Below are positions 1 to 64,000 of a stretch of DNA of 64,000 nucleotides, piece by piece; the first letter of the stretch is position 1, and every line of letters starts with the position of its first letter. The translations under genes were made by a program, and so were the position numbers. Source of the DNA: Anaerolineaceae bacterium oral taxon 439 (GTDB lineage Bacteria; Chloroflexota; Anaerolineae; Anaerolineales; Anaerolineaceae); the NCBI GenBank assembly GCA_001717545.1, contig CP017039.1, forward strand, positions 1,922,001 to 1,986,000, written 5' to 3'. The notes beneath the pieces are model-generated. The model was not told where the DNA came from and did not search any database. It was given only the letters and a program-made list of their open reading frames with translations.

Positions 1-680
1 AGAACGCCTGCCGGTTTATACTGCCCCAATGAAACCGCTGCGAGCGCGATATAACCACGTCCGCCAGTCATTAATTCAGAAAAACTATTCATATGGGCCA
101 TCGAGAGCGAACAACCACCAAGACCAATAATCATTGAACCGATAAGAACAGCAATCAGCTGCACCCGGTAAACATCAATCCCCGCAATATCAACAGCGAT
201 TGGATATTCGCCCGCCGCACGGATCCGGAGACCAAGATTTGTATGATACAGAAAAAAGTAAAGGGCAAAAACGAGTATCAACGCAATAAAGGTCATGACG
301 GAAACGCCTGAAAATACAGGACGAAACCCCTGAATTGAAGATTGCGACCCAGAGCCAAACGCTTGTCTCGATAAAGTAGTAGTCATTCCTTCAGCAAGAA
401 GATTCAGAGCAACGCCAACAACAACCTGGTTGCCTTTCCAGTAAACCGTCATCAAGCCAAACAGAAGACCAAGAACAGCAAGAATAATAAGAGCTGCGAG
501 GATTCCGAAGCCGGTATATCCGGTTAAGTAGGTTCCCAGAACACCAAAAAACGCGCCCACCAACATCATCCCCTCAGCCCCAATATTAATTACACCGCCT
601 AACTGCATGATAAGAATCCCAAGTGCGACAAAAAGAATAGAAGTGCTGTCGCGAAATATGACGGTCATAAAATTCCACAT
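1..680 (-). CDS. Nucleoside/simple-sugar ABC transporter permease, 3' end outside window
   Basis: The gene starts at ATG 680 with AGAAGGAGC just upstream and reads without a stop to the left edge, so about 226 N-terminal residues are visible. The product begins MWNFMTVIFRDSTSILFVAL and is strongly hydrophobic. It contains the INIGAEGMMLVGAFFG stretch typical of BPD_transp_2 permeases of the BmpA/NupQ (purine nucleoside) group. It lies 13 bp downstream of a second permease of the same family, which gives the usual heterodimeric membrane pair. The ATPase and binding-protein genes are not in the window. The family is clear; the nucleoside substrate is inferred from resemblance. Confidence 0.85.
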   Translation of the reverse strand, partial: MWNFMTVIFRDSTSILFVALGILIMQLGGVINIGAEGMMLVGAFFGVLGTYLTGYTGFGILAALIILAVLGLLFGLMTVYWKGNQVVVGVALNLLAEGMTTTLSRQAFGSGSQSSIQGFRPVFSGVSVMTFIALILVFALYFFLYHTNLGLRIRAAGEYPIAVDIAGIDVYRVQLIAVLIGSMIIGLGGCSLSMAHMNSFSELMTGGRGYIALAAVSLGQYKPAGV

Positions 681-693
681 GAATAAGCTCCTT

Positions 694-1713
694 CTAATTT
701 TTTTGCTTTACTGGGAATACCTGAATCGTCATCATCAAAATGATAATGGCTTGAATAATCAGAACAACAGATGATGGAACATTTGAAAACATCTGTACCA
801 TATTTCCGCCTGTTTTCATTGCGCCAAAAAGGAACGATGAGAGAACGATACCAACCGGGCTGTTTTTACCCAGCAGCGCGACCGCAATTCCATCAAAACC
901 ATATCCTGCCGAGAAATTCTGAAGCAGCCTTTTTTGAATGCCTAATAGCTCCATACCGCCGACAAGACCGCCTAATGCGCCTGAAATAGCGAAAGCTATC
1001 ATCCGATTTTGCTTGACATTGATGCCAATACTGTTCGCGACCGTAGGATTCTCGCCTACAATCCGCATTTCAAAGCCCTTTTTACTTTTTTGCCAATAGT
1101 AGCCATATATCGCAATGAGCAAAAGAGCAATGATAATTCCAATATTAACCCTTGTTCCAGGGATCAGGATAGGAAAACCAGCGGTCGATAACACTCTTGC
1201 TGATTGCGGGAATTCAGGCGCCTCGCGCATAGGCCCCGTCACCAGGTATTCGACAATAAATAACATGATGTAATTCATCATGACGGTCGTTATGACTTCG
1301 TTTGCACCGAAGCGATTTTTCAAATAAGCAATAAAGCAGCCCAAAAAAGTACCTGCCAGGATACCGGCAGTAACCGCGATGAATAAATGAAGGACGCCTG
1401 GCAAAAAAGTTATATTAACACCAACCCAGGTACTTAATATAGCGCCCGCCAGCATTTGGCCCTCAATCCCAATATTAAGCATCCCGCATCGGTACGCAAA
1501 CGCATAACTGATACCTGCAATGATCAAGCTCGCTGTTTTGAGAACTGTTTCAGAGAGCGTTTGAGACGTACCTACAGATCCTTCGATCATTAACCGATAT
1601 ACTTCAATCGGGTTATTTCCGCCCCTCCAAATAATGAAGGCGCCGATCAGCATCGCAATCATAATCGCGAGAAAGGGATAAAGAAAGTATTGGCTGAATT
1701 TACGTCTGACCAT
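694..1713 (-). CDS. Nucleoside/simple-sugar ABC transporter permease (NupP/YufP-like)
   Basis: This 339-residue integral membrane protein starts MVRRKFSQYFLYPFLAIM and has roughly eight to ten hydrophobic segments. The central LNIGIEGQMLAGAILSTWVG motif and the later AFAISGALGGLVGGMELLG and GYGFDGIAVALLGKNSP segments mark the BPD_transp_2 permeases that pair with NupQ-like partners in nucleoside importers. The companion permease begins 13 bp after its stop. A YgeW-like carbamoyltransferase lies 92 bp upstream on the same strand, so purine or purine-breakdown products are plausible cargo. That substrate is inference. Codon third positions are more A+T rich than in the hisS-gyrB region. Confidence 0.88.
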   Translation of the reverse strand: MVRRKFSQYFLYPFLAIMIAMLIGAFIIWRGGNNPIEVYRLMIEGSVGTSQTLSETVLKTASLIIAGISYAFAYRCGMLNIGIEGQMLAGAILSTWVGVNITFLPGVLHLFIAVTAGILAGTFLGCFIAYLKNRFGANEVITTVMMNYIMLFIVEYLVTGPMREAPEFPQSARVLSTAGFPILIPGTRVNIGIIIALLLIAIYGYYWQKSKKGFEMRIVGENPTVANSIGINVKQNRMIAFAISGALGGLVGGMELLGIQKRLLQNFSAGYGFDGIAVALLGKNSPVGIVLSSFLFGAMKTGGNMVQMFSNVPSSVVLIIQAIIILMMTIQVFPVKQKN

Positions 1714-1805
1714 GGATTTTTATGGGGCAGGAGGAGAAAATAATGGTTTGCTGCTCTTCCTGCCCCGTCCTTTCACAAGGCACTTAAAGAATCAGGAAAA
1801 ATGAA

Positions 1806-2801
1806 TTATCTTCTGTTAATATTTCCCATGGTAAGCGCCATGAGAGCCTTAATCGTATGCAGGCGGTTCTCAGCCTCATCATAAATCACAGATCGCGGAC
1901 CGTCCAATACTTCGCTGGTGACTTCGATATCGCGATCCGCCGGCATGCAGTGCATATAAATCGCATCCTTCGAGCCGAGATCCATCTTACGCTGATCGAC
2001 AAACCAATCAGGATGTTCATTGATCATCGCCAACCCTCGCGCTTCGTCATCACCGACCGTCATAATCGGCCCCCAGCCCTTGGCGTAAATAATATCGGCG
2101 CCTGTACAGGCTTCTTCCATATCGTGTACCAGTTCAAATTTCGATCCGGCAGCATCGGCATTCGCCCTCGCGATTTCCATAATCTTCGGATCCAGTTCAA
2201 AACCTTTCGGATGAGCCAGCGTAACGTCAAGGCCAAAACGAGGCATTAAGGTCACCAACGAGTTTGCCATGGAAAGAGGCCGCATATACTGTCCAGCGCA
2301 TGTCCACGAAATGACAAACTTCCGACCGCGCAATTCGTCATGAAACTTTTCTTTAATTGTCATAATATCCGCAAGCGCCTGGGTGGGATGCCAGATATCA
2401 CACTGCATATTCATAACCGGGATCCTGGCATACTTGGCTAAGTCTTCCATCCAGCAATGACCGTCTACAAGCGTATTCCGGACGCCGATACCATGCCCCA
2501 TGCGTCCTAAAACTTCAATCGTATCTTTAGGGGATTCCCCATGTCCGACCTGCGTAGCTTTCGGGGTCAGATAGTTCGCGTGACCGCCCAGCTGCGTAAT
2601 TCCGCATTCGAATGCGTTTCGAGTCCGCGTTGATTCTTCAAAAAACAATAAAAAAACGGTTTTGTTTTTTAAAATATCGGTTGGTAAATCAAGCGCATAA
2701 CGCATTTTAAGTTCTTTTGCTACATACAATAACGTATCTAACTCTTCTCGGGTCCATTCCTGAGTTTTCAGTAAGTGCTTACCAACCATTCCAGTTTGCA
2801 T
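1806..2801 (-). CDS. YgeW-like knotted carbamoyltransferase (aspartate/ornithine carbamoyltransferase superfamily)
   Basis: The 331-residue product has the carbamoyl-phosphate loop STRTR (57-61), HPTQALAD (138-145) and HCMPADR (284-290), so it is a transcarbamylase. From memory it resembles E. coli YgeW more than ArgF or PyrB. Shared stretches include NMQCDIWHPTQALADI, PRFGLDVTLAHPKG and MEEACTGADIIYAKGW. YgeW-type enzymes occur with purine and allantoin catabolism genes, and here the neighbours are nucleoside-type permeases. This suggests a catabolic role, for example carbamoyl transfer to or from a ureido or oxamate-like compound, rather than arginine synthesis. The start has AAAGGAGA about 9 bp upstream. 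The second substrate cannot be assigned from sequence. Confidence 0.75.
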   Translation of the reverse strand: MQTGMVGKHLLKTQEWTREELDTLLYVAKELKMRYALDLPTDILKNKTVFLLFFEESTRTRNAFECGITQLGGHANYLTPKATQVGHGESPKDTIEVLGRMGHGIGVRNTLVDGHCWMEDLAKYARIPVMNMQCDIWHPTQALADIMTIKEKFHDELRGRKFVISWTCAGQYMRPLSMANSLVTLMPRFGLDVTLAHPKGFELDPKIMEIARANADAAGSKFELVHDMEEACTGADIIYAKGWGPIMTVGDDEARGLAMINEHPDWFVDQRKMDLGSKDAIYMHCMPADRDIEVTSEVLDGPRSVIYDEAENRLHTIKALMALTMGNINRR

Positions 2802-3154
2802 TGAAAAAATCTCCTTTAGAAAATTTGACCAAATATGGGTCCAAAAGTATTACTGATTGTATGTGCTCTGTCTATTTCCGTCAAGGAAAAAAATGAAAAA
2901 GAAGGGGGAGAAAATGTGTTCGCATCGATTTATACGTTGCGTTTACAACGAGGTTTTCACAAACCTCTTCCAGCTATAATAATGAAGTTCCGCCTTGTAT
3001 TTTACCTGCCGCTAAATTTTTCAAGCAGATAAATATAAAAAAAAGGTCCAAGTCATCACAGCGGTTAAAAATTATTTAAAAAGCGCTGTGAAAACCTGGA
3101 TAACGCCCCCCCATGTATGTTTAGGAGGTGGGACGGATTGAATTTCACCTGAGA
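2802..3154. other. Intergenic stretch with two small inverted repeats
   Basis: No convincing gene lies between the carbamoyltransferase start and the hisS stop; the stretch is A+T rich. Two short hairpins are visible: GAGGTTT/AAACCTC (2950-2967) and CACAGCG/CGCTGTG (3057-3063 and 3084-3090). A TATAAT on the + strand at 2975-2980 has no credible gene behind it. The second repeat could be an operator or a weak terminator for hisS, but it has no T tract. Confidence 0.4.
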
Positions 3155-4447
3155 TTAAGAAACGCCGACGCCTGATATCCTGATTTTTACCATCCCCTTC
3201 ACCTCACCCGCCAGCGCATCGATCGATACAGTCCGCTGCGAACGGGCCGCCAGATTTTTCACCGTCGCCATCCCATTCGCCAGCTCGTCCGGTCCGCAGA
3301 TAATCACCGCCGTCGCCCCGATCCGATCCGCGTACTTCAGCTGCTTATTCAGTTTCGCCGCCTCGGGATACAGGATCGTCGGAATGCCTGCCCCGCGCAG
3401 CCTCATCGCAAGCGCCGCCGACACCCCCAGACTCGCAGCGTCAAAAACGGTCACGACAACCTTCGCCGGCTGCGCGTCAAGCGCGGGGAGAATCCCCAAT
3501 TTCTCCAGCACAGCCTTGATCATGACGTCCCCCATCGCGAACCCCACGCCCGGGAGCGGATCGCCGCCAACGTCGCCGACGAGATTTTCGTAACGCCCGC
3601 CGCCAAGAATGGATCGGCCGCCGTCGACGTCCTTCGCTTCGAAAACCATCCCCGTATAATAAAGCAGCCCGCGGATAATCTTCGCGTCAAATTCAAGATA
3701 GGCAGCCAGGCCCATCGCCTCAAGCAGCTCAAAAACCGCGGTTAATTCCTCCGACTCCCGCCAAAGCTCGCCGTCGTTCAGGATCGTTGTCAACCCGGCG
3801 ACCGTCTCAGCCCCGACCCCCGATTCAGCCGCGAACGACTTCCATTCGCCCTCGCGCATCTTGTCGCGCCGATCGATCAGCCGGTAAATCAGCGCCTTTT
3901 CATCTTCCGGGACCCCGATTTCGGTCAGCTTTCGATCCATCAGGCGACGGTCATTCACATGGATCCGTACCTGGGCCTCCGTCAGGCCAAGCCGCTGAAA
4001 AAACGTCGCGCAAACGGCAATCAGCTCCGCGTCAGACTGCGCCCCGTTCGCTCCGATCATGTCGATATTCCACTGGAAAAATTCGCGGCTGCGGCCTTTC
4101 TGCGGCTGCTCATAGCGCCAGAACGGGCCAAACGACCAGAGCCGCAGCGGAAACGTCAGCGCCTGCCCCTTTTGCGCAACCATGCGCGCGAGCGTCGGCG
4201 TCAGCTCCGGGCGCAGGCATATTTCCCCGCCACCGCGATCCGTGAAAACGTAAGATTGCTCCTTGACCAGCTCCTCGCCCGACTTCGCCGCATACAGCTC
4301 CAGCTTTTCCAGATAAGGCCCTTCATACGCCTGATATCCGAAAAGCTCCGAAACTGCGCGAATCTGCTCCCCGAGCCAGTGATGAAGGATCATGTCCTCA
4401 GGATAAAAATCCCGCGTCCCTTTTACTTTTTGAACGATCTCTTTCAT
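3155..4447 (-). CDS. hisS: Histidyl-tRNA synthetase
   Basis: HisRS is a class II aminoacyl-tRNA synthetase that charges tRNA-His in the cytoplasm. The 430-residue product begins MKEIVQKVKGTRDFYPEDM. Motif 2 is visible as FGPFWRYEQPQKGRSREFFQ, the histidine-specific signature as RGLLYYTGMVFE, and motif 3 as GGGRYENLVGD followed by PGVGFAMG. The C-terminal HGTP anticodon-binding domain ends near the stop. The ORF could start at 4468, but AAGGGG lies 6 bp before ATG 4447, so I prefer that start; ATG 4450 is adjacent. Length is normal for the family. A TATAAT box and a small hairpin precede it, so it is probably transcribed alone. Confidence 0.95.
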   Translation of the reverse strand: MKEIVQKVKGTRDFYPEDMILHHWLGEQIRAVSELFGYQAYEGPYLEKLELYAAKSGEELVKEQSYVFTDRGGGEICLRPELTPTLARMVAQKGQALTFPLRLWSFGPFWRYEQPQKGRSREFFQWNIDMIGANGAQSDAELIAVCATFFQRLGLTEAQVRIHVNDRRLMDRKLTEIGVPEDEKALIYRLIDRRDKMREGEWKSFAAESGVGAETVAGLTTILNDGELWRESEELTAVFELLEAMGLAAYLEFDAKIIRGLLYYTGMVFEAKDVDGGRSILGGGRYENLVGDVGGDPLPGVGFAMGDVMIKAVLEKLGILPALDAQPAKVVVTVFDAASLGVSAALAMRLRGAGIPTILYPEAAKLNKQLKYADRIGATAVIICGPDELANGMATVKNLAARSQRTVSIDALAGEVKGMVKIRISGVGVS

Positions 4448-4479
4448 CATCAGCCCCTTTTCATACATAATTTCAGGTT

Positions 4480-4509
4480 CCGTTCGGGATCCGAACGGCT
4501 TTTATTATA
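4480..4509 (-). promoter_or_regulatory. Probable hisS promoter -10 and leader hairpin
   Basis: On the minus strand TATAAT (4509-4504) is followed by a perfect 8-bp hairpin CCGTTCGG/CCGAACGG (4480-4487 and 4491-4498, 3-nt loop) and then the hisS start. The hairpin would sit at the extreme 5' end of the transcript, where it could stabilise the mRNA. Read on + it looks like a terminator because CTTTTATT follows, but no + gene ends here. Confidence 0.5.
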
Positions 4510-4713
4510 GCCTGAATCGATCAGGCTCCCGCCGCTTCCAAAAGTTCGAACGCAATAGAAAAAGAGGGCGCCTGAATCAGTCCAGCCAGAACAACAGCGA
4601 ACCGGCGCCAGGAAGTCCCCCAAACAGAATAGTACCCGAGTCGGCGCATCTCATTTCTTCTGAAACGCCGCTCTCGAATCACGGCAAGGACATTCAATAT
4701 TCAAACCGCAATT

Positions 4714-6444
4714 TCAGACCGCTTTCCGCGGAGCGGTCGATTCCATATCCGCGCCTGCGTTCGACGGATCGGCCGGATTCGCAGGATTCGCCGGATTCCC
4801 ATACGGCGGAACGACGCCTGACGGGAAGCCCTGCGGCGGGACGGGAGCGCCCGGATAAGGCGCCTGCGCCGGAGCCTGCCCATACTGCGGCGGGACTTGA
4901 GGCCAGGGATGAGGCGGATAGTATGCCTGCGATTGCTGAGCATACGGCGAAAATGGCGGAACCGCCTGCTGCTGTGAGAACGGATACCCCGGAGCGCCCT
5001 GAGCTGGATACGGCTGTCCTGGAACGGGGCCGGGAGAGGGATAATAAGAGAACCCGGCCGCTCTGGGGTCGACCTGACTCGAAATTCCCGGACTCATGCC
5101 GGGCTGAAATGGCGCCTGCGGCTGAGCGAAGTTTGGAGCCGGCGGATACGCTGACGGCTGTCCGGGCTGAACGCTTCGAGAAACCGGGACATCTCCATAT
5201 CCCGCCGACGGAGCCGGATAAGCCGACTGCCCCTTGGACGGAACGGCGCCCCCCTTCGAAAGCGGCGTCGAAAACGTCGGCGCAGGGCCAAAATCAGGCG
5301 CCTGCCCAAAGTCCGGAACTGGTTGAGAATATCCCGCGGCGCCCGGCGCGGCGGGCGCGTTTCTGAAGAAGGGCGCCTGCTGCGGTTCGCGCGGAGGAAC
5401 CGGAGGGAACTGATACTCGTCTCCCGTCGAAAAACCCTGCTGACTGTAAAGATCGGCGACAGGATCCGTCGGCGTCGGCGCGACCGTTTCGTCCGGGATC
5501 GCGCGGTCATTCGCCGCCGGTTCCGGCGAGACTGTACGCGAAACCGGCGCCGAAGACGGCGGAGCGTACCCCGAAATCGGTTCGGTTCGCGGCTGAGACG
5601 ATTTCTGTTCATTGGCCTTCGCCAAAAGCGCCTCTTCCGCTTCCATATCAGAAAACGGAACGTACGAATCCTCGGGCTCCTCGGGAAGCGGCGGCAAGTC
5701 CGGGACCGCTTTCGTCAACTGATCCAAATGTTCCCGAAGCGCGGTTTCCGCGTCGCGGTTAAATTCCTGCGCCCGGACCTGCGAAACGATATCGGGTTCA
5801 GGTTCCGGCGCGGCCTCTATCACTTCATCGGTCCGTTCATGCGCTGCCGGGGTTTCGTCCGGCGCGTTTTCCGCTTTCTCGCGGATAATATTTCCGGTCA
5901 GGTTCGCCAACTCAAACTCAGGATTCTCAAAAATATTGGGGATAATATCTTCCAGAATCCGCGTTTCCGCTTCCGCGCGGAAATTTTCTTTCAGTCGGAT
6001 CCGCGCCACCGCGAAAAGGGCCCGAAGCAGGCTGCGCTTGACTTCCAGCGGCGCGTAGGAACATAAATCAAATACGTCGCCGCTCGCTTCTGGATCGGTC
6101 AACTTCAGGATCACCGATTTCGCCAGCGTCCCCGCTTCCCTCTTCGTCATCGTCAGCCAGGACCGGGTCGCAATCACCTCAAAGAATACCGGTAAAATCT
6201 CTTCTTCGCGGATCGTCGCGCTCTTGGCGTTATACACGATAATAATCATTCCGATAATGCCCAGCGAAATCGCTTTCCGATCCAATCCGTTCTCGTTTTC
6301 AATATCAAACGAAAAGCCTTCCGGCGATATCGGATAAATCGGCGCTTTCCCTTTCCAGCTCCAGGCGTCGGCAGAAAAATCAACCAGCTCGCTGCTGCCT
6401 GCCTGATTTATGGGTCTTTTTGGGTTCGGATTATTTCTCGCCAT
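4714..6444 (-). CDS. Uncharacterised protein with proline/glutamine-rich C-terminal half
   Basis: I do not recognise this 576-residue protein. Residues 1 to about 190 are well ordered, with one hydrophobic stretch (AISLGIIGMIIIVYNA, about 59-74) and helical, charged sequence. Residues about 190-290 are acidic. From about 300 to the end the protein is low-complexity, rich in Pro, Gln, Tyr, Ala and Gly with PPYGQ/PYPAQ-like units. The start has GGAGGGAAC immediately upstream. No signal peptide is evident. The layout, an ordered N-terminal domain with a disordered sticky tail, recalls scaffold or cell-envelope-associated proteins, but this is only an impression. It is flanked by hisS downstream and an aldose-epimerase-like gene upstream on the same strand. 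Confidence 0.75.
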   Translation of the reverse strand: MARNNPNPKRPINQAGSSELVDFSADAWSWKGKAPIYPISPEGFSFDIENENGLDRKAISLGIIGMIIIVYNAKSATIREEEILPVFFEVIATRSWLTMTKREAGTLAKSVILKLTDPEASGDVFDLCSYAPLEVKRSLLRALFAVARIRLKENFRAEAETRILEDIIPNIFENPEFELANLTGNIIREKAENAPDETPAAHERTDEVIEAAPEPEPDIVSQVRAQEFNRDAETALREHLDQLTKAVPDLPPLPEEPEDSYVPFSDMEAEEALLAKANEQKSSQPRTEPISGYAPPSSAPVSRTVSPEPAANDRAIPDETVAPTPTDPVADLYSQQGFSTGDEYQFPPVPPREPQQAPFFRNAPAAPGAAGYSQPVPDFGQAPDFGPAPTFSTPLSKGGAVPSKGQSAYPAPSAGYGDVPVSRSVQPGQPSAYPPAPNFAQPQAPFQPGMSPGISSQVDPRAAGFSYYPSPGPVPGQPYPAQGAPGYPFSQQQAVPPFSPYAQQSQAYYPPHPWPQVPPQYGQAPAQAPYPGAPVPPQGFPSGVVPPYGNPANPANPADPSNAGADMESTAPRKAV

Positions 6445-6564
6445 GTTCCCTCCGTCTCTTTCGCAAAACCGAAAAACCTGATTTCAGTTTCCAAAAATCA
6501 AGTTTATTTTATCAAACTTTCCCGGTCCGCGCGACCGCGCTTCGCATCACGACGCGGACACCGC

Positions 6565-7542
6565 CTATTCCCGGAGCGCCTCGACCTGAATTCGAATTTT
6601 CCCCGCGATCGATTCGCCCGGATCAAGAATGATCAGGTGCGCCGCGTCCTGGTGCCCGTCCTGATATAAACGAACCGCGTCGGTCGCGTTCGTCTGATTT
6701 TCGAGGCAGAAAAAACCCTGCGCCGCGGGCGTATACGTAACCGCGTGAGTAAAAATATCGGAAGCGAAGATCGATACCTTCCGCTTAATCGACTCATAAT
6801 AAATTTCCATCGGCTTCAGCGGCTCCATCCCCCACCATAAATCGTCTAAATCCAGCTTATCCAGCGGCGTCAGCCCGCGTAAATCCGCCGGTCCTTCCTC
6901 CATTGAGACGATCTTCCCCGTCGGAATAAGCCGATTCGCCGGCATATACCCCTTCGCGGGAACCCGAATCAGGATATCCTTCTTCATCCCCAGCGCATTG
7001 AAATACGGATGAATCCCGAAACCGAACGGGAGCCGCTTCGTCGAGTCGAGATTCATGATTTTCGCCTGGATCGTCAGGCTCCCGCTCTCCAGCGTCGTCG
7101 TCAGTTCGAGCCGGTTCGCGATCGGAAAAACCGCGTACAGCGGATGCCCCGGATCGATCGTCAGCGACGTCTTGATCGATATGGATTCATCCGTCAGGAC
7201 CGGCGTCTCGAACGTAAACGGCGCGGCCGAGATCAGGCCGTGCAGCGTGCGCCCGTTATCCGTATCCGGAAGCCGGTACGTCTCGCCGTTGAATTCGACC
7301 TTACAGCCGTCAATCCGATTCGGGAACGGATACATCATCGGAATCCCAAAGAACTTCATCCCGGCGACGTCGCTGAATCCTTGATGAAGATATTCAATCC
7401 CGTCAACAATAAAGGAACAGATATCAGAACCATACTCGGGAACCAGCCGGACCTCGGCGCTGCGAAATCGGTCCAGCTCCGACCAAAGACAAATCATCGG
7501 TAAATTCAAAACAGGATGGCGCGCTACGTTATATCCGAACAT
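6565..7542 (-). CDS. Aldose 1-epimerase family protein (GalM-like)
   Basis: The protein of about 325 residues matches the GalM-like beta-sandwich epimerases. These interconvert alpha and beta anomers of free hexoses in the cytoplasm. Conserved landmarks are [20 protein letters not shown], the histidine segment GRTLHGLI, the second histidine in [10 protein letters not shown], and a late acidic/aromatic [13 protein letters not shown]. The ORF extends to 7584, but GTAAAGGAGATTGTAATT precedes ATG 7542 ([10 protein letters not shown]), which I take as the start. It is divergent from ruvB with about 108 bp between starts. The exact sugar is not visible. Confidence 0.82.
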
Positions 7543-7634
7543 AATTACAATCTCCTTTACCTCAGCATAGCGGACCGGCCGCATCAGCGCCTCGAACGGA
7601 ATTTCGATCAGGTTTCATGCCTTCCGCTCCGCGC

Positions 7635-7651
7635 TGGTATAATTATACTTA
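7635..7651 (+). promoter_or_regulatory. Extended -10 promoter giving a probable leaderless ruvB mRNA
   Basis: TGgTATAAT (7635-7643) lies only 7 nt before the ruvB ATG at 7651, with no good -35 and no Shine-Dalgarno. Transcription would normally start about 7 nt after the -10, essentially on the start codon. Confidence 0.6.
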
Positions 7652-8712
7652 TGCATATGGAAAAAGAGCGACTGATCAATCCGGGCACGATTTCAACCGA
7701 TGAGCGCGCCGATTTTGCGTTACGGCCCAAATACCTGAACGATATTATCGGCCAGGACCTGATCCGCGAAAACCTTTCGATCCTTCTGACCGCCGCCCGG
7801 CAACGAAACGAGCCGCTCGATCATCTCCTTTTTTACGGTCCGCCCGGGCTGGGGAAGACCACACTGGCGCATTGCATGGCCAATGAGACCGGCGTCAGTA
7901 TCAAAATCACCTCCGGCCCAACGATCGAACGATCGGGCGATCTGGCGGCGATTCTTTCCAACCTCCAGGAAGGCGATATCCTTTTCATCGATGAAATTCA
8001 TCGGCTGAACCGCTCTGTCGAAGAAATCCTTTATCCGGCGATGGAAGATTCCGCGCTGGATATCATGGTCGGGAAAGGCCCGTCGGCTCGTTCGATTCGC
8101 CTGAAGCTTCCGCGCTTTACCGTAATCGGGGCAACGACCCGCCTTTCCATGGTCAGTTCGCCGCTGCGCGGACGCTTCGGCGCGATATACCGGCTGAATT
8201 ATTACGAAATCGGCGCAATGGAACGAATTATCGCCAACGCGGTCGGAAAACTCGGCGTCGATTGTGAAGCGGACGGATTAACCGAAATTGCCCGCCGCTC
8301 TCGCGGAACGCCGCGAATCGGGCTGCGGCTGCTGCGCCGTGTCCGCGACTTCGCGCAGGTCCGCACCGGCGGCGTGATCACCGGCGCGTCTGCCCGCGAC
8401 GCCTTAGAGCTATTGGGAATCGATCCGTATGGCCTGGACGAAATGGATCGCAGGCTGCTGCTGACGATTATCGAAAAATTCAACGGCGGGCCGGTCGGGC
8501 TGAATACGATCGCCGCTTCGCTAAGCGAGGAAACCGACACGATCATGGAAGTCGTCGAACCCTTTCTCCTCCAGCTCGGTTTTATCAACCGCACGCCGCA
8601 AGGGCGCAGCGCCACCCGCAGCGCCTATGAACACCTGGATATCCCGTGGAATAAAGACGAACCAGCCCGATCATCCGTCGACGATTCGCCTGATCAGGAA
8701 CCGCTCTTCTGA
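7651..8712 (+). CDS. ruvB: Holliday junction branch migration helicase RuvB
   Basis: RuvB is the hexameric AAA+ motor of the RuvABC complex. It drives branch migration of recombination intermediates. The 353-residue product has Walker A GPPGLGKT (63-70), Walker B LFIDEIH (111-117), sensor 1 GATTR (160-164) and PLRGRFG (171-177), then the winged-helix C terminus ending with [12 protein letters not shown]. The ORF is open upstream to 7516, but RuvB homologues start near [10 protein letters not shown], so ATG 7651 (or 7657) is chosen. queA follows 46 bp downstream, a pairing known from many bacteria. ruvA and ruvC are not next to it here. Confidence 0.95.
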
Positions 8713-8758
8713 AATCCGCCGGAGCAATCTGATCTCCCTTATAAGGAGCCGAACCGAA

Positions 8759-9793
8759 TTGAAAACCGCTGACTTTAATTACCCGCTGCCGCCGGAACGC
8801 ATCGCGCAGACGCCGATCGAACCGCGCGACAGCTCCCGCCTTTTCGTTTATAACCGGAAAACTGACCGCGTCGAGCATCGCCATTTTCGCGACATCGGCG
8901 ATTACCTGAATCCCGGCGACCTTCTCGTCCGAAACCAGACGAAAGTCCTTCCGGCGCGAATTTACGGAAAAAAAGAATCCGGTGGAAAAGTTGAGCTTCT
9001 CCTGCTGCGGAAACGGACCGACTCCGAATGGGAATGCCTGATCGGGGGAAAAAAGATCCGCGAAGGCGCGAAAATCGTTCTCTCCGACAATCTTTTCGCA
9101 CTCGTCCTGACCAACGCGGACAGTCCGCGCCGGGTCGTGCGTTTCGAAGGGGACCTGAACGCGTACCTTTCCGCCAATGGACAGATGCCTCTGCCGCCCT
9201 ATATTCACGAGAAGCTCTCCGACCAGACGCGATACCAGACGGTATACGCCAACCCGGCGTTCACCGGTTCAGCCGCCGCGCCGACCGCCGGCCTCCATTT
9301 CACCAACGAACTCATCGCCTCGCTCGAAAAGAGCGGCGTTGAATTCGCCGACGTCACGCTTCACGTCGGACTCGACACGTTCCAGCCCGTTTCGGAAGAC
9401 GACCCCGCCGCCCACACGATCCATAAAGAATGGTGCGAAGTCGATCCGGCCTCCGCCGCGCGGATCAACCGGACAAAAGCTTCGGGCCGCCGCGTGATCG
9501 CCGTCGGGACGACGAGCGCGCGAACGCTCGAAACCGCCGCGCAGGCCGCGATCGAGCAGGGATTGAACGAACCGGTCGCGCCGATTCGCGGCGATACCGG
9601 AATCTTCATCCTGCCCGGCTTCGCGTTCCGTGCCGTCGACGCGCTGATCACCAATTTCCACCTGCCAAAGTCAACGCTGATCATGATGATCAGCGCGTTC
9701 ATCGGCAGGGGAAAAACGATCGAGCTCTACGAGCTGGCGATTCGCGAAGAATACCGGTTTTTCTCGTTCGGCGACGCCATGCTGATCCTCTGA
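8759..9793 (+). CDS. queA: S-adenosylmethionine:tRNA ribosyltransferase-isomerase
   Basis: QueA transfers and isomerises the ribosyl group of SAM onto preQ1-modified tRNA, making epoxyqueuosine at the wobble position. The product of about 344 residues begins KTADFNYPLPPERIAQTPIE and contains NQTKVLPARIYG, GSAAAPTAGLHFT, HVGLDTFQPV and ITNFHLPKSTLIMM, all hallmark QueA blocks. The start is a TTG at 8759 with AAGGAG (8743-8748) upstream, because no ATG lies near the conserved N terminus and the open frame upstream overlaps ruvB. It is probably cotranscribed with ruvB and convergent with proA. Confidence 0.94.
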   Translation: MKTADFNYPLPPERIAQTPIEPRDSSRLFVYNRKTDRVEHRHFRDIGDYLNPGDLLVRNQTKVLPARIYGKKESGGKVELLLLRKRTDSEWECLIGGKKIREGAKIVLSDNLFALVLTNADSPRRVVRFEGDLNAYLSANGQMPLPPYIHEKLSDQTRYQTVYANPAFTGSAAAPTAGLHFTNELIASLEKSGVEFADVTLHVGLDTFQPVSEDDPAAHTIHKEWCEVDPASAARINRTKASGRRVIAVGTTSARTLETAAQAAIEQGLNEPVAPIRGDTGIFILPGFAFRAVDALITNFHLPKSTLIMMISAFIGRGKTIELYELAIREEYRFFSFGDAMLIL

Positions 9794-9928
9794 CCACGCG
9801 CCAGGCAGTCGCCGGCACGCCCAATTTACCGAAAACGACAGGGTACCGGAAGATCATCTGACGATCGCTGCGCCTTGAACCGGTTTTTCTCTCCCACGTT
9901 CGGCGCTCTGTTTTTCCAATCGACAGCC

Positions 9929-11197
9929 TTACAGTCTGACCTGATAATCACCCTGAATGACCCATTTATACGTCGTCAGCTCGCGCATCGCCATCGGGCC
10001 ACGCGCATGCAGCGGCTGGGTCGATATCGCGATTTCCGCCCCTAACCCCAGCTGCGATCCGTCTGTAAAGCGCGTGCTCGCGTTAACGTAGACACACGCA
10101 GAATTAACCCGATTCGTAAAAACGCGGGCATTCTCCAGCTCCCCGGTTAAGATCCCGTCGGAATGACCGGTGCTATGCACTTGGATATGCGAAATCGCGC
10201 TGTCCAGGTCGTCGACTACGCGAACGCTCAGGACCAACGACAGCCATTCCGTATCATAATCATCCGGCCCTGCGGGCTGAATCCGAGCGGGATTGATCCC
10301 GGCGTCAAGAAGAATCTGACGCGCTTTATTGTCTACGCGAAATTCCACGCCCCGGCCTGTCAAATCACGGCAGACTTCTGGTAAGAACTCGCTTGCGATC
10401 GCGCGGTGAACCAGCAGCGTTTCCAACGCATTGCAAACAGTCGGCCGCTGAACCTTCGCGTTGCGAACAACCGCGGCCGCTTTCGGCAAATCCGCGCTCG
10501 CGTCGACAAATAAATGACAGACGCCGATCCCTCCAGTGATCACCGGAATCCGACTGTTCTCCCGGCAGAACCGATGCAACCCGCTTCCGCCTCGTGGGAT
10601 CACGATATCGACGAACGCGTCCTGATGAAGAAGCTCCAACATCAGCGCGCGATCAGGCGAATCAATGAACTGAACGCTGTCTTCCGTCAATCCTGTCTCG
10701 CGAAGCGCCCGATGAATCAGCTCGATGAGAATCCGATTGGTCCGGATCGTTTCCTTCCCGCCGCGCAGGATCACCGCGTTCCCTGCCTTGATCATCAGGC
10801 TCGCCGCGTCGACCGTCACGTTCGGACGCGATTCATACAGCACCGCCGCCACGCCGATCGGGACCCGCCGCTTCTCGATTCGCAGCCCGTTCGGATGAAC
10901 GCGTTTTTCGAAAACCTCGCCGACCGGATCCGGAAGCGAAACGACCGCGCGAACGTCCGCCGCGATCGACCGGATCCGATCCTCGTTCAGCGTCAGCCGA
11001 TCGACCATTGCCTCCGTCAGCGCCAGCTTCCCGTCGGCAGCGTCAGCCGCGTTGACCGCGACGATATCCGCGCAGTTTTCCTCCAATAGCGCCGCCAGCC
11101 GCGCCAGGCAGGCGTTCTTCGCATCCGTTGACGCGCCCGCCAGAGCGGCCGACGCCAGGCGCGCCCGCTCGCCAATCCGACTAATTTCCATTTTCAC
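9929..11197 (-). CDS. proA: Gamma-glutamyl phosphate reductase
   Basis: ProA reduces gamma-glutamyl phosphate to glutamate semialdehyde with NADPH, the second step of proline synthesis. The 422-residue aldehyde-dehydrogenase-fold protein has PIGVAAVLYESRPNVT, DAASLMIKAGNAVILRGGKE, the IPRGGSGL stretch, the catalytic-cysteine block QRPTVCNALETLLVH, and a C-terminal GLGAEIAISTQ-LHARGPM region. The start at 11197 (or the internal ATG at 11191) overlaps the proB stop, which implies translational coupling. Length is normal. Confidence 0.96.
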   Translation of the reverse strand: MKMEISRIGERARLASAALAGASTDAKNACLARLAALLEENCADIVAVNAADAADGKLALTEAMVDRLTLNEDRIRSIAADVRAVVSLPDPVGEVFEKRVHPNGLRIEKRRVPIGVAAVLYESRPNVTVDAASLMIKAGNAVILRGGKETIRTNRILIELIHRALRETGLTEDSVQFIDSPDRALMLELLHQDAFVDIVIPRGGSGLHRFCRENSRIPVITGGIGVCHLFVDASADLPKAAAVVRNAKVQRPTVCNALETLLVHRAIASEFLPEVCRDLTGRGVEFRVDNKARQILLDAGINPARIQPAGPDDYDTEWLSLVLSVRVVDDLDSAISHIQVHSTGHSDGILTGELENARVFTNRVNSACVYVNASTRFTDGSQLGLGAEIAISTQPLHARGPMAMRELTTYKWVIQGDYQVRL

Positions 11198-12326
11198 ACT
11201 CCCTGCTTCGAGAATCGATCATGAAATCACGATGAATCATCTCATCCGCAAACGAATACCCCAATATTTCTTCAATCTCATCGGCATGGCGGCCGACAAG
11301 CCTCGCCACGTCCTGCGCCCCGTAGTTCGTCGTTCCAACCGCCAGCTCGGCTCCTGCGTCATCCAGAATTCGGATCGTATCGCCACGATCGAACTCGCCC
11401 ACAACCGCTCGAACGCCGGCGGGAAGCAAGCTCTTCCCCTGCGCCAACGCCTCCGCCGCGCCACGATCCACGATAACGGCCGCCCCGTCCGCGCGATACC
11501 CGGACAGGAGATAACGCTTCCGGCTCTCGCGCACCGAACGGGTCGGTATAAACGTCGTTCCGAAGTCCTCGCCGTCCGCAACTTTCAACAGGCAGTCCGG
11601 AACTGCCCCATTGACGATCCTGACCGTCGTTCCCATCCGGCGGGCAATATCCGCGGCGCGCACCTTCGTCAGCATTCCGCCGGTCCCCAGCCCGGAGCGG
11701 CTCCCGCCGGCGGCCGCCCAAATCCGATCCGGAATCTCCGCCTCGACGACCCGCCGAACCAGTGACGCGGCCGGGTTCTTTCCCGGATCGTCGTCAAAAA
11801 GGCCGTCCTGATCGGTCATCAGGACTAATATTTCAGCGCCGACGAGTCCCGCGATATGCGCCGACAGCGTATCATTATCGCCCAGGCGAATTTCGTCCGT
11901 CGCGATTGCGTCATTCTCGTTCACAATCGGAATCACTCCGTTCTCCAGCAGCAAGCCCATCGTCCCGCGCGCGTTCAGGTATCCGGTCCGATGGATCAGG
12001 TCGCTGCGCGTCAGCAGAACCTGCGCCGTAAGCTCGCCGTAAATCGAAAACAGCTCATGGTAAATCGCCATCAGCCGCGGCTGCCCAATCGCGGACAGCA
12101 TCTGCTTCGCCGGAACATGCTTTGGGAAAACCGAACCCTGGAGCGCCTCCCGCCCTGCCGCAACCGCGCCGGAACTGACAAGGATCACTTCGAAACCGCG
12201 TTTTCGCAGCGTACTGAGCTGTCGGACTAAATCGACCAAATTGGGCCGATTAATTTCCTTCGTGCCGCCGGTAACCGTCGACGTCCCGATTTTAAGAACG
12301 ATTCTGCGCCTCGTCATAGATTTCAT
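11181..12326 (-). CDS. proB: Glutamate 5-kinase
   Basis: ProB phosphorylates the gamma-carboxyl of glutamate, the committed and usually proline-inhibited step of proline synthesis. The product of about 381 residues starts MKSMTRRRIVLKIGTSTVTG. It has the amino-acid-kinase core (VILVSSGAVAAGREAL, NENDAIATDEIRLGDNDTLSA, LMTDQDGLFDDDP, GTGGMLTKVRAA) and a C-terminal PUA-type domain from about residue 285. The frame is open to 12434, but AGGGAG lies just before ATG 12326. The last 17 bp overlap proA, forming a proBA operon. The S1-protein terminator lies upstream, so the operon has its own promoter between 12327 and 12460. Confidence 0.95.
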   Translation of the reverse strand: MKSMTRRRIVLKIGTSTVTGGTKEINRPNLVDLVRQLSTLRKRGFEVILVSSGAVAAGREALQGSVFPKHVPAKQMLSAIGQPRLMAIYHELFSIYGELTAQVLLTRSDLIHRTGYLNARGTMGLLLENGVIPIVNENDAIATDEIRLGDNDTLSAHIAGLVGAEILVLMTDQDGLFDDDPGKNPAASLVRRVVEAEIPDRIWAAAGGSRSGLGTGGMLTKVRAADIARRMGTTVRIVNGAVPDCLLKVADGEDFGTTFIPTRSVRESRKRYLLSGYRADGAAVIVDRGAAEALAQGKSLLPAGVRAVVGEFDRGDTIRILDDAGAELAVGTTNYGAQDVARLVGRHADEIEEILGYSFADEMIHRDFMIDSRSRECENGN

Positions 12327-12466
12327 AAACTCCCTGCTCCGCTGAAACTCTTTTTTATAGAAAATCCTGCGCATGATTATATCAATCATCCCCGCTCCGC
12401 GCGCAGAACCGAACGATTCATGCGCAGGGTTCATTCCGCCGAATACATCTTCTGAATAAAAATAAA

Positions 12467-12498
12467 CAGCAGCCTACGGGTAAAGGCTGCTGCTTTTT
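12467..12498 (-). terminator. Rho-independent terminator of the S1-domain gene
   Basis: A 9-bp stem CAGCAGCCT/AGGCTGCTG (12467-12475 and 12484-12492) lies just after the stop at 12527. On the minus strand it is followed by a T-rich run (TTTATTTTTATT); on + by CTTTTT. It therefore looks bidirectional, though only the minus-strand gene needs it. Confidence 0.75.
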
Positions 12499-12526
12499 CC
12501 GGAGATTGATGTTTTCAGAAAATCGT

Positions 12527-13615
12527 TTATCCGGCTTTGGTATTTAAGGTGCGAGCTAAGATATCCGCCTGTTCCGACGAAATGCCGCTCTTTTTCCGAT
12601 CCGTTTTGTTTCGGGACTTCGCTTTTTCCATTGCCTCGCGCAGCGCAATTTCCATCGCGGTCTGCTCGATTTCACCCTCAGCCGTCGACGAGAACATCAG
12701 GTCGATCCCCTCGCTGTTGAGTTCGGCCCGTTTCCTCGACGTGCGTTTCGGTTTTCGCGTCCGGTCGCCCTGATACGCGTTATCGCCGGCGAAATTAGCC
12801 GCTTTGAGCTGCTGCGCCCGCGCGGAAAGCGGACGGGGAACAACGGTTCCGCCGACTTCCGACAGGTCGATATCGCCAAGCTTTTCAGCATTGCGGCCAT
12901 AGGAAACGTGCTCGCTTGCTTCCGGAGCCGGCAAGAGCGCCTTCATGCTTAGCTTAATCTGTTTCTTACGGCGATTGACTTCGAGGACCTGAGCTTCGAT
13001 TTCCTGCCCGATTGAAAGAACGTCGGACGGCTGCTTGACATAGTTATGCGCCAGCTCGCTGATATGGACCAAGCCGGGTCGTTCTGCGCCGATTTCAACG
13101 AAAACGCCGAACGGCTCCATTCGGACGACCGAACCCTTGACGACCATGTCCTTCTTAATCTCACGCCATTCAAGATCGAACGGCTTGATCATCGTCAATT
13201 CAACGCGATTATCCTTGACGCGGCGAACCCATACCGTAATCTCCTGCCCCACTGTCAACAGGTCGGACAGATTCTTCGGCGCGTTGTCGCCCTCAGGTCG
13301 CGGGATCTGCGTAATATGAATCACAGAGGGGATATCCAGCCCGATATCGACGAGCGCCGCCGCCAGGCTCATCTTAACAACCTTGCCGGTAAACTGCGTC
13401 TTGACCTTCGGGCCGCCGTCTTCTTCTTCGTTTCCGTTTCCCTCGCCGGGCGTGCCGCTAACGGCGTCCCCGACCGGTTCCGCGGGCGCAGCGGCCTCAT
13501 CAACAGCTTCCACGACAGGCTCGACGGTCGCAGAAGCGTCCTGAACAGCTTCGACGACCGCCTCCTTCACATCTTCCGATTTCGTTTCCAATTCCTGATT
13601 TACTTCTTGTTCCAT
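12527..13615 (-). CDS. S1 RNA-binding domain protein (two S1 repeats)
   Basis: The 362-residue protein has an acidic Val/Glu/Ala-rich N terminus (1 to about 75) and two S1 OB-fold repeats. The first is about 80-155 (TQFTGKVVKMSLAAALVDIG and onward). The second is about 160-235 (GSVVRMEPFGVFVEIG, PGLVHISELAHNYV, IKLSMKALLP). A Lys/Arg-rich tail with RTRKPKRTSRKRAEL follows. The second repeat is canonical; the first is more diverged. The protein is shorter than ribosomal protein S1 (four to six repeats), so it resembles the S1-like RNA-binding or ribosome-associated proteins of many non-proteobacteria. An rpsA-like role in translation is possible but unproven. Confidence 0.85.
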   Translation of the reverse strand: MEQEVNQELETKSEDVKEAVVEAVQDASATVEPVVEAVDEAAAPAEPVGDAVSGTPGEGNGNEEEDGGPKVKTQFTGKVVKMSLAAALVDIGLDIPSVIHITQIPRPEGDNAPKNLSDLLTVGQEITVWVRRVKDNRVELTMIKPFDLEWREIKKDMVVKGSVVRMEPFGVFVEIGAERPGLVHISELAHNYVKQPSDVLSIGQEIEAQVLEVNRRKKQIKLSMKALLPAPEASEHVSYGRNAEKLGDIDLSEVGGTVVPRPLSARAQQLKAANFAGDNAYQGDRTRKPKRTSRKRAELNSEGIDLMFSSTAEGEIEQTAMEIALREAMEKAKSRNKTDRKKSGISSEQADILARTLNTKAG

Positions 13616-13655
13616 TTTTTATACCAATCTCCAATTTGTTTTTGTCACATAAAAA

Positions 13656-13661
13656 ATTATA
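13656..13661 (-). promoter_or_regulatory. Probable -10 box of the S1-domain gene
   Basis: TATAAT on the minus strand sits about 40 nt upstream of the start at 13615, giving a short leader. The weak GGAGAT element about 13 nt before the ATG is unusually distant for a ribosome-binding site. Confidence 0.4.
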
Positions 13662-14032
13662 CCTTACCCGTTGGCTCGCGCCAACGATTCAGGTATAAAT
13701 GTGATACTCTGTAAAGCATAATTACGTTCTCCATGGTAACAAGAAAGATTTTACCATAAAAACCACAAAAAATTGCAACTGATGACGCTATTTACGGCGT
13801 TGTGTGAGTAAATGCGAATGAGAATCAAAGGTTCGGGAAGCTTGATACTTAGAATATATTCGTTAGCGCCATTCTTGCACGTTGGATACCAAAGTCGGGA
13901 ACCATACGCGATTCCCACTCTTCTGCGTTTCCTGATCCCGGAGCGACGGAAAAGGAACCGAATAGATTTTCTAAGCCCTCCGGAAAAACATCCTGATACG
14001 CCGCCGGCAGCGCGGACCGTTCCTGCCGGGCA
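13662..14032. other. Intergenic stretch without a recognisable gene
   Basis: This region separates the divergent S1-domain gene and the membrane-protein gene. It contains short open frames but none with a ribosome-binding site or protein-like composition. I see no strong hairpin, repeat or RNA-gene signature. Confidence 0.4.
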
Positions 14033-14051
14033 TGATATAATTAACAAGATA
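14033..14051 (+). promoter_or_regulatory. Extended -10 promoter close to the start of the membrane-protein gene
   Basis: TGaTATAAT (14033-14041) ends 9 nt before ATG 14051. With a normal start point the 5' leader would be only a few nucleotides, as in the ruvB case. No Shine-Dalgarno sequence is present. Confidence 0.55.
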
Positions 14052-15070
14052 TGGACGAAAAAAGAAACGTAAGCACGACGGGGAAATCGTTGTTTGAAGC
14101 GTTAATGGACGACCTTCACGCCGGTTTTCTCTTTATTTCGACGCAACCGTTTTACCTGATTCTTCCGGTCATAATTGACCTGATCGTCTGGTTCGGGCCG
14201 CGCCTCCGGGTTCAGAACGCGCTCGGCGCTCCGCTCGAACTCTACTTCAGACGCGTCCTGTTTCAACTCCCGGCTTCGTTTCGCTTTCAATATGCCGCCG
14301 CGATCCGGACGGTTTTGGACGGGTTGGATTCGTCGAACCTGATCGGCGCGCTTTCGTTTTTCCCCGGAAGCGTCCCGTTTCATTTCGCCGGTTTCCTCCC
14401 GGGCTCGTCTCCAATCGGCAGCGCAGCCTCAGTCGAGGTCCCCGGAATCGGCGCACTCGTCGGAATCTTCGCCGCGTTAGCGGTCCTCGGATTTCTCCTC
14501 GGGATCGCCTTTTACGCCATGATCACAAATCGGATTTTATTCCCATCCGAACGGCTGACATTTCGGGCCTTCTGGACGATAGCAGCACGATTCACGCTCA
14601 TAATTCTGGTCGGGATCCTTGCCTTGGCGGTCTTCGCTTTCCCGCTGAGCTTCGCCCTGGTTTTACTATTTCCACTGGGCGAGATTGCGCTCGCGATTTT
14701 CATTCTCGCGGCTGCGCTCGGTTTAATCCTGATCATCTTCCCGTTTCTTTTCGTTCCCGCGGGAATCCTCGCGGGGCTGTCAATCCGCGAGGCAATCCTC
14801 GCGAGCCGGAATCTGGCCGCGAACGACGTTATCGGGAACGTCAACTTCTTCGTCGTCAGCTTCGTTATCTCGCTCGGACTGAGGAACATCTGGCAAATTC
14901 CGGCCGCCGACTCCTGGATGACGCTCGTCAGTATCCTTGGCTCCGCTTTTATCACCGTCTCGCTTTTCGCCGCATACCTGGTTCGCTTCCGAACCCAGCT
15001 GCATAACACGCGCAAAGTTTCACAGTTCTTAGCCAGATTTACGACAGAGGAAGATACGAATGGAAAATAA
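14051..15070 (+). CDS. Uncharacterised multipass membrane protein
   Basis: The 339-residue protein has about six hydrophobic segments: residues about 20-45, 130-160, 175-200, 205-235, 255-280 and 290-310. I recognise no catalytic motif. It has a soluble, positively charged C-terminal tail ([21 protein letters not shown]). Its last codons overlap the gyrB start by 11 bp in another frame, so the two genes are probably cotranscribed and translationally coupled. That is curious for a membrane protein and a gyrase subunit. Composition and codon use match the neighbouring housekeeping genes, so it looks native. Confidence 0.8.
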
Positions 15071-16985
15071 TCAAACGAATACGAATTACGACGCAGCGCA
15101 GATTCAGGTTCTTGAAGGATTGACCGCGGTTCGGAAACGACCCGGGATGTACGTCGGCGGGACCGATACGAAAGCGCTTCATCATCTCGTTTTCGAAGTC
15201 GTCGACAACGCAATCGACGAAGCGTTAGCGGGATTCTGTGACGAGATTACCGTCACCCTCCATCCGGACGCCAGTATTACGATTTCAGATAACGGCCGCG
15301 GGATTCCGATCGACATTCATCCGACCAAAGGGATTTCCGCGCTGGAAGTCGTGCTAACGACGCTTCATGCCGGCGGTAAATTCGGCGGCGGGTCCTATAA
15401 AGTTTCCGGCGGTCTTCATGGCGTCGGGTCCTCCGCCGTTAACGCGCTCTCTGAATGGATGGAAGCGCGGGTTTACCGCGGCGGGAAAATCTATTATCAG
15501 CGCTACGCGCAGGGCGTTCCGCAAGAACGCGTCAAAGTGATCGGCGACTGCCCTGAGGAAAAGACCGGAACCGAAATTACGTTCCGTTTCGATCCGACGA
15601 TCTTTGCCGATGACGCCGGGTACAAATACGAAATCCTTTTCAGTCGCTTCCGCGAAATGGCGTTCGTCACCAAGCAGACGAAAATCCGCCTCGTCGACGA
15701 AGCAAGCGGACGGAACGATACCTTCTATTTCCAGGGCGGGATCTCCTCCTTCGTTCACTATCTCAATCGGAACGTCGACACGCTGCATCCGGTCGTCGCG
15801 GCCGACAAGACGATCAACGGGATCGGAATCGAAGTCGCGTTCCAATATCGCGAAGACTATACCGAAACGATTTTCACCTTCGCGAATACGATTAATACTC
15901 ATGACGGCGGGACACACCTCACCGGCCTCCGGACCGGGATCACCCGCGTCATCAACGACTACGCTCGCTCCGCGAATCTTCTCAAGGACGGAGACAGCAA
16001 TTTCACCGGCGAGGACACGCGCGAAGGGCTGACCGCGGTGATTAACGTCAAACATCCCGATCCGCAGTTCGAAAGCCAAACCAAGGTTAAGCTGATGAAT
16101 ACTGAAGTCGCTACCTACGCGCAGCAAGTCATCGTCGAAGTATTCAAGGATTACCTTGAGCATAATCCATCCGTCGGAAAGGCCATCGTCGCCAAATGCC
16201 AGGTGAGCACGCGGGCGCGCGAGGCGGCCAAGAAAGCGCGCGAAACGATTATCAAGAAATCCGTCTTAGAGTCGCTGACGCTGCCGGGAAAATTAGCCGA
16301 CTGTTCGAGCCGCGACGCGAGCAAAACTGAACTCTTTATCGTCGAAGGCGATTCCGCCGGCGGCTCCGCGAAACAGGGCCGCGACCGCAGCTTCCAGGCA
16401 ATTCTCCCGCTGCGTGGGAAAATCCTCAATATCGAACGGTCGACGCTCGACAAGATTTTAGGCAACAACGAAATCAAATCGCTTATCTCGGCGATCGGGA
16501 CCGGAATTAATGAAAACTTCAATCTCGGCGGCCTTCGGTACGGAAAAATTATTATTATGACCGATGCGGACGTTGACGGGAGCCATATCCGAACGCTGCT
16601 GCTGACGTTCTTCTTCCGCTTCATGCCGGAGATTATTGACGAGGGCCACCTGTTCATCGCGCAGCCGCCGCTCTTCCGGATCAGCCTGAACAAAAACGCG
16701 ATCCATTACGCCTACTCCGACGCGCAGCGCGACCAGATTCTCGCTGATATGGGGAAATCGGCCGCTAACGCGACGATTACGCGCTATAAAGGGTTGGGCG
16801 AAATGAACGCCTCTCTGCTTTGGGAGACAACGATGGATCCGGCGATCCGGACGTTATTCCGCGTCAAGGTCGAGGATTCGGTCAATGCCTCGAAAACCTT
16901 TGACATGCTAATGGGCGCCGAAGTTCCCCCGCGAACCCGCTTTATCCAGACCCACGCGCACGAGGTCCGAAACCTCGATATCTGA
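15060..16985 (+). CDS. gyrB: DNA gyrase subunit B
   Basis: GyrB is the ATPase subunit of DNA gyrase (A2B2), which introduces negative supercoils. The 641-residue product has the GHKL ATPase ([58 protein letters not shown]), the transducer domain, and the Toprim region ([50 protein letters not shown]). The end is [17 protein letters not shown]. Length and motifs are typical of GyrB; ParE is less likely but the two are close. Its start overlaps the preceding membrane-protein gene. gyrA is not adjacent. Confidence 0.93.
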
Positions 16986-17030
16986 CCGCGCAGGGTGTCA
17001 TATCCTTCCGGAAAACGGAAGAAACGTCTG

Positions 17031-17290
17031 TATAATTCAGGGAAACGCAGATAAGAACGCAACGAACGGGACAACGCGTTCCCACAGCCGCACAGAGAGA
17101 TCCTGCGTAGCGCTGAAACAGGATCCGGTATGAAGAACGAAAACCACCCGCGAGCAGACGTCGAACCAGAAGACGCCCGAGTCGCTCCCGATAAAGAGCT
17201 AACGAGCGGGCCGCCGATCGCGCGGCGGTCAAGCTGGGTGGAACCACGAGAATCAAGCTCGTCCCGGTATTCGGGACGAGCTTTTTTTAA
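17031..17290 (+). promoter_or_regulatory. T-box riboswitch leader of thrS with intrinsic terminator
   Basis: A TATAAT (17031-17036) precedes a leader of about 290 nt. It contains the T-box core TGGGTGGAACCACGAG (17235-17250), which base-pairs with the CCA end of uncharged tRNA. This is followed at once by a perfect 12-bp terminator hairpin AAGCTCGTCCCG/CGGGACGAGCTT (17255-17266 and 17272-17283) and a T run (17282-17288). Upstream, GATCCTG/CAGGATC (around 17100-17132) may form part of stem I. By position it should sense uncharged tRNA-Thr and permit thrS transcription. I could not assign the specifier codon with certainty. Confidence 0.88.
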
Positions 17291-17333
17291 TCAGTCGCCG
17301 CGCGGCAGCCGCGCGGGGATCAATGGAGGAAAT

Positions 17334-19121
17334 ATGGCGCTGAAAGTAAAAGAGAATTACGCGGAATCGGAAATCTATAAAATCCGGCATTCCACCGCGC
17401 ACGTCATGGCTGAAGCCGTGCTGCGCAAGTTTCCCAAAGCCAAAATCGCGATCGGGCCGCCGATCGCCGAAGGCTTCTATTATGATTTCGACCTTCCGCG
17501 GACGCTGACCCCCGAAGATCTTGAAGAGATCGAATCTGACATGAAGAAAATCATCGCGGAAAAACATCCGTTCCTCCGCGAAGAACGCAGCGCGGAAGAA
17601 GCCAAGCGCATATTCGCCGATCAGCCGTATAAAATCGAGCTGATCGAAGGACTCGAAAAGGGCGGCGTCGACGAATACGGCGAGCCGAGCGACGAAAAAC
17701 CGATCATCTCAACGTATCAGGTCGATCAGTTCGTCGACCTCTGCCGCGGCCCGCATGTCGCCAATACAAGCGATATCAATCCAAAAGCGATAAAACTACT
17801 GAACGTCTCCGGCGCTTACTGGCGCGGCGATGAAAAACGCCCGATGCTCCAGCGAATCTACGGGACAGCCTGGAAAACCAGGGAAGAGCTCGACGATTAC
17901 CTGAACCGGAGAGAAGAAGCTAAACGCCGCGACCACCGCAAGCTCGGGAAAGAGCTCGACCTGTTCAGCATTAACGAGGAAATCGGCGCAGGGCTCATCC
18001 TCTGGCATCCCAAAGGCGCAAAAATCCGCAAGCTCATCGAAAATTTCTGGTCCGAGGAACACGAAAAATCCGGTTACGATTTCGTCGTCACGCCGCATAT
18101 CGGCAAGGCACACCTCTGGGAGACATCGGGACATCTCGGTTTCTATAATGAAAACATGTACTCCCCTATCGATATCGACGGAACGCAATATTATATCAAA
18201 CCGATGAACTGCCCGTTCCATACATATATCTACAAAACCGCGCTCAGATCCTACCGCGATCTTCCGATCCGCTACGCTGAGGAAGGGACCGTCTACCGCT
18301 ATGAGCGCTCCGGCGTGCTGCACGGCCTGACGCGGGTCCGTGGATTCACGCAGGACGACGCGCACCATTTCTGCCGCCCGGACCAGATGCCCGACGAGAT
18401 CGATTTCGTGATCGACTTCTCGATCCGGATTTTACGTGCGTTCGGATTCAACGAATTCAAAGCTTTCTTATCAACGAAGCCAAAGAAATCGGTCGGCGAC
18501 CCGGAACGCTGGAAAGCCGCGGAAGAGGCGCTCCGCGAATCGCTCGAGCGCCATCATCTCGACTACGAAATCGACGAGGGCGGCGGCGCGTTTTACGGGC
18601 CGAAAATCGACTTCAAGATCAGCGACGCGATCGGACGCGAATGGCAGCTGACGACGATACAGTTCGATTTCAACCTCCCGGAACGCTTTGATATCACGTA
18701 TGTCGCCGAAGACGGTCAGCCGACCCGACCATACATGATCCATCGCGCGCTTCTCGGCTCGCTCGAACGCTTCTTCGGCATCCTGATCGAGCATTACGCC
18801 GGCGCGTTCCCCGCCTGGCTTGCGCCGGTTCAGGCAGAAATCATCCCGATCGCCGATCGTCATATTGAAGCCGGAAATAAAATTGCCGCCGAATTGCGCG
18901 AGGCCGGGCTGCGGGTGCATGTCGACGCTCGCTCGGACCGCATGAACGCGAAGATCCGCGACGCTCAGCGCCAGAAAATTCCCTACATGCTCGTTCTCGG
19001 CGATAAGGAAATCGAAAGCCATTCGGTTGCGCTCCGCAAGCGCAGCGGTGAAAACCTCGGCGCGATCCCTCTCGATCAGTTCATCGCTTTAGCGAAAAAA
19101 GAAATCGCCGAAAAAATCTGA
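17334..19121 (+). CDS. thrS: Threonyl-tRNA synthetase (without N-terminal TGS domain)
   Basis: ThrRS charges tRNA-Thr. The 595-residue product has the N2 editing domain with HSTAH (19-23) and the later CRGPH (137-141). The class II core follows with MNCPFH, VYRYERSGVLHGLTRVRGFTQDDAH and GGGAFYGPKIDF, then a C-terminal anticodon-binding domain ending LAKKEIAEKI. It begins almost directly at the editing domain, so the usual N-terminal TGS domain of about 60 residues is missing. An upstream in-frame extension to 17130 runs through the T-box and is rejected because GGAGG lies just before ATG 17334. The last 374 bp are repeated at 27584-27957. Confidence 0.95.
   Translation: MALKVKENYAESEIYKIRHSTAHVMAEAVLRKFPKAKIAIGPPIAEGFYYDFDLPRTLTPEDLEEIESDMKKIIAEKHPFLREERSAEEAKRIFADQPYKIELIEGLEKGGVDEYGEPSDEKPIISTYQVDQFVDLCRGPHVANTSDINPKAIKLLNVSGAYWRGDEKRPMLQRIYGTAWKTREELDDYLNRREEAKRRDHRKLGKELDLFSINEEIGAGLILWHPKGAKIRKLIENFWSEEHEKSGYDFVVTPHIGKAHLWETSGHLGFYNENMYSPIDIDGTQYYIKPMNCPFHTYIYKTALRSYRDLPIRYAEEGTVYRYERSGVLHGLTRVRGFTQDDAHHFCRPDQMPDEIDFVIDFSIRILRAFGFNEFKAFLSTKPKKSVGDPERWKAAEEALRESLERHHLDYEIDEGGGAFYGPKIDFKISDAIGREWQLTTIQFDFNLPERFDITYVAEDGQPTRPYMIHRALLGSLERFFGILIEHYAGAFPAWLAPVQAEIIPIADRHIEAGNKIAAELREAGLRVHVDARSDRMNAKIRDAQRQKIPYMLVLGDKEIESHSVALRKRSGENLGAIPLDQFIALAKKEIAEKI
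18748..19121 (+). repeat. Left direct repeat: 3' end of intact thrS
   Basis: This 374-bp segment encodes the ThrRS anticodon-binding domain. It aligns without gaps to 27584-27957 (offset 8836). By my count about 27 bases differ, mostly silent third positions. Similarity stops right after the stop codon at both copies. Confidence 0.9.
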
Positions 19122-19134
19122 TTTAACGAGAAAA

Positions 19135-19159
19135 GAGTCCGGTAGTGCCGGATTCTTTT
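19135..19159 (+). terminator. thrS terminator, probably bidirectional
   Basis: The stem GAGTCCGG/CCGGATTC (19135-19142 and 19148-19155, 5-nt loop, one G-T pair) is followed by TTTT on +. On the minus strand it is followed by TTTTCTC, so it could also stop the leftward sugar operon that ends at 19226. Confidence 0.75.
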
Positions 19160-19225
19160 CTTTCCTATACCGCAGGGACAGAGCCTACCTCGAATCGCGG
19201 GCTTATTGCCAGGCAAATATATTTC

Positions 19226-20245
19226 TCATTTTTGCTTTGAGCTAAGCCTTTTCTTATGCTCAAGGCTCAGATGATTATATACAATTGCTAAAATCAAAAC
19301 AGCCCCCCATATTATCGAACGATAAAAATTACTTATTTCCGGGAACATATTGAATCCGGAAGAGAGCACTTGCAGAATTAATATTGCCACAACAATGCCG
19401 CCTACTTTGCCAAATCCACCTTTTGGGTTTGTGCCGCCCAACACAGCAATAATAATCGCTTGCATCACATACGATGAACCATAATCCGCTCTCGCCGAAT
19501 TTGCTCTGCTGATTAACAAAATTCCAGCCATTGCAGATAACATTCCACTGCCAACATATGTCTTATAAATAATATCTACGTTATTGATTCCAGAAAATTT
19601 AGAAGCTATTGGATTCGAACCAAACATTTTTATCCGAACACCCAAGGGAGTTTTTTCCAGAATCAAGGATAATAATCCGGCGCAGATAACAAAAACTACC
19701 ACAGTCGTCGGCAAAAATCCCATAAGGACTTTATTTCCGAAAACAGATACTATTTCAGGAATATTTTTAACTACAGAGCCTTTTGTCAGAATTAGTGATA
19801 ATCCCATTATCAGATCAGCCCCGCCAAGCGTTGCCAACATTGCAGGAACACCAAGCCTCGATATGAAGAAACCAATGAATCCCCCACAAAGTCCACCGAT
19901 CAATATCGCTATGATCAAGCTTATGATAAAATAACTCACCGTAACAAAATTAACGCCTACCGCAGGACAAATCCATATCAGAAATTTCACAGACAGGATT
20001 CCAGCAAAATTAGCAGTTGCTACAACGCTTAAATCAATTCCTCCACTAATCATCGTGAGCATCATCGCAAGAGCAAGCAATCCGTATTCAGGAAAAAGAA
20101 ACATCATCGAAACGATGTACTTTTTCTTCAGAAAAATTGCCGGTTCCAATACAGACATAGTAACAAAGGAAATTACGAAAATAATCAGTAAGCGAAACAG
20201 GTTCGAATCACCAATCTTTTTGTTTATAGCCAGATTCTGGTTCAT
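19226..20245 (-). CDS. Sugar ABC transporter permease (RbsC/LsrD-like), second permease of the island operon
   Basis: The 339-residue hydrophobic protein of the BPD_transp_2 family has GLLALAMMLTMISGGIDLSVVATANFAG near the N terminus and VLGGTNPKGGFGKVGG near the C terminus. Both are conserved in ribose/AI-2/rhamnose-type permeases. It is the last gene of a leftward operon that also holds another permease, an ATPase, a binding protein, a kinase, a BtpA-like protein and a DeoR regulator. Codons are A+T rich, unlike thrS next door, which points to acquisition with the rest of the island. Cargo is probably a pentose or a related sugar. Confidence 0.9.
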   Translation of the reverse strand: MNQNLAINKKIGDSNLFRLLIIFVISFVTMSVLEPAIFLKKKYIVSMMFLFPEYGLLALAMMLTMISGGIDLSVVATANFAGILSVKFLIWICPAVGVNFVTVSYFIISLIIAILIGGLCGGFIGFFISRLGVPAMLATLGGADLIMGLSLILTKGSVVKNIPEIVSVFGNKVLMGFLPTTVVVFVICAGLLSLILEKTPLGVRIKMFGSNPIASKFSGINNVDIIYKTYVGSGMLSAMAGILLISRANSARADYGSSYVMQAIIIAVLGGTNPKGGFGKVGGIVVAILILQVLSSGFNMFPEISNFYRSIIWGAVLILAIVYNHLSLEHKKRLSSKQK

Positions 20246-20265
20246 TCTAAAAATCCTTCCGCAAT

Positions 20266-21270
20266 CTATAGAGTTGAAACGGCGTTTAATTTACTTTTTC
20301 TTTTCAGAGCTTGATAGGATGACATGCTGATTCCCAGGAAAATAAAAATACCTGTAAAAAACTTAGAACTGTATGTCGGGATTCCCAACAATATCAAATT
20401 ATTGTTCACCAGCATAAGGAGAATGACGCCTAATACAGCCCCTGATACCGATCCTACGCCTCCAGAAAGGCGGGTGCCCCCTAATACTGCAGCAGCAATG
20501 CAAAGCATTTCATATCCTTCTAAGGTCGTAGGCTGACAGGACCCAGTAAGAATAGTACGAGTTAATCCTCCGATACCGGAAAGAATGCCCATAAAGGCAA
20601 ATACAAAATATTGGACGAATGTTGTATTTATGCCTATTCTTTGTGCTGAGACTTGATCACCGCCAAAAGCAAAAATACTGCGTCCCAATACTGTATAATT
20701 CATAAACAAACATACAAACAAGACAACAAACACCATTAATAAAAACAGAGTAGGCAGAGGGCTCGTTAACCCCGTTTTTTCGTTGATGCCAACATATAAA
20801 TAAGATTTTCCAAGTTCTTCCAATGGTTCCGCCATGACAGCGATAACTCTGCATCGCAAGACCCCCTGCAATATTCCCATAAATATACTAGAAGTGGCCA
20901 GCGTGATGATCAAGGTAGGAAGTTTTAACCATGCAGCTAATATTCCATTCAGCGACCCTAAAAGAAATCCGATAATAGCCGCGAATAAAAATAAGAAAAT
21001 GACCGGACCTGTATATTGGTGTTTCGTTGCTAAATTAGTAACAACATACATAGAAAGCATTGCAATCGCGGGAAAAGACACATCTATACTTGAGGCGACC
21101 AGCTGAATCATCACACCTACTGTTAATATACACGGTATGATGCAGGATCTTGCTAAATCTACCAAATTATTTGATGTAAAGAATTGGCCGCTTTTCAGCT
21201 GAATAAGTACAACCAAACCAATAATCATCAACGCAACATAAAACTCGTTTTTTCGCAATATATTTTTCAT
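20266..21270 (-). CDS. Sugar ABC transporter permease (RbsC/LsrC-like), first permease of the island operon
   Basis: The 334-residue multipass protein starts MKNILRKNEFYVALMIIGLV. It has the family motif GVMIQLVASSIDVSFPAIAMLSMYV and a late AAVLGGTRLSGGVGSVSGAVLG. The two permeases would form the heterodimeric channel served by the adjacent double-domain ATPase, as in Lsr or rhamnose systems. It lies 14 bp after the ATPase gene and 20 bp before the second permease. Confidence 0.9.
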   Translation of the reverse strand: MKNILRKNEFYVALMIIGLVVLIQLKSGQFFTSNNLVDLARSCIIPCILTVGVMIQLVASSIDVSFPAIAMLSMYVVTNLATKHQYTGPVIFLFLFAAIIGFLLGSLNGILAAWLKLPTLIITLATSSIFMGILQGVLRCRVIAVMAEPLEELGKSYLYVGINEKTGLTSPLPTLFLLMVFVVLFVCLFMNYTVLGRSIFAFGGDQVSAQRIGINTTFVQYFVFAFMGILSGIGGLTRTILTGSCQPTTLEGYEMLCIAAAVLGGTRLSGGVGSVSGAVLGVILLMLVNNNLILLGIPTYSSKFFTGIFIFLGISMSSYQALKRKSKLNAVSTL

Positions 21271-21284
21271 TCCCTATCAGCCTT

Positions 21285-22778
21285 TCAACCTGCCAAAATT
21301 TCTGTTAATTTATCTTCGTCCACTGATTTACCCACCAATTCTGTAGCAATTCTGCCATTTTTCATTACCAGAATCCGATTGCAATTTTGAACAATTTCAG
21401 ACAGATCAGCAGAGATGATAATGACCCCTGTTGAACAATCTTTAACAAGCTCACGTATTAAATAATATACATCAAATTTTGCACCAATATCCACCCCGAC
21501 CGTAGGTCCATTTAATATTAATATGTCAGGTTCAGTCTCCAACCATTTTGCAATAACTACCTTTTGCTGATTACCGCCAGACAACGTATCGATAGAGTTA
21601 TAGATACTTCCCATTGCGACAGACAATCTGTCTGTCCATCTGATAGCGGCATGATAAATTCTCGCCAAGTCCAATAAACCAAAAGAATCACACTTTTTAT
21701 CCAGACTCGTTACCACCAGGTTATTCATAATTGAATGAGATAAAAACAATCCCTCAGTCAATCGATCTTCCGGGATATAGGTGATCTTCTGTTTTAACGC
21801 ATCGACAGGAGAATTAATGATTACATCCCTTCCTTTTATTCTAATTTTCCCTTTTTCAGCAGGATAAATTCCAAACAAAGACAAAGCTAATTCATTTTTA
21901 CCGGATCCAAGCAAACCAGTAATACCCAGGATCTCCCCAGGCAGAACTTCAAATGAAATATCTTCGAACCCATTCATTAAAGAAAGATTCTGAACTTGGA
22001 AAATAGGTTTAAGCGATCCAGCCGAGGCATACAAAAATCGATCGTCGATGATCCTTCGACCAGTCATGTAATAGACCATTTTTTTATGATCCACATTTTT
22101 TACAACATCCGTAATTACATTCTTACCGTTGCGTAAAACCGTGAATCGATCAGCAATCTCGAAAACTTCATCCAATTTATGACTTACAAAGAGAATCGAA
22201 ACGCCTTGAGACTGGAGGGATCTGATAATTATAAAAAGTTTGTCGATTTCTTTCCGTGTAAGAGAAGTCATCGGCTCATCCAGTATTAATAGTTTCGCTT
22301 TATAGTAAATAGCCCGAGCGATAGCCACAATTTGTTTATTCGCGACAGATAAATCCTCTAATCTTTCTTCAAGCGGCAAAGAAATACCTATTTTCTCAAA
22401 TGCTCTCTTTGCAATTTGATATATTTCTCTCCGATTGAGGATTTTCCTGTTCAATGTTTTATAAACAGGTAAAGCTATATTTTCTGCTACCGTAAGGTTT
22501 GGAAAAATCGAAAGATCTTGATATATTACTTGAATACCTTCGTTTATCGCTGAAATCGTATCAAAACGATCACGATTTTTTCCATCAACTTGAACCTCGC
22601 CTGCATCTGGTACATAAAAACCTGAAATGATCTTAATCAGAGTCGATTTTCCGCTTCCATTTTCTCCAATCAGACAATGAATTTCTCCCTTTTCTATTTC
22701 CAGACTAACCGAGTCCAATGCACACACGCCACCAAATTTCTTGTTAACAGCAGAAATTCTCAAAAATGAATCAGCCAT
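21285..22778 (-). CDS. Sugar ABC transporter ATP-binding protein (RbsA/MglA/LsrA type)
   Basis: The protein of about 497 residues has two tandem nucleotide-binding domains. NBD1 carries Walker A GENGSGKST, signature LSVANKQ (degenerate) and Walker B LLILDEPMTSL. NBD2 carries GLLGSGKNE (degenerate Walker A), signature LSGGNQQK and ILILNGPTVGVD. Degenerate motifs split between the halves are normal in this family. In Walker B of NBD2, Asn-Gly-Pro replaces the usual Asp-Glu-Pro, which is less usual. The ORF opens at 22790; I prefer the second Met (MADSFLRISAVNKKFGG). It powers import of the island sugar. Confidence 0.9.
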   Translation of the reverse strand: MADSFLRISAVNKKFGGVCALDSVSLEIEKGEIHCLIGENGSGKSTLIKIISGFYVPDAGEVQVDGKNRDRFDTISAINEGIQVIYQDLSIFPNLTVAENIALPVYKTLNRKILNRREIYQIAKRAFEKIGISLPLEERLEDLSVANKQIVAIARAIYYKAKLLILDEPMTSLTRKEIDKLFIIIRSLQSQGVSILFVSHKLDEVFEIADRFTVLRNGKNVITDVVKNVDHKKMVYYMTGRRIIDDRFLYASAGSLKPIFQVQNLSLMNGFEDISFEVLPGEILGITGLLGSGKNELALSLFGIYPAEKGKIRIKGRDVIINSPVDALKQKITYIPEDRLTEGLFLSHSIMNNLVVTSLDKKCDSFGLLDLARIYHAAIRWTDRLSVAMGSIYNSIDTLSGGNQQKVVIAKWLETEPDILILNGPTVGVDIGAKFDVYYLIRELVKDCSTGVIIISADLSEIVQNCNRILVMKNGRIATELVGKSVDEDKLTEILAG

Positions 22779-22835
22779 AAAATGCCTCAAACACGCTCTA
22801 CAGAAATAGATTTAGTTGACAGTTCTATTCTTCTA

Positions 22836-22871
22836 ATCAGGAGCGCCCATTATTTGAAGGGCGCTCCTGAT
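22836..22871 (-). terminator. Strong stem-loop between binding-protein and ATPase genes
   Basis: A perfect 13-bp stem ATCAGGAGCGCCC/GGGCGCTCCTGAT with a 10-nt loop lies 20 nt after the binding-protein stop. There is no long T tract on the minus strand. It may be a partial terminator or an mRNA-end stabiliser that raises binding-protein transcript over the downstream ATPase and permeases. Confidence 0.65.
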
Positions 22872-22891
22872 CGTTCCAAAAGAAATCTGTG

Positions 22892-23890
22892 TTAGAAATC
22901 GTAGTCGTACATATTTTCTTTATTTATAACAATCCATCCATCACCATTTAAGTATTTACCGTTTGCTGTAATTGATTCAAATCCTTTCAATCCCAGATCT
23001 AATCCTGTTGTAATATCATCTTTTCGGCCTTCCAAAACCATTACAGCTAATTCATTCATAGCGTATCCCGCAATCGCTGGATCCCAGCACAGCACAGCTT
23101 GCGTCGAGCCTTCAGCGAGTTGATCGGCTGCGCATGACGTGACAGATGTCCCAACCGAATAAACTTTTCCAATCAATCCAAGTTCGCTGATTGCCTTCCC
23201 AGCGCCAGGAGCATCGTAACTCGACGTACCGAGAAATCCCTTCAGATTCGGATATGTTTTTAGTAATTCCTTCGCCTTTTCGTAGGCGATTTCCATACTG
23301 TCTTCGGTTTCTACCCGTTCAACTTCAATAAGCGTCATTTCAGGGTACTTTTCCTTTTGCCGCGCCACAGCGGCATCCGCCCATTCATTTTGCGATGCAG
23401 ATGTAAGAAAACCTACCATTGTTACATATTCACCTTCTTCACCCATAACCTTCGCCAATTCATCCATCATATAAGCGCCATAACCAATATTGTCGAATGC
23501 TTCAATGTTGAAGTCACAATTTTTCTGAGAAGGCGATTCATGCGTAATCACAACAATCCCATTATCCATCGCTTTCTTCAAAACAGTTTCACAGGCATCT
23601 GGATCAATAGGAACAACACATATTGCATCAATATCCTGAGCAATAAGTTCCTCAATAATTTGGATCTGTTGCGCAGAATCGTAGGCTGCCGGCCCTTTTT
23701 GAAATGCGTTATTTCCAGTAGTTTCCGCGAATTCCCTGACACCTTCTTCCATGCGAATAAACCATGGATCAGAACTCTCTTTTACGACAGTAGCAATTTT
23801 CCAATCCCCATCAGCATAAACAACTCCGCATAATGAAAACAGAACAATCAATAACGACAGAACAGCGAACGAAAAACCTTTTTTATTCAT
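22892..23890 (-). CDS. Periplasmic sugar-binding protein (LsrB/RhaS/RbsB-like)
   Basis: The 332-residue protein has a Sec signal peptide (MNKKGFSFAVLSLLIVLFSL, cleavage near VYA-DGD) and a type I periplasmic-binding fold (Peripla_BP_4). Conserved patches include AQQIQIIEELIAQDIDAICV, VVITHESPS, ASQNEWADAAVARQKEKYP and the C-terminal VINKENMYDYDF. These recall LsrB and RhaS (for example the ending NKEN-x(3)-YDF), from memory. No lipobox cysteine is seen. The start is supported by GAAGGAG. It delivers the island sugar to the two permeases. AI-2, rhamnose and other pentose-like sugars are all possible ligands. Confidence 0.88.
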   Translation of the reverse strand: MNKKGFSFAVLSLLIVLFSLCGVVYADGDWKIATVVKESSDPWFIRMEEGVREFAETTGNNAFQKGPAAYDSAQQIQIIEELIAQDIDAICVVPIDPDACETVLKKAMDNGIVVITHESPSQKNCDFNIEAFDNIGYGAYMMDELAKVMGEEGEYVTMVGFLTSASQNEWADAAVARQKEKYPEMTLIEVERVETEDSMEIAYEKAKELLKTYPNLKGFLGTSSYDAPGAGKAISELGLIGKVYSVGTSVTSCAADQLAEGSTQAVLCWDPAIAGYAMNELAVMVLEGRKDDITTGLDLGLKGFESITANGKYLNGDGWIVINKENMYDYDF

Positions 23891-23922
23891 GATGTATTCT
23901 CCTTCTTAATTTATTTTCAGAA

Positions 23923-25584
23923 CTATCCGCAGGATAACTTCTGAATCTCACTTAACCTGGCAAAAATTGATGATGCTCGTCCTAAACTATCATGCAAACA
24001 CGAATACACATCAAACAATTTTTCATAAATTGATACAGCTCTTGGGTCTGGGGAATAGGTTAAAAGATCATAATCAACTAATCTTTTTCCTTCCGCCTCA
24101 AAGGCAGATCGAGTTCCAATGGGATTCTTTAGCGCGACTGAAGCGCAAATACATGCACCTGATGATGACGTATTCGATATGATAGGAATATATATTTCCC
24201 TGTTCAATATATCTGAGTAAATTTGCATCATCATTTTATTTTTAAGTGGGATTCCACCAACGGCATAGGTTTTCACAATATCCATACCTGCTTCAAGGTG
24301 ACTATTAAAAATTTTTTTGGCTCCAAACGCCATTGCTTCGACAAATGCTCTAAAAATTTGCTGCGGTGTAGTATCTAGCGATAATCCAGCAATTAGCCCC
24401 CGCAATGAATAATCCATCAAAATACTGCGATTCCCATTAAACCAGTCAAGCGATACCAGACCGCATTCTCCTGGCTTCATCGCCTGAGCCAGACCAGTAA
24501 TATATTCAAGACTGCTTATATTCTGCTGTTCAGCTTCTATAAAATAGGACGCAGGCAGCATATTCTCTGAAAACCAGCTTAAAGTATCGCCTGTAGAAGG
24601 TTGTCCCGACTCAAACGCGAACAATCCAGGAATCATGCCGCCATGAATCTTGCTTACACCTCGTATTCGCGCATCAGAGTTTGTAAGTACTTGAAAACAG
24701 GTCGAGGTTCCCATTACCATGATCATCGACTCAGGAGCGGTTATACCCAAGCCGGCAGCTGTGATTTCAGAATCTCCATGCCCCACTGCGACAACAACAT
24801 CTTGCCGTAGACCTGTCAAACCCGCAATCTCTTTCGATACATAGCCAGCCCGACTGCCAACAGGCAGGATCTTTCCTCTCATTTTGTGGAAGATTGACTT
24901 TCCCCATCCGGGAGATATACTATTAAAAAAATCTTCTGAAGGGAAACCCTTTCGTGGGTTATAAAATGCATTCAGTCCAAGCGTCGCCTCATTTCTGACT
25001 AAATTTCCTGTCAGGAAATATGTAATATAATCTGCGGCCTCTAAGAATAAATCTGTATGCGCGTAAACATCAGGCGCCTCTTCAAAGATTTGCAGCACCT
25101 TTGGAAAAAGCCATTCGCTGGATACAACTTGCCCACAATCACAATACAGTTCATAATCAAATAATCCTAATGCTCTTTCAATTCTTTCAGCATATGGTTG
25201 CGCTGCATGATGTTTCCAAAGTTTCGTCCATGCATAAGGATTATTCTGGAATTCGTCCATGGAAGACAACGGCCTTCCATCTGCACCCAAAGATACCAAG
25301 GTACAATTTGTAAAACCGATTCCTATGGCAATGATTTCACTTGCATTTACCTTTTGGGTTGCTGCTCGTATCAAATTAAACAAAGTTTTTATATAATCAT
25401 CCGCATCTTGCAAATTCCAGCCTGCATTGAGCTCAGTTTCACCATCGGGAAGCACATCGGATATCACGCCATGCAAATATTTATCCTCACATTCCAAAAT
25501 AATCTCACCGGAAGCCGCATTTATAGCTGTCAATCGGCAACTTAGAGTTCCAAAATCAAATCCCAGTAAAACGGCTCTTTTCAT
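23923..25584 (-). CDS. FGGY-family carbohydrate kinase, L-ribulokinase-like
   Basis: The 553-residue kinase begins MKRAVLLGFDFGTLSCRLTA and contains KYLHGVISDVLPDG, the AraB-typical AWTKLWKHHAAQPYAERI, GHGDSEITAAGLG and the late AVGGIPLKNKMMMQIYSDIL. Length, N-terminal DFGTLS and the KLWKHHAAQ block fit the L-ribulokinase group rather than xylulokinase, rhamnulokinase or LsrK. It would phosphorylate the imported sugar. No araA or araD isomerase/epimerase gene accompanies it; the partner is a BtpA/SgcQ-like protein, so the substrate may not be L-ribulose. It is 32 bp upstream of the binding-protein gene and 12 bp downstream of the BtpA-like gene. Confidence 0.83.
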   Translation of the reverse strand: MKRAVLLGFDFGTLSCRLTAINAASGEIILECEDKYLHGVISDVLPDGETELNAGWNLQDADDYIKTLFNLIRAATQKVNASEIIAIGIGFTNCTLVSLGADGRPLSSMDEFQNNPYAWTKLWKHHAAQPYAERIERALGLFDYELYCDCGQVVSSEWLFPKVLQIFEEAPDVYAHTDLFLEAADYITYFLTGNLVRNEATLGLNAFYNPRKGFPSEDFFNSISPGWGKSIFHKMRGKILPVGSRAGYVSKEIAGLTGLRQDVVVAVGHGDSEITAAGLGITAPESMIMVMGTSTCFQVLTNSDARIRGVSKIHGGMIPGLFAFESGQPSTGDTLSWFSENMLPASYFIEAEQQNISSLEYITGLAQAMKPGECGLVSLDWFNGNRSILMDYSLRGLIAGLSLDTTPQQIFRAFVEAMAFGAKKIFNSHLEAGMDIVKTYAVGGIPLKNKMMMQIYSDILNREIYIPIISNTSSSGACICASVALKNPIGTRSAFEAEGKRLVDYDLLTYSPDPRAVSIYEKLFDVYSCLHDSLGRASSIFARLSEIQKLSCG

Positions 25585-25596
25585 GCAGATACCTTT

Positions 25597-26415
25597 TTAA
25601 CGAAGTGTATTTCTAAAATTCATAACCTTAGACATAAATGCCTTTACGCGAGTTGGATCAACAGCATTTTCGAAAATTCCGTCATACTTGAACGTAGTAG
25701 CGACAATTGCGCCATCTGCAATACTCAAGATTGATTCGATTGTCTCTACTTTACAACCGGTATTAGCGAAAACGACAGTATCGCCTGCAGCGCCTTTTGC
25801 GCGGGATAAAATTTCCGGATCTGTTGCGCTTCCCGCAGTCGCTCCGGAAACACATAACGCGTCGGGAAGACAGTTAAAACGTGTTGTCTTTGTAATTGAT
25901 TCAATATCTCGACATCCCAAGTGGGAAGCCGCTTCAGGATATATATTATAGAATAGCTTTACTTTTTCAGCGCCAATTGCATGCTTATGGCGCACTGTCT
26001 CACCGCTGCTCGTGTTCCACAATCCGAAGTCGCTTGCATAAACACCCGAAATTATTTCGCGAATAAACTGAGCGTCTACTGCTGCGGCTAAATCTAAGGA
26101 AGCAATCGGATCCCATAATACATTTACGCCATATGGAATATGTATGTCGTTTATAAGTTCTCCGATGACTCTTGCCATAGCTGCAGTTGTTTCTGTTCTG
26201 ACCCTCGTCAAGTAGGGGAGGCTAAACTCATTTGAAAACATTACACCATCTACACCACCTTCCTGTAAAGCTATCAAATCTCGCCTTGCGCATTCTACTA
26301 CTGCCTTCATTCCACCAACTTTATCGAATCCGGGATCGCCTGGCAATGCTCTCAGATGACACATTGCAATAATCGGTTTTTCACAATTAAAAACTTCGCT
26401 CAGCCAATTTTTCAT
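25597..26415 (-). CDS. BtpA/SgcQ family TIM-barrel protein
   Basis: The 272-residue protein has PIIAMCHLRALPGDPGFDKVGG at the N terminus, GGVDGVMFSNEFSLPY, YGVNVLWDPIASLDLAAAVDAQFIRE, and GATAGSATDPEILSRAK. This is the pattern of the BtpA family (photosystem I biogenesis protein BtpA in cyanobacteria, SgcQ in the E. coli sgc sugar operon). The biochemical role of non-photosynthetic members is not settled; a sugar-phosphate aldolase-like or isomerase-like activity is often supposed. Here it sits between a DeoR regulator and a ribulokinase-like enzyme, which supports a role in metabolising the imported sugar phosphate. Confidence 0.83.
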   Translation of the reverse strand: MKNWLSEVFNCEKPIIAMCHLRALPGDPGFDKVGGMKAVVECARRDLIALQEGGVDGVMFSNEFSLPYLTRVRTETTAAMARVIGELINDIHIPYGVNVLWDPIASLDLAAAVDAQFIREIISGVYASDFGLWNTSSGETVRHKHAIGAEKVKLFYNIYPEAASHLGCRDIESITKTTRFNCLPDALCVSGATAGSATDPEILSRAKGAAGDTVVFANTGCKVETIESILSIADGAIVATTFKYDGIFENAVDPTRVKAFMSKVMNFRNTLR

Positions 26416-26417
26416 AT

Positions 26418-27206
26418 TTACTCCGTTTTTATTTTTATAATATTTACATTATTTTCTTCAAGCATAGCAATACTGCTTTGCTTAATATTTGTATCCGTTA
26501 TGACTATGTCAATATCAGATACATTACAAACCTTCATAAATCCTACTCGCTTGAATTTGCTTGAATCGGCCAGTAATATGATCTGTCGACCAGCTCTGAT
26601 CATCGCCTGCTTCAAAGGTACTTCCTGCATGTTCGTATTAAAAATTTGCCCATTTGAATGGACTGCGTCCGCACCTAAAAAAATCCGGTCAAAATGACAT
26701 GTTTTGAGGAATTCCTCAGATAAATCGCCTACCACTGAATAGACTTGATTTGTAACATTCCCGCCGAGCATGTAAGTTAATATATGAGGAAACTTTGCTA
26801 AATATGCCGCAATCAACAAGTCATTCGTAACAACCATTAACTTTTCTTTATAAGGAAGTAATTGTGCTAATGCGAATGTGATTGAGCCAGAATCTAAGAG
26901 GATTGAATCATTATCCTGAATTAAATCGAAAGCCTCCTTCGCTATAGCTTTTTTTACCTCTTTGTTCGTATTAATTTTTTCATCATAAGGGATTTCTAAT
27001 CTTGAATTCCGGAACAATGGTATAGCGCCGCCTCTTTTCCTCGAACATTCCCCATTCTTTTCTAAATACTGCAAGTCTCTCCGGATTGTAGCGTCAGAAA
27101 CATTAAGGCTTTCCACTAATTGAGCTATATCAACATATCCCTCATCACGAAGTAAATCACGAATAATTTGCAGCCTTTTTTCGGTTTTTTGTGAGTTCTC
27201 CTGCAT
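26418..27206 (-). CDS. DeoR/GlpR family transcriptional regulator
   Basis: The product of about 262 residues has an N-terminal DeoR HTH (KRLQIIRDLLRDEGYVDIAQ, then LNVSDATIRRDLQYLEKNG) and a sugar-phosphate-sensing domain with DSILLDSGSITFALAQLL, MLGGNVTNQVYSVVG and FLGADAVHSNGQIFN. Such proteins usually repress the operon they sit in and are released by a phosphorylated sugar intermediate. It is the first gene of the leftward island operon, 2 bp from the BtpA-like gene. The frame opens at 27245, but a TATAAT lies inside that extension and GAGG precedes ATG 27206, so I use 27206. Confidence 0.88.
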   Translation of the reverse strand: MQENSQKTEKRLQIIRDLLRDEGYVDIAQLVESLNVSDATIRRDLQYLEKNGECSRKRGGAIPLFRNSRLEIPYDEKINTNKEVKKAIAKEAFDLIQDNDSILLDSGSITFALAQLLPYKEKLMVVTNDLLIAAYLAKFPHILTYMLGGNVTNQVYSVVGDLSEEFLKTCHFDRIFLGADAVHSNGQIFNTNMQEVPLKQAMIRAGRQIILLADSSKFKRVGFMKVCNVSDIDIVITDTNIKQSSIAMLEENNVNIIKIKTE

Positions 27207-27233
27207 ATTTCCTCTGCCAGAATTATTTTGTTT

Positions 27234-27239
27234 ATTATA
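27234..27239 (-). promoter_or_regulatory. -10 box of the island sugar operon
   Basis: TATAAT on the minus strand lies 27 nt before the chosen start of the DeoR gene and within the longer open frame, which supports the downstream start. The operon would be autoregulated by the encoded DeoR protein. I did not find an obvious operator repeat. Confidence 0.55.
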
Positions 27240-27583
27240 CGACACTAATAGAAAAACAAATGTAACATTTCCGATATGCGCATCGTCATCTTGTGCATTT
27301 CAAAACCTTTTATGAATTATTCCAAACATTTTGCGACCGTATTATCAGGCTTCTGCTAAAAACGGATCGCTTCAACGCCGCTGATCGGCATGTACGCGAC
27401 GACGAGAATAGTCTCACGCACAATCGGGCTGCCCGGACGTAACGCGATGGCTGCCAGCGTCGCGTTGCGCGAAAATCAACAGATTTTTCAGCACAATACA
27501 TTCCGCCATTGCATAACGAAAATTCGATTCAGGTCCTCCTGGTTCTGCAGCGAATATCGTCCATAGAACCATTCATTCGACAT
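27240..27583. other. Junction region between island operon and thrS fragment, possible gene remnants
   Basis: Composition switches from A+T rich to G+C rich near 27350. On the minus strand around 27360-27470 a stretch encodes RPGSPIVRETILVVAYMPIS and more before a stop. It has coding-like composition but no intact start, and is broken by frameshift from the upstream frame. I cannot name it. The segment may be a decayed gene end trapped between the island and the thrS fragment. Confidence 0.35.
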
Positions 27584-27957
27584 CGCTCCTCGGCTCGCTC
27601 GAACGCTTCTTCGGCATCCTGATCGAGCACTACGCCGGCGCGTTCCCCGCCTGGCTCGCCCCGATCCAGGCCGAAATCATCCCGATCGCCGATCGCCATA
27701 TCGAGGCCGGAAATAAAATCGCCGCCGAGCTGCGCGAGGCCGGGCTGCGGGTGCATGTCGACGCTCGTTCGGACCGCATGAACGCGAAGATCCGCGACGC
27801 GCAGCGCCAGAAAATTCCGTATATGCTCGTCCTCGGCGATAAGGAAATCGATTGCCATTCCGTCGCGCTCCGCAAGCGCAGCGGGGAAAACCTCGGCGCA
27901 ATCCCGCTCCATCAGTTCATCGATTTAGCGAAAAAAGAAATCGCCGAAAAAATCTGA
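27584..27957 (+). pseudogene. Headless second copy of the thrS 3' end (right direct repeat)
   Basis: The segment encodes the last roughly 123 residues of ThrRS (from about LLGSLERFFGILIEHYAGAF to AKKEIAEKI) in an open frame with a stop at 27957, but no start, catalytic core or T-box. It aligns gap-free to 18748-19121 with about 27 differences, most silent; about five residues change, for example DC for ES and H for D near the end. It is probably not translated as an enzyme. The silent bias shows that both copies spent time under selection, so this is more likely the displaced 3' end of an older resident thrS than a fresh copying error. Confidence 0.88.
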
Positions 27958-27991
27958 ACGCTGATAAACAGGCTATAAATCGCCAAAGACA

Positions 27992-28039
27992 GATTAAGCG
28001 GATTCCACAGCGCTGCGCAGCGCCGGAGTCCGCTTAATC
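27992..28039. repeat. 48-nt near-perfect palindrome at the island edge
   Basis: Outer arms GATTAAGCGGATTCC (27992-28006) and GGAGTCCGCTTAATC (28025-28039) pair over 15 bp with one G-T. The inside contains the perfect palindrome GCGCTGCGCAGCGC. It lies between the thrS fragment stop and the convergent dcd stop. It may act as a bidirectional terminator without a T tract, or be a REP-like or recombination-associated element. Confidence 0.75.
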
Positions 28040-28065
28040 CATTCATTCAGACGCCAGTATCAGGT

Positions 28066-28644
28066 TCAATCGGCAGCCCGTCGCTCCTCGCGGGCCGGTT
28101 CAGGCAGCGTCTGACCCTGATACCGGCTCACGCGCATCGAATAATCCCGCTCCGGATCATCGTTAAGCAGGCTGAATTGAAGCTGCACGACGCGCGCGCC
28201 GAACGGGAGCAGCACATCATGCTTCCCTTCATTCTTAAATTCCAGCGTAATCGTTCCAGCAAAACCGGCGTCGATAACCCCGGCCATCATGTGGTTAATA
28301 AAAACGCGCCCCAGGCTCGACTTGGTATACACCTGTCCGCAGACATTTTTCGGCATGACGATATACTCGCGCGACGAGCCTAAAAAAACGTCGCCGGGAC
28401 GCAGCAGGATCCCCGCTTCGGATATCTCGCGAAGCTCCCAAAACAGATCGGAATGATGTTTTTTTCCAAAAATAATCGGCTGATCGCAATCAAGCGGCAG
28501 CCGCGCGTAACGCCCGAGAGTTAAATCCAGCGTATTCGGATTGACCTGGGCCCGAACGGTTTCCGGATCGGTATCCGACTTCGTAAAGTCGATCATCCCG
28601 GCGCAGATCATTTCCCAAATCTTCGTATCGTTCAAAACACTCAT
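28066..28644 (-). CDS. dcd: dCTP deaminase
   Basis: Dcd deaminates dCTP to dUTP (some members also hydrolyse to dUMP), supplying the thymidylate pathway. The 192-residue product has VNPNTLDLTLGRYARLP, a VYTKSSLGRVFINHM active-site block (the usual form is GKSSLGR), GVIDAGFAGTITLEF with the catalytic Glu, and the C-terminal SRYQGQT. Length is normal. It overlaps the upstream thyX-like gene by 4 bp, so dCTP to dUMP to dTMP synthesis is encoded as one transcript. Whether it is mono- or bifunctional cannot be read with certainty. Confidence 0.93.
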   Translation of the reverse strand: MSVLNDTKIWEMICAGMIDFTKSDTDPETVRAQVNPNTLDLTLGRYARLPLDCDQPIIFGKKHHSDLFWELREISEAGILLRPGDVFLGSSREYIVMPKNVCGQVYTKSSLGRVFINHMMAGVIDAGFAGTITLEFKNEGKHDVLLPFGARVVQLQFSLLNDDPERDYSMRVSRYQGQTLPEPAREERRAAD

Positions 28645-29180
28645 GATCCTCTTTCCCTCGCCTTTTCGGCGAGCCGCCGCTCATAGTAGCCGCAGCTGGT
28701 AAACTCGTAGCAGCCGCCGCGGTAGACACAGTCCGGATTCAGGAAGTCCCGATAAATCGGATCGCAGGCGCAGACCGCGGCCTTCACCGCCTCCATCGTC
28801 CTTCGCGTAACCGGATCAGCGTGAAAACATAATCGTTTCCGAGCCATATTCATCAGCGCCTGCAAATTCAGGTCCATGACGTGATTGACCGGCGCGTCCT
28901 GCCGGACGGACGCCCGGTCTGGATTCGAACGCTGACTTTTAACATAGTGCTCAACGCCGAACTTATGCCGGACGAGATGGACGCTGACGAAATACGGAAC
29001 GTTCCAAAGCGCAATCGTGAACATTAAAGTCCGCGCGGGAGAATGTTCCGATGCGATCAGTTTTCGTCGCCAGCTTTCCGAAGGGACCGCGAACTTTTCC
29101 GATCCCTGCGTAATTCGCGCTAAAAACAGGCAGCGCGTCCAGTCTCCCTCGTTTGGGTAGCGAATAACTTCAACTTCCAC
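28641..29180 (-). CDS. thyX: Divergent FAD-dependent thymidylate synthase (ThyX-like)
   Basis: ThyX methylates dUMP using methylene-tetrahydrofolate, FAD and NADPH. Residues begin VEVEVIRYPNEGDW, like the usual ThyX opening. Core features are LVRHKFGVEHYVKSQRSNPD, where the family motif is RHR-x7-S, and LNLQALMNMARKRLCFHA. The third motif residue is Lys rather than Arg. A Cys-rich tail (CDPIYRDFLNPDCVYRGGC, CGYY) is not seen in classical ThyX. The frame opens at 29294, but a TATAAT lies inside it; GTG 29180 with GGAGAAGAGGG upstream fits the family start (about 179 residues). It overlaps dcd. Confidence 0.8.
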   Translation of the reverse strand: MEVEVIRYPNEGDWTRCLFLARITQGSEKFAVPSESWRRKLIASEHSPARTLMFTIALWNVPYFVSVHLVRHKFGVEHYVKSQRSNPDRASVRQDAPVNHVMDLNLQALMNMARKRLCFHADPVTRRTMEAVKAAVCACDPIYRDFLNPDCVYRGGCYEFTSCGYYERRLAEKARERGS

Positions 29181-29276
29181 CGAACCCTCTTCTCCATACC
29201 TCGCGAATCGATCCTTCACCCGAAACCCAACCTGACCCTGCCGCAAACGCCGCCGGTCGGAATCGAATCGGATACT

Positions 29277-29282
29277 ATTATA
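29277..29282 (-). promoter_or_regulatory. -10 box of the thyX-dcd operon
   Basis: TATAAT on the minus strand lies inside the long open frame and about 95 nt upstream of the preferred GTG start of thyX. It supports the shorter gene model. Confidence 0.45.
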
Positions 29283-29372
29283 GCCCTGATTCACGTCAGT
29301 TTTGAACGGGCGCGGAAAGCCGTTTAATCCTGATAAACCGCAAACGCAGCGGACGAACGCCGCGCCGCCGCT

Positions 29373-29378
29373 TATAAT
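29373..29378 (+). promoter_or_regulatory. -10 box of the heterodimeric ABC exporter operon
   Basis: TATAAT lies 37 nt before ATG 29416 and inside the longer open frame that begins at 29302, so it favours the 29416 start. Confidence 0.45.
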
Positions 29379-29415
29379 TGAACAAGATTTACGGGAACCC
29401 GAATTTGAGAGCTAC

Positions 29416-31227
29416 ATGAATCCAGCGACCGAGACAAAACCTGACGAAATCCCCGTTTCAAAGCAGCTTGCGGACATGTTTTCGCTGCTGAAGCCATATC
29501 GTTTTAAATACGGATTCGCATTATTCCTGCGATTAATGGCGAACGTTTTTTATACTGCGCTCGTTCTGAACATCGGGCAATTCGTTGACAGCCTCATGAA
29601 CCCTGCCGCGGAGCTCCGAGTCGGGTATTTCGTCCTACGCCTGCTCGCGCTGATCGCGCTGCAGGCGCTCTGCACCTGTTTCGGGACAATCCAAGGAGCG
29701 ATCGTCGGCGAAAAAATCGACCGCTCGCTCCGCGATCTTTTTTTCGACCGGACGCAGCGGCTGACGATGGCCTTTCATTCAGAATCGAATACCGGCGACC
29801 TGATTCAGCGGGCGACGTCGGACGTCGACGAAGGCCGGCGCTTCTTCTCGGATCATCTTCCCGGTATCGCCCGCGTCCTTTTTCAGTATTCGACCAACCT
29901 CTACGCGCTCTGGCGGATCGATCCAACGATCGCGCTCATATCTCTGATTATCGGACCGATGATTCTCTGGTTCGCGCTTTTCACGTTACAGAAGGTCGGC
30001 AGGGTTTACGAAGATTATCAGAACCGCGAAAGCCGGATCACGTCGGACGTTCAGGAAAACCTGACCGGGATCCGCGTAATCAAGGCGTTCAATCAGCAGA
30101 ATTACGAATACGCGAAATTCGATAAACTCCTTGAAGAAAAGTATCAGTCCGGCAAAGGCGTACTGGCCGCCGAAAACCTTTTCTGGGGAGGGACCGATAT
30201 TCTTTGCAGCGTCCAAATCCTCGTCAGCCTGGTCTTCAGCGCCTGCCTCACGGTCGGCGGCAAGATCAGCGTCGGCGACTTCATCGCCGCAATGGCCTGC
30301 GTTAACCTGATCGTCTGGCCGATTCGAACCATGGGCCAGCTGATCGTCCGCGCTTCCCGGGCCATGGTCAGCATGCAGCGCGTCATCATGATCATCGCTG
30401 AAACCGAAGAGCCTCTCGACACGGGCGATCAGCTCCCCGCCACGACGCCGCCACGCGGGAAAATCGAGTTCCGGAACGTGACTTTCGCCTATCCCGGGAG
30501 CAAACCGACGCTGAAAAACGTCTCGTTTACCGTCGAGCCCGGCCAAACGGTCGGGATTTTAGGGCTGACCGGCTCCGGTAAAACAACCTTATTCAACCTG
30601 CTGCTCCGGTATTATGACTGCCAGCAGGGTCAGATCTTTTTAGACGACATCGAGCTGGCGCGAATTCCGCGGACTTACCTTCGCCGCGAAATCGCCGTCG
30701 TCGATCAGGAGCCTTTTCTTTTCGGCCGCACCATCGCCGAAAATATCGCGCTCGGGGCCGACCGCCCGATCGCCCGGGACGAAATCGAAGCCGCCGCGAA
30801 AATTGCCGCGATTCATGACGTCATCGTCGGATTCGAGAATGGATACGAAACGACGGTCGGCGAACGCGGCGTAACGCTCTCCGGCGGCCAGAAGCAGCGG
30901 ATGACGATCGCCCGCGCGCTTCTCCGCGATCCGCAGGTTATCCTGTTCGACGACGCAACTTCCGCGATCGACGCCGCGACAGAAAACCGGATCAACGAAG
31001 CGCTGGCCCGATCCACCAGGCGGAAAACAATTCTCAGCGTGACCCATCGCGTCCAATCCGTCCTGACCGCGGACCTGATTCTCGTCATGAAGAACGGCAG
31101 CCTGGTCCAGCTGGGGACGCACCAGACTTTATCGCATGAGCCGGGACTTTACCGCGAGATGCTCAACGTACAAGCGCAGATAGAAAACGAGCTCGAAGAT
31201 GAGCTGAACAGGGAAACAGAAGCATGA
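29416..31227 (+). CDS. ABC exporter half-transporter with degenerate catalytic site (subunit 1)
   Basis: The protein of about 603 residues has an exporter-type membrane domain of six helices (about 20-330) and a C-terminal ATPase with Walker A GLTGSGKTT, signature LSGGQKQR and Walker B VILFDDATSAID. The catalytic Glu after Walker B is Asp here, as in the non-catalytic site of heterodimeric exporters such as TM287/288, LmrCD and BmrCD. The next gene encodes the partner with the complementary degenerate signature. The frame opens at 29302; ATG 29416 is preferred for homology and promoter position. Substrate is unknown; drugs, lipids or peptides are the usual range. Confidence 0.9.
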   Translation: MNPATETKPDEIPVSKQLADMFSLLKPYRFKYGFALFLRLMANVFYTALVLNIGQFVDSLMNPAAELRVGYFVLRLLALIALQALCTCFGTIQGAIVGEKIDRSLRDLFFDRTQRLTMAFHSESNTGDLIQRATSDVDEGRRFFSDHLPGIARVLFQYSTNLYALWRIDPTIALISLIIGPMILWFALFTLQKVGRVYEDYQNRESRITSDVQENLTGIRVIKAFNQQNYEYAKFDKLLEEKYQSGKGVLAAENLFWGGTDILCSVQILVSLVFSACLTVGGKISVGDFIAAMACVNLIVWPIRTMGQLIVRASRAMVSMQRVIMIIAETEEPLDTGDQLPATTPPRGKIEFRNVTFAYPGSKPTLKNVSFTVEPGQTVGILGLTGSGKTTLFNLLLRYYDCQQGQIFLDDIELARIPRTYLRREIAVVDQEPFLFGRTIAENIALGADRPIARDEIEAAAKIAAIHDVIVGFENGYETTVGERGVTLSGGQKQRMTIARALLRDPQVILFDDATSAIDAATENRINEALARSTRRKTILSVTHRVQSVLTADLILVMKNGSLVQLGTHQTLSHEPGLYREMLNVQAQIENELEDELNRETEA

Positions 31228-33035
31228 GCGAAACCATTAAGGTCCGATCCGACGTCGTCAACGAAGATTCCAGGAACGTCCTCGGGCGGATCCTCCTGAT
31301 CGTCAGGCCGTACTGGGGATTGCTGACGCTGTCGGTCGCGCTGAATCTCCTGGCGTCGGTTTTCGACAACCTGATCACGTTTTTACATCAGAAAATCACG
31401 GATCAGGCCGTCATTCCCGGCGATATCGACATGCTCTGGCATTTCTTTACGCTCCTCGTCGGCGTGATTGTCATCCTGATCGTGGTAAACCTCCTTTCGG
31501 TCATCCTGACCGGGAAATGTTCGCTGGATATGGAAAAAGCGCTGCGTGCCTCCGCCTTCCGGCACCTGCACACGCTGCAATTATCCTATTTTTCTCGGAC
31601 GCCGGCCGGTTGGATCCTCTCGCGAATCACGTCTGACACGACAAGAATCACGGACGTCCTGACCTGGGGTCTCTTCGACGGCTCGTTCGCGATCATTCAC
31701 GTTATCGTCATCCTTGGCTTCATGACCGCCGTCAATTGGAAACTGGCGCTGATCGCGCTGACGATGATCCCCGTTCAGGTCTGGGTCGGATGGGAAATCC
31801 GGAAACGGATCCTCAGGGACCAGCGCGAAGCCCGGAAACAGAACTCGCTCATGACGGCGTCGCTCAACGAAAACCTGACCGGGATCCGCGTCGTCAAGGC
31901 GCTTCGCCGCGAAGAGCGGAATTTACATGATTTCGAAAAAATAACCGAAGCCAGATTTCACGCTTCCTACTCCGCGACGCGATGGAACGCGATTCTGAAT
32001 CCGCTAATCCAGTTCCTCCTGTTTTTCACGCTGACGCTCGTCCTTTGGGGAAGTAAGACCCAGTTCAAAATCGGCGGACTCACGATCGGAGGGATCAAAT
32101 CCTTTATCTCGTATTTCACGATGCTCCAATGGCCCATACAGGAGCTCACGCGCGTTCTCGGCGAGGCGCAGCAGGCGATCGCATCCGGAGAACGTTACCT
32201 GTCGCTCATGGATACCGAAGCGACGATCGCCGACCGCCCTGACGCGAAACCGATCGACTCGCTTAAGAAAGAAATCGAATTCCGGAACGTATCGTTCCGT
32301 TATGACGACGGGGATCGGACGCTCGTCCTGAAAAACGTCAGCCTGACGGTCCAGCCCGGCGAAGTCATCGCGCTCGTCGGCTCGACCGGCGGCGGAAAAA
32401 CGACGCTCGTCAATCTCCTCGCGCGCTTCTACGAACCGACGGAAGGAGAAATCGCGGTCGGAGGGAACGATTACCGCGAATTTGAACTTTCCTCGTATCA
32501 ATCCAGGCTCGGGATCGTGCTGCAAACGCCGCATCTCTTCTCTGGGACGATCCGCGACAATATCCGCTACGGGAAACTCAACGCAACGGATGAAGAAATC
32601 GTGACCGCCGCGGTTCAGGCAGGCGCCGACGATTTTATCCGTTCGTTCCCGAACGGGTACGACGAGCAGGTCGGAGAAGACGGCGCGCTGCTTTCCGTCG
32701 GCCAGAAGCAGCTGATCAGTATTGCCCGCGCAATCCTGAAGGATCCACAGCTGTTCATCCTCGACGAGGCGACGAGCTCCGTCGATACGATCACGGAAAA
32801 GATGATCACCGCCAGTCTGGAAACGTTAATGACCGGGAGGACGTCGTTTATCATCGCGCACCGTCTTTCGACGATCAAGCGCGCCGACCGGATCCTGGTT
32901 ATCGAAAACGGCGAAATCGCGGAATCGGGGACACATTCCGAGCTGCTGCGGCTGCGCGGACGTTACTACGAACTCTATTCACAGCAGTTCCGATTGGAAC
33001 GGGAAATCCCATTGATGAGGCAGCTTGGAACTTAA
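31224..33035 (+). CDS. ABC exporter half-transporter (subunit 2)
   Basis: The 603-residue partner overlaps subunit 1 by 4 bp (ATGA). Six membrane helices precede an ATPase with Walker A GSTGGGKTT, signature LSVGQKQL (Val for the first Gly) and an intact Walker B LFILDEATSSVD with catalytic Glu. Together the two chains make one active ATP site (its Walker B with the LSGGQ of subunit 1) and one degenerate site (Asp Walker B with LSVGQ). This is the known asymmetry of heterodimeric exporters. The -10 of the next transcript overlaps its stop codon. Confidence 0.92.
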   Translation: MSETIKVRSDVVNEDSRNVLGRILLIVRPYWGLLTLSVALNLLASVFDNLITFLHQKITDQAVIPGDIDMLWHFFTLLVGVIVILIVVNLLSVILTGKCSLDMEKALRASAFRHLHTLQLSYFSRTPAGWILSRITSDTTRITDVLTWGLFDGSFAIIHVIVILGFMTAVNWKLALIALTMIPVQVWVGWEIRKRILRDQREARKQNSLMTASLNENLTGIRVVKALRREERNLHDFEKITEARFHASYSATRWNAILNPLIQFLLFFTLTLVLWGSKTQFKIGGLTIGGIKSFISYFTMLQWPIQELTRVLGEAQQAIASGERYLSLMDTEATIADRPDAKPIDSLKKEIEFRNVSFRYDDGDRTLVLKNVSLTVQPGEVIALVGSTGGGKTTLVNLLARFYEPTEGEIAVGGNDYREFELSSYQSRLGIVLQTPHLFSGTIRDNIRYGKLNATDEEIVTAAVQAGADDFIRSFPNGYDEQVGEDGALLSVGQKQLISIARAILKDPQLFILDEATSSVDTITEKMITASLETLMTGRTSFIIAHRLSTIKRADRILVIENGEIAESGTHSELLRLRGRYYELYSQQFRLEREIPLMRQLGT

Positions 33036-33044
33036 TGATATAAT
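33036..33044 (+). promoter_or_regulatory. Extended -10 promoter of the HTH/kinase operon
   Basis: TGaTATAAT directly follows the exporter stop codon, 41 nt before ATG 33086. It shows that the HTH-GLUG-kinase genes can be transcribed separately from the exporter. Confidence 0.55.
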
Positions 33045-33085
33045 TTGTAGATGTATCTGGTCCTCAGTTAAGAAAGCCAGCCAGT

Positions 33086-33532
33086 ATGAAAACCGACCGA
33101 AACTCTTTGCAACCTCCTGTAAATACCGAATTTCTTTATAATATGCTCCTGAAAGCGGGAGATATTTCTTCATTCGTCAAAGAGCATTCTGATTTATTTC
33201 AATCAACGGATCTATCGATTTATTTAGCCTATCTTTGCGCGAAATACGAATTGAAAAACGCTAAAGTCATTGAGGATTCCGGAATTAACGGAGACTACTT
33301 TTATCAGATTCTTTCCGGGAAACGAAAACCGTCGAGAGATAAAACGATCCGTCTCGCGTTCGGAATGAAACTTGATATAAAGGAAACGCAGAGGCTCCTG
33401 AATTGCAGCGGCGCGAGCGAGCTTTATCCTCGCAACCGGCGCGACGCAATTATTCTATTCGCTCTCGAACATCGTATTTCAATTTACGAAACGAATGATT
33501 TTCTGTATGAACTATCGGAGCCATTACTATGA
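33086..33532 (+). CDS. Helix-turn-helix (XRE-like) protein linked to Ser/Thr kinase
   Basis: The 148-residue protein has a central HTH (YLAYLCAKYELKNAKVIEDS, then GINGDYFYQILSGKRKPSRD) followed by IRLAFGMKLDIKETQRLLN and YPRNRRDAIILFALEHR. I recall very similar small HTH proteins encoded next to Ser/Thr kinase genes in Bacillota. They probably bind DNA and may be kinase targets. Its last 4 bp overlap the next gene, and the kinase gene follows that, so the three are one operon. Ser/Thr-rich segments before the HTH could be phosphorylation sites. That is inference. Confidence 0.75.
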   Translation: MKTDRNSLQPPVNTEFLYNMLLKAGDISSFVKEHSDLFQSTDLSIYLAYLCAKYELKNAKVIEDSGINGDYFYQILSGKRKPSRDKTIRLAFGMKLDIKETQRLLNCSGASELYPRNRRDAIILFALEHRISIYETNDFLYELSEPLL

Positions 33533-35124
33533 AGAAAGCCTCTTCCGCAATCCTGCTCGGCGTTCTCTGCGCATTGATCCTTCTGGGATTCGGGTCCTCC
33601 GGATTTTACTTCAGCCAAAAACTGTTTCAGATTTCCCAAAAGAGCAGGCAAACGAATTTCATAAATGCGGCAGGGGAAACCACGCAGAGCTCCGAACTCC
33701 GACAAATTGAAATCCGGCTGACTTCGTCGGGCGCCCCTGTTTCAGGATTCAGCGGTTCAGCCGACGGGACGAACTGGGTATCTGCCGATAACGAAGTGTT
33801 AACCCTTGCTTCGACGAAGTTCGACACAGTTACCGTCGTTAAAGGGAACCGTCAGGTTCAAAGAACGCTCACGCCGAAAGAGGTATCCGACGGGAACCTG
33901 ACGATCGACCTCGACGCCGCGCCGGAAGCTCCCGAAATCCTGATCGTTAACGGAACCGACCTTCGAGACAGAACTACGCTGCTTTACCCCGTCTCAAACG
34001 CGGACGAAGCCGCTTTCGAATCCGAATTCTCCGGAGCCGAGATTACCGAGGAAAACGGCGAATTCCTGATCCGTCTCCCGAAAGATCATCATCAGAAATT
34101 CTTTCATTATTTTAAGCTTCGGGCCGCCAATCCGGCGGGATCGGCTGAGACGACGATCGGTATTCTTAACCTTCCGGAGCGGGAACCCACCCCGATTTAC
34201 ACTTTTGAGGATTTCGACGGAATGCGCCGGAATCTCTCGGGATCGTATCGCCTGATGAATGATCTCGATCTGAGCTCAATTGAAAACTGGACGCCGATCG
34301 GAACGGATCAATATCCCTGGAAAGGCTTTTTTGATGGCGGCGGATTCGCGATCCGAGGCTTCGCGATAACAAAAACCGAATTGGAGAAAAACGAAAACGG
34401 GGTCTCCTTTTTCGGCGCCACGCAAAACGCAGTCATTCGCAACCTGAGGATTATCGAACCGAAAATCAGGATCCTCAACAGCGACCCGCGAAAAACGCTC
34501 GCAGCCGCGATTGTTGTCCGCGCGGCCACCGACACGCTGATCGAAAATATCGGCGTCTTCGGCGGGGAAATTACATCGGTCAACGCTGGTGCTTCAGGAA
34601 TCATCGCAGGAATGAACCGTTCCGTACTCAGCAATCTTTTTAATAGCGCAACGGTTACGACCGACTGGGATCAGCCAGTTTTATATAATACCGCCGGGAT
34701 TCTCGGGATCGGCGTCGGATATATCCGGAACTGCGCTAACGAAGGCGCTATTTACGGACGCCACCTGACCGGCGGAATTACCGCGTTGGCGAACGCGACG
34801 ATCTCGCGAACGATTAACAGCGGAAGAATTTACGGACTGCCGCTCGTCGGCGAATACCCGCCCGGCGGCATCTTCCAGACTTCCGATTCGGGCCATATCT
34901 ACGATTCGCTCTTTACGCTCGGAAGCGCGGTCCACGGCGGAGCGATCTTCAGCGGCGGGGTTATCGACAACGTCCGAGCCATCGGCAAAGCCGATTTGAC
35001 CGACCCGGCGATGCTCGCAGTTTTAGGATCTTTCAGCGGGTCCGATCCTGATTGGATCTTTAACAGCAGCCTCGCGAACGGCCCGATTCCTGCGGCAATT
35101 TTCTCCGGAAAGGAGATACGATAA
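33529..35124 (+). CDS. Membrane-anchored GLUG-repeat surface protein
   Basis: The 531-residue protein has an N-terminal membrane anchor (about 7-28) with the remainder predicted outside. A small beta domain (SGSADGTNWVSADNEVLTL, about 75-130) precedes a repeat region from about 220. It opens with FEDFDGMRRNLSGSYRLMND and WTPIGTDQYPWKGFFDGGGF. This is the typical start of GLUG-type repeats, and is followed by units such as NLFNSATV, GIGVGYIRNCANEGAIYG and NSGRIYG. The architecture matches the extracellular half of the kinase encoded next, so they may interact or sense the same ligand. No enzymatic motif is visible. Start and stop overlap its neighbours. Confidence 0.78.
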   Translation: MKKASSAILLGVLCALILLGFGSSGFYFSQKLFQISQKSRQTNFINAAGETTQSSELRQIEIRLTSSGAPVSGFSGSADGTNWVSADNEVLTLASTKFDTVTVVKGNRQVQRTLTPKEVSDGNLTIDLDAAPEAPEILIVNGTDLRDRTTLLYPVSNADEAAFESEFSGAEITEENGEFLIRLPKDHHQKFFHYFKLRAANPAGSAETTIGILNLPEREPTPIYTFEDFDGMRRNLSGSYRLMNDLDLSSIENWTPIGTDQYPWKGFFDGGGFAIRGFAITKTELEKNENGVSFFGATQNAVIRNLRIIEPKIRILNSDPRKTLAAAIVVRAATDTLIENIGVFGGEITSVNAGASGIIAGMNRSVLSNLFNSATVTTDWDQPVLYNTAGILGIGVGYIRNCANEGAIYGRHLTGGITALANATISRTINSGRIYGLPLVGEYPPGGIFQTSDSGHIYDSLFTLGSAVHGGAIFSGGVIDNVRAIGKADLTDPAMLAVLGSFSGSDPDWIFNSSLANGPIPAAIFSGKEIR

Positions 35125-37550
35125 TGAACGGACATATCCCCGAATCATTCGCACAATTCGAAGACGATTTCAAGAGAAAGATGGAGAACGTCCTTCCGGA
35201 ACCGTTCGAGAACGAATATGAATGCCTTTCGGTTTTAGCCGAAAATCCGGAGAGGAGCGTTTTCATTGTCCGCGAAAAAAACACCGGGCTGAAACGGATC
35301 TTTAAAGTAACTTCCGAGACCACCGGTAACAGCGCCAAATCCGAATATAAATTTCTCTCCCGCCTCGGCCATCCGGCCATCCCGAAAGCGATCCGCTTCG
35401 AAAAAATCGAGGACAAAGGCGTCCTGATCCGCGAATATGTCGAAGGAGAAACGCTGGCCGAAAGAGTCAGCCGCAACGGTCCGTTTTCCGTTCGGGAAAC
35501 GCTGGATTTGGCGCGGCAGGTTTGCGACGTTCTATCCTTTCTTCACCTTCAATCTCCGCCGATTATCTATAAAGATATCAAACCGCAGAATATTATTCTT
35601 TCGCCCGACGTTAAAATCCATCTGATCGATTTCGGGATCTCCCGGGAATACGATCCGACGAAAACGACCGACACGAAAATCATCGGCAGTTTCCAATATG
35701 CCTCGCCGGAGCATCTCGGATTCCGGTCAACCGATACCCGCAGCGACATTTTTTCTCTGGGCCGACTGATAAATTTTCTCGCGACCGGAGACGCTTTTAC
35801 TTTCCCGGGTGATCCCGCCCTGGTTCGGATTGCCTCCCGCTGCACCGACGTTTCGCCGGACAAACGCTTCCCATCCGCTATCGCGCTATCCAAAGAGATC
35901 ACCCGCTTGCTGAATCCGATTCCAAAAAAAGAAAAAATCCGTTTTGCGGCAGCGTTTATCGGCGCGTTCCTCCTCGGAACGCTGATCCTGCTGAAATTCA
36001 TCCTTCCGCGGCCGGACCTCCGGGAACGCGTCGACCCAGCCGCCCAAACGCTCGCGGTCGTCGAGGCAGCCGAAATTTCGATCCGCGTTCAGGCGCTCGA
36101 AAACGGAAAACCCATCCAGAATGCCGCTGTTTCAGCAGATTATCATCACTGGTATATACCGGATTCGTCCGGGAAAGCAACGTTATCTCTCCCGGCATTC
36201 CAGAAATATACGATCGTCGTCGCGAAAGGAAACCAGACCGTTCGAAAAACGGTCGGCGCCGAATCGGCGGAAGCGCGATCGTTGAATCAGATCGATTTAA
36301 ACGCGGCGCCGTACGCGCCGGAAGAAATTCGGCTTAAAGGCAATTTCGGCGAAGCCTTGAGTTTCCCACTGGAATTGACGAACGTCGACAGCGTTGCCTT
36401 GAAAGGGAATCCGATCGAAATTGAAGTCGCTCAGCCTGACGATTCCCCGAATCAGGACGGCGCGGACGAATGGATCCTGACCGTATCGGAATCGATCGCG
36501 CAGCCCGGAATCTATCCGATTTTTCTGACCGGATCGAACGAAAACGGACGCGTTCAAACGCTGGTCGAATTAAATCTGATGGTCAACAAACCCGAAACGT
36601 TCATATCGACGATCGACGACCTCAACCTGATTCGAAACAATCCCGGCGGAAAATACGTCCTCACGAAAGACCTTGACCTGAGCGACGTCGAAAGCTGGAA
36701 GCCCATCGGTTCCAAAGACGCTCCGTTCACCGGAACGTTCGACGGCAAAGGTCACCGGATCCACGGACTTTCTATTTCAAGCGGCAATACCGCCGGGATT
36801 TTCGGATATATCAGTCACGCCGCAATACGAAATATCATCCTTGTCAATCCCGAGATCCGACTGGTTGAGCCGACGACATACACCGGAGTCGGCGGCATCG
36901 TCGGAATCAACAGCCTCAGCCTGATCGAGAACTGCGCCGTTCTTGACGGAGAAATCTACGCCGACGTCGTTTTCGAAAGCGGCGCCGGCGGAATCCTCGG
37001 TGTTAACGAAGACGGAATCGTCCGGCATGTTTTCAATTCAGCCTCGATTACGATCGAAAACAACGGAAGCCGTAACGAATCAGACAGTAACTCCGGCGGG
37101 ATCGCCGGAGCGAACAGCGGCTACATCAGCGACGCAGCAAACTCAGGCCGGATCAGCGGACCGTCCCTCGTCGGCGGAATATCCGCCTTTAACAACGAGG
37201 GCATCATTACGCGAACGCTGAATTCCGGAATGATCCAGGGGATGCATTATATTCAGAACGCGGCTTATCCGCCCGGCGCGATCAGTCATCTTCTTGGCGC
37301 AGGCCGGTTGATATCAGATTCCGTCTTTTTAGAGACGACGGCAATAAAAGGAGCGACCGTCTGGAACGGAGGGACGCTCCTGAATATCGTTCCGATGAGC
37401 GACGAACGGCTGAGGTCGCTCTCTGAAGTCCGGAAAATATTCGGGGGAGCGGATGAAGGAATGAATTGGACGATGAAACCCGAAATTTCCCCATATCCGA
37501 TCCCCGCGCTGATCTTCGATTCGGACGAGCTTTCGCGAATCGAGAAATAA
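35124..37550 (+). CDS. Transmembrane Ser/Thr protein kinase with GLUG-like extracellular repeats
   Basis: The 808-residue protein has an N-terminal cytoplasmic Hanks-type kinase (about 30-265). Visible residues are Lys61 in IFKVTS, Glu74, catalytic Asp151 in YKDIKPQN (YKD in place of HRD), DFG at 169-171 and SPEH (194-197). All key residues are present, so it should be active. A single membrane helix (about 272-295) leads to an extracellular part with a beta domain and GLUG-like repeats (WKPIGSKDAPFTGTFDGKGH, AGGILGVNEDGIVRHVFNSA, NSGRISG). It is a receptor-like kinase without PASTA domains. Its start codon overlaps the preceding stop, and the extracellular half resembles the preceding protein. 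A phosphatase gene is not adjacent. Confidence 0.87.
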   Translation: MNGHIPESFAQFEDDFKRKMENVLPEPFENEYECLSVLAENPERSVFIVREKNTGLKRIFKVTSETTGNSAKSEYKFLSRLGHPAIPKAIRFEKIEDKGVLIREYVEGETLAERVSRNGPFSVRETLDLARQVCDVLSFLHLQSPPIIYKDIKPQNIILSPDVKIHLIDFGISREYDPTKTTDTKIIGSFQYASPEHLGFRSTDTRSDIFSLGRLINFLATGDAFTFPGDPALVRIASRCTDVSPDKRFPSAIALSKEITRLLNPIPKKEKIRFAAAFIGAFLLGTLILLKFILPRPDLRERVDPAAQTLAVVEAAEISIRVQALENGKPIQNAAVSADYHHWYIPDSSGKATLSLPAFQKYTIVVAKGNQTVRKTVGAESAEARSLNQIDLNAAPYAPEEIRLKGNFGEALSFPLELTNVDSVALKGNPIEIEVAQPDDSPNQDGADEWILTVSESIAQPGIYPIFLTGSNENGRVQTLVELNLMVNKPETFISTIDDLNLIRNNPGGKYVLTKDLDLSDVESWKPIGSKDAPFTGTFDGKGHRIHGLSISSGNTAGIFGYISHAAIRNIILVNPEIRLVEPTTYTGVGGIVGINSLSLIENCAVLDGEIYADVVFESGAGGILGVNEDGIVRHVFNSASITIENNGSRNESDSNSGGIAGANSGYISDAANSGRISGPSLVGGISAFNNEGIITRTLNSGMIQGMHYIQNAAYPPGAISHLLGAGRLISDSVFLETTAIKGATVWNGGTLLNIVPMSDERLRSLSEVRKIFGGADEGMNWTMKPEISPYPIPALIFDSDELSRIEK

Positions 37551-37560
37551 AAAGAAGAAT

Positions 37561-37588
37561 GCCCCGGTTTTCTCTTCTCCACCGGGGC
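37561..37588. terminator. Inverted repeat between convergent operons
   Basis: GCCCCGGT/ACCGGGGC with a 12-nt loop lies between the kinase stop and the leftward DUF805-type gene. There is no T tract on +; on the minus strand a T-rich run follows four bases later. It probably terminates one or both convergent transcripts. Confidence 0.55.
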
Positions 37589-37707
37589 TAAAAAAATCAT
37601 TGAAGCTGCTTGGGCTCTCCGACTGGTTGAAACAATCCATTTCCGATTCCCAAGCCAATCGCCAGATAAACAAACCATTTGCGCATATCGGCTGCCGCCA
37701 GAAATGA

Positions 37708-39636
37708 TCAGATGATATGAATCTTGTTTTGATTCTGCGGGAATGAACGGTATATACCGTTGATATCCCGCCCGAAATCCCCTTCCGGAGTCTCGACGAC
37801 CAGATAATAAAACTGTTTGTCGACGGTTTTTGTCTTCAGAAAAGCCAACGCGTCAGGCTGACTCGCGCCCTTGTAGTATTCATAGGTATATTTCCCATCA
37901 GGGCTTTTTTGAGCAGATTCGAATCGAACCTGATTTGGGTCGCCGAAGACGACCGGCTCGGCTTTGACCGAAGCGTCTGGAGCGCTGCTGTTCTTCCGTT
38001 TTCCACCGTTCTCCTTGAAAGCAGATTCCGCCTGATTGAATTCATCGAGCGTTAAATCCGTCCCGGAAATCATCGCTTCAAATTTCCCGGTCGTCTTGTT
38101 GTCAGATTTCACCTCGTACAACCCGAACGTCATTAACCGGTCGCAGATCAGCTTCCCGCTGTCCTCCGCTTTATGAAAAAATGGCAGCGAAAGGAACGCT
38201 TTTTCACCCGCCGAGTAGGACGGCATGGTGAACAGCGTAAACTGCGGTTTCACCGCGGACTGCATCCGCTCGATCATCCAGTACGACGTCGCCTGTCCCA
38301 TGTTGTCCTGGCGAGTCCCCATATTGTCGCGTTCGTAATATTTCGAATCGGACGAGCCGTTCGTAACGGCGCTGATGTCCGCGAACATGTGAATACAGTC
38401 TTCGCAGACGGCGCTGCCCGGCGATTTATCCTGATCGCGCATGCGATCGATATCCGCGTCCGTCATCCTGTGCCCCGTGATAGCGGCGAACGGACCGGAT
38501 TTCATGTACTCCCGGTATTCCGGAGAGGCGTAGAAAACGTCGTTCGGAACGGCGTAAGCCTTTTTCCCATCCAGTCCCTTGTTGCAGACGTCGCAGACGC
38601 CGCCTTTTTTATAGCCCAGATACGATTCGTCGTAGGAGGCGAACGACGCGAGCGGCTTCTTCGTCGCGGATGCGTTTCCCGTTGCTTGTGCGTTTTCGTT
38701 TCCTGTGAGGTTCTTGAACTTTTCGGTTATGACGGCCATTTTATCGATCGCAGTTTTCAGGTTCATCGCGACCGTCAGGCATCTGTTTACCACTGCGTTT
38801 TGGTTAATGTTCCCCGCATTGAGCTGCGTTTTTTGGACGTTCTGGACGAGCGTCTGATTGACCTGATGGGCGGTGACGGCGAGCGCTGTCAGCTCGACGA
38901 GCCCGAACGCCGGGCTCAGGCTGTTCACCTGACGCTCGCAGGACGCATAAACTTCGTCAAGAGAGCGGTTCTGATTCGCTTTCACGCCAATATCGATCGC
39001 GAATTTCAGCGCGTCTTTCTCTTCGTGGGTAAAACGATGCAGCGTTACGGCGTACTGTCCGCAGATTTTGCAGCGGACGAAATCCGGGTCGTCGGTCGGC
39101 TCGTTTTTATGCGGACGGAAAGTTTCAGTTCCGCAGATTGTGCATTTATTAATGCAGCGATCCGGAACCGCCCGAAAATTGTGCTTCGGCCGAGTCGCGG
39201 CGCAGACGGAGCAGGTTTCGAGACATTTTGCCCGGTCGTATGTCCAGCGATGCCCCTCCCTCGCGCATTTTTCGACCAGCCCCACGCCGGTTTCCTTGCA
39301 GAGGAAGATCAGCACGGCGATTTGGCCGAAGAACGGGAAGAGGTTCCAAAGCAGGATTTTCCAATCGTAGCCGGCGTCGTTCAGCCGCCGAACCGCCATC
39401 GAGAGCATCGGGATCACGTTGATGACGCCGTATATGGCCTCTAAATAGCCGATATAGGTCGGTACCTCTGACATCTGTGGGATATCTATAAATCCGCCGA
39501 TCACCAGGCTGCCCGCAAACATCCATATAATATAGATCAGGAACCAGGCTAATACCGCGAGCCAGTAATCACGGCGGTTTGTCTTTCCACCGAAATCGAA
39601 ATAACCTTTCCAATATTGACCGTAAGCTTTAATCAT
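37708..39636 (-). CDS. DUF805-type membrane protein fused to Cys-rich and unknown domains
   Basis: The 642-residue protein starts MIKAYGQYWKGYFDFGGKTN after GGAGG. Residues 1 to about 120 form a DUF805-like domain with four membrane helices. Then come CxxC pairs (CLETCSVC, CINKCTICG, CKICG), suggesting zinc ribbons, and a helical middle. A second Cys block follows (CDVCNKGLDGKKAYAV and CEDC, about 355-425), with a C-terminal soluble part of unknown fold. DUF805 proteins are of unknown function. The upstream reading frame is open to 39738 and is in frame with the broken small gene, so a read-through fusion is possible. It is the last gene of the leftward accessory cluster. Confidence 0.78.
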   Translation of the reverse strand: MIKAYGQYWKGYFDFGGKTNRRDYWLAVLAWFLIYIIWMFAGSLVIGGFIDIPQMSEVPTYIGYLEAIYGVINVIPMLSMAVRRLNDAGYDWKILLWNLFPFFGQIAVLIFLCKETGVGLVEKCAREGHRWTYDRAKCLETCSVCAATRPKHNFRAVPDRCINKCTICGTETFRPHKNEPTDDPDFVRCKICGQYAVTLHRFTHEEKDALKFAIDIGVKANQNRSLDEVYASCERQVNSLSPAFGLVELTALAVTAHQVNQTLVQNVQKTQLNAGNINQNAVVNRCLTVAMNLKTAIDKMAVITEKFKNLTGNENAQATGNASATKKPLASFASYDESYLGYKKGGVCDVCNKGLDGKKAYAVPNDVFYASPEYREYMKSGPFAAITGHRMTDADIDRMRDQDKSPGSAVCEDCIHMFADISAVTNGSSDSKYYERDNMGTRQDNMGQATSYWMIERMQSAVKPQFTLFTMPSYSAGEKAFLSLPFFHKAEDSGKLICDRLMTFGLYEVKSDNKTTGKFEAMISGTDLTLDEFNQAESAFKENGGKRKNSSAPDASVKAEPVVFGDPNQVRFESAQKSPDGKYTYEYYKGASQPDALAFLKTKTVDKQFYYLVVETPEGDFGRDINGIYRSFPQNQNKIHII

Positions 39637-39915
39637 GTTTTCCTCCTTGCATTTCCCATCTAAGGCAGGTTTAACGTCGCCCGACTTCGCGATCAGATAC
39701 GAAATCCCCCCGCCGATCAGCGCGAAAAACAGCGCCAACGCATTAAGAAGCTCCTATTCCCAAATCGGCTGCGTTTCCGAGGCGTACGCCGATAAATTCA
39801 AATCCGACCCACGGAATAATCGTCAGGACGACGTAAACGGCCGGTTTTTACCCCGTTCCGCGGCGTTTTTACTGTTCTTTTGGCAGAGCAGAATAATTCC
39901 GATAATCTCTAACAT
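39637..39915 (-). pseudogene. Small membrane protein gene broken by two frameshifts
   Basis: From ATG 39915 (GGAGGAAAAATC upstream) the frame reads MLEIIGIILLCQKNSKNAAE and then meets TGA at 39820-39822. A neighbouring frame continues with VYVVLTIIPWVGFEFIGVRL, and the original frame resumes with ALALFFALIGGGISYLIAKS. The three pieces make one sensible small protein with two or three membrane segments. A run of A on the minus strand (39846-39850) is a likely slip point. Either the gene is decaying or the assembly has indel errors. The final piece is open through to the DUF805 start codon. Confidence 0.65.
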
Positions 39916-39946
39916 GATTTTTCCTCCTTCTGTTTTTCGATCCAAA

Positions 39947-40726
39947 TCAGCGGCGCATTGTCAACATAGGAATTATGATGCTCGCTCCCCAGATCAGACA
40001 GGATAGAACGAACAGGATAGTGTTGCCGATCAGCAACTTCCTGACGTCTTTTTCTTCGTGCGCATAAATTCCGCCATTTACCTTTTTGAGCGTCTTCGCG
40101 CCGACGATCCAGAACAGCAGCCCGATCGGAATCGCGATAAACGGACCGGGCAGCGTCGAAGGATCGGCAAACATCATGACGCTCGCGATCACGAATACCA
40201 CGCCGGTGGCGATATTCAGGATCGAGAATCCTTTTTGTCCCCGCGGATTCGTTTTGTCCTTTTGCGCGGCGGATTTGCTTGCGCCGTTCGCCGGTTTCGC
40301 GGGTCCGGACGGTTTTTCTCCCGTCAGGGCTGATCCCTGCCGCGGGTATTCTTTTTCGACAATATCGCGGAATTTATCGAGATAATCCTGCTGCTTTTTG
40401 CATTCGTTCGGATAACCGCTGGCGGTAAAATTTGCGCCGTTTTTCGGACAGATCCTTTTAGAAAAAACGCAGCCGTTTCCGTCCGCACGAACCGAATAGG
40501 TATCGTCCGCCCAATGACCGACGATAGTGACATTTCCGGCCTCGCGATAGTTCGCCAGCCCGCTGACGCCGCCGTATTGCCCGCCGTAGCGGACCGATCC
40601 GTTCTCGCGCCAATCCGCTTCTTCGATCGGTACGCCATACCAATCGACCCAGCGTGTTTTGTCCTTGAAAACGCTCCATGCCTGTTCCGGGGATGCGTTG
40701 ATTTTTACCGATACGTTTACGTCCAT
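39947..40726 (-). CDS. SRPBCC-like domain fused to membrane helices
   Basis: The 259-residue protein begins MDVNVSVKINASPEQAWSVF, with DKTRWVDWYGVPIEEADWRENG. This is the usual opening of START/SRPBCC ligand-binding domains (polyketide-cyclase-like), which form a hydrophobic pocket. After a Lys/Pro/Ala-rich linker (about 135-165) come three membrane helices (about 170-250). Cytoplasmic lipid-binding or chaperone-like sensing at the membrane is possible; no catalytic residues are visible. GAAGGAG precedes the start. It belongs to the leftward accessory cluster. Confidence 0.65.
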   Translation of the reverse strand: MDVNVSVKINASPEQAWSVFKDKTRWVDWYGVPIEEADWRENGSVRYGGQYGGVSGLANYREAGNVTIVGHWADDTYSVRADGNGCVFSKRICPKNGANFTASGYPNECKKQQDYLDKFRDIVEKEYPRQGSALTGEKPSGPAKPANGASKSAAQKDKTNPRGQKGFSILNIATGVVFVIASVMMFADPSTLPGPFIAIPIGLLFWIVGAKTLKKVNGGIYAHEEKDVRKLLIGNTILFVLSCLIWGASIIIPMLTMRR

Positions 40727-40816
40727 GGTTTTTCTCCTTCATGATAAATTTTCGATTACGGTAAAGCCGGCAGGTTTCCGGTCTTCCGGCTTTACCCGGT
40801 TCCGAGATGATGACGG

Positions 40817-41929
40817 TTATTCGCGTTTTCCGAGAATCGTCAGCACGCCGTCTTCCAGCGAATAACAGATTTCATCGTCTCCCGATTGGAGCGAGACGTT
40901 CGAAATGCTGAACTGCTTCAGGCTGCCGTCGCTGTTGAATTCCAACTCGCTCTTATCGAAAAACAGGAGCACCATCGGTTTCTTCTCGTTCAGCGCGGAG
41001 AACGCCTGAATTTCTTTACCGTCCGCGAAGAGTTTTTCATATCTGATTTTTTCGTTCGTGTCGAGATCGATAAAATCGAATACGTTGTTCTTCTGGTCGA
41101 TATTCCGAACCCCCATGACGTTCGCGCAGCCGTCGCTTTCAGCGCCGCTCTCCGACTCGTCCGCGGTCTCAACACGTTCGCAGTCGATCGTATAAGCGAA
41201 TTTTCGTCCGCTCGCGAACGTCGTCGTCACGTCCAGCGTTAAGATTCCGTCGGTATATCGGTACGCTCCTTCGCAGCCGGTTAAATTCAGCGCGTTCTTT
41301 TCCGGGAGATCGACCTTGAAGGTCTTATCGCCAGCTTCGAGCGTCGCGTCATACGTTTCCGAATAATCGTTCTGCGTCAAGCGATAGGAACCGGTTCCAT
41401 CTTCGTTGATCGTAAATTCCAGAGCAATATTCATTTCCGGAACAAGCCCTTTCCAGTCGCCCGCGAATTCCGCGAACGGATTTTCCGGCGCTTCGTCATT
41501 GTCTGCAGGGAATTTCCCGTATAAATTATATGGAAGCACGATTTCGGTTTTCGGATTGGTAATCGTAAGTCTGACCGCCTGCAGGTCGTTCTTGCAGATC
41601 AGCAATGAATAAACGATTGGAAACTCCGATTGCGGATCGAATCCGGGTGAAAACCGGGTCCCTTGGATCGTCTTTCCGTCGCAAACGGCTTCGAGGGAAA
41701 GGGTTGCCGGATCGAAATTGCTGAGATCGATCTTCTCATCTTCATCGCCGAAGATGATAACCCGAGCCATTTTCATGTCATCTGCGGCGGCTGGATCAAT
41801 GGTTATCTCAAAATATCCCCAGTAGCCCCAATTGAATTCAGTAATGGCTGTTCCCTCGGCGGAAACGTTTGAAACGAATATCGACGCTGCAAGGAAGCAG
41901 CATAACCATACTGCGAGTCGTTTTTTCAT
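40817..41929 (-). CDS. Secreted protein of unknown function, possible lipocalin-like beta domain
   Basis: The product of about 370 residues starts MKKRLAVWLCCFLAASIFVS, a clear signal peptide with cleavage near VSA-EG. The mature part is beta-rich and acidic. A middle segment (FAEFAGDWKGLVPEMNIALE, then FTINEDGTGSYRLTQND) recalls lipocalin-like strand patterns common in gut-type bacteria. The C-terminal SLQSGDDEICYSLEDGVLTI resembles the same fold again. The frame opens at 41953 but AAGGA precedes ATG 41929. The 45-residue membrane protein gene ends 4 bp upstream. Function is unknown. Confidence 0.7.
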   Translation of the reverse strand: MKKRLAVWLCCFLAASIFVSNVSAEGTAITEFNWGYWGYFEITIDPAAADDMKMARVIIFGDEDEKIDLSNFDPATLSLEAVCDGKTIQGTRFSPGFDPQSEFPIVYSLLICKNDLQAVRLTITNPKTEIVLPYNLYGKFPADNDEAPENPFAEFAGDWKGLVPEMNIALEFTINEDGTGSYRLTQNDYSETYDATLEAGDKTFKVDLPEKNALNLTGCEGAYRYTDGILTLDVTTTFASGRKFAYTIDCERVETADESESGAESDGCANVMGVRNIDQKNNVFDFIDLDTNEKIRYEKLFADGKEIQAFSALNEKKPMVLLFFDKSELEFNSDGSLKQFSISNVSLQSGDDEICYSLEDGVLTILGKRE

Positions 41930-41933
41930 GGCA

Positions 41934-42071
41934 TCATTCCTTCGATTTTCCAAAAAAGGCGGCGAGGATTCCTTCCAGGATCACGCCGGCTAACGCCCCG
42001 AATATGATATTTCCTGTTTTCTGCCAGACAAGCCATCCGATAAAAACCGGCACAATTGCGAGCACACCCAT
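41934..42071 (-). CDS. 45-residue small membrane protein
   Basis: The short product starts MGVLAIVPVFIGWLVWQKTG and ends with GKSKE. It has two hydrophobic stretches joined by a short turn. An excellent GGAGG lies just upstream of ATG 42071; the longer frame to 42191 overlaps the neighbouring gene and has Arg-rich shadow sequence, so I reject it. It lies between two secreted-protein genes in the leftward cluster. No function can be assigned. Confidence 0.7.
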   Translation of the reverse strand: MGVLAIVPVFIGWLVWQKTGNIIFGALAGVILEGILAAFFGKSKE

Positions 42072-42126
42072 GTTATCCTCCTGTATTTCTGCCTGATTTA
42101 TTGCAAATCTCGTCTTCCGCCGGAAT

Positions 42127-42699
42127 CTATTCCGTTTCGGCCTCTTCTTTGTCTTCCTTCGATTTTTCCAACGCCCCGGTGACGTCGACATTCTCTATCG
42201 GTTCCAGCAGATTCATTCTGACCGAAATTCTTTCGCCTTTTTTCTCCGTCGGGATCAGCAATTTTGCATTTTCCAACGCTTCGACGCCCCGATCTTCCAG
42301 GTCGTAAACGTATCCGAATATGGCAACGGTGTCTATGGCAAGGGCGTCTTCAATCGAGAAAGAATCACCTTTAGGATCAATATGCGTAATCGCCAGATAG
42401 GGTTTATATTCAACAACCTGATTCTGATCCTGAACAGAAAATATAAAATCTCCTTTTTTCTTGTTGATGAGATCTTTGGAAATTTCCCCGTCAAGACTTT
42501 CCATCAGGACCATAACGACAAGATGATCCGGCTTCATGAAAGCCTCCGGCAAAACGGGATGGATGATCAGGTGCGTCACCTCTATCGTATACTGATCGCG
42601 CTGCCACGGGAAAATCGTTCCCCCTTCATCAGCAAAGACCGAACCGGCAGCGAGCATAACAACCAAAAACGAAAAGACAATGATTAAACTTTTTTTCAT
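42127..42699 (-). CDS. Secreted protein of unknown function
   Basis: The product of about 190 residues starts MKKSLIIVFSFLVVMLAAGS with a signal peptide cleaved near VFA-DEG. The mature part is beta-rich and acidic, with DQYTIEVTHLIIHPVLPE and a C terminus rich in Glu and Lys. AAGGAAGAAGGA precedes ATG 42699; the frame to 42753 runs up to the upstream stop and is not needed. I do not recognise the family. Confidence 0.7.
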   Translation of the reverse strand: MKKSLIIVFSFLVVMLAAGSVFADEGGTIFPWQRDQYTIEVTHLIIHPVLPEAFMKPDHLVVMVLMESLDGEISKDLINKKKGDFIFSVQDQNQVVEYKPYLAITHIDPKGDSFSIEDALAIDTVAIFGYVYDLEDRGVEALENAKLLIPTEKKGERISVRMNLLEPIENVDVTGALEKSKEDKEEAETE

Positions 42700-42753
42700 G
42701 CTGATCCTTCTTCCTTTTTTTATTTCGAATTTTCCGATTTCATCGTATTCCAA

Positions 42754-43752
42754 CTAAAAAGTCTTGTATGGAATGTCGTCCGAATCCACCGGATCGCCTG
42801 GAACCGGCGTCGTTGTATTAATGTTCAGCGTGTAGATATATCCGGCATCCAGCAGGATTTTGTCAGAACCGTCATCATACGTCATAACTTCGTAATTTCC
42901 GATTTCTCCGAACGCGTCTTTTACTCCGAACCACTTTTCGCCGGCTCCGAGCTTGATCTGATACTTCGATCCCCCGGCGAGATAAGCGGTTACGGTATCG
43001 CCTTTCCCGAGGAAAAGCGACGAAACGTTATCCTCCCCGCGGAAGATCTTGACCATGACGCCAAGCGAATCGCTTTTTCCGATTTTGATATGAAGGACGG
43101 CGTTGGTCCCGTAGAAGTTCGGATCGCGGTAAATTTCTCCGTTCGCGGGCCAGGACTGTTCGCAGCTGTCCATTCTCGTCCGCGCGTCGTCCGTGTCAGC
43201 ATTTTTGAAAGCCTGATACGCCTCCCAGTAGGATCCAGCCATTTCATAAGCGCAGCCGATCAGGTACCGATGATCGTTGGAAGCGATTTCCTGGACCATG
43301 TTCCGCTCCAGTTCTGCGAAGCCCGGCGTATTCGGGAATTCTTTACCTTCCGAAGTTTCGTTAACCGCGGCCCGGTAATAAAGCAGATATGCCATCAGCC
43401 GCTCCAGCGTATCGGCGTCAAGCAAATCTGTTTTCTTTGCCCCAAACGTCGCCTCCAGCGTTTGAAGCGCGCCCATTGACTGGTTGTAAAATCCGCCGGT
43501 CAGCGGTAAATTAAAACCAAACTCGTTGAACATTGTTTGAACCGTGCGGACGGTTTCGCTCTGGGTTCCGTTCGCGATCGGGTCGCCGCCGCGAAGCTCT
43601 TCGAGCGCCTTCGCGTAAGCTGGATCGAGCTGTGACAGGACGTAATCCAGCCCTTCGCTGCCGGAGGAACCGGAATCGTCAGCCGCGGCGTTCAGGGAGG
43701 GAAAGATCACAGCGGCAATCAGAACGATAAGACTGAGAAAAAAATTTTTCAT
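42754..43752 (-). CDS. Secreted protein with peptidoglycan-binding-like region
   Basis: The 332-residue protein begins MKNFFLSLIVLIAAVIFPSL, a signal peptide, with cleavage near NAAA-DD. Residues about 60-110 (ETVRTVQTMFNEFGFNLPLT, then GGFYNQSMGALQTLEATFG) look like a PG_binding_1 helical domain. A middle region (YLIGCAYEMAGSYWEAYQAF, about 160-180) has TPR-like character. The C-terminal 100 residues are beta-rich. It may bind cell wall. It is the first gene of the leftward cluster that ends at 37708, and is divergent from the ABC-F gene. Confidence 0.68.
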   Translation of the reverse strand: MKNFFLSLIVLIAAVIFPSLNAAADDSGSSGSEGLDYVLSQLDPAYAKALEELRGGDPIANGTQSETVRTVQTMFNEFGFNLPLTGGFYNQSMGALQTLEATFGAKKTDLLDADTLERLMAYLLYYRAAVNETSEGKEFPNTPGFAELERNMVQEIASNDHRYLIGCAYEMAGSYWEAYQAFKNADTDDARTRMDSCEQSWPANGEIYRDPNFYGTNAVLHIKIGKSDSLGVMVKIFRGEDNVSSLFLGKGDTVTAYLAGGSKYQIKLGAGEKWFGVKDAFGEIGNYEVMTYDDGSDKILLDAGYIYTLNINTTTPVPGDPVDSDDIPYKTF

Positions 43753-44040
43753 CGTGCCTCTCTTTCTTCGACTTTACTTTGTGGACATATTTTGGACCGA
43801 CCGGAGTTGTTCGGCGGCGGTTCGCTTTTCAGGGTCATCCACCCCGCATAAGATTTTTTAACTTTAGCATAGCCATTTCTGAAAACTCCGAGCTAATAGC
43901 TCAGAATTTTCAGATCGAACGCGCCGTTAAAACAATTTACGCATGTTCCCACAGCCGCTTGAATCAAAATCAGCGCAATATTTCCGCATGATCAGCGGGA
44001 CATCCCGCGGAAAATAAAACACTGCCAGCCGGGCCGCATA
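43753..44040. other. Divergent intergenic region
   Basis: This region lies between the leftward secreted-protein cluster and the ABC-F leader. It must carry the promoter for the leftward cluster, but I find no clear -10. A small GCGGGA/TCCCGC repeat lies near 43996-44009. No gene is seen. Confidence 0.35.
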
Positions 44041-44267
44041 TGGTAAAATGTGAAATCATAAATCAATGAGGTGAAACGGATGAATGGCTTTTCTTGTAAA
44101 TAACGAGGTCTTTCGGCAGGTCTGACATTTTTTCAGAGTCCCGCCGCGCCTCTGCAAGAAAGCGAACCCCTCCGCTCCTGAATGTTTTCCGCCATAAATG
44201 GTGTTTAAACCCGTCCTTGTTAAAGAGCCGAAAGATGTTTGTTTTCTTGCGGCTCTTTTCTTTTTTG
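44041..44267 (+). promoter_or_regulatory. Attenuator leader of the ABC-F gene
   Basis: An extended -10 (TGgTAAAAT, 44041-44049) is followed by a leader peptide ORF (44080-44103). About 120 nt later comes an intrinsic terminator: stem AAAGAGCCG/CGGCTCTTT (44222-44230 and 44250-44258) and a T-rich tract to 44266, just before the coding start. This arrangement matches antibiotic-induced attenuation known for ABC-F and other ribosome-protection genes. A ribosome stalled on the leader would favour an antiterminator. I did not work out the alternative fold. Confidence 0.75.
44080..44103 (+). CDS. Leader peptide MNGFSCK
   Basis: A seven-codon ORF has a reasonable ribosome-binding site (GAGGTG, about 7 nt upstream) and stops at TAA 44101-44103. 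Its position between promoter and attenuator argues that ribosome stalling here controls the downstream ABC-F gene. Confidence 0.6.
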   Translation: MNGFSCK

Positions 44268-44284
44268 ATATGGAACGTAATATT

Positions 44285-45808
44285 ATGGCAATGATTAAAG
44301 TTGAAAATCTGACTTTCGCGTACCCTGGAATATACCGAAATATTTTTGAGAATTGCAGCTTCCGGATCGATACGGATTGGAAACTCGGCCTTGTCGGCAG
44401 GAACGGTCGGGGCAAAACAACATTACTGAATTTACTTCTCGATAAATACAAATACAACGGGCAAATCATCAGCTCGGTAAAATTCGATTATTTTCCCTGC
44501 CCGGTTCCGGATAAAAAACGCCCCGTCCTCGAAATTATGGCCAATATCAGCCCGACAGCGCGGGAATGGGAGCTTCTGCGTGAGCTCGCTTATCTGGAGG
44601 TCGACGCGGATATTCTTAACCGGCGCTTCGATACGCTTTCAAACGGCGAGCAGACAAAAGTCCTTTTGGCGGCATTCTTCTTAAATGAAGGCCGGTTTCA
44701 ATTGATCGACGAACCGACGGATCATCTCGATCTTAACGCGCGCAAAACTGTCGCCGCATATTTGAAACGGAAGAAAGGATTTATCCTCGTCTCGCATGAC
44801 CGCGCCTTCCTGGACGACTGCGTGGATCATATCCTGTCGTTGAATAAAACGTCGATCGACGTTCAAAACGGGAATTTTTCGACCTGGATGAAGGCTTTTG
44901 AAGACCGGCAGGCTTACGAAACGGCGCAAAACGAACAGCTCCGTAAAGAAATCCGTCGGTTACACGAAGCGGCGCGGCGAACCGCGGCCTGGTCGGATCG
45001 CGTCGAATCGATGAAAACCGGGAACGGCCCGGTCGATCGCGGCTACATCGGTCATAAAGCCGCCAAAATGATGAAGCGGTCAACCGCGATCAGCGCGCGG
45101 CAGGAGAAAGCGATCGAAGAAAAATCAGCGCTGTTGAAAAACGTCGAAAGGGCGGATGACCTGAAAATCACCCCGCTTCCGCACCATGCGCAAACGCTGG
45201 CGCAATTTTCAAACATAACGATTTATTCTGATGAGAAACCTGTCTGCGGGCCGGTTTCGTTCGAGATCGACCAGGGCGCACGTCTGGCGCTGGCCGGAAA
45301 GAACGGCAGCGGGAAAAGCAGTTTGTTAAAATTGCTGTTGGGGCAGGATATCTCTTACAGCGGAACGCTCCGTCTCGCCTCGGGACTGATCATTTCTTAC
45401 GTTCCCCAGGATCCGACCGGCTTATCCGGATCGCTGAACGAATTCACGACCCATCACGCTCTCGACAAAATCCTGTTCAATTCGCTGCTGAGCAAGCTGG
45501 ATTTCGGCCGGGCTCAATATGAAACCGATATCGCGACGTATTCGCTCGGACAGAAAAAGAAAGTCCTGATCGCGAAAAGCCTCTGCGAACGGGCGCACCT
45601 GTACGTCTGGGACGAACCCCTCAATTATGTCGATATTTATTCGCGGATGCAGATCGAGCAGCTGATCCTGCGCTTCGGACCGACAATGATCTTCGTTGAA
45701 CATGACCGGGCGTTTCAGAAAGCGGCTGCGACGCGGACAGTCGAGATTCAGTCATCGGTAAAAAAACCAGAAAAAAGCGAGAAGGAAAGCCCGCGGATTA
45801 TGTTATAA
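44285..45808 (+). CDS. ABC-F ribosomal protection ATPase, Lsa-like
   Basis: The product of about 507 residues has two ATPase domains and no membrane segments. NBD1 has GLVGRNGRGKTT, LSNGEQTK and QLIDEPTDHLD; NBD2 has LAGKNGSGKSS, YSLGQKKK and LYVWDEPLNYVD. The interdomain linker (about 185-290, Lys/Arg/Glu-rich with RTAAWSDRVE and GYIGHKAAKMMKRS) and the LYVWDEPLNYVD block resemble Lsa-type proteins. These bind the ribosomal E site and displace lincosamide, streptogramin A or pleuromutilin drugs. A physiological translation role is an alternative. Upstream Met codons (44270) lack a ribosome-binding site, so ATG 44285 or 44291 is likely. The attenuated leader supports inducible expression. Confidence 0.85.
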   Translation: MAMIKVENLTFAYPGIYRNIFENCSFRIDTDWKLGLVGRNGRGKTTLLNLLLDKYKYNGQIISSVKFDYFPCPVPDKKRPVLEIMANISPTAREWELLRELAYLEVDADILNRRFDTLSNGEQTKVLLAAFFLNEGRFQLIDEPTDHLDLNARKTVAAYLKRKKGFILVSHDRAFLDDCVDHILSLNKTSIDVQNGNFSTWMKAFEDRQAYETAQNEQLRKEIRRLHEAARRTAAWSDRVESMKTGNGPVDRGYIGHKAAKMMKRSTAISARQEKAIEEKSALLKNVERADDLKITPLPHHAQTLAQFSNITIYSDEKPVCGPVSFEIDQGARLALAGKNGSGKSSLLKLLLGQDISYSGTLRLASGLIISYVPQDPTGLSGSLNEFTTHHALDKILFNSLLSKLDFGRAQYETDIATYSLGQKKKVLIAKSLCERAHLYVWDEPLNYVDIYSRMQIEQLILRFGPTMIFVEHDRAFQKAAATRTVEIQSSVKKPEKSEKESPRIML

Positions 45809-45927
45809 TATGTACTGGTAGCGGATAGCTTGAGAAAACCGGGACGTTATTCAAGCTGAGCCGGTTCTCGAGCAAAATTTTACACAGAGCAAACGCTCAA
45901 AATTCATCATAACTGCAGGAGTATCAA
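45801..45927 (+). promoter_or_regulatory. hppA promoter and structured leader
   Basis: TGtTATAAT (45801-45809) overlaps the ABC-F stop codon. The leader contains AGCTTGA/TCAAGCT (45828-45834 and 45851-45857) and GAGAAAACCGG/CCGGTTCTC (45832-45842 and 45861-45869, one bulged A). These cannot both form as simple hairpins, so alternative folds are possible. AGGAG lies before ATG 45928. Confidence 0.5.
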
Positions 45928-47991
45928 ATGAGTAATACGGTTGCATGGTTAGTTTTTAGTTTGATCTGCGGTATTGGATCGTTAGGTCTCGGTTCATACC
46001 TGTTCTATTGGGTCAGCAAACAGGACGACGGGACGGATCGGTCCCGCGAAGTCGCCCGCTGGATCCATGAAGGCGCTCAGGCGTACCTGAAAAAGCTGTA
46101 CACCGCGCTGATTATCGTTGCGGCGATCATGGCGGTCTTCCTCTTCGTCGTTTACAGCATCGAGCACGGCCGCGGGCTTGAAACCGCGATCTGCTACCTG
46201 ATCGGCGCGATCTGCTCTGCTGCCGCCGGCTACATGGGCATGGAAATCGCCGTCCGCGCGAACGTCCGCAGCGCCGTCGCCGCTCAAACAGACCTGAATA
46301 AATCGTTCAACGTCGCGTTCCGCGGCGGCGCAGTGATGGGTTTCGCGGTCGTCGGGATCGCGACAATCGGCATGAGCATTATTTACCTGATTACCAAAGA
46401 CGCGCAGCTCGTTCTCGCGTATTCACTCGGCGCGTCTTCGTTCGCGCTGCTCGCAAAAGCTGGCGGTGGTATCTATACGAAAACAGCTGATATTGCCGCC
46501 GATCTTGTCGGAAAAGTCGAAGTCGGGATTCCGGAAGACGATCCGCGCAACCCCGCCGTCGTTGCGGATAACGTCGGCGATAACGTCGGCGATGTCGCCG
46601 GCATGGGCGGCGATATTTTCGACAGCTACGTCGCCGCTTCCGTCGCCGCGATGCTTCTCGGCGCCGCGATGAGGGACGAATTTTACACGACGCTGCCGCT
46701 GCTCCTCTGCGGACTGGGGATTCTCGCTTCCATTATCGGTTCTTACTTCGTCAAAGTTGAAGAAAATGGGAAACCGAGCAAAGCGCTCAATCTGGGTACC
46801 ATTTTAACCTGCGCCATTTTCGCGGTCCTGATGGCGATTGCGATCCTGCTGACGCCGGGAATCGCGAACGGCTTTATCTGGGCGATCGTTGTCGGGACTG
46901 CCGTCGGCGTTATTATCGGACAGACGACCGAATTCTTTACTTCGGACGAATACGCGCCGGTCAAATTGACCGCTGAATACTCGAAATCGGGGCCCGCGAT
47001 TACGATTATCGCCGGGATCTCCTACGGTCTCGTTTCGATCGTTCCGTCGATCGTCGGAATCGTCGTCGCGATGATCGTTGCCTTCTTCGCCGCCGGCGGC
47101 AATATCAACTTTGACGCCGGAATTTACGGCGTTGGGATCGCTTCGGTCGGGATGCTTGCCGTTTCCGGCATGATCGTTTCCGCCGACGCTTATGGCCCGA
47201 TTGTGGATAACGCCCGCGGTATCGCGGAAATGTCCTCGATGGATCAGGAAGTTATCGACCGCTGCGACATCCTGGACTCCGCCGGGAACACGGCGAAAGC
47301 CATCACCAAAGGTTTCTCGATCGCCGCGGCCGCGCTGACCGTTCTGGCGCTCTTCGCAGCGTTCATCAGCGAAATTAACCAGGCGATGGGCGGCGGCTTC
47401 GACCGCAGCGTCTTATCCATCGTCGATCCGCTTATCCTCGCCGGGCTCTTTATCGGCGGTATCTGCCCGCCGTTGTTCTCGGCGCTGCTGATGCTCTCCG
47501 TTACCGGCGGCGCGTTTAAAATGATCGAAGAAATCCGCGCGCAATTCCGTGCCGAGCCGGGCATCCTCGAAGGGAAGGTCAAACCGAATTACAATCGCTG
47601 TATCAGTCTGGCCGCCCAAGGCGCGCTGACGTCGCTGATCTGGCCCGCGATTATCGCGATCGTGCTCCCGTTGATCGTCGGGTTCGTTCTCGGCCCGACC
47701 GGCCTGACCGGGTTCCTCGGCGGCGCGATTATCGTCGGCGTTATCTTCGCCCTCTTCATGTCGAATTCCGGCGGTCTCTGGGATAACGCGAAGAAATTCA
47801 TCGAGACCGGCGAATGCGGCGGGAAGGGTTCCGAGGCCCATAAATCCGGCGTCATCGGCGACACCGTCGGCGATCCGTTCAAGGATACCGCCGGCCCGTC
47901 GATCAACACGCTGATCACGGTTATGTCGCTCGTCGCGTCGACGTTTGCCCCGATTATTGCGAACTTCAACCTGCCGAATCTTCTTAAATAG
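45928..47991 (+). CDS. hppA: Membrane-bound H+-translocating pyrophosphatase, K+-independent type
   Basis: The 687-residue protein has about 16 membrane helices. It hydrolyses pyrophosphate to pump ions across the cytoplasmic membrane. Catalytic motifs are GIPEDDPRNPAVVADNVGDN, DIFDSYVAASVAAML, SADAYGPIVDNARGIAEMS and the C-terminal GDTVGDPFKDTAGPSIN. The segment GNTAKAITKGF has Lys where K+-dependent enzymes have Ala, the known mark of K+-independent proton pumps. It is transcribed from its own extended -10 promoter and ends at a strong terminator. Length is typical. Confidence 0.95.
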   Translation: MSNTVAWLVFSLICGIGSLGLGSYLFYWVSKQDDGTDRSREVARWIHEGAQAYLKKLYTALIIVAAIMAVFLFVVYSIEHGRGLETAICYLIGAICSAAAGYMGMEIAVRANVRSAVAAQTDLNKSFNVAFRGGAVMGFAVVGIATIGMSIIYLITKDAQLVLAYSLGASSFALLAKAGGGIYTKTADIAADLVGKVEVGIPEDDPRNPAVVADNVGDNVGDVAGMGGDIFDSYVAASVAAMLLGAAMRDEFYTTLPLLLCGLGILASIIGSYFVKVEENGKPSKALNLGTILTCAIFAVLMAIAILLTPGIANGFIWAIVVGTAVGVIIGQTTEFFTSDEYAPVKLTAEYSKSGPAITIIAGISYGLVSIVPSIVGIVVAMIVAFFAAGGNINFDAGIYGVGIASVGMLAVSGMIVSADAYGPIVDNARGIAEMSSMDQEVIDRCDILDSAGNTAKAITKGFSIAAAALTVLALFAAFISEINQAMGGGFDRSVLSIVDPLILAGLFIGGICPPLFSALLMLSVTGGAFKMIEEIRAQFRAEPGILEGKVKPNYNRCISLAAQGALTSLIWPAIIAIVLPLIVGFVLGPTGLTGFLGGAIIVGVIFALFMSNSGGLWDNAKKFIETGECGGKGSEAHKSGVIGDTVGDPFKDTAGPSINTLITVMSLVASTFAPIIANFNLPNLLK

Positions 47992-48014
47992 CCGGCGGCA
48001 AAACGCTTGGACCG

Positions 48015-48046
48015 GAGGCGAGGGCTCTTCCCTCGCCTCTCTTTTT
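48015..48046 (+). terminator. hppA intrinsic terminator
   Basis: A perfect 10-bp stem GAGGCGAGGG/CCCTCGCCTC (48015-48024 and 48030-48039, 5-nt loop) is followed by TCTTTTT. Confidence 0.9.
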
Positions 48047-48158
48047 ACCGCCGGCGGTACAGCGCCGCATGAACTGCCTTTTTCCGGATCCGAGGCAGAC
48101 GCCGATCAAAACGTCCCGTGGCAGGCCCGGATATCATCCCGTGAGAAAAGAGGGAAAA

Positions 48159-49136
48159 ATGAAATTTTTATGCTTTGGAATGGCCGTATGCGACTATATC
48201 CTGTCGGGCGTTCCCGCGGATATCCTGTCGATCAACGGCGCGTCTATCAGCGGACTGAACGTCAGCGCCGGCGGAGACGCGCTGAACGTCGCGATCGGCG
48301 TAACCCGGCTGGGGAATCAGGCCGCGATCGTCGGACGCGTTGGCCGCGACGCATCGGCCGAATTCCTGCGCGAACGCTGCCGGACGGAAGGCGTCGACGG
48401 ATCAGGGCTGGTCACCGACAAAGACTACCCAACCTCGACCTCCTTCGTTCTTTTAGACCGCTCGGGCGAACGCCATTTCCTCTTCGAGAATCGAATCTAT
48501 GCGAATTATTCTGAAGAAATGGTCCTGGAAAAATGGCTGCGCGACGCGGATTGCGTTTACTTCGGAAGCGCGCTGACGTTTCCGTCGCTCGATCAGGGCG
48601 GAATCGCGAAACTCTTTGCCCGCGCGAAAAAGCTGGGGAAAACGACGGCCATGGACGCCGCGCTGCATGGACAGAAATACGACCCGCGTCGGCTTGACGC
48701 GTTTCGGCCTGCGCTCGAAGCTACCGATATTTTCTTTCCCAGCTTAGCGGAAATCGAAGTCTTTACGGATACGCAAAACCCATACAAAGCCGCCGAGATC
48801 TTTCGCGATACCGGCGTTAAAATACTGGGGATCAAGCTCGGGAATAAAGGCGCTTATGTAACCGATTTCTCGGAGGAACGGATCGTTCCGCCCCGGAAAT
48901 CCGGGAACGTCGTCGACACGACCGGCGCGGGCGACGCTTTTTTCGCCGGATTCCTGAGCGCGCGGATGAACGGGTTTTCGCCGTTCGAAAGCGTCGAAAT
49001 CGGCAACATCACCGCATCGCGCGCAATCGAGGCCATCGGCGCAACGGCAGGGATCCCATCCTTCGATCGCGCTGTCGCCGAAGCTACCGCTTTCTACCGA
49101 AAATCTTCGCCCGCCACTCCGGAAGCTGATCCTTGA
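48159..49136 (+). CDS. PfkB family carbohydrate kinase
   Basis: The product of about 325 residues starts MKFLCFGMAVCDYILSGVPA after GAGGG. It has the PfkB N-terminal glycine motif (SAGGDALNVAIGVTRLGNQA, GRVGRDASAEFL) and the C-terminal signature VVDTTGAGDAFFAGF with the catalytic Asp. Ribokinase, fructokinase and 2-keto-3-deoxygluconate kinase are all in this family. The KduD-like dehydrogenase on the other strand makes a KDG-kinase-like role thinkable but not shown. The last 53 bp overlap the end of the convergent permease gene. The frame upstream to 48069 is not needed. Confidence 0.88.
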   Translation: MKFLCFGMAVCDYILSGVPADILSINGASISGLNVSAGGDALNVAIGVTRLGNQAAIVGRVGRDASAEFLRERCRTEGVDGSGLVTDKDYPTSTSFVLLDRSGERHFLFENRIYANYSEEMVLEKWLRDADCVYFGSALTFPSLDQGGIAKLFARAKKLGKTTAMDAALHGQKYDPRRLDAFRPALEATDIFFPSLAEIEVFTDTQNPYKAAEIFRDTGVKILGIKLGNKGAYVTDFSEERIVPPRKSGNVVDTTGAGDAFFAGFLSARMNGFSPFESVEIGNITASRAIEAIGATAGIPSFDRAVAEATAFYRKSSPATPEADP

Positions 49137-50142
49137 CCGAATCAAAGTAAACCGAGAACAGGATAATCGCCCCCTTCACGATCAGCTGGTAGAAATATTC
49201 GAACCGAAGCATGTTCAAGCCGTTATTAATCACGCCCATAATCAGCGTCCCGATAATCGTACAGCCGATCGTACCGATCCCGCCGCCGAAGCTGACCCCG
49301 CCGAGAACCGACGCCGCAATCGCCTCGCCTTCATATCCGATCCCGACGTTGGCCGGCTGGCCGGAACCCATCCGCGCCGCTAAAATAATCCCGCCGCAGC
49401 CAGCCAGCGCGCCGGCGATAACATAGACAATAATTCGAACCTTCCTGACGTTAATTCCGGAATGGATCGCGGCTTCCTGATTCCCGCCGACGGCGTAAAT
49501 ATAGCGACCGAACCGCGTCTTACTCAGGACGATCCCAAAGACCAGGAACGCTAAGAACAGGAACGCAACCGAATAAGGAATCTGAATCTTCAAGCCGTCA
49601 TGAACGGAAATCGTCCATCGCCCGCTCCCGATTTCGTTAAACGCCTTACTCGTCGAAGCGACCGGATAACCGTCAGTAATAATATACGCCAGTCCGCGAA
49701 CGATCATCTGCGTCGCCAGCGTCACGATAAACGGCGGCAGCTTCGTATACGCAAGACAGCTCCCATTAAATAATCCGATCAGCATGCAGGCGAGCAACGT
49801 CAGGAAAATCGCCAGATAAAGGTTCAGATTCAATACCGACAGCAGCGTCACGCTCAGACAGCCCGAAAACGCGACCGTTGACCCGATCGAAAGATCGACG
49901 TTGCCGATCAAGATAATATACGTCAACCCGATCGACAGCAGACCGTAAATACTGACCTGCTGTAATATATTGGTAATATTCCCCAGCGTCAGAAAATTCG
50001 GTGAATTACTCGACAGAATAATAAATAAAATCAGCAGAATCAGGATCGGGCCCAAATAATTCCGAACCGTTTTTACGATCGGATTCGTCCGACGGCGCGG
50101 GGCTGCCGTCCTTTCCGTCATTCTTTCATCCGTTGCCGCCAT
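49084..50142 (-). CDS. Sugar ABC transporter permease (RbsC-like)
   Basis: The product of about 352 residues has a Thr/Arg-rich N terminus, then membrane segments with SIGLTYIILIGNVDLSIGST, LACMLIGLFNGSCLAYTKLP, GGIILAARMGSGQPANVGIG and AASVLGGVSFGGGIGTIGCT. These are standard BPD_transp_2 landmarks. It should form a homodimer, as only one permease gene is present. The start overlaps the ATPase stop; GGGAGAG precedes ATG 50142. The last 53 bp run antisense to the pfkB-family gene. It belongs to the operon SDR, binding protein, ATPase, permease. Confidence 0.92.
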   Translation of the reverse strand: MAATDERMTERTAAPRRRTNPIVKTVRNYLGPILILLILFIILSSNSPNFLTLGNITNILQQVSIYGLLSIGLTYIILIGNVDLSIGSTVAFSGCLSVTLLSVLNLNLYLAIFLTLLACMLIGLFNGSCLAYTKLPPFIVTLATQMIVRGLAYIITDGYPVASTSKAFNEIGSGRWTISVHDGLKIQIPYSVAFLFLAFLVFGIVLSKTRFGRYIYAVGGNQEAAIHSGINVRKVRIIVYVIAGALAGCGGIILAARMGSGQPANVGIGYEGEAIAASVLGGVSFGGGIGTIGCTIIGTLIMGVINNGLNMLRFEYFYQLIVKGAIILFSVYFDSVKDQLPEWRAKIFGRKR

Positions 50143-51646
50143 CCTCGTCTCTCCCAATTGCATAGTTCATGATTTTGATTTGCGTCAGCTCTTCCTGCTC
50201 CGCGTCGATCTCCTTCACGATTTCGCCGTCGCACATAATCATCACGCGATGCGACAGGTGAATAATCTCCGGTAAATCTGAGGAGATAAAGAGAATCGCC
50301 AAACCCTGCGCCGATAAACGGTTGATCAGGTCATAAATCTCTTTCTTCGCGCCGACGTCAATCCCGCGCGTCGGTTCGTCAAGTATCAGGATTTCCGGAT
50401 CGATCGCCATCCATTTCGACAACACGACTTTCTGCTGGTTCCCGCCGGAAAGCTCTTTGCATTTCTGATCCGGACCGGAGGACTTAATACTCAGGATATT
50501 CCGGTACCGATCGACGATAGCGTTTTCCTGATTCGAATCGACGCGGATTCCGTGAATAAAGCTTTTCAGGACGCCGATCGTCAGGTTGAAGGAGATCGAC
50601 TGGTTCAGAACCAGCCCCGCCCCCTTTCGGTCCTCCGGGACCAGCCCGATCCGGTAACGGATCGCGTCGGCAGGAGTGTTAATCACTGCCCTTTTCCCTT
50701 CGACCTTAATCGTCCCCTCCGTCCGCGGGTCGAGACCAAAAATCGCCCGCGCCAGCTCGGTCCTTCCCGCGCCGACCAGACCGGAGAAGCCTAATATCTC
50801 GCCCTTATATAAATCGAAACTGACGTTTTTCAGCTTCGCGTTCGAGAAGTTCCGAACCTCGAGCGCCTTTTCCTTCGTTCCGGTAAACGTCCGCGTCCCA
50901 TACGCGTCCCGAATATCGCGCCCAACCATCATCGCGACCAGCTCGTCCGTCGTCGTTTCGTCCGTGCGTTTCGTTCCGACGTACGTCCCATCGCGCATGA
51001 CCGTTACCCGATCCCCAATCCGGAACGTCTCTTCCATGCGGTGCGACACGTAGATCACCGTTCGGTTCTCCTGAATCAGATTCTCGATAATCTCGAAAAG
51101 CGACTCAACCTCGTGTCGGGTCAACGACGCGGTCGGCTCGTCCATGACGACAATATTCGCATTCTTCGAAATCGCGCTGGCGATCTCGACCATCTGCTGC
51201 TGCGCGATCGATAAGCGGCCAACCTTCGCCTCCGGATCGAGATTCAGCCGGGCCGCGTCGATCAGGTCCTGAGTATCCTGAATCATCCTGGGATAATCGA
51301 CAAACGAAAACGGCGGTTTAACCGGGAACGCCCCGCGGAAAACATTTTCAGCCACCGTCATATTCTTACAGACGCTTAATTCCTGATGAATGATCGCGAT
51401 CCCGTTATCGCGGGCCACGATCGGATTCGTAATCTGAACCGCTTTCCCGTTGATTCGGATTTCGCCGCCGTCCGACTGATAGATTCCGCCAAGAATATTC
51501 AGGAGCGTCGATTTCCCGGCGCCGTTCTCTCCCATGAGGACATGAACCTCGCCCGCAGCACAGCTGAAATTAAACCCGCGCAGCGCGTGAATCCCGCCGA
51601 ACCTCTTATCGATATTTATCATTTCTAAAACATCGCCACCTGCCAT
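50126..51646 (-). CDS. Sugar ABC transporter ATP-binding protein (RbsA/MglA type)
   Basis: The product of about 506 residues has two ATPase domains. NBD1 has GENGAGKST, signature LSIAQQQM and NIVVMDEPTASLT; NBD2 has GLVGAGRTE (degenerate Walker A), LSGGNQQK and ILILDEPTRGIDVG. This is the normal layout for monosaccharide ATPases. The frame opens at 51676, but the family start fits MAGGDVLEMINIDKRFGG, with AAAGG upstream. It follows the binding-protein gene after a stem-loop and overlaps the permease start. Confidence 0.92.
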   Translation of the reverse strand: MAGGDVLEMINIDKRFGGIHALRGFNFSCAAGEVHVLMGENGAGKSTLLNILGGIYQSDGGEIRINGKAVQITNPIVARDNGIAIIHQELSVCKNMTVAENVFRGAFPVKPPFSFVDYPRMIQDTQDLIDAARLNLDPEAKVGRLSIAQQQMVEIASAISKNANIVVMDEPTASLTRHEVESLFEIIENLIQENRTVIYVSHRMEETFRIGDRVTVMRDGTYVGTKRTDETTTDELVAMMVGRDIRDAYGTRTFTGTKEKALEVRNFSNAKLKNVSFDLYKGEILGFSGLVGAGRTELARAIFGLDPRTEGTIKVEGKRAVINTPADAIRYRIGLVPEDRKGAGLVLNQSISFNLTIGVLKSFIHGIRVDSNQENAIVDRYRNILSIKSSGPDQKCKELSGGNQQKVVLSKWMAIDPEILILDEPTRGIDVGAKKEIYDLINRLSAQGLAILFISSDLPEIIHLSHRVMIMCDGEIVKEIDAEQEELTQIKIMNYAIGRDEDGGNG

Positions 51647-51727
51647 ATCGCTGCCTTTACGCTGAATCGGAACCAAAAACGATTCTTAGATCAGATAAAT
51701 TTTCTTTTTAAGGAACAATAAAGAAAA

Positions 51728-51766
51728 GCCGGGGCTCCGCTCGCAAGCGGCGGCGAATACCCCGGC
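51728..51766 (-). terminator. Stem-loop between binding-protein gene and ATPase gene
   Basis: GCCGGGG/CCCCGGC arms (51728-51734 and 51760-51766) with an inner CGCTTGCGAGCG hairpin are followed on the minus strand by TTTTCTTT. It looks like a leaky terminator that would leave the binding protein more abundant than the ATPase and permease. Confidence 0.75.
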
Positions 51767-51779
51767 AAAAACGCATCCG

Positions 51780-52721
51780 TCAGTCGAAGACGTAGTCTTC
51801 AACGTTTTCAGCGTCGACCAATTCAACAGGGATCAGAATATCGCGTTCCTCCAGCTCTTCGCCGGCGAGCACCTTCAGCATCATTTCAACCGAAGCGCGG
51901 CCGATCTTTCCGAAAGACTGCGCCGACGTCGCCGTCTGCCAACCCTCCTTGATCAACGCGATACTGTCGACCGATCCGTCGATCCCGACGATCCCGATAT
52001 CGCCAGCCTCTTTTCCGGCGCTCTTCGCCGCCGCGACGAACCCCTGTGCGCAGAGGTCATTCCCCCCCCACGCGCCGGCAATATCCGGGTCCGCCTGAAG
52101 GAAATTGTCCATCGCGAACATCGCCTGATCGATTGATGACGGCGAGTTCATCGTATTGACGACCTCGATATCGCGATATTTCCGAAGAACGTTATCGCGT
52201 CCGATGGACCGCTGCGAAACCGCGTAGGACATCCGGTTCTCGAAGATAATCATCTTGCCTTTATAGTCCATGTACTTCGCCAACGCTTCCATCGCGATCT
52301 CGCCCGCTTTGACGTTATCCGACATGACGCTGAACGTCGCGTTTTCGAACCCGATAACCGCGCTGTCGACGACCGCGATCGGGATCCCGGCCTCGTTCGC
52401 CTGATCGATCAGCGGCGCGGAAGCGACATAATCAACCGCCGCGATAAAAATCGCGTCATATTGATTCGTAATCAGGTCGGCGAACAAGTTCGCCTCCTTC
52501 TGCGCGTCGTTCGCGGCGTCGTACGTATCCAGCGTGTTTCCGGAATCCACGACCGCCTCCTCCATGACCTCCTTCAGGTGCATGAACATCGGATTCCCCA
52601 GAAACTTGACAACCAGCGCCATTTTCTTCCCCGTTACCGCCTCCTGAGCGCTGACCGAACGGACCGCGAACAGCCCGACCAACATCGCGGTGATCAATAA
52701 AATACGAACAACTTTCTTCAT
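51780..52721 (-). CDS. Periplasmic sugar-binding protein (RbsB-like)
   Basis: The 313-residue protein has a signal peptide (MKKVVRILLITAMLVGLFAV, cleavage near VSA-QEA) and a type I binding fold: DTYDAANDAQKEANLFADLI, QYDAIFIAAVDYVASAPLID, PIAVVDSAV, AWGGNDLCAQGFVAAAKSAG and GIVGIDGSVDSIALIKEG. The ribose-type landmarks (NDxAxG-like, VGIDG) are clear. No lipobox is seen. Ligand is unknown; the upstream KduD-like gene hints at a uronate- or ketogluconate-related sugar. Confidence 0.9.
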   Translation of the reverse strand: MKKVVRILLITAMLVGLFAVRSVSAQEAVTGKKMALVVKFLGNPMFMHLKEVMEEAVVDSGNTLDTYDAANDAQKEANLFADLITNQYDAIFIAAVDYVASAPLIDQANEAGIPIAVVDSAVIGFENATFSVMSDNVKAGEIAMEALAKYMDYKGKMIIFENRMSYAVSQRSIGRDNVLRKYRDIEVVNTMNSPSSIDQAMFAMDNFLQADPDIAGAWGGNDLCAQGFVAAAKSAGKEAGDIGIVGIDGSVDSIALIKEGWQTATSAQSFGKIGRASVEMMLKVLAGEELEERDILIPVELVDAENVEDYVFD

Positions 52722-52782
52722 CTTTTATCTCCTTGTTCTGAATAAGACGATTCCCCCTTTTTGAACCGTCTGTCCTCCAACG

Positions 52783-53547
52783 TTAAGACTTCGCTAAATA
52801 CCCCCCGTCAATCGGAATAACCGCCCCATTGATATACGACGATGCATCGGACGCCAGGAAGACGCAGAGCCCCTTCATGTCCTCCGGCGCGCCCCATCGT
52901 TTCGCCGGGATCCGCTTCGTAATCTCCTCGAAACGCGGATTCGCCGGATCCATCAGCGCCGCGTTCATCTCCGTCGCCATGTATCCCGGAGCGATCGCGT
53001 TGACGTTGATTCCCCGGCATGCCCAATCGTTGCACAGCGTCTTCGTCAGCTGGTTGATCCCGCCTTTCCCGGCCGCGTACGCCGGAATCGTCGAGCCGCC
53101 GAAAAAAGCGTTCATCGACGATAAATTGATGATCTTCCCATACCCGACCTTCAGCATCTCACGCCCCGCCAGCTGGCAAAGATGAAATGGGGCGGTCAGG
53201 TTCACTTCAAGCATCTGATCCCAGTCTTCGATCGGAAACGCTTCGCTGGGATGCCTGCGCTGCATTCCGGCGGAATTGACAAGAATATCGATCCGCCCGC
53301 CCAAAAGCGTTAACGCTTCAAAAAAACCGCGCTCGCGATCGATCCGATCCGACAGGTCCATCCGCACGCCCTGACAGCGGAAACCGCGCTCCCGGAACTC
53401 AGCCGCAACCTCTTCAACCGATTCCCCGCGCCCGGCGATGACAACCTCGGCGCCGGCTTCCATCAGCCCTTCCGCCATGCTTTTTCCTAAACCGCGCGTC
53501 CCACCGGTTACGAATGCTTTTCGATTGTTCAAAGAAAAAAACTGCAT
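52783..53547 (-). CDS. Short-chain dehydrogenase, KduD/gluconate 5-dehydrogenase-like
   Basis: The 254-residue SDR has cofactor motif GGTRGLG (15-21), NSAG (91-94), catalytic Ser144 and Tyr157-x3-Lys161 (YAAGK), and SSYINGAVIPIDGGYLAKS at the end. The GMQRRHPSEAFPIEDWDQML block resembles KduD (2-dehydro-3-deoxy-D-gluconate 5-dehydrogenase) and Ga5DH. It is the first gene of the sugar ABC operon and probably oxidises or reduces the imported compound or its product. Exact substrate is inferred only. AGAAGGG precedes the start. Confidence 0.85.
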   Translation of the reverse strand: MQFFSLNNRKAFVTGGTRGLGKSMAEGLMEAGAEVVIAGRGESVEEVAAEFRERGFRCQGVRMDLSDRIDRERGFFEALTLLGGRIDILVNSAGMQRRHPSEAFPIEDWDQMLEVNLTAPFHLCQLAGREMLKVGYGKIINLSSMNAFFGGSTIPAYAAGKGGINQLTKTLCNDWACRGINVNAIAPGYMATEMNAALMDPANPRFEEITKRIPAKRWGAPEDMKGLCVFLASDASSYINGAVIPIDGGYLAKS

Positions 53548-53849
53548 TGAAAACCCTTCTCAGCCCGAGAACCGATTCTTAAAGAAAGCTAACGTACCCC
53601 CTTTATATCATGAAAGAATCGAATTTCTCACAGGTTCAGCGTCATAAGCAAGTCACATCTTCGCCATGATTTTCGTCATAAACTTACAGAAGCCCAAAAT
53701 AGTTTCATCTGTTTCAAGTTGTTTTCATCATGATTCAGAAATATTTCCAAACAGGAATTTATTCAGGCATCAACCGTTTCACAAAGCTGGAGCGCAGCCA
53801 AGGTCAAACCGGAGCGAATCGTCGATTCGAACGCGCCGGGTTAAATACA
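53548..53849. other. Intergenic region upstream of the SDR/sugar ABC operon
   Basis: Apart from the promoter at 53602-53610 I see only A+T-rich sequence with short tandem-like CATGATTTTCGTCAT and TTTCATCATGATTC words around 53660-53735. No gene is evident. Confidence 0.35.
53602..53610 (-). promoter_or_regulatory. Extended -10 promoter of the SDR/sugar ABC operon
   Basis: TGaTATAAA on the minus strand lies about 55 nt before the SDR start, giving a normal leader. Confidence 0.5.
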
Positions 53850-53886
53850 AAACATTTCCTTGATCGGTGCAGTCGAGGAAATGTTT
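53850..53886 (-). terminator. Terminator of the ECF/exporter operon
   Basis: A perfect 11-bp stem AAACATTTCCT/AGGAAATGTTT (53850-53860 and 53876-53886) lies 18 nt after the last gene. On the minus strand TTGTATTT follows. Confidence 0.65.
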
Positions 53887-53904
53887 CAGAACGCAGCGGA
53901 TCGC

Positions 53905-54093
53905 TCACGACTCTTTTTTCATCAGCTTATAAAAAAACGTCCCAACGCAAAGCAGCGCCACGCCGCCCGCCGTCGTCAGAGCCCGAACTCCCGAGCCAGC
54001 GAAATCGTCCGTCAGGTAAAGCCCGAAAATAATCAGGAAAACGGACAAAATCAAACACAAAAGGCCAAACAGCTTATAAACCTGATCCCGCAT
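53905..54093 (-). CDS. 62-residue small membrane protein of the ECF operon
   Basis: The protein starts MRDQVYKLFGLLCLILSVFL and has two membrane helices (about 6-26 and 38-56) and a basic end (YKLMKKES). It begins 3 bp after the exporter stop, so it is translationally coupled to it. It could be an accessory subunit of the transporter complex. I do not recognise a family. Confidence 0.72.
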   Translation of the reverse strand: MRDQVYKLFGLLCLILSVFLIIFGLYLTDDFAGSGVRALTTAGGVALLCVGTFFYKLMKKES

Positions 54094-54096
54094 CCG

Positions 54097-55860
54097 TCAC
54101 CTCTCGTTCCAGCCCGGCAAATCCATACCCGCGAGCGCCATTCGGCTATAAATCCCGTCCAGCGCGAGCAGCTCCTCATGCGTCCCTGCCTCGCGCAGCT
54201 CGCCACGGTCCAGAACGAGAAGGCGATCCGCGTTCCGGACCGTATTCAGCCGGTGCGCGATGACGACTGTCGTCTTTTCACGGCAGAGCTCCGTCAGCGC
54301 CTGCTGAATAAACGCCTCGTTGTCCGCGTCGATACTCGCCGTCGCCTCGTCCAGAATAATAATCGGCGCGTCCTTGAGGATACAGCGCGCAATCGAGATG
54401 CGCTGCGCTTCGCCGCCGGAAAGACTCGCGCCGCCCGCGCCGATGACCGTCTCGAAGCCGTAGGGAAGCTCCATAATAAAATCGTAACAGCGCGCCTTCC
54501 TCGCCGCCTCAATAACCTCTGCCTGCGTCGCGCCCGGACGGCCCATTGCGATATTGTTGTAAACCGTATCCTCGAAAAGATAGACCTTCTGGAATACCAT
54601 GCTGAGCATTCCCATCAGCGACGCCATGGGAATCGATTGGATATTCTTTCCGCGAACAAGAATCTCGCCCTCTGAGATATCCCAGAATCGCGCCAGCAGG
54701 TTCGCGATCGTCGTCTTTCCGCTTCCGGAGCTGCCGATGAGCGCGATGAGCTGCCCCTTGTCCGCGGTAAAAGAAATATCTTTCAAGACAGCCTCGTTCT
54801 CATACGCGAACGAAACGCCGCGGAATTCGATCTCATGCGCCATGTCTGACGCATCATGTCCTGAGCCGGGAGAGAATTCAGCCGCGCCGTCGTCGTCGAT
54901 CTCCTTCTCGGCAAAAACCTCCTCGATCCGATCCAGACTGTTGGTCATGATCGTCATCAGCGTCGCCTGATTGTACAGGTGTTTCAGCGGGGCAAAAAAG
55001 CTAAATAAAAAGAGAAGAACGCCGATAAAACTCGCCGCCGGCAGCGTTCCGCGCTGCGTCAGGTAAATACTGAGCGCCAGAATCGCGGTCATCCCCATCG
55101 CGTACAGAATTTGAAGCGCGCGTTCGTACGGGACGTACGACGCTTCGAACGCCAGGTTCGCGTCCCGGATCCCTCGGAAGCTCGCCTCGATATCCTTCGC
55201 GCCGCGCCCGGTCATACCGTAGCTCCGGATAACGCCGAAGCCCTCCGTATATTCCAGCACGGCCGAAGTCAGGTCTTCGATCGCCGCCTGCCGCCCGGTC
55301 GATTTTTCGAACGCAACCTTCGTCAGGACTCGCCCGACAGCAACGGCGATCAGCACGGTCGCCAACGCCGCCAGGCCGACCCGGACGTCAATCGTAAAGA
55401 GGAAAGCGGTCAGGATCACCTGTGAAAAGATATCGCCGACGATACCCGCGATCGTCATCATGCCCTGCTCCTCGATAAAGACCATGTCCTGCGACAGAAT
55501 GGTACTGATCCGTCCAATATTCCCGGCGCTGAAATACCCCATCGGAAGCCGGCGCAGGTGATTCCCGAATTCGATCCGTTTATCGCTGAAAACTTCGTAT
55601 CCGGCCCCGGACTGAAGCCGATCCGTAAAATACTGAAGAAGCGACTGCGCCAGGAGGCAGCCTGACAGCGTTAACGCCGCGATCAGCGTCATCCGCAGCG
55701 TCACCGTCCCGCCGACCACCGCCGGCAGCAACGCGACAGCGACCATGATCGGCGCATTCATGAAGACCGACTTAAGGAACGCGATCGGGTAAGCCGCGCG
55801 GATCCGGCCCGCGTATTTTCCCGAAAAGCTGAGTATCCTGCGAACCATGGAAATCATCAT
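54097..55860 (-). CDS. ABC exporter-type half-transporter, partner of the ECF fusion protein
   Basis: The 587-residue protein has six membrane helices (about 20-310) and a C-terminal ATPase with Walker A GSSGSGKTT, signature LSGGEAQR and Walker B IIILDEATASID, all intact. The fold is that of type IV exporters, but so is that of importers such as YbtPQ and IrtAB. It overlaps the 1089-residue fusion gene by 4 bp and would pair with its exporter half. The operon also encodes ECF S and T components, so import is a real possibility. Substrate is unknown. Confidence 0.9.
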   Translation of the reverse strand: MMISMVRRILSFSGKYAGRIRAAYPIAFLKSVFMNAPIMVAVALLPAVVGGTVTLRMTLIAALTLSGCLLAQSLLQYFTDRLQSGAGYEVFSDKRIEFGNHLRRLPMGYFSAGNIGRISTILSQDMVFIEEQGMMTIAGIVGDIFSQVILTAFLFTIDVRVGLAALATVLIAVAVGRVLTKVAFEKSTGRQAAIEDLTSAVLEYTEGFGVIRSYGMTGRGAKDIEASFRGIRDANLAFEASYVPYERALQILYAMGMTAILALSIYLTQRGTLPAASFIGVLLFLFSFFAPLKHLYNQATLMTIMTNSLDRIEEVFAEKEIDDDGAAEFSPGSGHDASDMAHEIEFRGVSFAYENEAVLKDISFTADKGQLIALIGSSGSGKTTIANLLARFWDISEGEILVRGKNIQSIPMASLMGMLSMVFQKVYLFEDTVYNNIAMGRPGATQAEVIEAARKARCYDFIMELPYGFETVIGAGGASLSGGEAQRISIARCILKDAPIIILDEATASIDADNEAFIQQALTELCREKTTVVIAHRLNTVRNADRLLVLDRGELREAGTHEELLALDGIYSRMALAGMDLPGWNER

Positions 55861-58800
55861 CCTCTTACCTCCCGCTCCTTAAGAACCCAACCGGACGCGC
55901 TTTCGGACAGGGTCCATAAATTCGCATAAACCGGGTCTGACTTGAGCAGATCGTCATGCTTCCCCGCCGCGCGGATTCGTCCGTTTTCGAGAACGAGAAT
56001 CTGATCCGCGTTCATGATCGATCGAAGCTTATGCGCAATGACGATAACCGTTTTCCCACGAATAATCTCGCGGATCGCTTCCGCGATTTTCCGTTCGTTT
56101 TCCGGATCGACGAACGCGGTCGCCTCGTCCAGAATAATAATCGGCGCGTCTTTAAGAATCGCCCGCGCGAACGCGATCCGCTGTTTCTGCCCGCCGGAGA
56201 GCTTATTCCCCGCCTCGCCGGCGACCGTTTCATAGCCATTCTCGAGCTCTGAGATGAACTCTTCGCATTGTGCCTTCCGCGCCGCTTCCATCACCTCGTC
56301 ATCCGTCGCATCCGGCCGTCCGATCCGAATATTTTCGAGAATCGTTTTATTAAAGAGGAAAATATCCTGCGACAGGTAAGCGATCTGCGCGTTGAGCGCT
56401 TCGCTTTGGAGCGTGCGGATATCCTGCCCGCCGATCGATATCCCGCCCTCGCTGACGTCATAGTAATGCGCAAGCAGCTTCGCAGCCGTACTCTTCCCGC
56501 TTCCGGAAGCGCCGACCAGCGCGGTCAGCCGCCCTTCCGCAGCGACAAACGAAACGCACTTCAGAACTTCGGCGTCCTTATACGCGAACGTCACATTTTT
56601 AAACTCCACGTCATGCCGGTCCGATTCGAACGCGCCCGCGCCCGTTTTCAGCGCCGGATAATCCATCGCCTTTTCGAGCGCCTGGAGCTTCATGTTGACG
56701 TTCGGGATTGCGCCAATAAACGACATCATCCGGATCAGGAGCGGACTGATCCCGAAGCTCAGGCATAAAATCAGGATGTAATCCGCCGCGCTCAGCGCCC
56801 CCAGCAGAATCATGAGAAGTCCGAACGGGAGAGAATAAAGCGTTATCGTCGAAAAAAGGCTCCCGTACAGCGCCATCCACGGCCAACAGACCCGATACCA
56901 GCCTAACGCGAAATCCCGGTAACTCTTAACCCGGCTCTCATACTTTTCGCCGGATTCCCCCTGACGATTGAATACGCGGATGACCTCCATTCCATTGACA
57001 AATTCGATAATCGTGTTATTCAGCCGTTTCGTCGCGGCGAAATAACTCCCCATTTTCTCCACGCCAATCGCGAACATCTGGGCCGAAACGCTGATTCCCA
57101 AGCCCACGGCCAGGCAGGTCAGCAGCATCAGCTGCCAATCGATCGCCGTCATGACCAGCAGCACGACGGCGACAACGATCAGATTCGCGAACCCTTCCGG
57201 AATCATATGCGCCAGGATGAGTTCGATCGCCTCGATATCGTCGGTAAACAGCTTCTTAATCGCTCCGGTTCCGATATCAAGGATCTGGCCGAAGGGCTTC
57301 TCCTCCATCCGGTCTTTCAGGTAGAGCCGGATATTTTCAAGCGTCCGGAACGCGGCGCGATGAGAAAGCTGCAAGCCATAGGTATACGTCGACGCATACA
57401 GGATTTCACAGCCCAAAACCGCCAGGATCAACGGAACTGACGCGCGCAGCGTCAGCGGCGTCCCTGTCAGCAGCGCGGAAATCAACCGGTAAATCAGCAG
57501 GTATGGGATGACGCTCGCGATCGTCCCCAGCAGCATCAGCAGCCCGGCAAAAATCGTCGTCCGCTTATTCGTCCCCATATAGCTGACGATTTTTCCGATC
57601 GCCGTCGTCTTTTCGCGGCGCCGGCTCGAGCTGTCGCCATTCCGCGAAAGAAAATAAAAGCGGAGCCGCCTGACGCCCTCGTCGTTCAACGGATACAGCG
57701 ATTGGACGCGTCCGTCAGCGAGATGCAGGACATGCGTACAGCAGGAAAGAATCAGCTCCGGATCATGCGTGATAATAATCGATAAATTGACCTGCTCCCG
57801 AAGCTCCCTGAGCAATCGGCCAAACCGTTCCATCCCCAGGCGATCCAGACCGCTCGTCGGTTCATCGTAGAAGAGAATATCCTTCCCGGCGCAAAGCGCG
57901 GTCGCAATCGCGACCCGCTGCTTCTGGCCGCCGGAAAGCGAAGCCGGATGACGCGATTTCAGTTCAGACAGCCCCAACCCGTTCAGGATTTCGTCGACCT
58001 TTCCATCCGTCGCGTCGGTATTCAGCGTTAATTCGGCCGCGACGCTCTCGGAAAACAGCTGCCTGTTGACGTCCTGCATGACCATAAAACTTTTCCTGGC
58101 CCGGTCCTTCCGCGACAGGAAGACGCCGTTATACGAAACGCTCCCGTCGCTCGGGATCACGCCGCAAAGCGTCTCCGCCAACGTGCTCTTCCCGCTGCCG
58201 TTGTCGCCGATAACGGCGACAATACTGTTCGTCGGCAGCGCAAGCCGATCGATATCCAGAATCCGGGCATTCCCACGGGCGCAGCTCAGATCGATGCCTT
58301 CCAGCGCCGGCTTATTCCCCGCCCAATCCTTTTCCGTCACCGTTTTAAACGCTTCGAGGCCGGACGAAAGCTGAATTCTTCGTAAATCAGTACAACGCAG
58401 CCCAAGTTCGCCCAGCTCCGCGTCGGTAAACGCGCGCATTTCCTCGATCGGAATGCTCCGGACGATCCGCCCGTTCCGGATATAAACGAAGCGGTCCGCA
58501 ATATCCATCAGATAATAAAGCCGGTGTTCCGAGATGATCATCGTTTTCCCGGACGCCTTCATTTTCATCATCAGGTCATGAAGCCGGTGAATCGCTTTTT
58601 TATCCAGATTCGAAGACGGCTCATCCATGACGTAAATCTTCGGATCCGCGGTATAAACCGATCCGCAGGCAATCTGCTGTTTCTCGCCGCCGGAAAGCTC
58701 GAAAATATTCCGCCGCATCAACGGCTCCAGCTGCATTTCCCGGACGGCGGCCTGGATCCTTCGGCGAATCTCCCCGGGCTCCATCTCCAGGTTTTCACAA

Positions 58801-59126
58801 CCGAACGCCATCTCGCTTTCGGTTTCTATATTAAAAAACTGGCTCTTCGGATTTTGGAAAATACTGCCGACAAACGCGGCAATCGACGACAGCGGCGTTT
58901 CATTCACGCAAATATCGTCGATCATCACGCGCCCGCTCATCGTCCCTTCGTAATAATGCGGCGCGAGGCCGTTCGCCAGGCGCGTTATCGTCGTCTTTCC
59001 GCAGCCGCTCTCGCCGCAAAGCACGACAACTTCGCCGTCGCCGATCTCCAGATCGATCGCGTCGACGCCCTCGCCGGTTCCGGTTTCCCCACCGTAATGA
59101 AAGCTGACGTTCTCAAATCGGATCAT
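55857..59126 (-). CDS. Fusion of two ECF-type ATPases with an ABC exporter half-transporter
   Basis: The 1089-residue protein carries three ATPase domains. NBD1 (about 1-235): GESGCGKTT, LSGGEKQQ, IYVMDEPSSNLD. NBD2 (about 265-485): GDNGSGKST, LSGGQKQR, ILFYDEPTSGLD. These two match EcfA1/EcfA2 (CbiO-type) tandem ATPases. After a short linker, six membrane helices (about 510-800) and NBD3 (about 840-1075: GASGSGKST, LSGGQKQR, IIILDEATAFVD) form a complete exporter half. All ATP sites look intact. It overlaps ecfT upstream and the partner exporter downstream by 4 bp each. One chain would thus serve both an ECF importer and an exporter-fold dimer. The frame is continuous with no sign of a joining error. 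Confidence 0.9.
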   Translation of the reverse strand: MIRFENVSFHYGGETGTGEGVDAIDLEIGDGEVVVLCGESGCGKTTITRLANGLAPHYYEGTMSGRVMIDDICVNETPLSSIAAFVGSIFQNPKSQFFNIETESEMAFGCENLEMEPGEIRRRIQAAVREMQLEPLMRRNIFELSGGEKQQIACGSVYTADPKIYVMDEPSSNLDKKAIHRLHDLMMKMKASGKTMIISEHRLYYLMDIADRFVYIRNGRIVRSIPIEEMRAFTDAELGELGLRCTDLRRIQLSSGLEAFKTVTEKDWAGNKPALEGIDLSCARGNARILDIDRLALPTNSIVAVIGDNGSGKSTLAETLCGVIPSDGSVSYNGVFLSRKDRARKSFMVMQDVNRQLFSESVAAELTLNTDATDGKVDEILNGLGLSELKSRHPASLSGGQKQRVAIATALCAGKDILFYDEPTSGLDRLGMERFGRLLRELREQVNLSIIITHDPELILSCCTHVLHLADGRVQSLYPLNDEGVRRLRFYFLSRNGDSSSRRREKTTAIGKIVSYMGTNKRTTIFAGLLMLLGTIASVIPYLLIYRLISALLTGTPLTLRASVPLILAVLGCEILYASTYTYGLQLSHRAAFRTLENIRLYLKDRMEEKPFGQILDIGTGAIKKLFTDDIEAIELILAHMIPEGFANLIVVAVVLLVMTAIDWQLMLLTCLAVGLGISVSAQMFAIGVEKMGSYFAATKRLNNTIIEFVNGMEVIRVFNRQGESGEKYESRVKSYRDFALGWYRVCWPWMALYGSLFSTITLYSLPFGLLMILLGALSAADYILILCLSFGISPLLIRMMSFIGAIPNVNMKLQALEKAMDYPALKTGAGAFESDRHDVEFKNVTFAYKDAEVLKCVSFVAAEGRLTALVGASGSGKSTAAKLLAHYYDVSEGGISIGGQDIRTLQSEALNAQIAYLSQDIFLFNKTILENIRIGRPDATDDEVMEAARKAQCEEFISELENGYETVAGEAGNKLSGGQKQRIAFARAILKDAPIIILDEATAFVDPENERKIAEAIREIIRGKTVIVIAHKLRSIMNADQILVLENGRIRAAGKHDDLLKSDPVYANLWTLSESASGWVLKEREVRG

Positions 59127-59869
59127 AAGAACGGTCCGTCCTTTCCGAAAATCATCGCGAAAATAACGATCCCAATCAGCAGCGCGATAACGATATAATC
59201 CGCCGCCGTCATGCGCACGGTTTCGTAAGATGTTCGTTTTTTCTCGCTGTCCAATCCGCGCGCCAACGCCGTCGCCGTCATTTCCTCGATGACCGCGACG
59301 CAGCTGAACAGCAGCGGGATCAGGATATATTCAACCGTCTTCATCGGCGCCCGGACAATCGCGCCCGGCTCCAGCGAAATATTCCGGAAAGCCATCGCCT
59401 TGCGGATCCCGTTCCACTCATCCTGAACCGTCGGAATAAACCGGAGCAGGACCGCGAAAGGGATAATCACGAACGCCGGCATATGCATCGCCTGCAGCGC
59501 GGACAGCAGATGATTAATCCGCGTCGTCCGAAGCAGCAGCGACAGCGACAGAAGAATCGGCATGCTGAACAGGATCAGCGCAACGACACCCGTGGCCAGC
59601 GAAACAAAAATGGGATGACCCTTTCCCGAAGAAGTAACGCAAATCCGAAAGAAAATCAGGAAGGTCCAAAGACAAAAAAACTTCAGACCATCCATTTTCT
59701 TCCCGCAAAGCGCTAAAATGGCGCATAAAAATGCGCCATAAAGATACTGAGGAGTCAACCGGAAGCTATTCAATACAACCGCGCTCCCCGCAAAAAAGAT
59801 CAGGATTTTGACCCGCGGGTCGAGCTTCAATACAGCGCCGGAATCGTCGCCATAGATTTCAAAATCCAT
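59123..59869 (-). CDS. ECF transporter transmembrane T component (EcfT)
   Basis: The 248-residue membrane protein has about five to six helices and the T-component hallmark ATALARGLDSEKKR (Ala-Arg-Gly motif), which couples to the ECF ATPases. It starts FEIYGDDSGAVLKLDPRVKI, the typical LDPRxK opening of EcfT/CbiQ proteins. It follows the S-component gene directly and overlaps the ATPase fusion gene by 4 bp. It transmits ATP-driven movement to the S component. Confidence 0.9.
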   Translation of the reverse strand: MDFEIYGDDSGAVLKLDPRVKILIFFAGSAVVLNSFRLTPQYLYGAFLCAILALCGKKMDGLKFFCLWTFLIFFRICVTSSGKGHPIFVSLATGVVALILFSMPILLSLSLLLRTTRINHLLSALQAMHMPAFVIIPFAVLLRFIPTVQDEWNGIRKAMAFRNISLEPGAIVRAPMKTVEYILIPLLFSCVAVIEEMTATALARGLDSEKKRTSYETVRMTAADYIVIALLIGIVIFAMIFGKDGPFL

Positions 59870-60481
59870 TTATACGATTCCAGCTTTTTCGAAATGCTTC
59901 CGGATTAATTTCGTAGACAGCAATCCGCCGATCAGCCCGCCGATGATCGCTAAACCAAGCGACACGAACCAGAAATACCCGGTCGGAGCGATTGAATTCA
60001 AAGCCGCGGCGTGCTCGGCTCCGGAAAACTGTTCCGCGATAGCTATGAAGCGCTCATGCTCAAACGCAAGCATCAGAAATGGACCCGCCATATTCAGATT
60101 GAAGAAAACGAAGGAAAGCACGTACATTTTCCGCGAACGATAATCTCCCAACTTGAGCATCAGCTCCGCCAACAGCGCGGCGCCAATCGCGAAACAGAAC
60201 CCCGGAATATAAGACGAAGCGGCGATCAGCGCGAACAGCACGCCGATAATCAGCGCCGCGCCGAATTTCCGAACGCGCATTACGCACAGCATGTACACCG
60301 TCGCGCAGACAATTCCGACCAGCAGAGGCGAAAGCAGGTATAAAATCGGAATCGCCCCGCCAACCATGACAACGATCAACATGAGAACGAGGTAAATCGC
60401 GCCGAACGCCCCCGCGAAAATCAGGTCCTTCGTGCGCATCTTCTTAGGATCGACCGAACTTTGGGAATCCATACTCATCAT
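59870..60481 (-). CDS. ECF transporter S component, MptD/Trep_Strep-like
   Basis: The 203-residue membrane protein has five to six helices. It begins with MMSMDSQSSVDPKKMRTKDL and then IFAGAFGAIYLVLMLIVVMV. Size, hydrophobicity, the RTKDLIFAGAFGA start and the position before ecfT fit an ECF substrate-binding S component. The overall look recalls the MptD/Trep_Strep group, whose ligands are largely unknown. AAGGAG precedes the start. As first gene of the operon it sets the substrate of the ECF part. Confidence 0.82.
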   Translation of the reverse strand: MMSMDSQSSVDPKKMRTKDLIFAGAFGAIYLVLMLIVVMVGGAIPILYLLSPLLVGIVCATVYMLCVMRVRKFGAALIIGVLFALIAASSYIPGFCFAIGAALLAELMLKLGDYRSRKMYVLSFVFFNLNMAGPFLMLAFEHERFIAIAEQFSGAEHAAALNSIAPTGYFWFVSLGLAIIGGLIGGLLSTKLIRKHFEKAGIV

Positions 60482-60673
60482 AATCTCCTTATTTCAATAT
60501 AAAAAACTTTACTTACAAACTTACTGCCGAGCGAGTTATACAAACCTAACCTAAGCGCAAATTCTAACACATATCCCTGAAACAGAGCAATAAAGTCGTT
60601 TTCCCAGGATGTTTCCCGAATCCTGCCTTTTGTCGCAGCCTTGCAAAGCCCGGATCGATTCAAAAAAACGGGG

Positions 60674-61411
60674 TCAGGAAGCTCTTTTCCTCGGAAGTCG
60701 AACGGAAAAACTATACTTATGACCAATATGGTAGCAGACGAAATAATAATGCGGCCGCTGGTCTTCGAGCTGCATGACGCCGCTGATCTTCAGGATCGGC
60801 GTATTCTCTTTCAGCCTGAGCTTTTTCTGAACGTCCTTATCGGCAAGCTCCGCCTCGATATGAACTTCCATGTCCTTCATCTTCAGGTTGTAATAATCTT
60901 CGTAAAGCTTATAGAGCGAAGTATCTTCATAAAGAAGCGTATGCAAATTAGGAACGAGCTTCTGCGAGACGTAGACGATTTCAAGCGCCATCGGATCGCC
61001 ATCCGCCTTCCGGACACGGCAAACCCGATAAAGTTTCTCGCCCGGGACGAGATCGAGCATCTCGCCGATCTCCGCCTCATAATCGGAAAGAATTTCGATC
61101 GAAAGGATTTCCGAAGACGGGATCTTCCCGATTTTCTTCATCTGCTCCGTGAAGCTTTCCTGATTCGCCAACGAATAATCGGCGATCTTCGACGTTACGT
61201 AAGTTCCCGCGCCCGCCCGCCGGGAAATCAGCCCGTCGTTTTCGAGCTTCTGGAGCGCCTTGCGGATCGAATCGCGGCTGACGTTATACTGCTCCTTTAA
61301 AACGTTTTCCGGCTGGATCCTTCCGCCGGGCTTCAGCACATTCGACTTTATTTTTTCGTAAATATCGTTATATATTTTCATATAAATAAAGTCATTTTTA
61401 TCGATCGCCAT
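60674..61411 (-). CDS. GntR family transcriptional regulator (HutC/UTRA subfamily)
   Basis: The 245-residue protein has an N-terminal winged helix (FIYMKIYNDIYEKIKSNVLK, then NVLKEQYNVSRDSIRKALQK) and a C-terminal UTRA effector domain (about 80-240) with SLYKLYEDYYNLKMKDMEVH and PILKISGVMQLED. Such regulators bind sugar phosphates or other small metabolites. It lies about 190 bp upstream of the ECF operon on the same strand and downstream of the TIM-barrel/PTS genes after a terminator, so either operon could be its target. Confidence 0.88.
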   Translation of the reverse strand: MAIDKNDFIYMKIYNDIYEKIKSNVLKPGGRIQPENVLKEQYNVSRDSIRKALQKLENDGLISRRAGAGTYVTSKIADYSLANQESFTEQMKKIGKIPSSEILSIEILSDYEAEIGEMLDLVPGEKLYRVCRVRKADGDPMALEIVYVSQKLVPNLHTLLYEDTSLYKLYEDYYNLKMKDMEVHIEAELADKDVQKKLRLKENTPILKISGVMQLEDQRPHYYFVCYHIGHKYSFSVRLPRKRAS

Positions 61412-61450
61412 ACCTCAGTCCTCACTCCAGAATTACAGAAGCGTCCCGGT

Positions 61451-61482
61451 AAAAAAAGAACGCGGGCTTCTCTCCTGCGTTC
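61451..61482 (-). terminator. Terminator of the PTS/TIM-barrel operon
   Basis: GAACGCGGG/CCTGCGTTC (61458-61466 and 61474-61482, one mismatch) is followed on the minus strand by seven T (61457-61451). Confidence 0.8.
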
Positions 61483-61563
61483 GTTCTCGCCCTCGCCAGA
61501 TCGAAGCAAAGAACTCGGAAGCCCTCATTCATTATAACCTGTTCTGTCCGAAGTTCGCCGGAA

Positions 61564-62403
61564 CTAATACTTCAGGAACGAGCGGACCGCCTCCTGCGCA
61601 GCCTTTTCAACCATCTTATCGATCGACGTTCCAATCACGAGAATATTCACCTTCGTATCCTTAAATGCTTTGAAGTTCGTGGTATTGATCCCGCCCTCGG
61701 CAAGCGTCGGGACCTGGACGGCATCGACCAACGCGTTCAGCCTTTCTTTAATCATCGGATGAATCTCGCCGGCCTGTACCCCCTCGTAGCTCATTCCGGT
61801 CATCAGACCAATCATATCAGTACCGATACTTTCCATCTCCCTGGCGGTTCGGTAAACGTCTTCCGGCGTGTCGGCCGGAAGTCCAAACGTATGCAGATCG
61901 GTCGTCATCCCGATATAAGCGTCGACCAGAAGCCCGTAGCGATGCGCCGTTTCAACGATCGATTCAAGGTCCCTGAGCGAGGATTTATGCGTATGCAGCC
62001 CGTCGGCGCCGGCAAGCGCCATCATCGTAAAATCCTCATCCCGCAGCGGCATCGGGACGATTTCGGTAAAACCGCCGGGAATCCCGACCGTAATATAGAC
62101 GTCGTCCGGAACGACGGCTCGAACGCCGCGCGTAACCTCTGCCATCTGCGCGACCGTAATTTCGTAGCGGATCCGCTCGGCGGCATGCATCGTCGTCACG
62201 CCCTTATGCCCGCGCGCTAAAGCGACCGCCGGATGATTCGGCTCGACCATCTTTACGCCGACGTCGCAAACCGCCTTTGCCAGCCGGCTGTCGTCGCCGG
62301 TAATCCCCGTACTCAAGATCGTATGCCCGCCGCCGAGCTCCAGCGCGGCATGAACCTTCGCGATTCCTTTTTTCATTCTCAACTGCATATCGTTCGTTAT
62401 CAT
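61564..62403 (-). CDS. TIM-barrel-like protein of unknown activity, coupled to PTS-like permease
   Basis: The 279-residue soluble protein has alternating beta/alpha pattern and phosphate-gripping-like loops. Visible blocks are LGGGHTILSTGITGDDSRLA, VGVKMVEPNHPAVALARGHK, DDVYITVGIPGGFTEIVPMP, GADGLHTHKSSLRDLESIVE and the late VPTLAEGGINTTNFKAFKDT, which resembles the phosphate-binding end of NanE/HisF-type barrels. I do not recognise the exact family. It lies 50 bp after the PTS EIIC-like gene, so it probably acts on the transported sugar phosphate, as epimerase or aldolase. Start is ATG 62403 or 62388. Confidence 0.7.
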   Translation of the reverse strand: MITNDMQLRMKKGIAKVHAALELGGGHTILSTGITGDDSRLAKAVCDVGVKMVEPNHPAVALARGHKGVTTMHAAERIRYEITVAQMAEVTRGVRAVVPDDVYITVGIPGGFTEIVPMPLRDEDFTMMALAGADGLHTHKSSLRDLESIVETAHRYGLLVDAYIGMTTDLHTFGLPADTPEDVYRTAREMESIGTDMIGLMTGMSYEGVQAGEIHPMIKERLNALVDAVQVPTLAEGGINTTNFKAFKDTKVNILVIGTSIDKMVEKAAQEAVRSFLKY

Positions 62404-62453
62404 GATCCTATTCCTCCGAAAATTTTCTCTGAGTTCCTGATCCGCCGGACGTT

Positions 62454-64000
62454 TTACGATCCCGCCGGCTTTTTATCCGATAGTTCATTTACCAAAATCG
62501 TCAGGACGCAGGCAATCAGCAGCGCCGCCAGCATCGCCAGCGCGAAATAAAGCCCTTTCCCCTCGTTCGCCATCGTCGGCGCCAGAATCGACGGGACATA
62601 CGCAATACCCTTAACGTCGAAAAGCCCGACCAGCGCGCCCGAGACCGTCGCCGCGATCAGCGCAGAAGCGAATACCTTCCTGCTGGAAAACATGAACGGA
62701 TACGCCGCCTCGACAAACGTCCCAAAGCCCATGTTAATCAGGAAGCCGGTCAGCGCGACCGCCCGATCGCCTTTCCCCTTCGGCGCGATCATATTCGCCA
62801 GCGTGATCCCAGCCGAAACCATGACAAGCCCGGTCATATCGATCGCCCCAAGGAAGCTGTATCCCGTCGCTTCCATCTCCAGAAGAACGATCGGTAAAAT
62901 TGCGGCATGATAAACGCCGCCGATAATCGCCGGCCAGATCAGCAGCCCCGCCAGCGCCCCCGCGATCATCGGGTTAAACGCCAGCGCCGACTCGATAACC
63001 GTCTTGATTCCGTTCCCAAGCCATAAAGCCACAGGCGCAATCAGGTACATCCCGATCAGCCCGGCCGCCAGCCCGCCAAGCCCGCCGGCGGCGATATTCG
63101 CGGTCGTCCCGGGGAATTTCCAGCGGAGACATTGCAGGATAATATAGTAAGAAAAGACGCCCGCAAGGATTCCGCTCGCAAGCCCACCGATAATTCCCCC
63201 CTCGACCGACAGCGTTCCGGCGACGATCCCGGCGACGATCCCAACCTCGTCCAGCCCCGAAACCTGCTTCGCGGCGATCGCGGCGATCAGGACCGGCAGC
63301 GCGCCGATCAGAATATTAAACGCGTTTTCGAGCGGCGCTAAAAACGGGACCTTGCTCAGCGCGAGACAGAGCGCCATCGCAATAAATCCGGGAAGCGAAG
63401 CCATCATCATCCCGCGGAAATTAATCCGTTTCCAGATATTGTCCCCCGCCGCGGAAGCCGCCGCAGCCCCGATAATCGGCATGTACTTCAAGTTCCATTC
63501 GCTCGCCAGCGCGGAAACGAACGCGACCGCCCGCGTCCGGTTCGTCGTCCCGGTCGTACCGGACGCGGATATGACCCGCGCGCCCAACTTCTGCGCGTTG
63601 GCTATCGACGTCCCGCCGGTCCCGACGACGGGGAGCTGTTTCCGGGCCGCGGCGGCGATCGCCTCCTGATTGACGCCGGCCGGGTCACAGCTCATCACGA
63701 TCAGCCCATCGATCTCGCCGGCGTCGATCTTCGCCGCCAGCTCCGAGTCGAGCCGTTTCGCGTCCTGATTAACCTCCGCCAGCGTTTTCTCTTCGCCGGG
63801 CTCGACCGCCTCCCCGCTCAGCGTATACAGCCTCGCCTTCGCGTCCATCGCGATACCATCCATGCTTTTGTCCGTACTGATAAACAAAACACAGGCAATA
63901 TCCATACCAGCCGATCTCGTCTGTGTAAAGATCTCGGAAAACATCCGCTTCGGGTCGTTTCCGCCCTGGGAATATAAATTCCCCCCACTGCTGCCAAGAA
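62454..64000 (-). CDS. Fructose-type PTS EIIC-like permease with unusual N-terminal domain, 5' end outside window
   Basis: The frame is open through the right edge (codons read LGSSGGNLYSQGGNDPKRMF), so the ORF start at 63944 is not the true start and at least 515 residues are visible. The C-terminal 330 residues are a multipass permease with GGIIGGLASGILAGVFSYYI, GMYLIAPVALWLGNGI and GFGTFVEAAYPFMFSSRKVF, which parallel the fructose EIIC pattern (the usual block is ITEGAIPF). The preceding soluble domain (DGLIVMSCDPAGVNQEAIAA, GTGGTSIANAQKLGARVISA) is not a recognisable EIIB, as I see no Cys active site. A TIM-barrel-like gene follows. Sugar and phosphoryl route are unknown. Confidence 0.7.
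   Translation of the reverse strand, partial: LGSSGGNLYSQGGNDPKRMFSEIFTQTRSAGMDIACVLFISTDKSMDGIAMDAKARLYTLSGEAVEPGEEKTLAEVNQDAKRLDSELAAKIDAGEIDGLIVMSCDPAGVNQEAIAAAARKQLPVVGTGGTSIANAQKLGARVISASGTTGTTNRTRAVAFVSALASEWNLKYMPIIGAAAASAAGDNIWKRINFRGMMMASLPGFIAMALCLALSKVPFLAPLENAFNILIGALPVLIAAIAAKQVSGLDEVGIVAGIVAGTLSVEGGIIGGLASGILAGVFSYYIILQCLRWKFPGTTANIAAGGLGGLAAGLIGMYLIAPVALWLGNGIKTVIESALAFNPMIAGALAGLLIWPAIIGGVYHAAILPIVLLEMEATGYSFLGAIDMTGLVMVSAGITLANMIAPKGKGDRAVALTGFLINMGFGTFVEAAYPFMFSSRKVFASALIAATVSGALVGLFDVKGIAYVPSILAPTMANEGKGLYFALAMLAALLIACVLTILVNELSDKKPAGS

Follow-up and report, generated by a model that had tools for sequence, protein, structure and literature searches.

We propose that the three-gene operon at positions 33086 to 37550 of the window (the whole 64,000-nucleotide stretch of Anaerolineaceae bacterium oral taxon 439 DNA that was analysed) probably encodes a dedicated circuit from receptor kinase to activator, the Ser/Thr counterpart of a two-component system, in which a transmembrane kinase would phosphorylate a small helix-turn-helix (HTH) protein made from the same operon. 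The features on which this proposal draws are as follows.

33039..33044, + strand: candidate operon promoter, TATAAT with TGA before it (an extended -10), from sequence
33086..33532, + strand: XRE-like HTH protein of 148 aa, predicted to bind DNA and to be the partner and target of the kinase (ORF call, weak profile and fold matches, model)
33125..33127, + strand: Thr14 codon, candidate phosphoacceptor (conservation among kinase-paired homologues)
33284..33310, + strand: predicted recognition-helix region of the HTH protein, residues 67-75 (INGDYFYQI; model; in relatives, positions 68 and 73 vary together with the operator)
33529..35124, + strand: membrane-anchored GLUG protein, 531 aa, with N-terminal TM (4-22), beta domains and GLUG beta-repeat; kinase-less paralogue of the kinase ectodomain (homology, hydropathy, model)
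35124..37550, + strand: receptor Ser/Thr kinase, 808 aa (ORF call, Pfam)
35283..35921, + strand: Pkinase domain, residues 54-266, with YKD (149-151) in place of HRD and the DFG Asp at 169 (Pfam, alignment)
35949..36005, + strand: kinase transmembrane helix, residues 276-294 (hydropathy window)
36006..37547, + strand: kinase ectodomain, with a CarboxypepD_reg-like stretch (318-387, below cut-off), more beta domains and the GLUG region (Pfam, homology)

An earlier note on this DNA had described three genes overlapping by 1 to 4 bp, and the ORF calls agree: the HTH and GLUG protein genes share an ATGA (4 bp), and those of the GLUG protein and kinase meet in a TAATG (1 bp). The candidate TATAAT lies 41 bp 5' of the HTH start codon, right after the stop of an ABC-transporter gene.

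The kinase has a Hanks-type Ser/Thr kinase fold, matching Pkinase (PF00069) with an E-value of 3.7e-32 (112.2 bits against a cut-off of 31.7; Pfam), and it also matches Glug marginally (21.0 bits, cut-off 20.5; Pfam). The claim that it carries 'all catalytic residues' holds for K61 and E74 (both assigned by eye), D151, K153, N156 and D169, but not for the HRD motif, which reads YKD, nor for the GxGxxG loop, none being visible by eye. Across an alignment of 101 kinases, D151 and D169 are kept in all 101 and N156 in 100; the HRD columns hold His in 99 and Arg in 98, and YKD is confined to the window kinase and a sister kinase (L031). The single membrane helix that had been predicted was recovered with a hydropathy window.

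The GLUG protein, with its single N-terminal anchor (hydropathy window), aligns with the kinase ectodomain over ~500 aa at 30% identity (E-value 3e-52) and, judged by this homology, is a kinase-less paralogue of it, which bears out the suggestion that the extracellular half of the kinase is built like the neighbouring surface protein. It has no Pfam Glug match; its GLUG nature rests on the homology to the kinase ectodomain together with a fold-search match of its model to IgA1 protease (7uvk; E-value 2.1e-5, TM-score 0.36 over the query). A search for conserved triples did find co-occurrence, if barely, the exact triple being present in the window genome and one congener among 147 family genomes. 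Full-length matches to the GLUG protein are limited to the same two (G000 and G039), five others of the 147 having partial matches within other proteins, and wide conservation of the exact triple is therefore rejected.

Such rarity would suit a GLUG protein standing outside signalling altogether, either an adhesin of unrelated function or half of a kinase copy in decay, as would the lack of any sign of a ligand common to it and the kinase. Saying this, the GLUG proteins of the two species are 39% identical to each other and only ~30% to the kinase ectodomains, so that the duplication appears to predate the split of the two species, and both triples retain complete open frames and tight overlaps. 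Neighbours sharing the kinase ectodomain occur at 7 of 60 loci, in 6 lineages as counted by hand, where random pairing gives 1.3, but at 0 of 12 held-out loci, where the prediction of recurrence failed. The idea of a matching receptor and surface protein is thus upheld by the paralogy and by the excess among the 60 loci, and not by the held-out ones. On balance, we consider an adhesin or half-copy outside the pathway doubtful, and retain the GLUG protein as a putative member of the signalling device.

No Pfam model reaches its cut-off with the HTH protein (HTH_31, 13.0 bits against 27), which is classed as XRE-like from weak matches to profiles and folds and from a predicted model. This model has a five-helix HTH core (helices 43-107, mean pLDDT 90.3) and is all-helical, without the strands of a winged HTH; in a Foldseek search with it, DdrO, 434 Cro and C.AhdI rank high, although the matches are weak (best E-value 0.02). 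On this basis the protein is XRE-like and predicted to bind DNA.

Its pairing with a kinase was followed in a first set of 131 stretches (after removal of 5 duplicates), less 4 repeated HTHs and 12 without a called HTH ORF, and in a held-out set of 60 regions, taken nearly in rank order, from which 3 and 3 were dropped; from 56 places, 40 regions were taken, and another step kept 80 of 440 rows. Of 115 HTHs, 96 have a kinase no more than 400 bp away, in several orientations, as do 44 of 54 in the held-out set. The pair occurs in Anaerolineaceae, Clostridia and Coriobacteriia (Chloroflexota, Bacillota and Actinomycetota), persists across changes of orientation and with kinases of unlike architecture, and the HTH and kinase distance matrices correlate with an r of 0.79 that includes shared phylogeny (reached in 0 of 2000 permutations). 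Together with the conserved N-terminal Thr and the operators described below, these observations support the view, first put forward in the earlier note, of a transmembrane signalling device at one locus with the HTH protein as the cytoplasmic partner of the kinase. Not foreseen there was the form that is commoner in relatives, which combines an LRR ectodomain with an operator ahead of a neighbouring surface-protein gene.

The window pair is placed differently by the two trees: in the kinase tree, those of the window and of L031 fall next to 43 others, in a clade of 45 with support 0.965, and the HTH tree puts their HTHs elsewhere (support 0.72-0.76). A recent LRR-to-GLUG swap within the LRR clade is rejected on the kinase branching, and because the window pair is a deep branch the transfer of findings from LRR relatives to it is uncertain.

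Among 104 homologues paired with a kinase, 103 have Thr at position 14 and none has Ser (the remaining one has Ile); in the held-out set, 50 of 51 have Thr. The position is the third most conserved of 140 columns, with ~3 bits of entropy in the adjoining columns of the arm, and a Leu follows at +3 in 90 of the 104. We suggest that Thr14 is the best candidate phosphosite, although it sits at the start of helix 1 in the predicted model, could be a helix N-cap retained for structure, and is also kept by 10 of the 11 HTHs whose stretch carries no kinase. The remaining HTH matches in the family belong to longer ORFs, and a Macro domain was seen in one of these; those of loci L017-L030 have Thr at column 14 in 0 of 14, a weak contrast, the arm being hardly alignable. 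Among Chloroflexota outside the family, HTH matches were found in 23 of 400 genomes at an E-value of 1e-6, mostly partial and XRE-type.

In relatives, a palindrome, GTRTGC-N5-GCAYAC, stands at the kinase end, ahead of the HTH gene or at both places, and we infer that the HTH protein is its binder. With at most one mismatch allowed, 1.135 Mb of sequence contains 54 matches, of which 30 follow kinases, 15 precede HTHs and 9 lie elsewhere, GTGTGC and GTATGC being by far the commonest half-sites at those places. A -10 box stands exactly 21 bp beyond the operator in 29 of 31 kinase-end copies and the -35 is poor in 30 of the 31; the 21-bp spacing is the geometry of a putative class II activator site, and a gene for a secreted or membrane protein lies downstream of 26 of the 31, against 221 of 535 elsewhere. 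Within the family, exact sites occur in 10 of 16 paired genomes and 7 of 131 others (P = 1.2e-7), with a -10 at 12 of 14 sites in the former and 0 of 7 in the latter. Two genomes (G107 and G130) also carry the operator, with the same 21-bp spacing, before distant genes for N-terminal-TM proteins. The operator was seen in Chloroflexota and Bacillota only. Its bases covary, with exceptions, with recognition-helix residues 68 and 73: helices with E68 and H73 pair with G/C operators in 24 of 24 cases in the first set, contrary to the held-out set, where operators accompany Y73 helices in 13 of 45 and H73 helices in 1 of 5. A prediction fixed beforehand also failed there as worded, with an operator after the kinase in 0 of 9 codirectional loci; operator and spacing recur in 13 divergent loci, and ten further sites lie away from both the kinase end and the HTH upstream region.

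Neither an operator ahead of the HTH gene nor one past the kinase gene calls for phosphorylation, and the HTH protein might be only a local autoregulator that sets the levels of kinase and surface protein, hence the common locus, without being a substrate of the kinase; the possible structural role of Thr14, and its retention where the stretch carries no kinase, would fit. We think this unlikely, as the near-invariance of Thr14 between freely varying flanks, and the endurance of the pair through changes of orientation and with kinases of unlike architecture, speak against it. That the palindrome is no protein operator but belongs to the HTH-kinase transcript, as a conserved terminator or RNA hairpin, is more improbable still: most palindrome copies do lie within about 100 bp 3' of the kinase stop, and a longer perfect stem (at least 4 more pairs) encloses 6 of 31, with T-rich stretches after some, but the same palindrome precedes the HTH gene and the distant genes of G107 and G130, its bases follow the recognition helix, and a terminator is not expected to keep either its sequence or a spacing to a -10.

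The window genome is another matter. The window holds two matches to the operator at two mismatches, against 2.9 expected, the whole genome has two one-mismatch sites against four in the reversed control, and the upstream region of the operon has no such operator 21 bp 5' of the TATAAT; a GTRTGC operator in this genome is thus rejected, none standing above chance. One of the two one-mismatch sites (G000:C1:323718), outside called ORFs, has TAAAAT 21 bp on and is a possible exception; a similar site in the congener falls within a coding frame.

We give very little credence to an anti-phage or conflict system, since the matches of the kinase to the PADLOC PD-T4-6 and Mad6 profiles are confined to the kinase domain (within residues 16-275), which led us to reject a PD-T4-6 or MADS defence kinase, the window HTH and GLUG proteins have no PADLOC match (an HTH relative, L077, weakly matches 'Control_protein', E-value 3e-4), none of the 7 window proteins scanned with Pfam has a defence name, and the putatively regulated neighbours in relatives include several secreted proteins.

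Two-component systems couple one membrane sensor to one cognate DNA-binding regulator with a local regulon, and the same logic would apply here, with a Hanks-type Ser/Thr kinase and an XRE-like HTH, no REC domain (Pfam) and no His/Asp relay. PASTA kinases (PknB/PrkC/Stk1) likewise have a cytoplasmic Hanks kinase, one TM and a repeat ectodomain; the present kinase differs in its GLUG (or, in relatives, LRR) ectodomain and its dedicated HTH partner, and was rejected as a PASTA kinase (no PASTA match in Pfam; NF033483 108.9 bits against a cut-off of 450, NCBIfam). In plants, LRR receptor kinases are accompanied by receptor-like proteins with the same ectodomain and no kinase. The kinase-less ectodomain twin, and the LRRs of many bacterial relatives, recall these, as a likeness of architecture without evidence of common descent, the bacterial output being a DNA-binding partner.

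A kinase and a DNA-binding protein in one locus, as found in both our first and held-out sets, are also seen in Mycobacterium tuberculosis if, as we presume, the genes for PknL and Rv2175c are adjacent. There, too, a small DNA-binding protein partners a Ser/Thr kinase and is its substrate: according to PMC4601284 and PMC6151718, PknL phosphorylates Rv2175c on a single Thr (Thr9) in its flexible, disordered N-terminus, and DNA binding in vitro is then lost; the text gives T9D as abolishing binding, unlike a table in PMC4601284 that lists it as unaffected. Thr14 would be the N-terminal counterpart. Rv2175c is, however, a winged HTH, with an N-terminal extension described there as unique to M. 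tuberculosis, whereas here the HTH is XRE-like and all-helical in its model and the Thr is conserved across phyla; relatives of the window locus differ further in having a private operator at a surface-protein promoter.

Synthesising these findings, we speculate that the receptor kinase, through its Ig/GLUG-like beta ectodomain, would sense an outside ligand or contact with the wall, and that the GLUG protein, on its own anchor, may serve as 'co-receptor', decoy or clustering partner. Once activated, the kinase would phosphorylate the XRE-like HTH, with Thr14 as the likeliest site, and thereby alter its DNA binding. In relatives, the HTH would act at about -42 of the promoter of the neighbouring secreted or membrane protein, probably as a local activator rather than a repressor, and also at its own promoter; in the window, the surface protein is encoded inside the operon, and the operator may have been changed or lost.

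A literature search, with subscription papers largely beyond reach, found no paper on the HTH/kinase pair, and 'GLUG motif' with 'kinase' returned one paper only, on a methanogen genome by its title. We suggest, at a little short of even confidence, that the circuit belongs to a class not described before, in which the ectodomain of a receptor Ser/Thr kinase is exchangeable (LRR, GLUG or fn3-like) and the kinase, by phosphorylating a single XRE-type activator at a Thr in its N-terminus, switches on the class II promoter of a neighbouring surface protein; kinase-less ectodomain twins would then correspond in bacteria to the receptor-like proteins of plants. The review PMC4601284 has the Ser/Thr kinases of bacteria usually viewed as pleiotropic, with targets identified singly. 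Here, comparative genomics indicates at once a kinase, its putative substrate with a candidate phosphosite, an operator and a target promoter, and culturable relatives such as Pelolinea submarina (L139) would make a route from receptor kinase to specific promoter directly testable.

The three genes, for an HTH protein, an anchored surface protein and a receptor kinase, do overlap as first noticed, being joined in the window by ATGA and TAATG.

33086-37550: three-gene operon encoding an HTH protein (148 aa), an anchored protein (531 aa) and a kinase (808 aa)
41 bp 5' of the HTH start codon and immediately past an ABC-transporter stop codon: TG-extended TATAAT

The kinase has a Pkinase domain (residues 54-266) and, as the earlier note had it, one TM helix; its catalytic residues are present overall, although the HRD motif reads YKD, which tempers the claim that all are intact. 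By Pfam, a Glug match in the kinase lies slightly above the cut-off and a CarboxypepD_reg-like stretch below it. The likeness seen between the anchored protein and the extracellular half of the kinase extends over ~500 aligned residues at 30% identity (E 3e-52), and this homology is the basis of the GLUG label of the anchored protein. Its model (mean pLDDT 76.5, from only four input sequences) has a helix at the N-terminus and is otherwise mostly strands, with IgA1 protease as the best PDB match and many Ig/cadherin chains ranking lower. Between the kinase gene and a convergent DUF805 gene sits a hairpin (CCCCGGT/ACCGGGG, 37562-37587), whose T-rich side fits the minus strand by eye; the DUF805 gene (37708-39738, minus strand) encodes a 676-aa protein that, beyond its DUF805 membrane domain, has a long C-terminal region matching no Pfam family.

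The search for conserved triples that the earlier note had called for recovered the same triple in G039 (Leptolinea sp. UBA5366) and in no further genome among the 147 of the family; full-length relatives of the GLUG protein were found in none of the 147 outside G039 and the window's own genome. An HTH match at E 0.01 occurs in 41 of the 147, and 16, the window's genome included, have a standalone HTH as judged by frame length and match extent. All 15 others, which were inspected, have a kinase, directly downstream in 14 and with the GLUG gene intervening in G039. The other matches belong to longer frames, of which the one tested is Macro+HTH. At the family loci L017-L030 and L046-L050, frames of ~280-470 aa end in an HTH of this kind; L046, the one tested, begins with a Macro domain, suggesting that the HTH family has a counterpart linked to ADP-ribose.

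Of the 440 relatives that our species-genome scan found, 80 were kept. A kinase no more than 400 bp away was seen at 96 of 115 distinct HTH loci: 55 run HTH to kinase, 36 are divergent, 3 are convergent and 2 run kinase to HTH. It is farther away in 8, including the window and the related locus L031, both with a GLUG gene in between; 11 have no kinase anywhere on the fetched stretch. A held-out set of 54 HTH loci, with predictions written beforehand, gave 44 within 400 bp, 7 more distant and 3 without. The HTH was also present in 86 of 299 genomes around G538 and 49 of 297 around G539.

Both of the two kinases submitted to Pfam from the 14 others of the family carry LRR_4, and the rest appear similar by eye. 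The 11 Clostridia kinases so submitted gave LRR_4 in eight (L111, L122, L147, L084, L112, L078, L077 and L138) and LRR_5 in one (L145), with neither in L136 and L146. At L147 (5869-6960), two different HTH-family genes stand in tandem upstream of one LRR kinase and downstream of an LRR surface-protein gene. A third architecture of the pair is seen at L103, L091, L126, L144 and L148 (four of the five Coriobacteriia by title), where HTH-adjacent kinases of 418-471 aa lack a large ectodomain and have a pair of TM helices close to the C-terminus; at L197 and L203, an HTH gene, a membrane protein and a short kinase lacking a TM helix lie in a row, as if a receptor had been split over two genes.

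Putative surface proteins are enriched next to the pair in relatives. Of the 40 codirectional pairs followed by 2 kb or more of sequence, 18 have a gene for an N-terminal-TM protein of at least 350 aa immediately 3' of the kinase, and 22 have one among the first three genes; the counts after 348 other genes at these loci are 10 and 20 (P 2e-13 and 5e-14). Those examined vary in Pfam domains (PD40 propeller with a periplasmic-binding domain, BNR/Vps10, NHL, RHS, M23-fn3-LRR, SLH), several having no match. At 7 of 60 loci a neighbour shares homology with the kinase ectodomain (mean under random pairing 1.3; 7 reached in 0 of 5000), namely the two GLUG triples, four LRR cases by Pfam and one that is fn3-like by eye (L194). 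The four LRR genomes hold 2, 3, 9 and 10 LRR frames, so the background of such sharing is higher in the latter two; none of 12 held-out loci had an ectodomain-sharing neighbour.

HTH/kinase loci of relatives carry a palindrome, the candidate operator GTRTGC-N5-GCAYAC, found with up to 2 mismatches upstream of the HTH gene in 30 of 104 (3.7 expected), in counts that, here and below, include the effect of the loci's kinship. Allowing at most 1 mismatch, 1.135 Mb contained 54 sites: 30 follow the kinase, 15 precede the HTH and 9 lie elsewhere; by position, these 9 include one slightly inside the kinase end (L084), one ahead of L147's LRR partner and one ahead of L120's middle gene. Perfect 6+5+6 palindromes after the kinase read GTGTGC at 22 loci and GTATGC at 5 (next best, 3), and an exact operator follows the kinase in 25 of 57 codirectional loci, 10 of them Anaerolineaceae. 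Seven Clostridia genomes have 17 exact sites, 11 at HTH/kinase loci (reversed control pattern, 1), and in the family 10 of the 16 genomes with a detected standalone HTH contain exact sites (a single half-site type), versus 7 of 131 others (P 1.2e-7). No operator was classed at the Coriobacteriia-type loci L103, L126, L144 and L148. For 6 of 31 kinase-end copies, the palindrome lies within a longer stem and may also serve as a terminator.

A TATAAT-like hexamer (at least 4/6) lies exactly 21 bp past the operator in 29 of 31 kinase-end sites (random, 5%), with -35 matches of at most 2/6 in 30; class II activators bind with their centre at about -42. Sites before the HTH have a looser -10 spacing (20-24 bp) and, at some, a fair -35. 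At 26 of the 31, at least one of the next three codirected genes encodes a protein with an N-terminal TM; for other genes this holds in 221 of 535 (P 3e-6). A -10 (at least 5/6) at 21 bp accompanies 12 of 14 exact sites in paired family genomes versus 0 of 7 in others, and three of the twelve precede distant genes for N-terminal-TM proteins, two of which have a beta-helix or PD40 match in Pfam.

In relatives the operator bases covary with the recognition-helix residues, with exceptions: all 24 loci with E68+H73 have G/C at bases 3/15, and the other 14 loci are 9 A/T (one with E68+Y73), 2 G/C and 3 mixed. An operator is present with H73 in 34 of 50 and with Y73 in 4 of 53. In the held-out set it lies at the kinase end in 13 of 51 loci, all 13 divergent (0 of 9 codirectional), with a -10 at 21 bp in 12 of 13; its class was G/C in 2 of 2 with E68 and A/T in 10 of 11 with D/Q68, but it occurred with Y73 in 13 of 45 and with H73 in 1 of 5.

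The HTH model (mean pLDDT 90.3; 90 sequences) has a five-helix core, an N-terminal arm (residues 1-11 below 50) and two C-terminal helices, with the candidate phosphosite T14 where the first helix begins. Among 104 HTHs paired with a kinase, 103 have Thr at this position (Ile in L034), always equally far from Leu 17 and Leu/Ile 21, and the column ranks third in conservation among 140; in the held-out set it is Thr in 50 of 51, and the one other row has a gap in the alignment where the sequence itself shows a Thr. Thr is likewise present in HTHs that lack a kinase on the stretch (10 of 11; held-out, 3 of 3), and retention in those 10 counts against an exclusive tie of T14 to the kinase. Published work reports Leu or Val enriched at +3 after Thr among sites lost on PknA depletion (PMC7164672), and N-terminal Thr phosphorylation of an HTH protein by a kinase for PknL/Rv2175c (PMC4601284, PMC6151718). 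Our literature search found no report of an XRE-like protein that is the dedicated partner of a kinase, is conserved in several phyla and has its own operator at the promoter of a surface-protein gene.

Turning to the window itself, its HTH has N68 and Y73, and the operator does not occur above chance in its genome; a single operator-like site there (G000:C1:323718, 1 mismatch), followed by TAAAAT at 21 bp, may be fortuitous or the relic of a target. In the kinase tree the window and L031 proteins branch together deeply, next to the receptor-kinase clade; the HTH tree, with modest support, puts the two at a different position. Together, N68/Y73, the lack of the operator above chance and the deep kinase pair mark the window operon as a divergent subtype, carrying its surface protein within the operon, for which a kinase-to-HTH activator circuit would be the mechanism that its relatives make likeliest.
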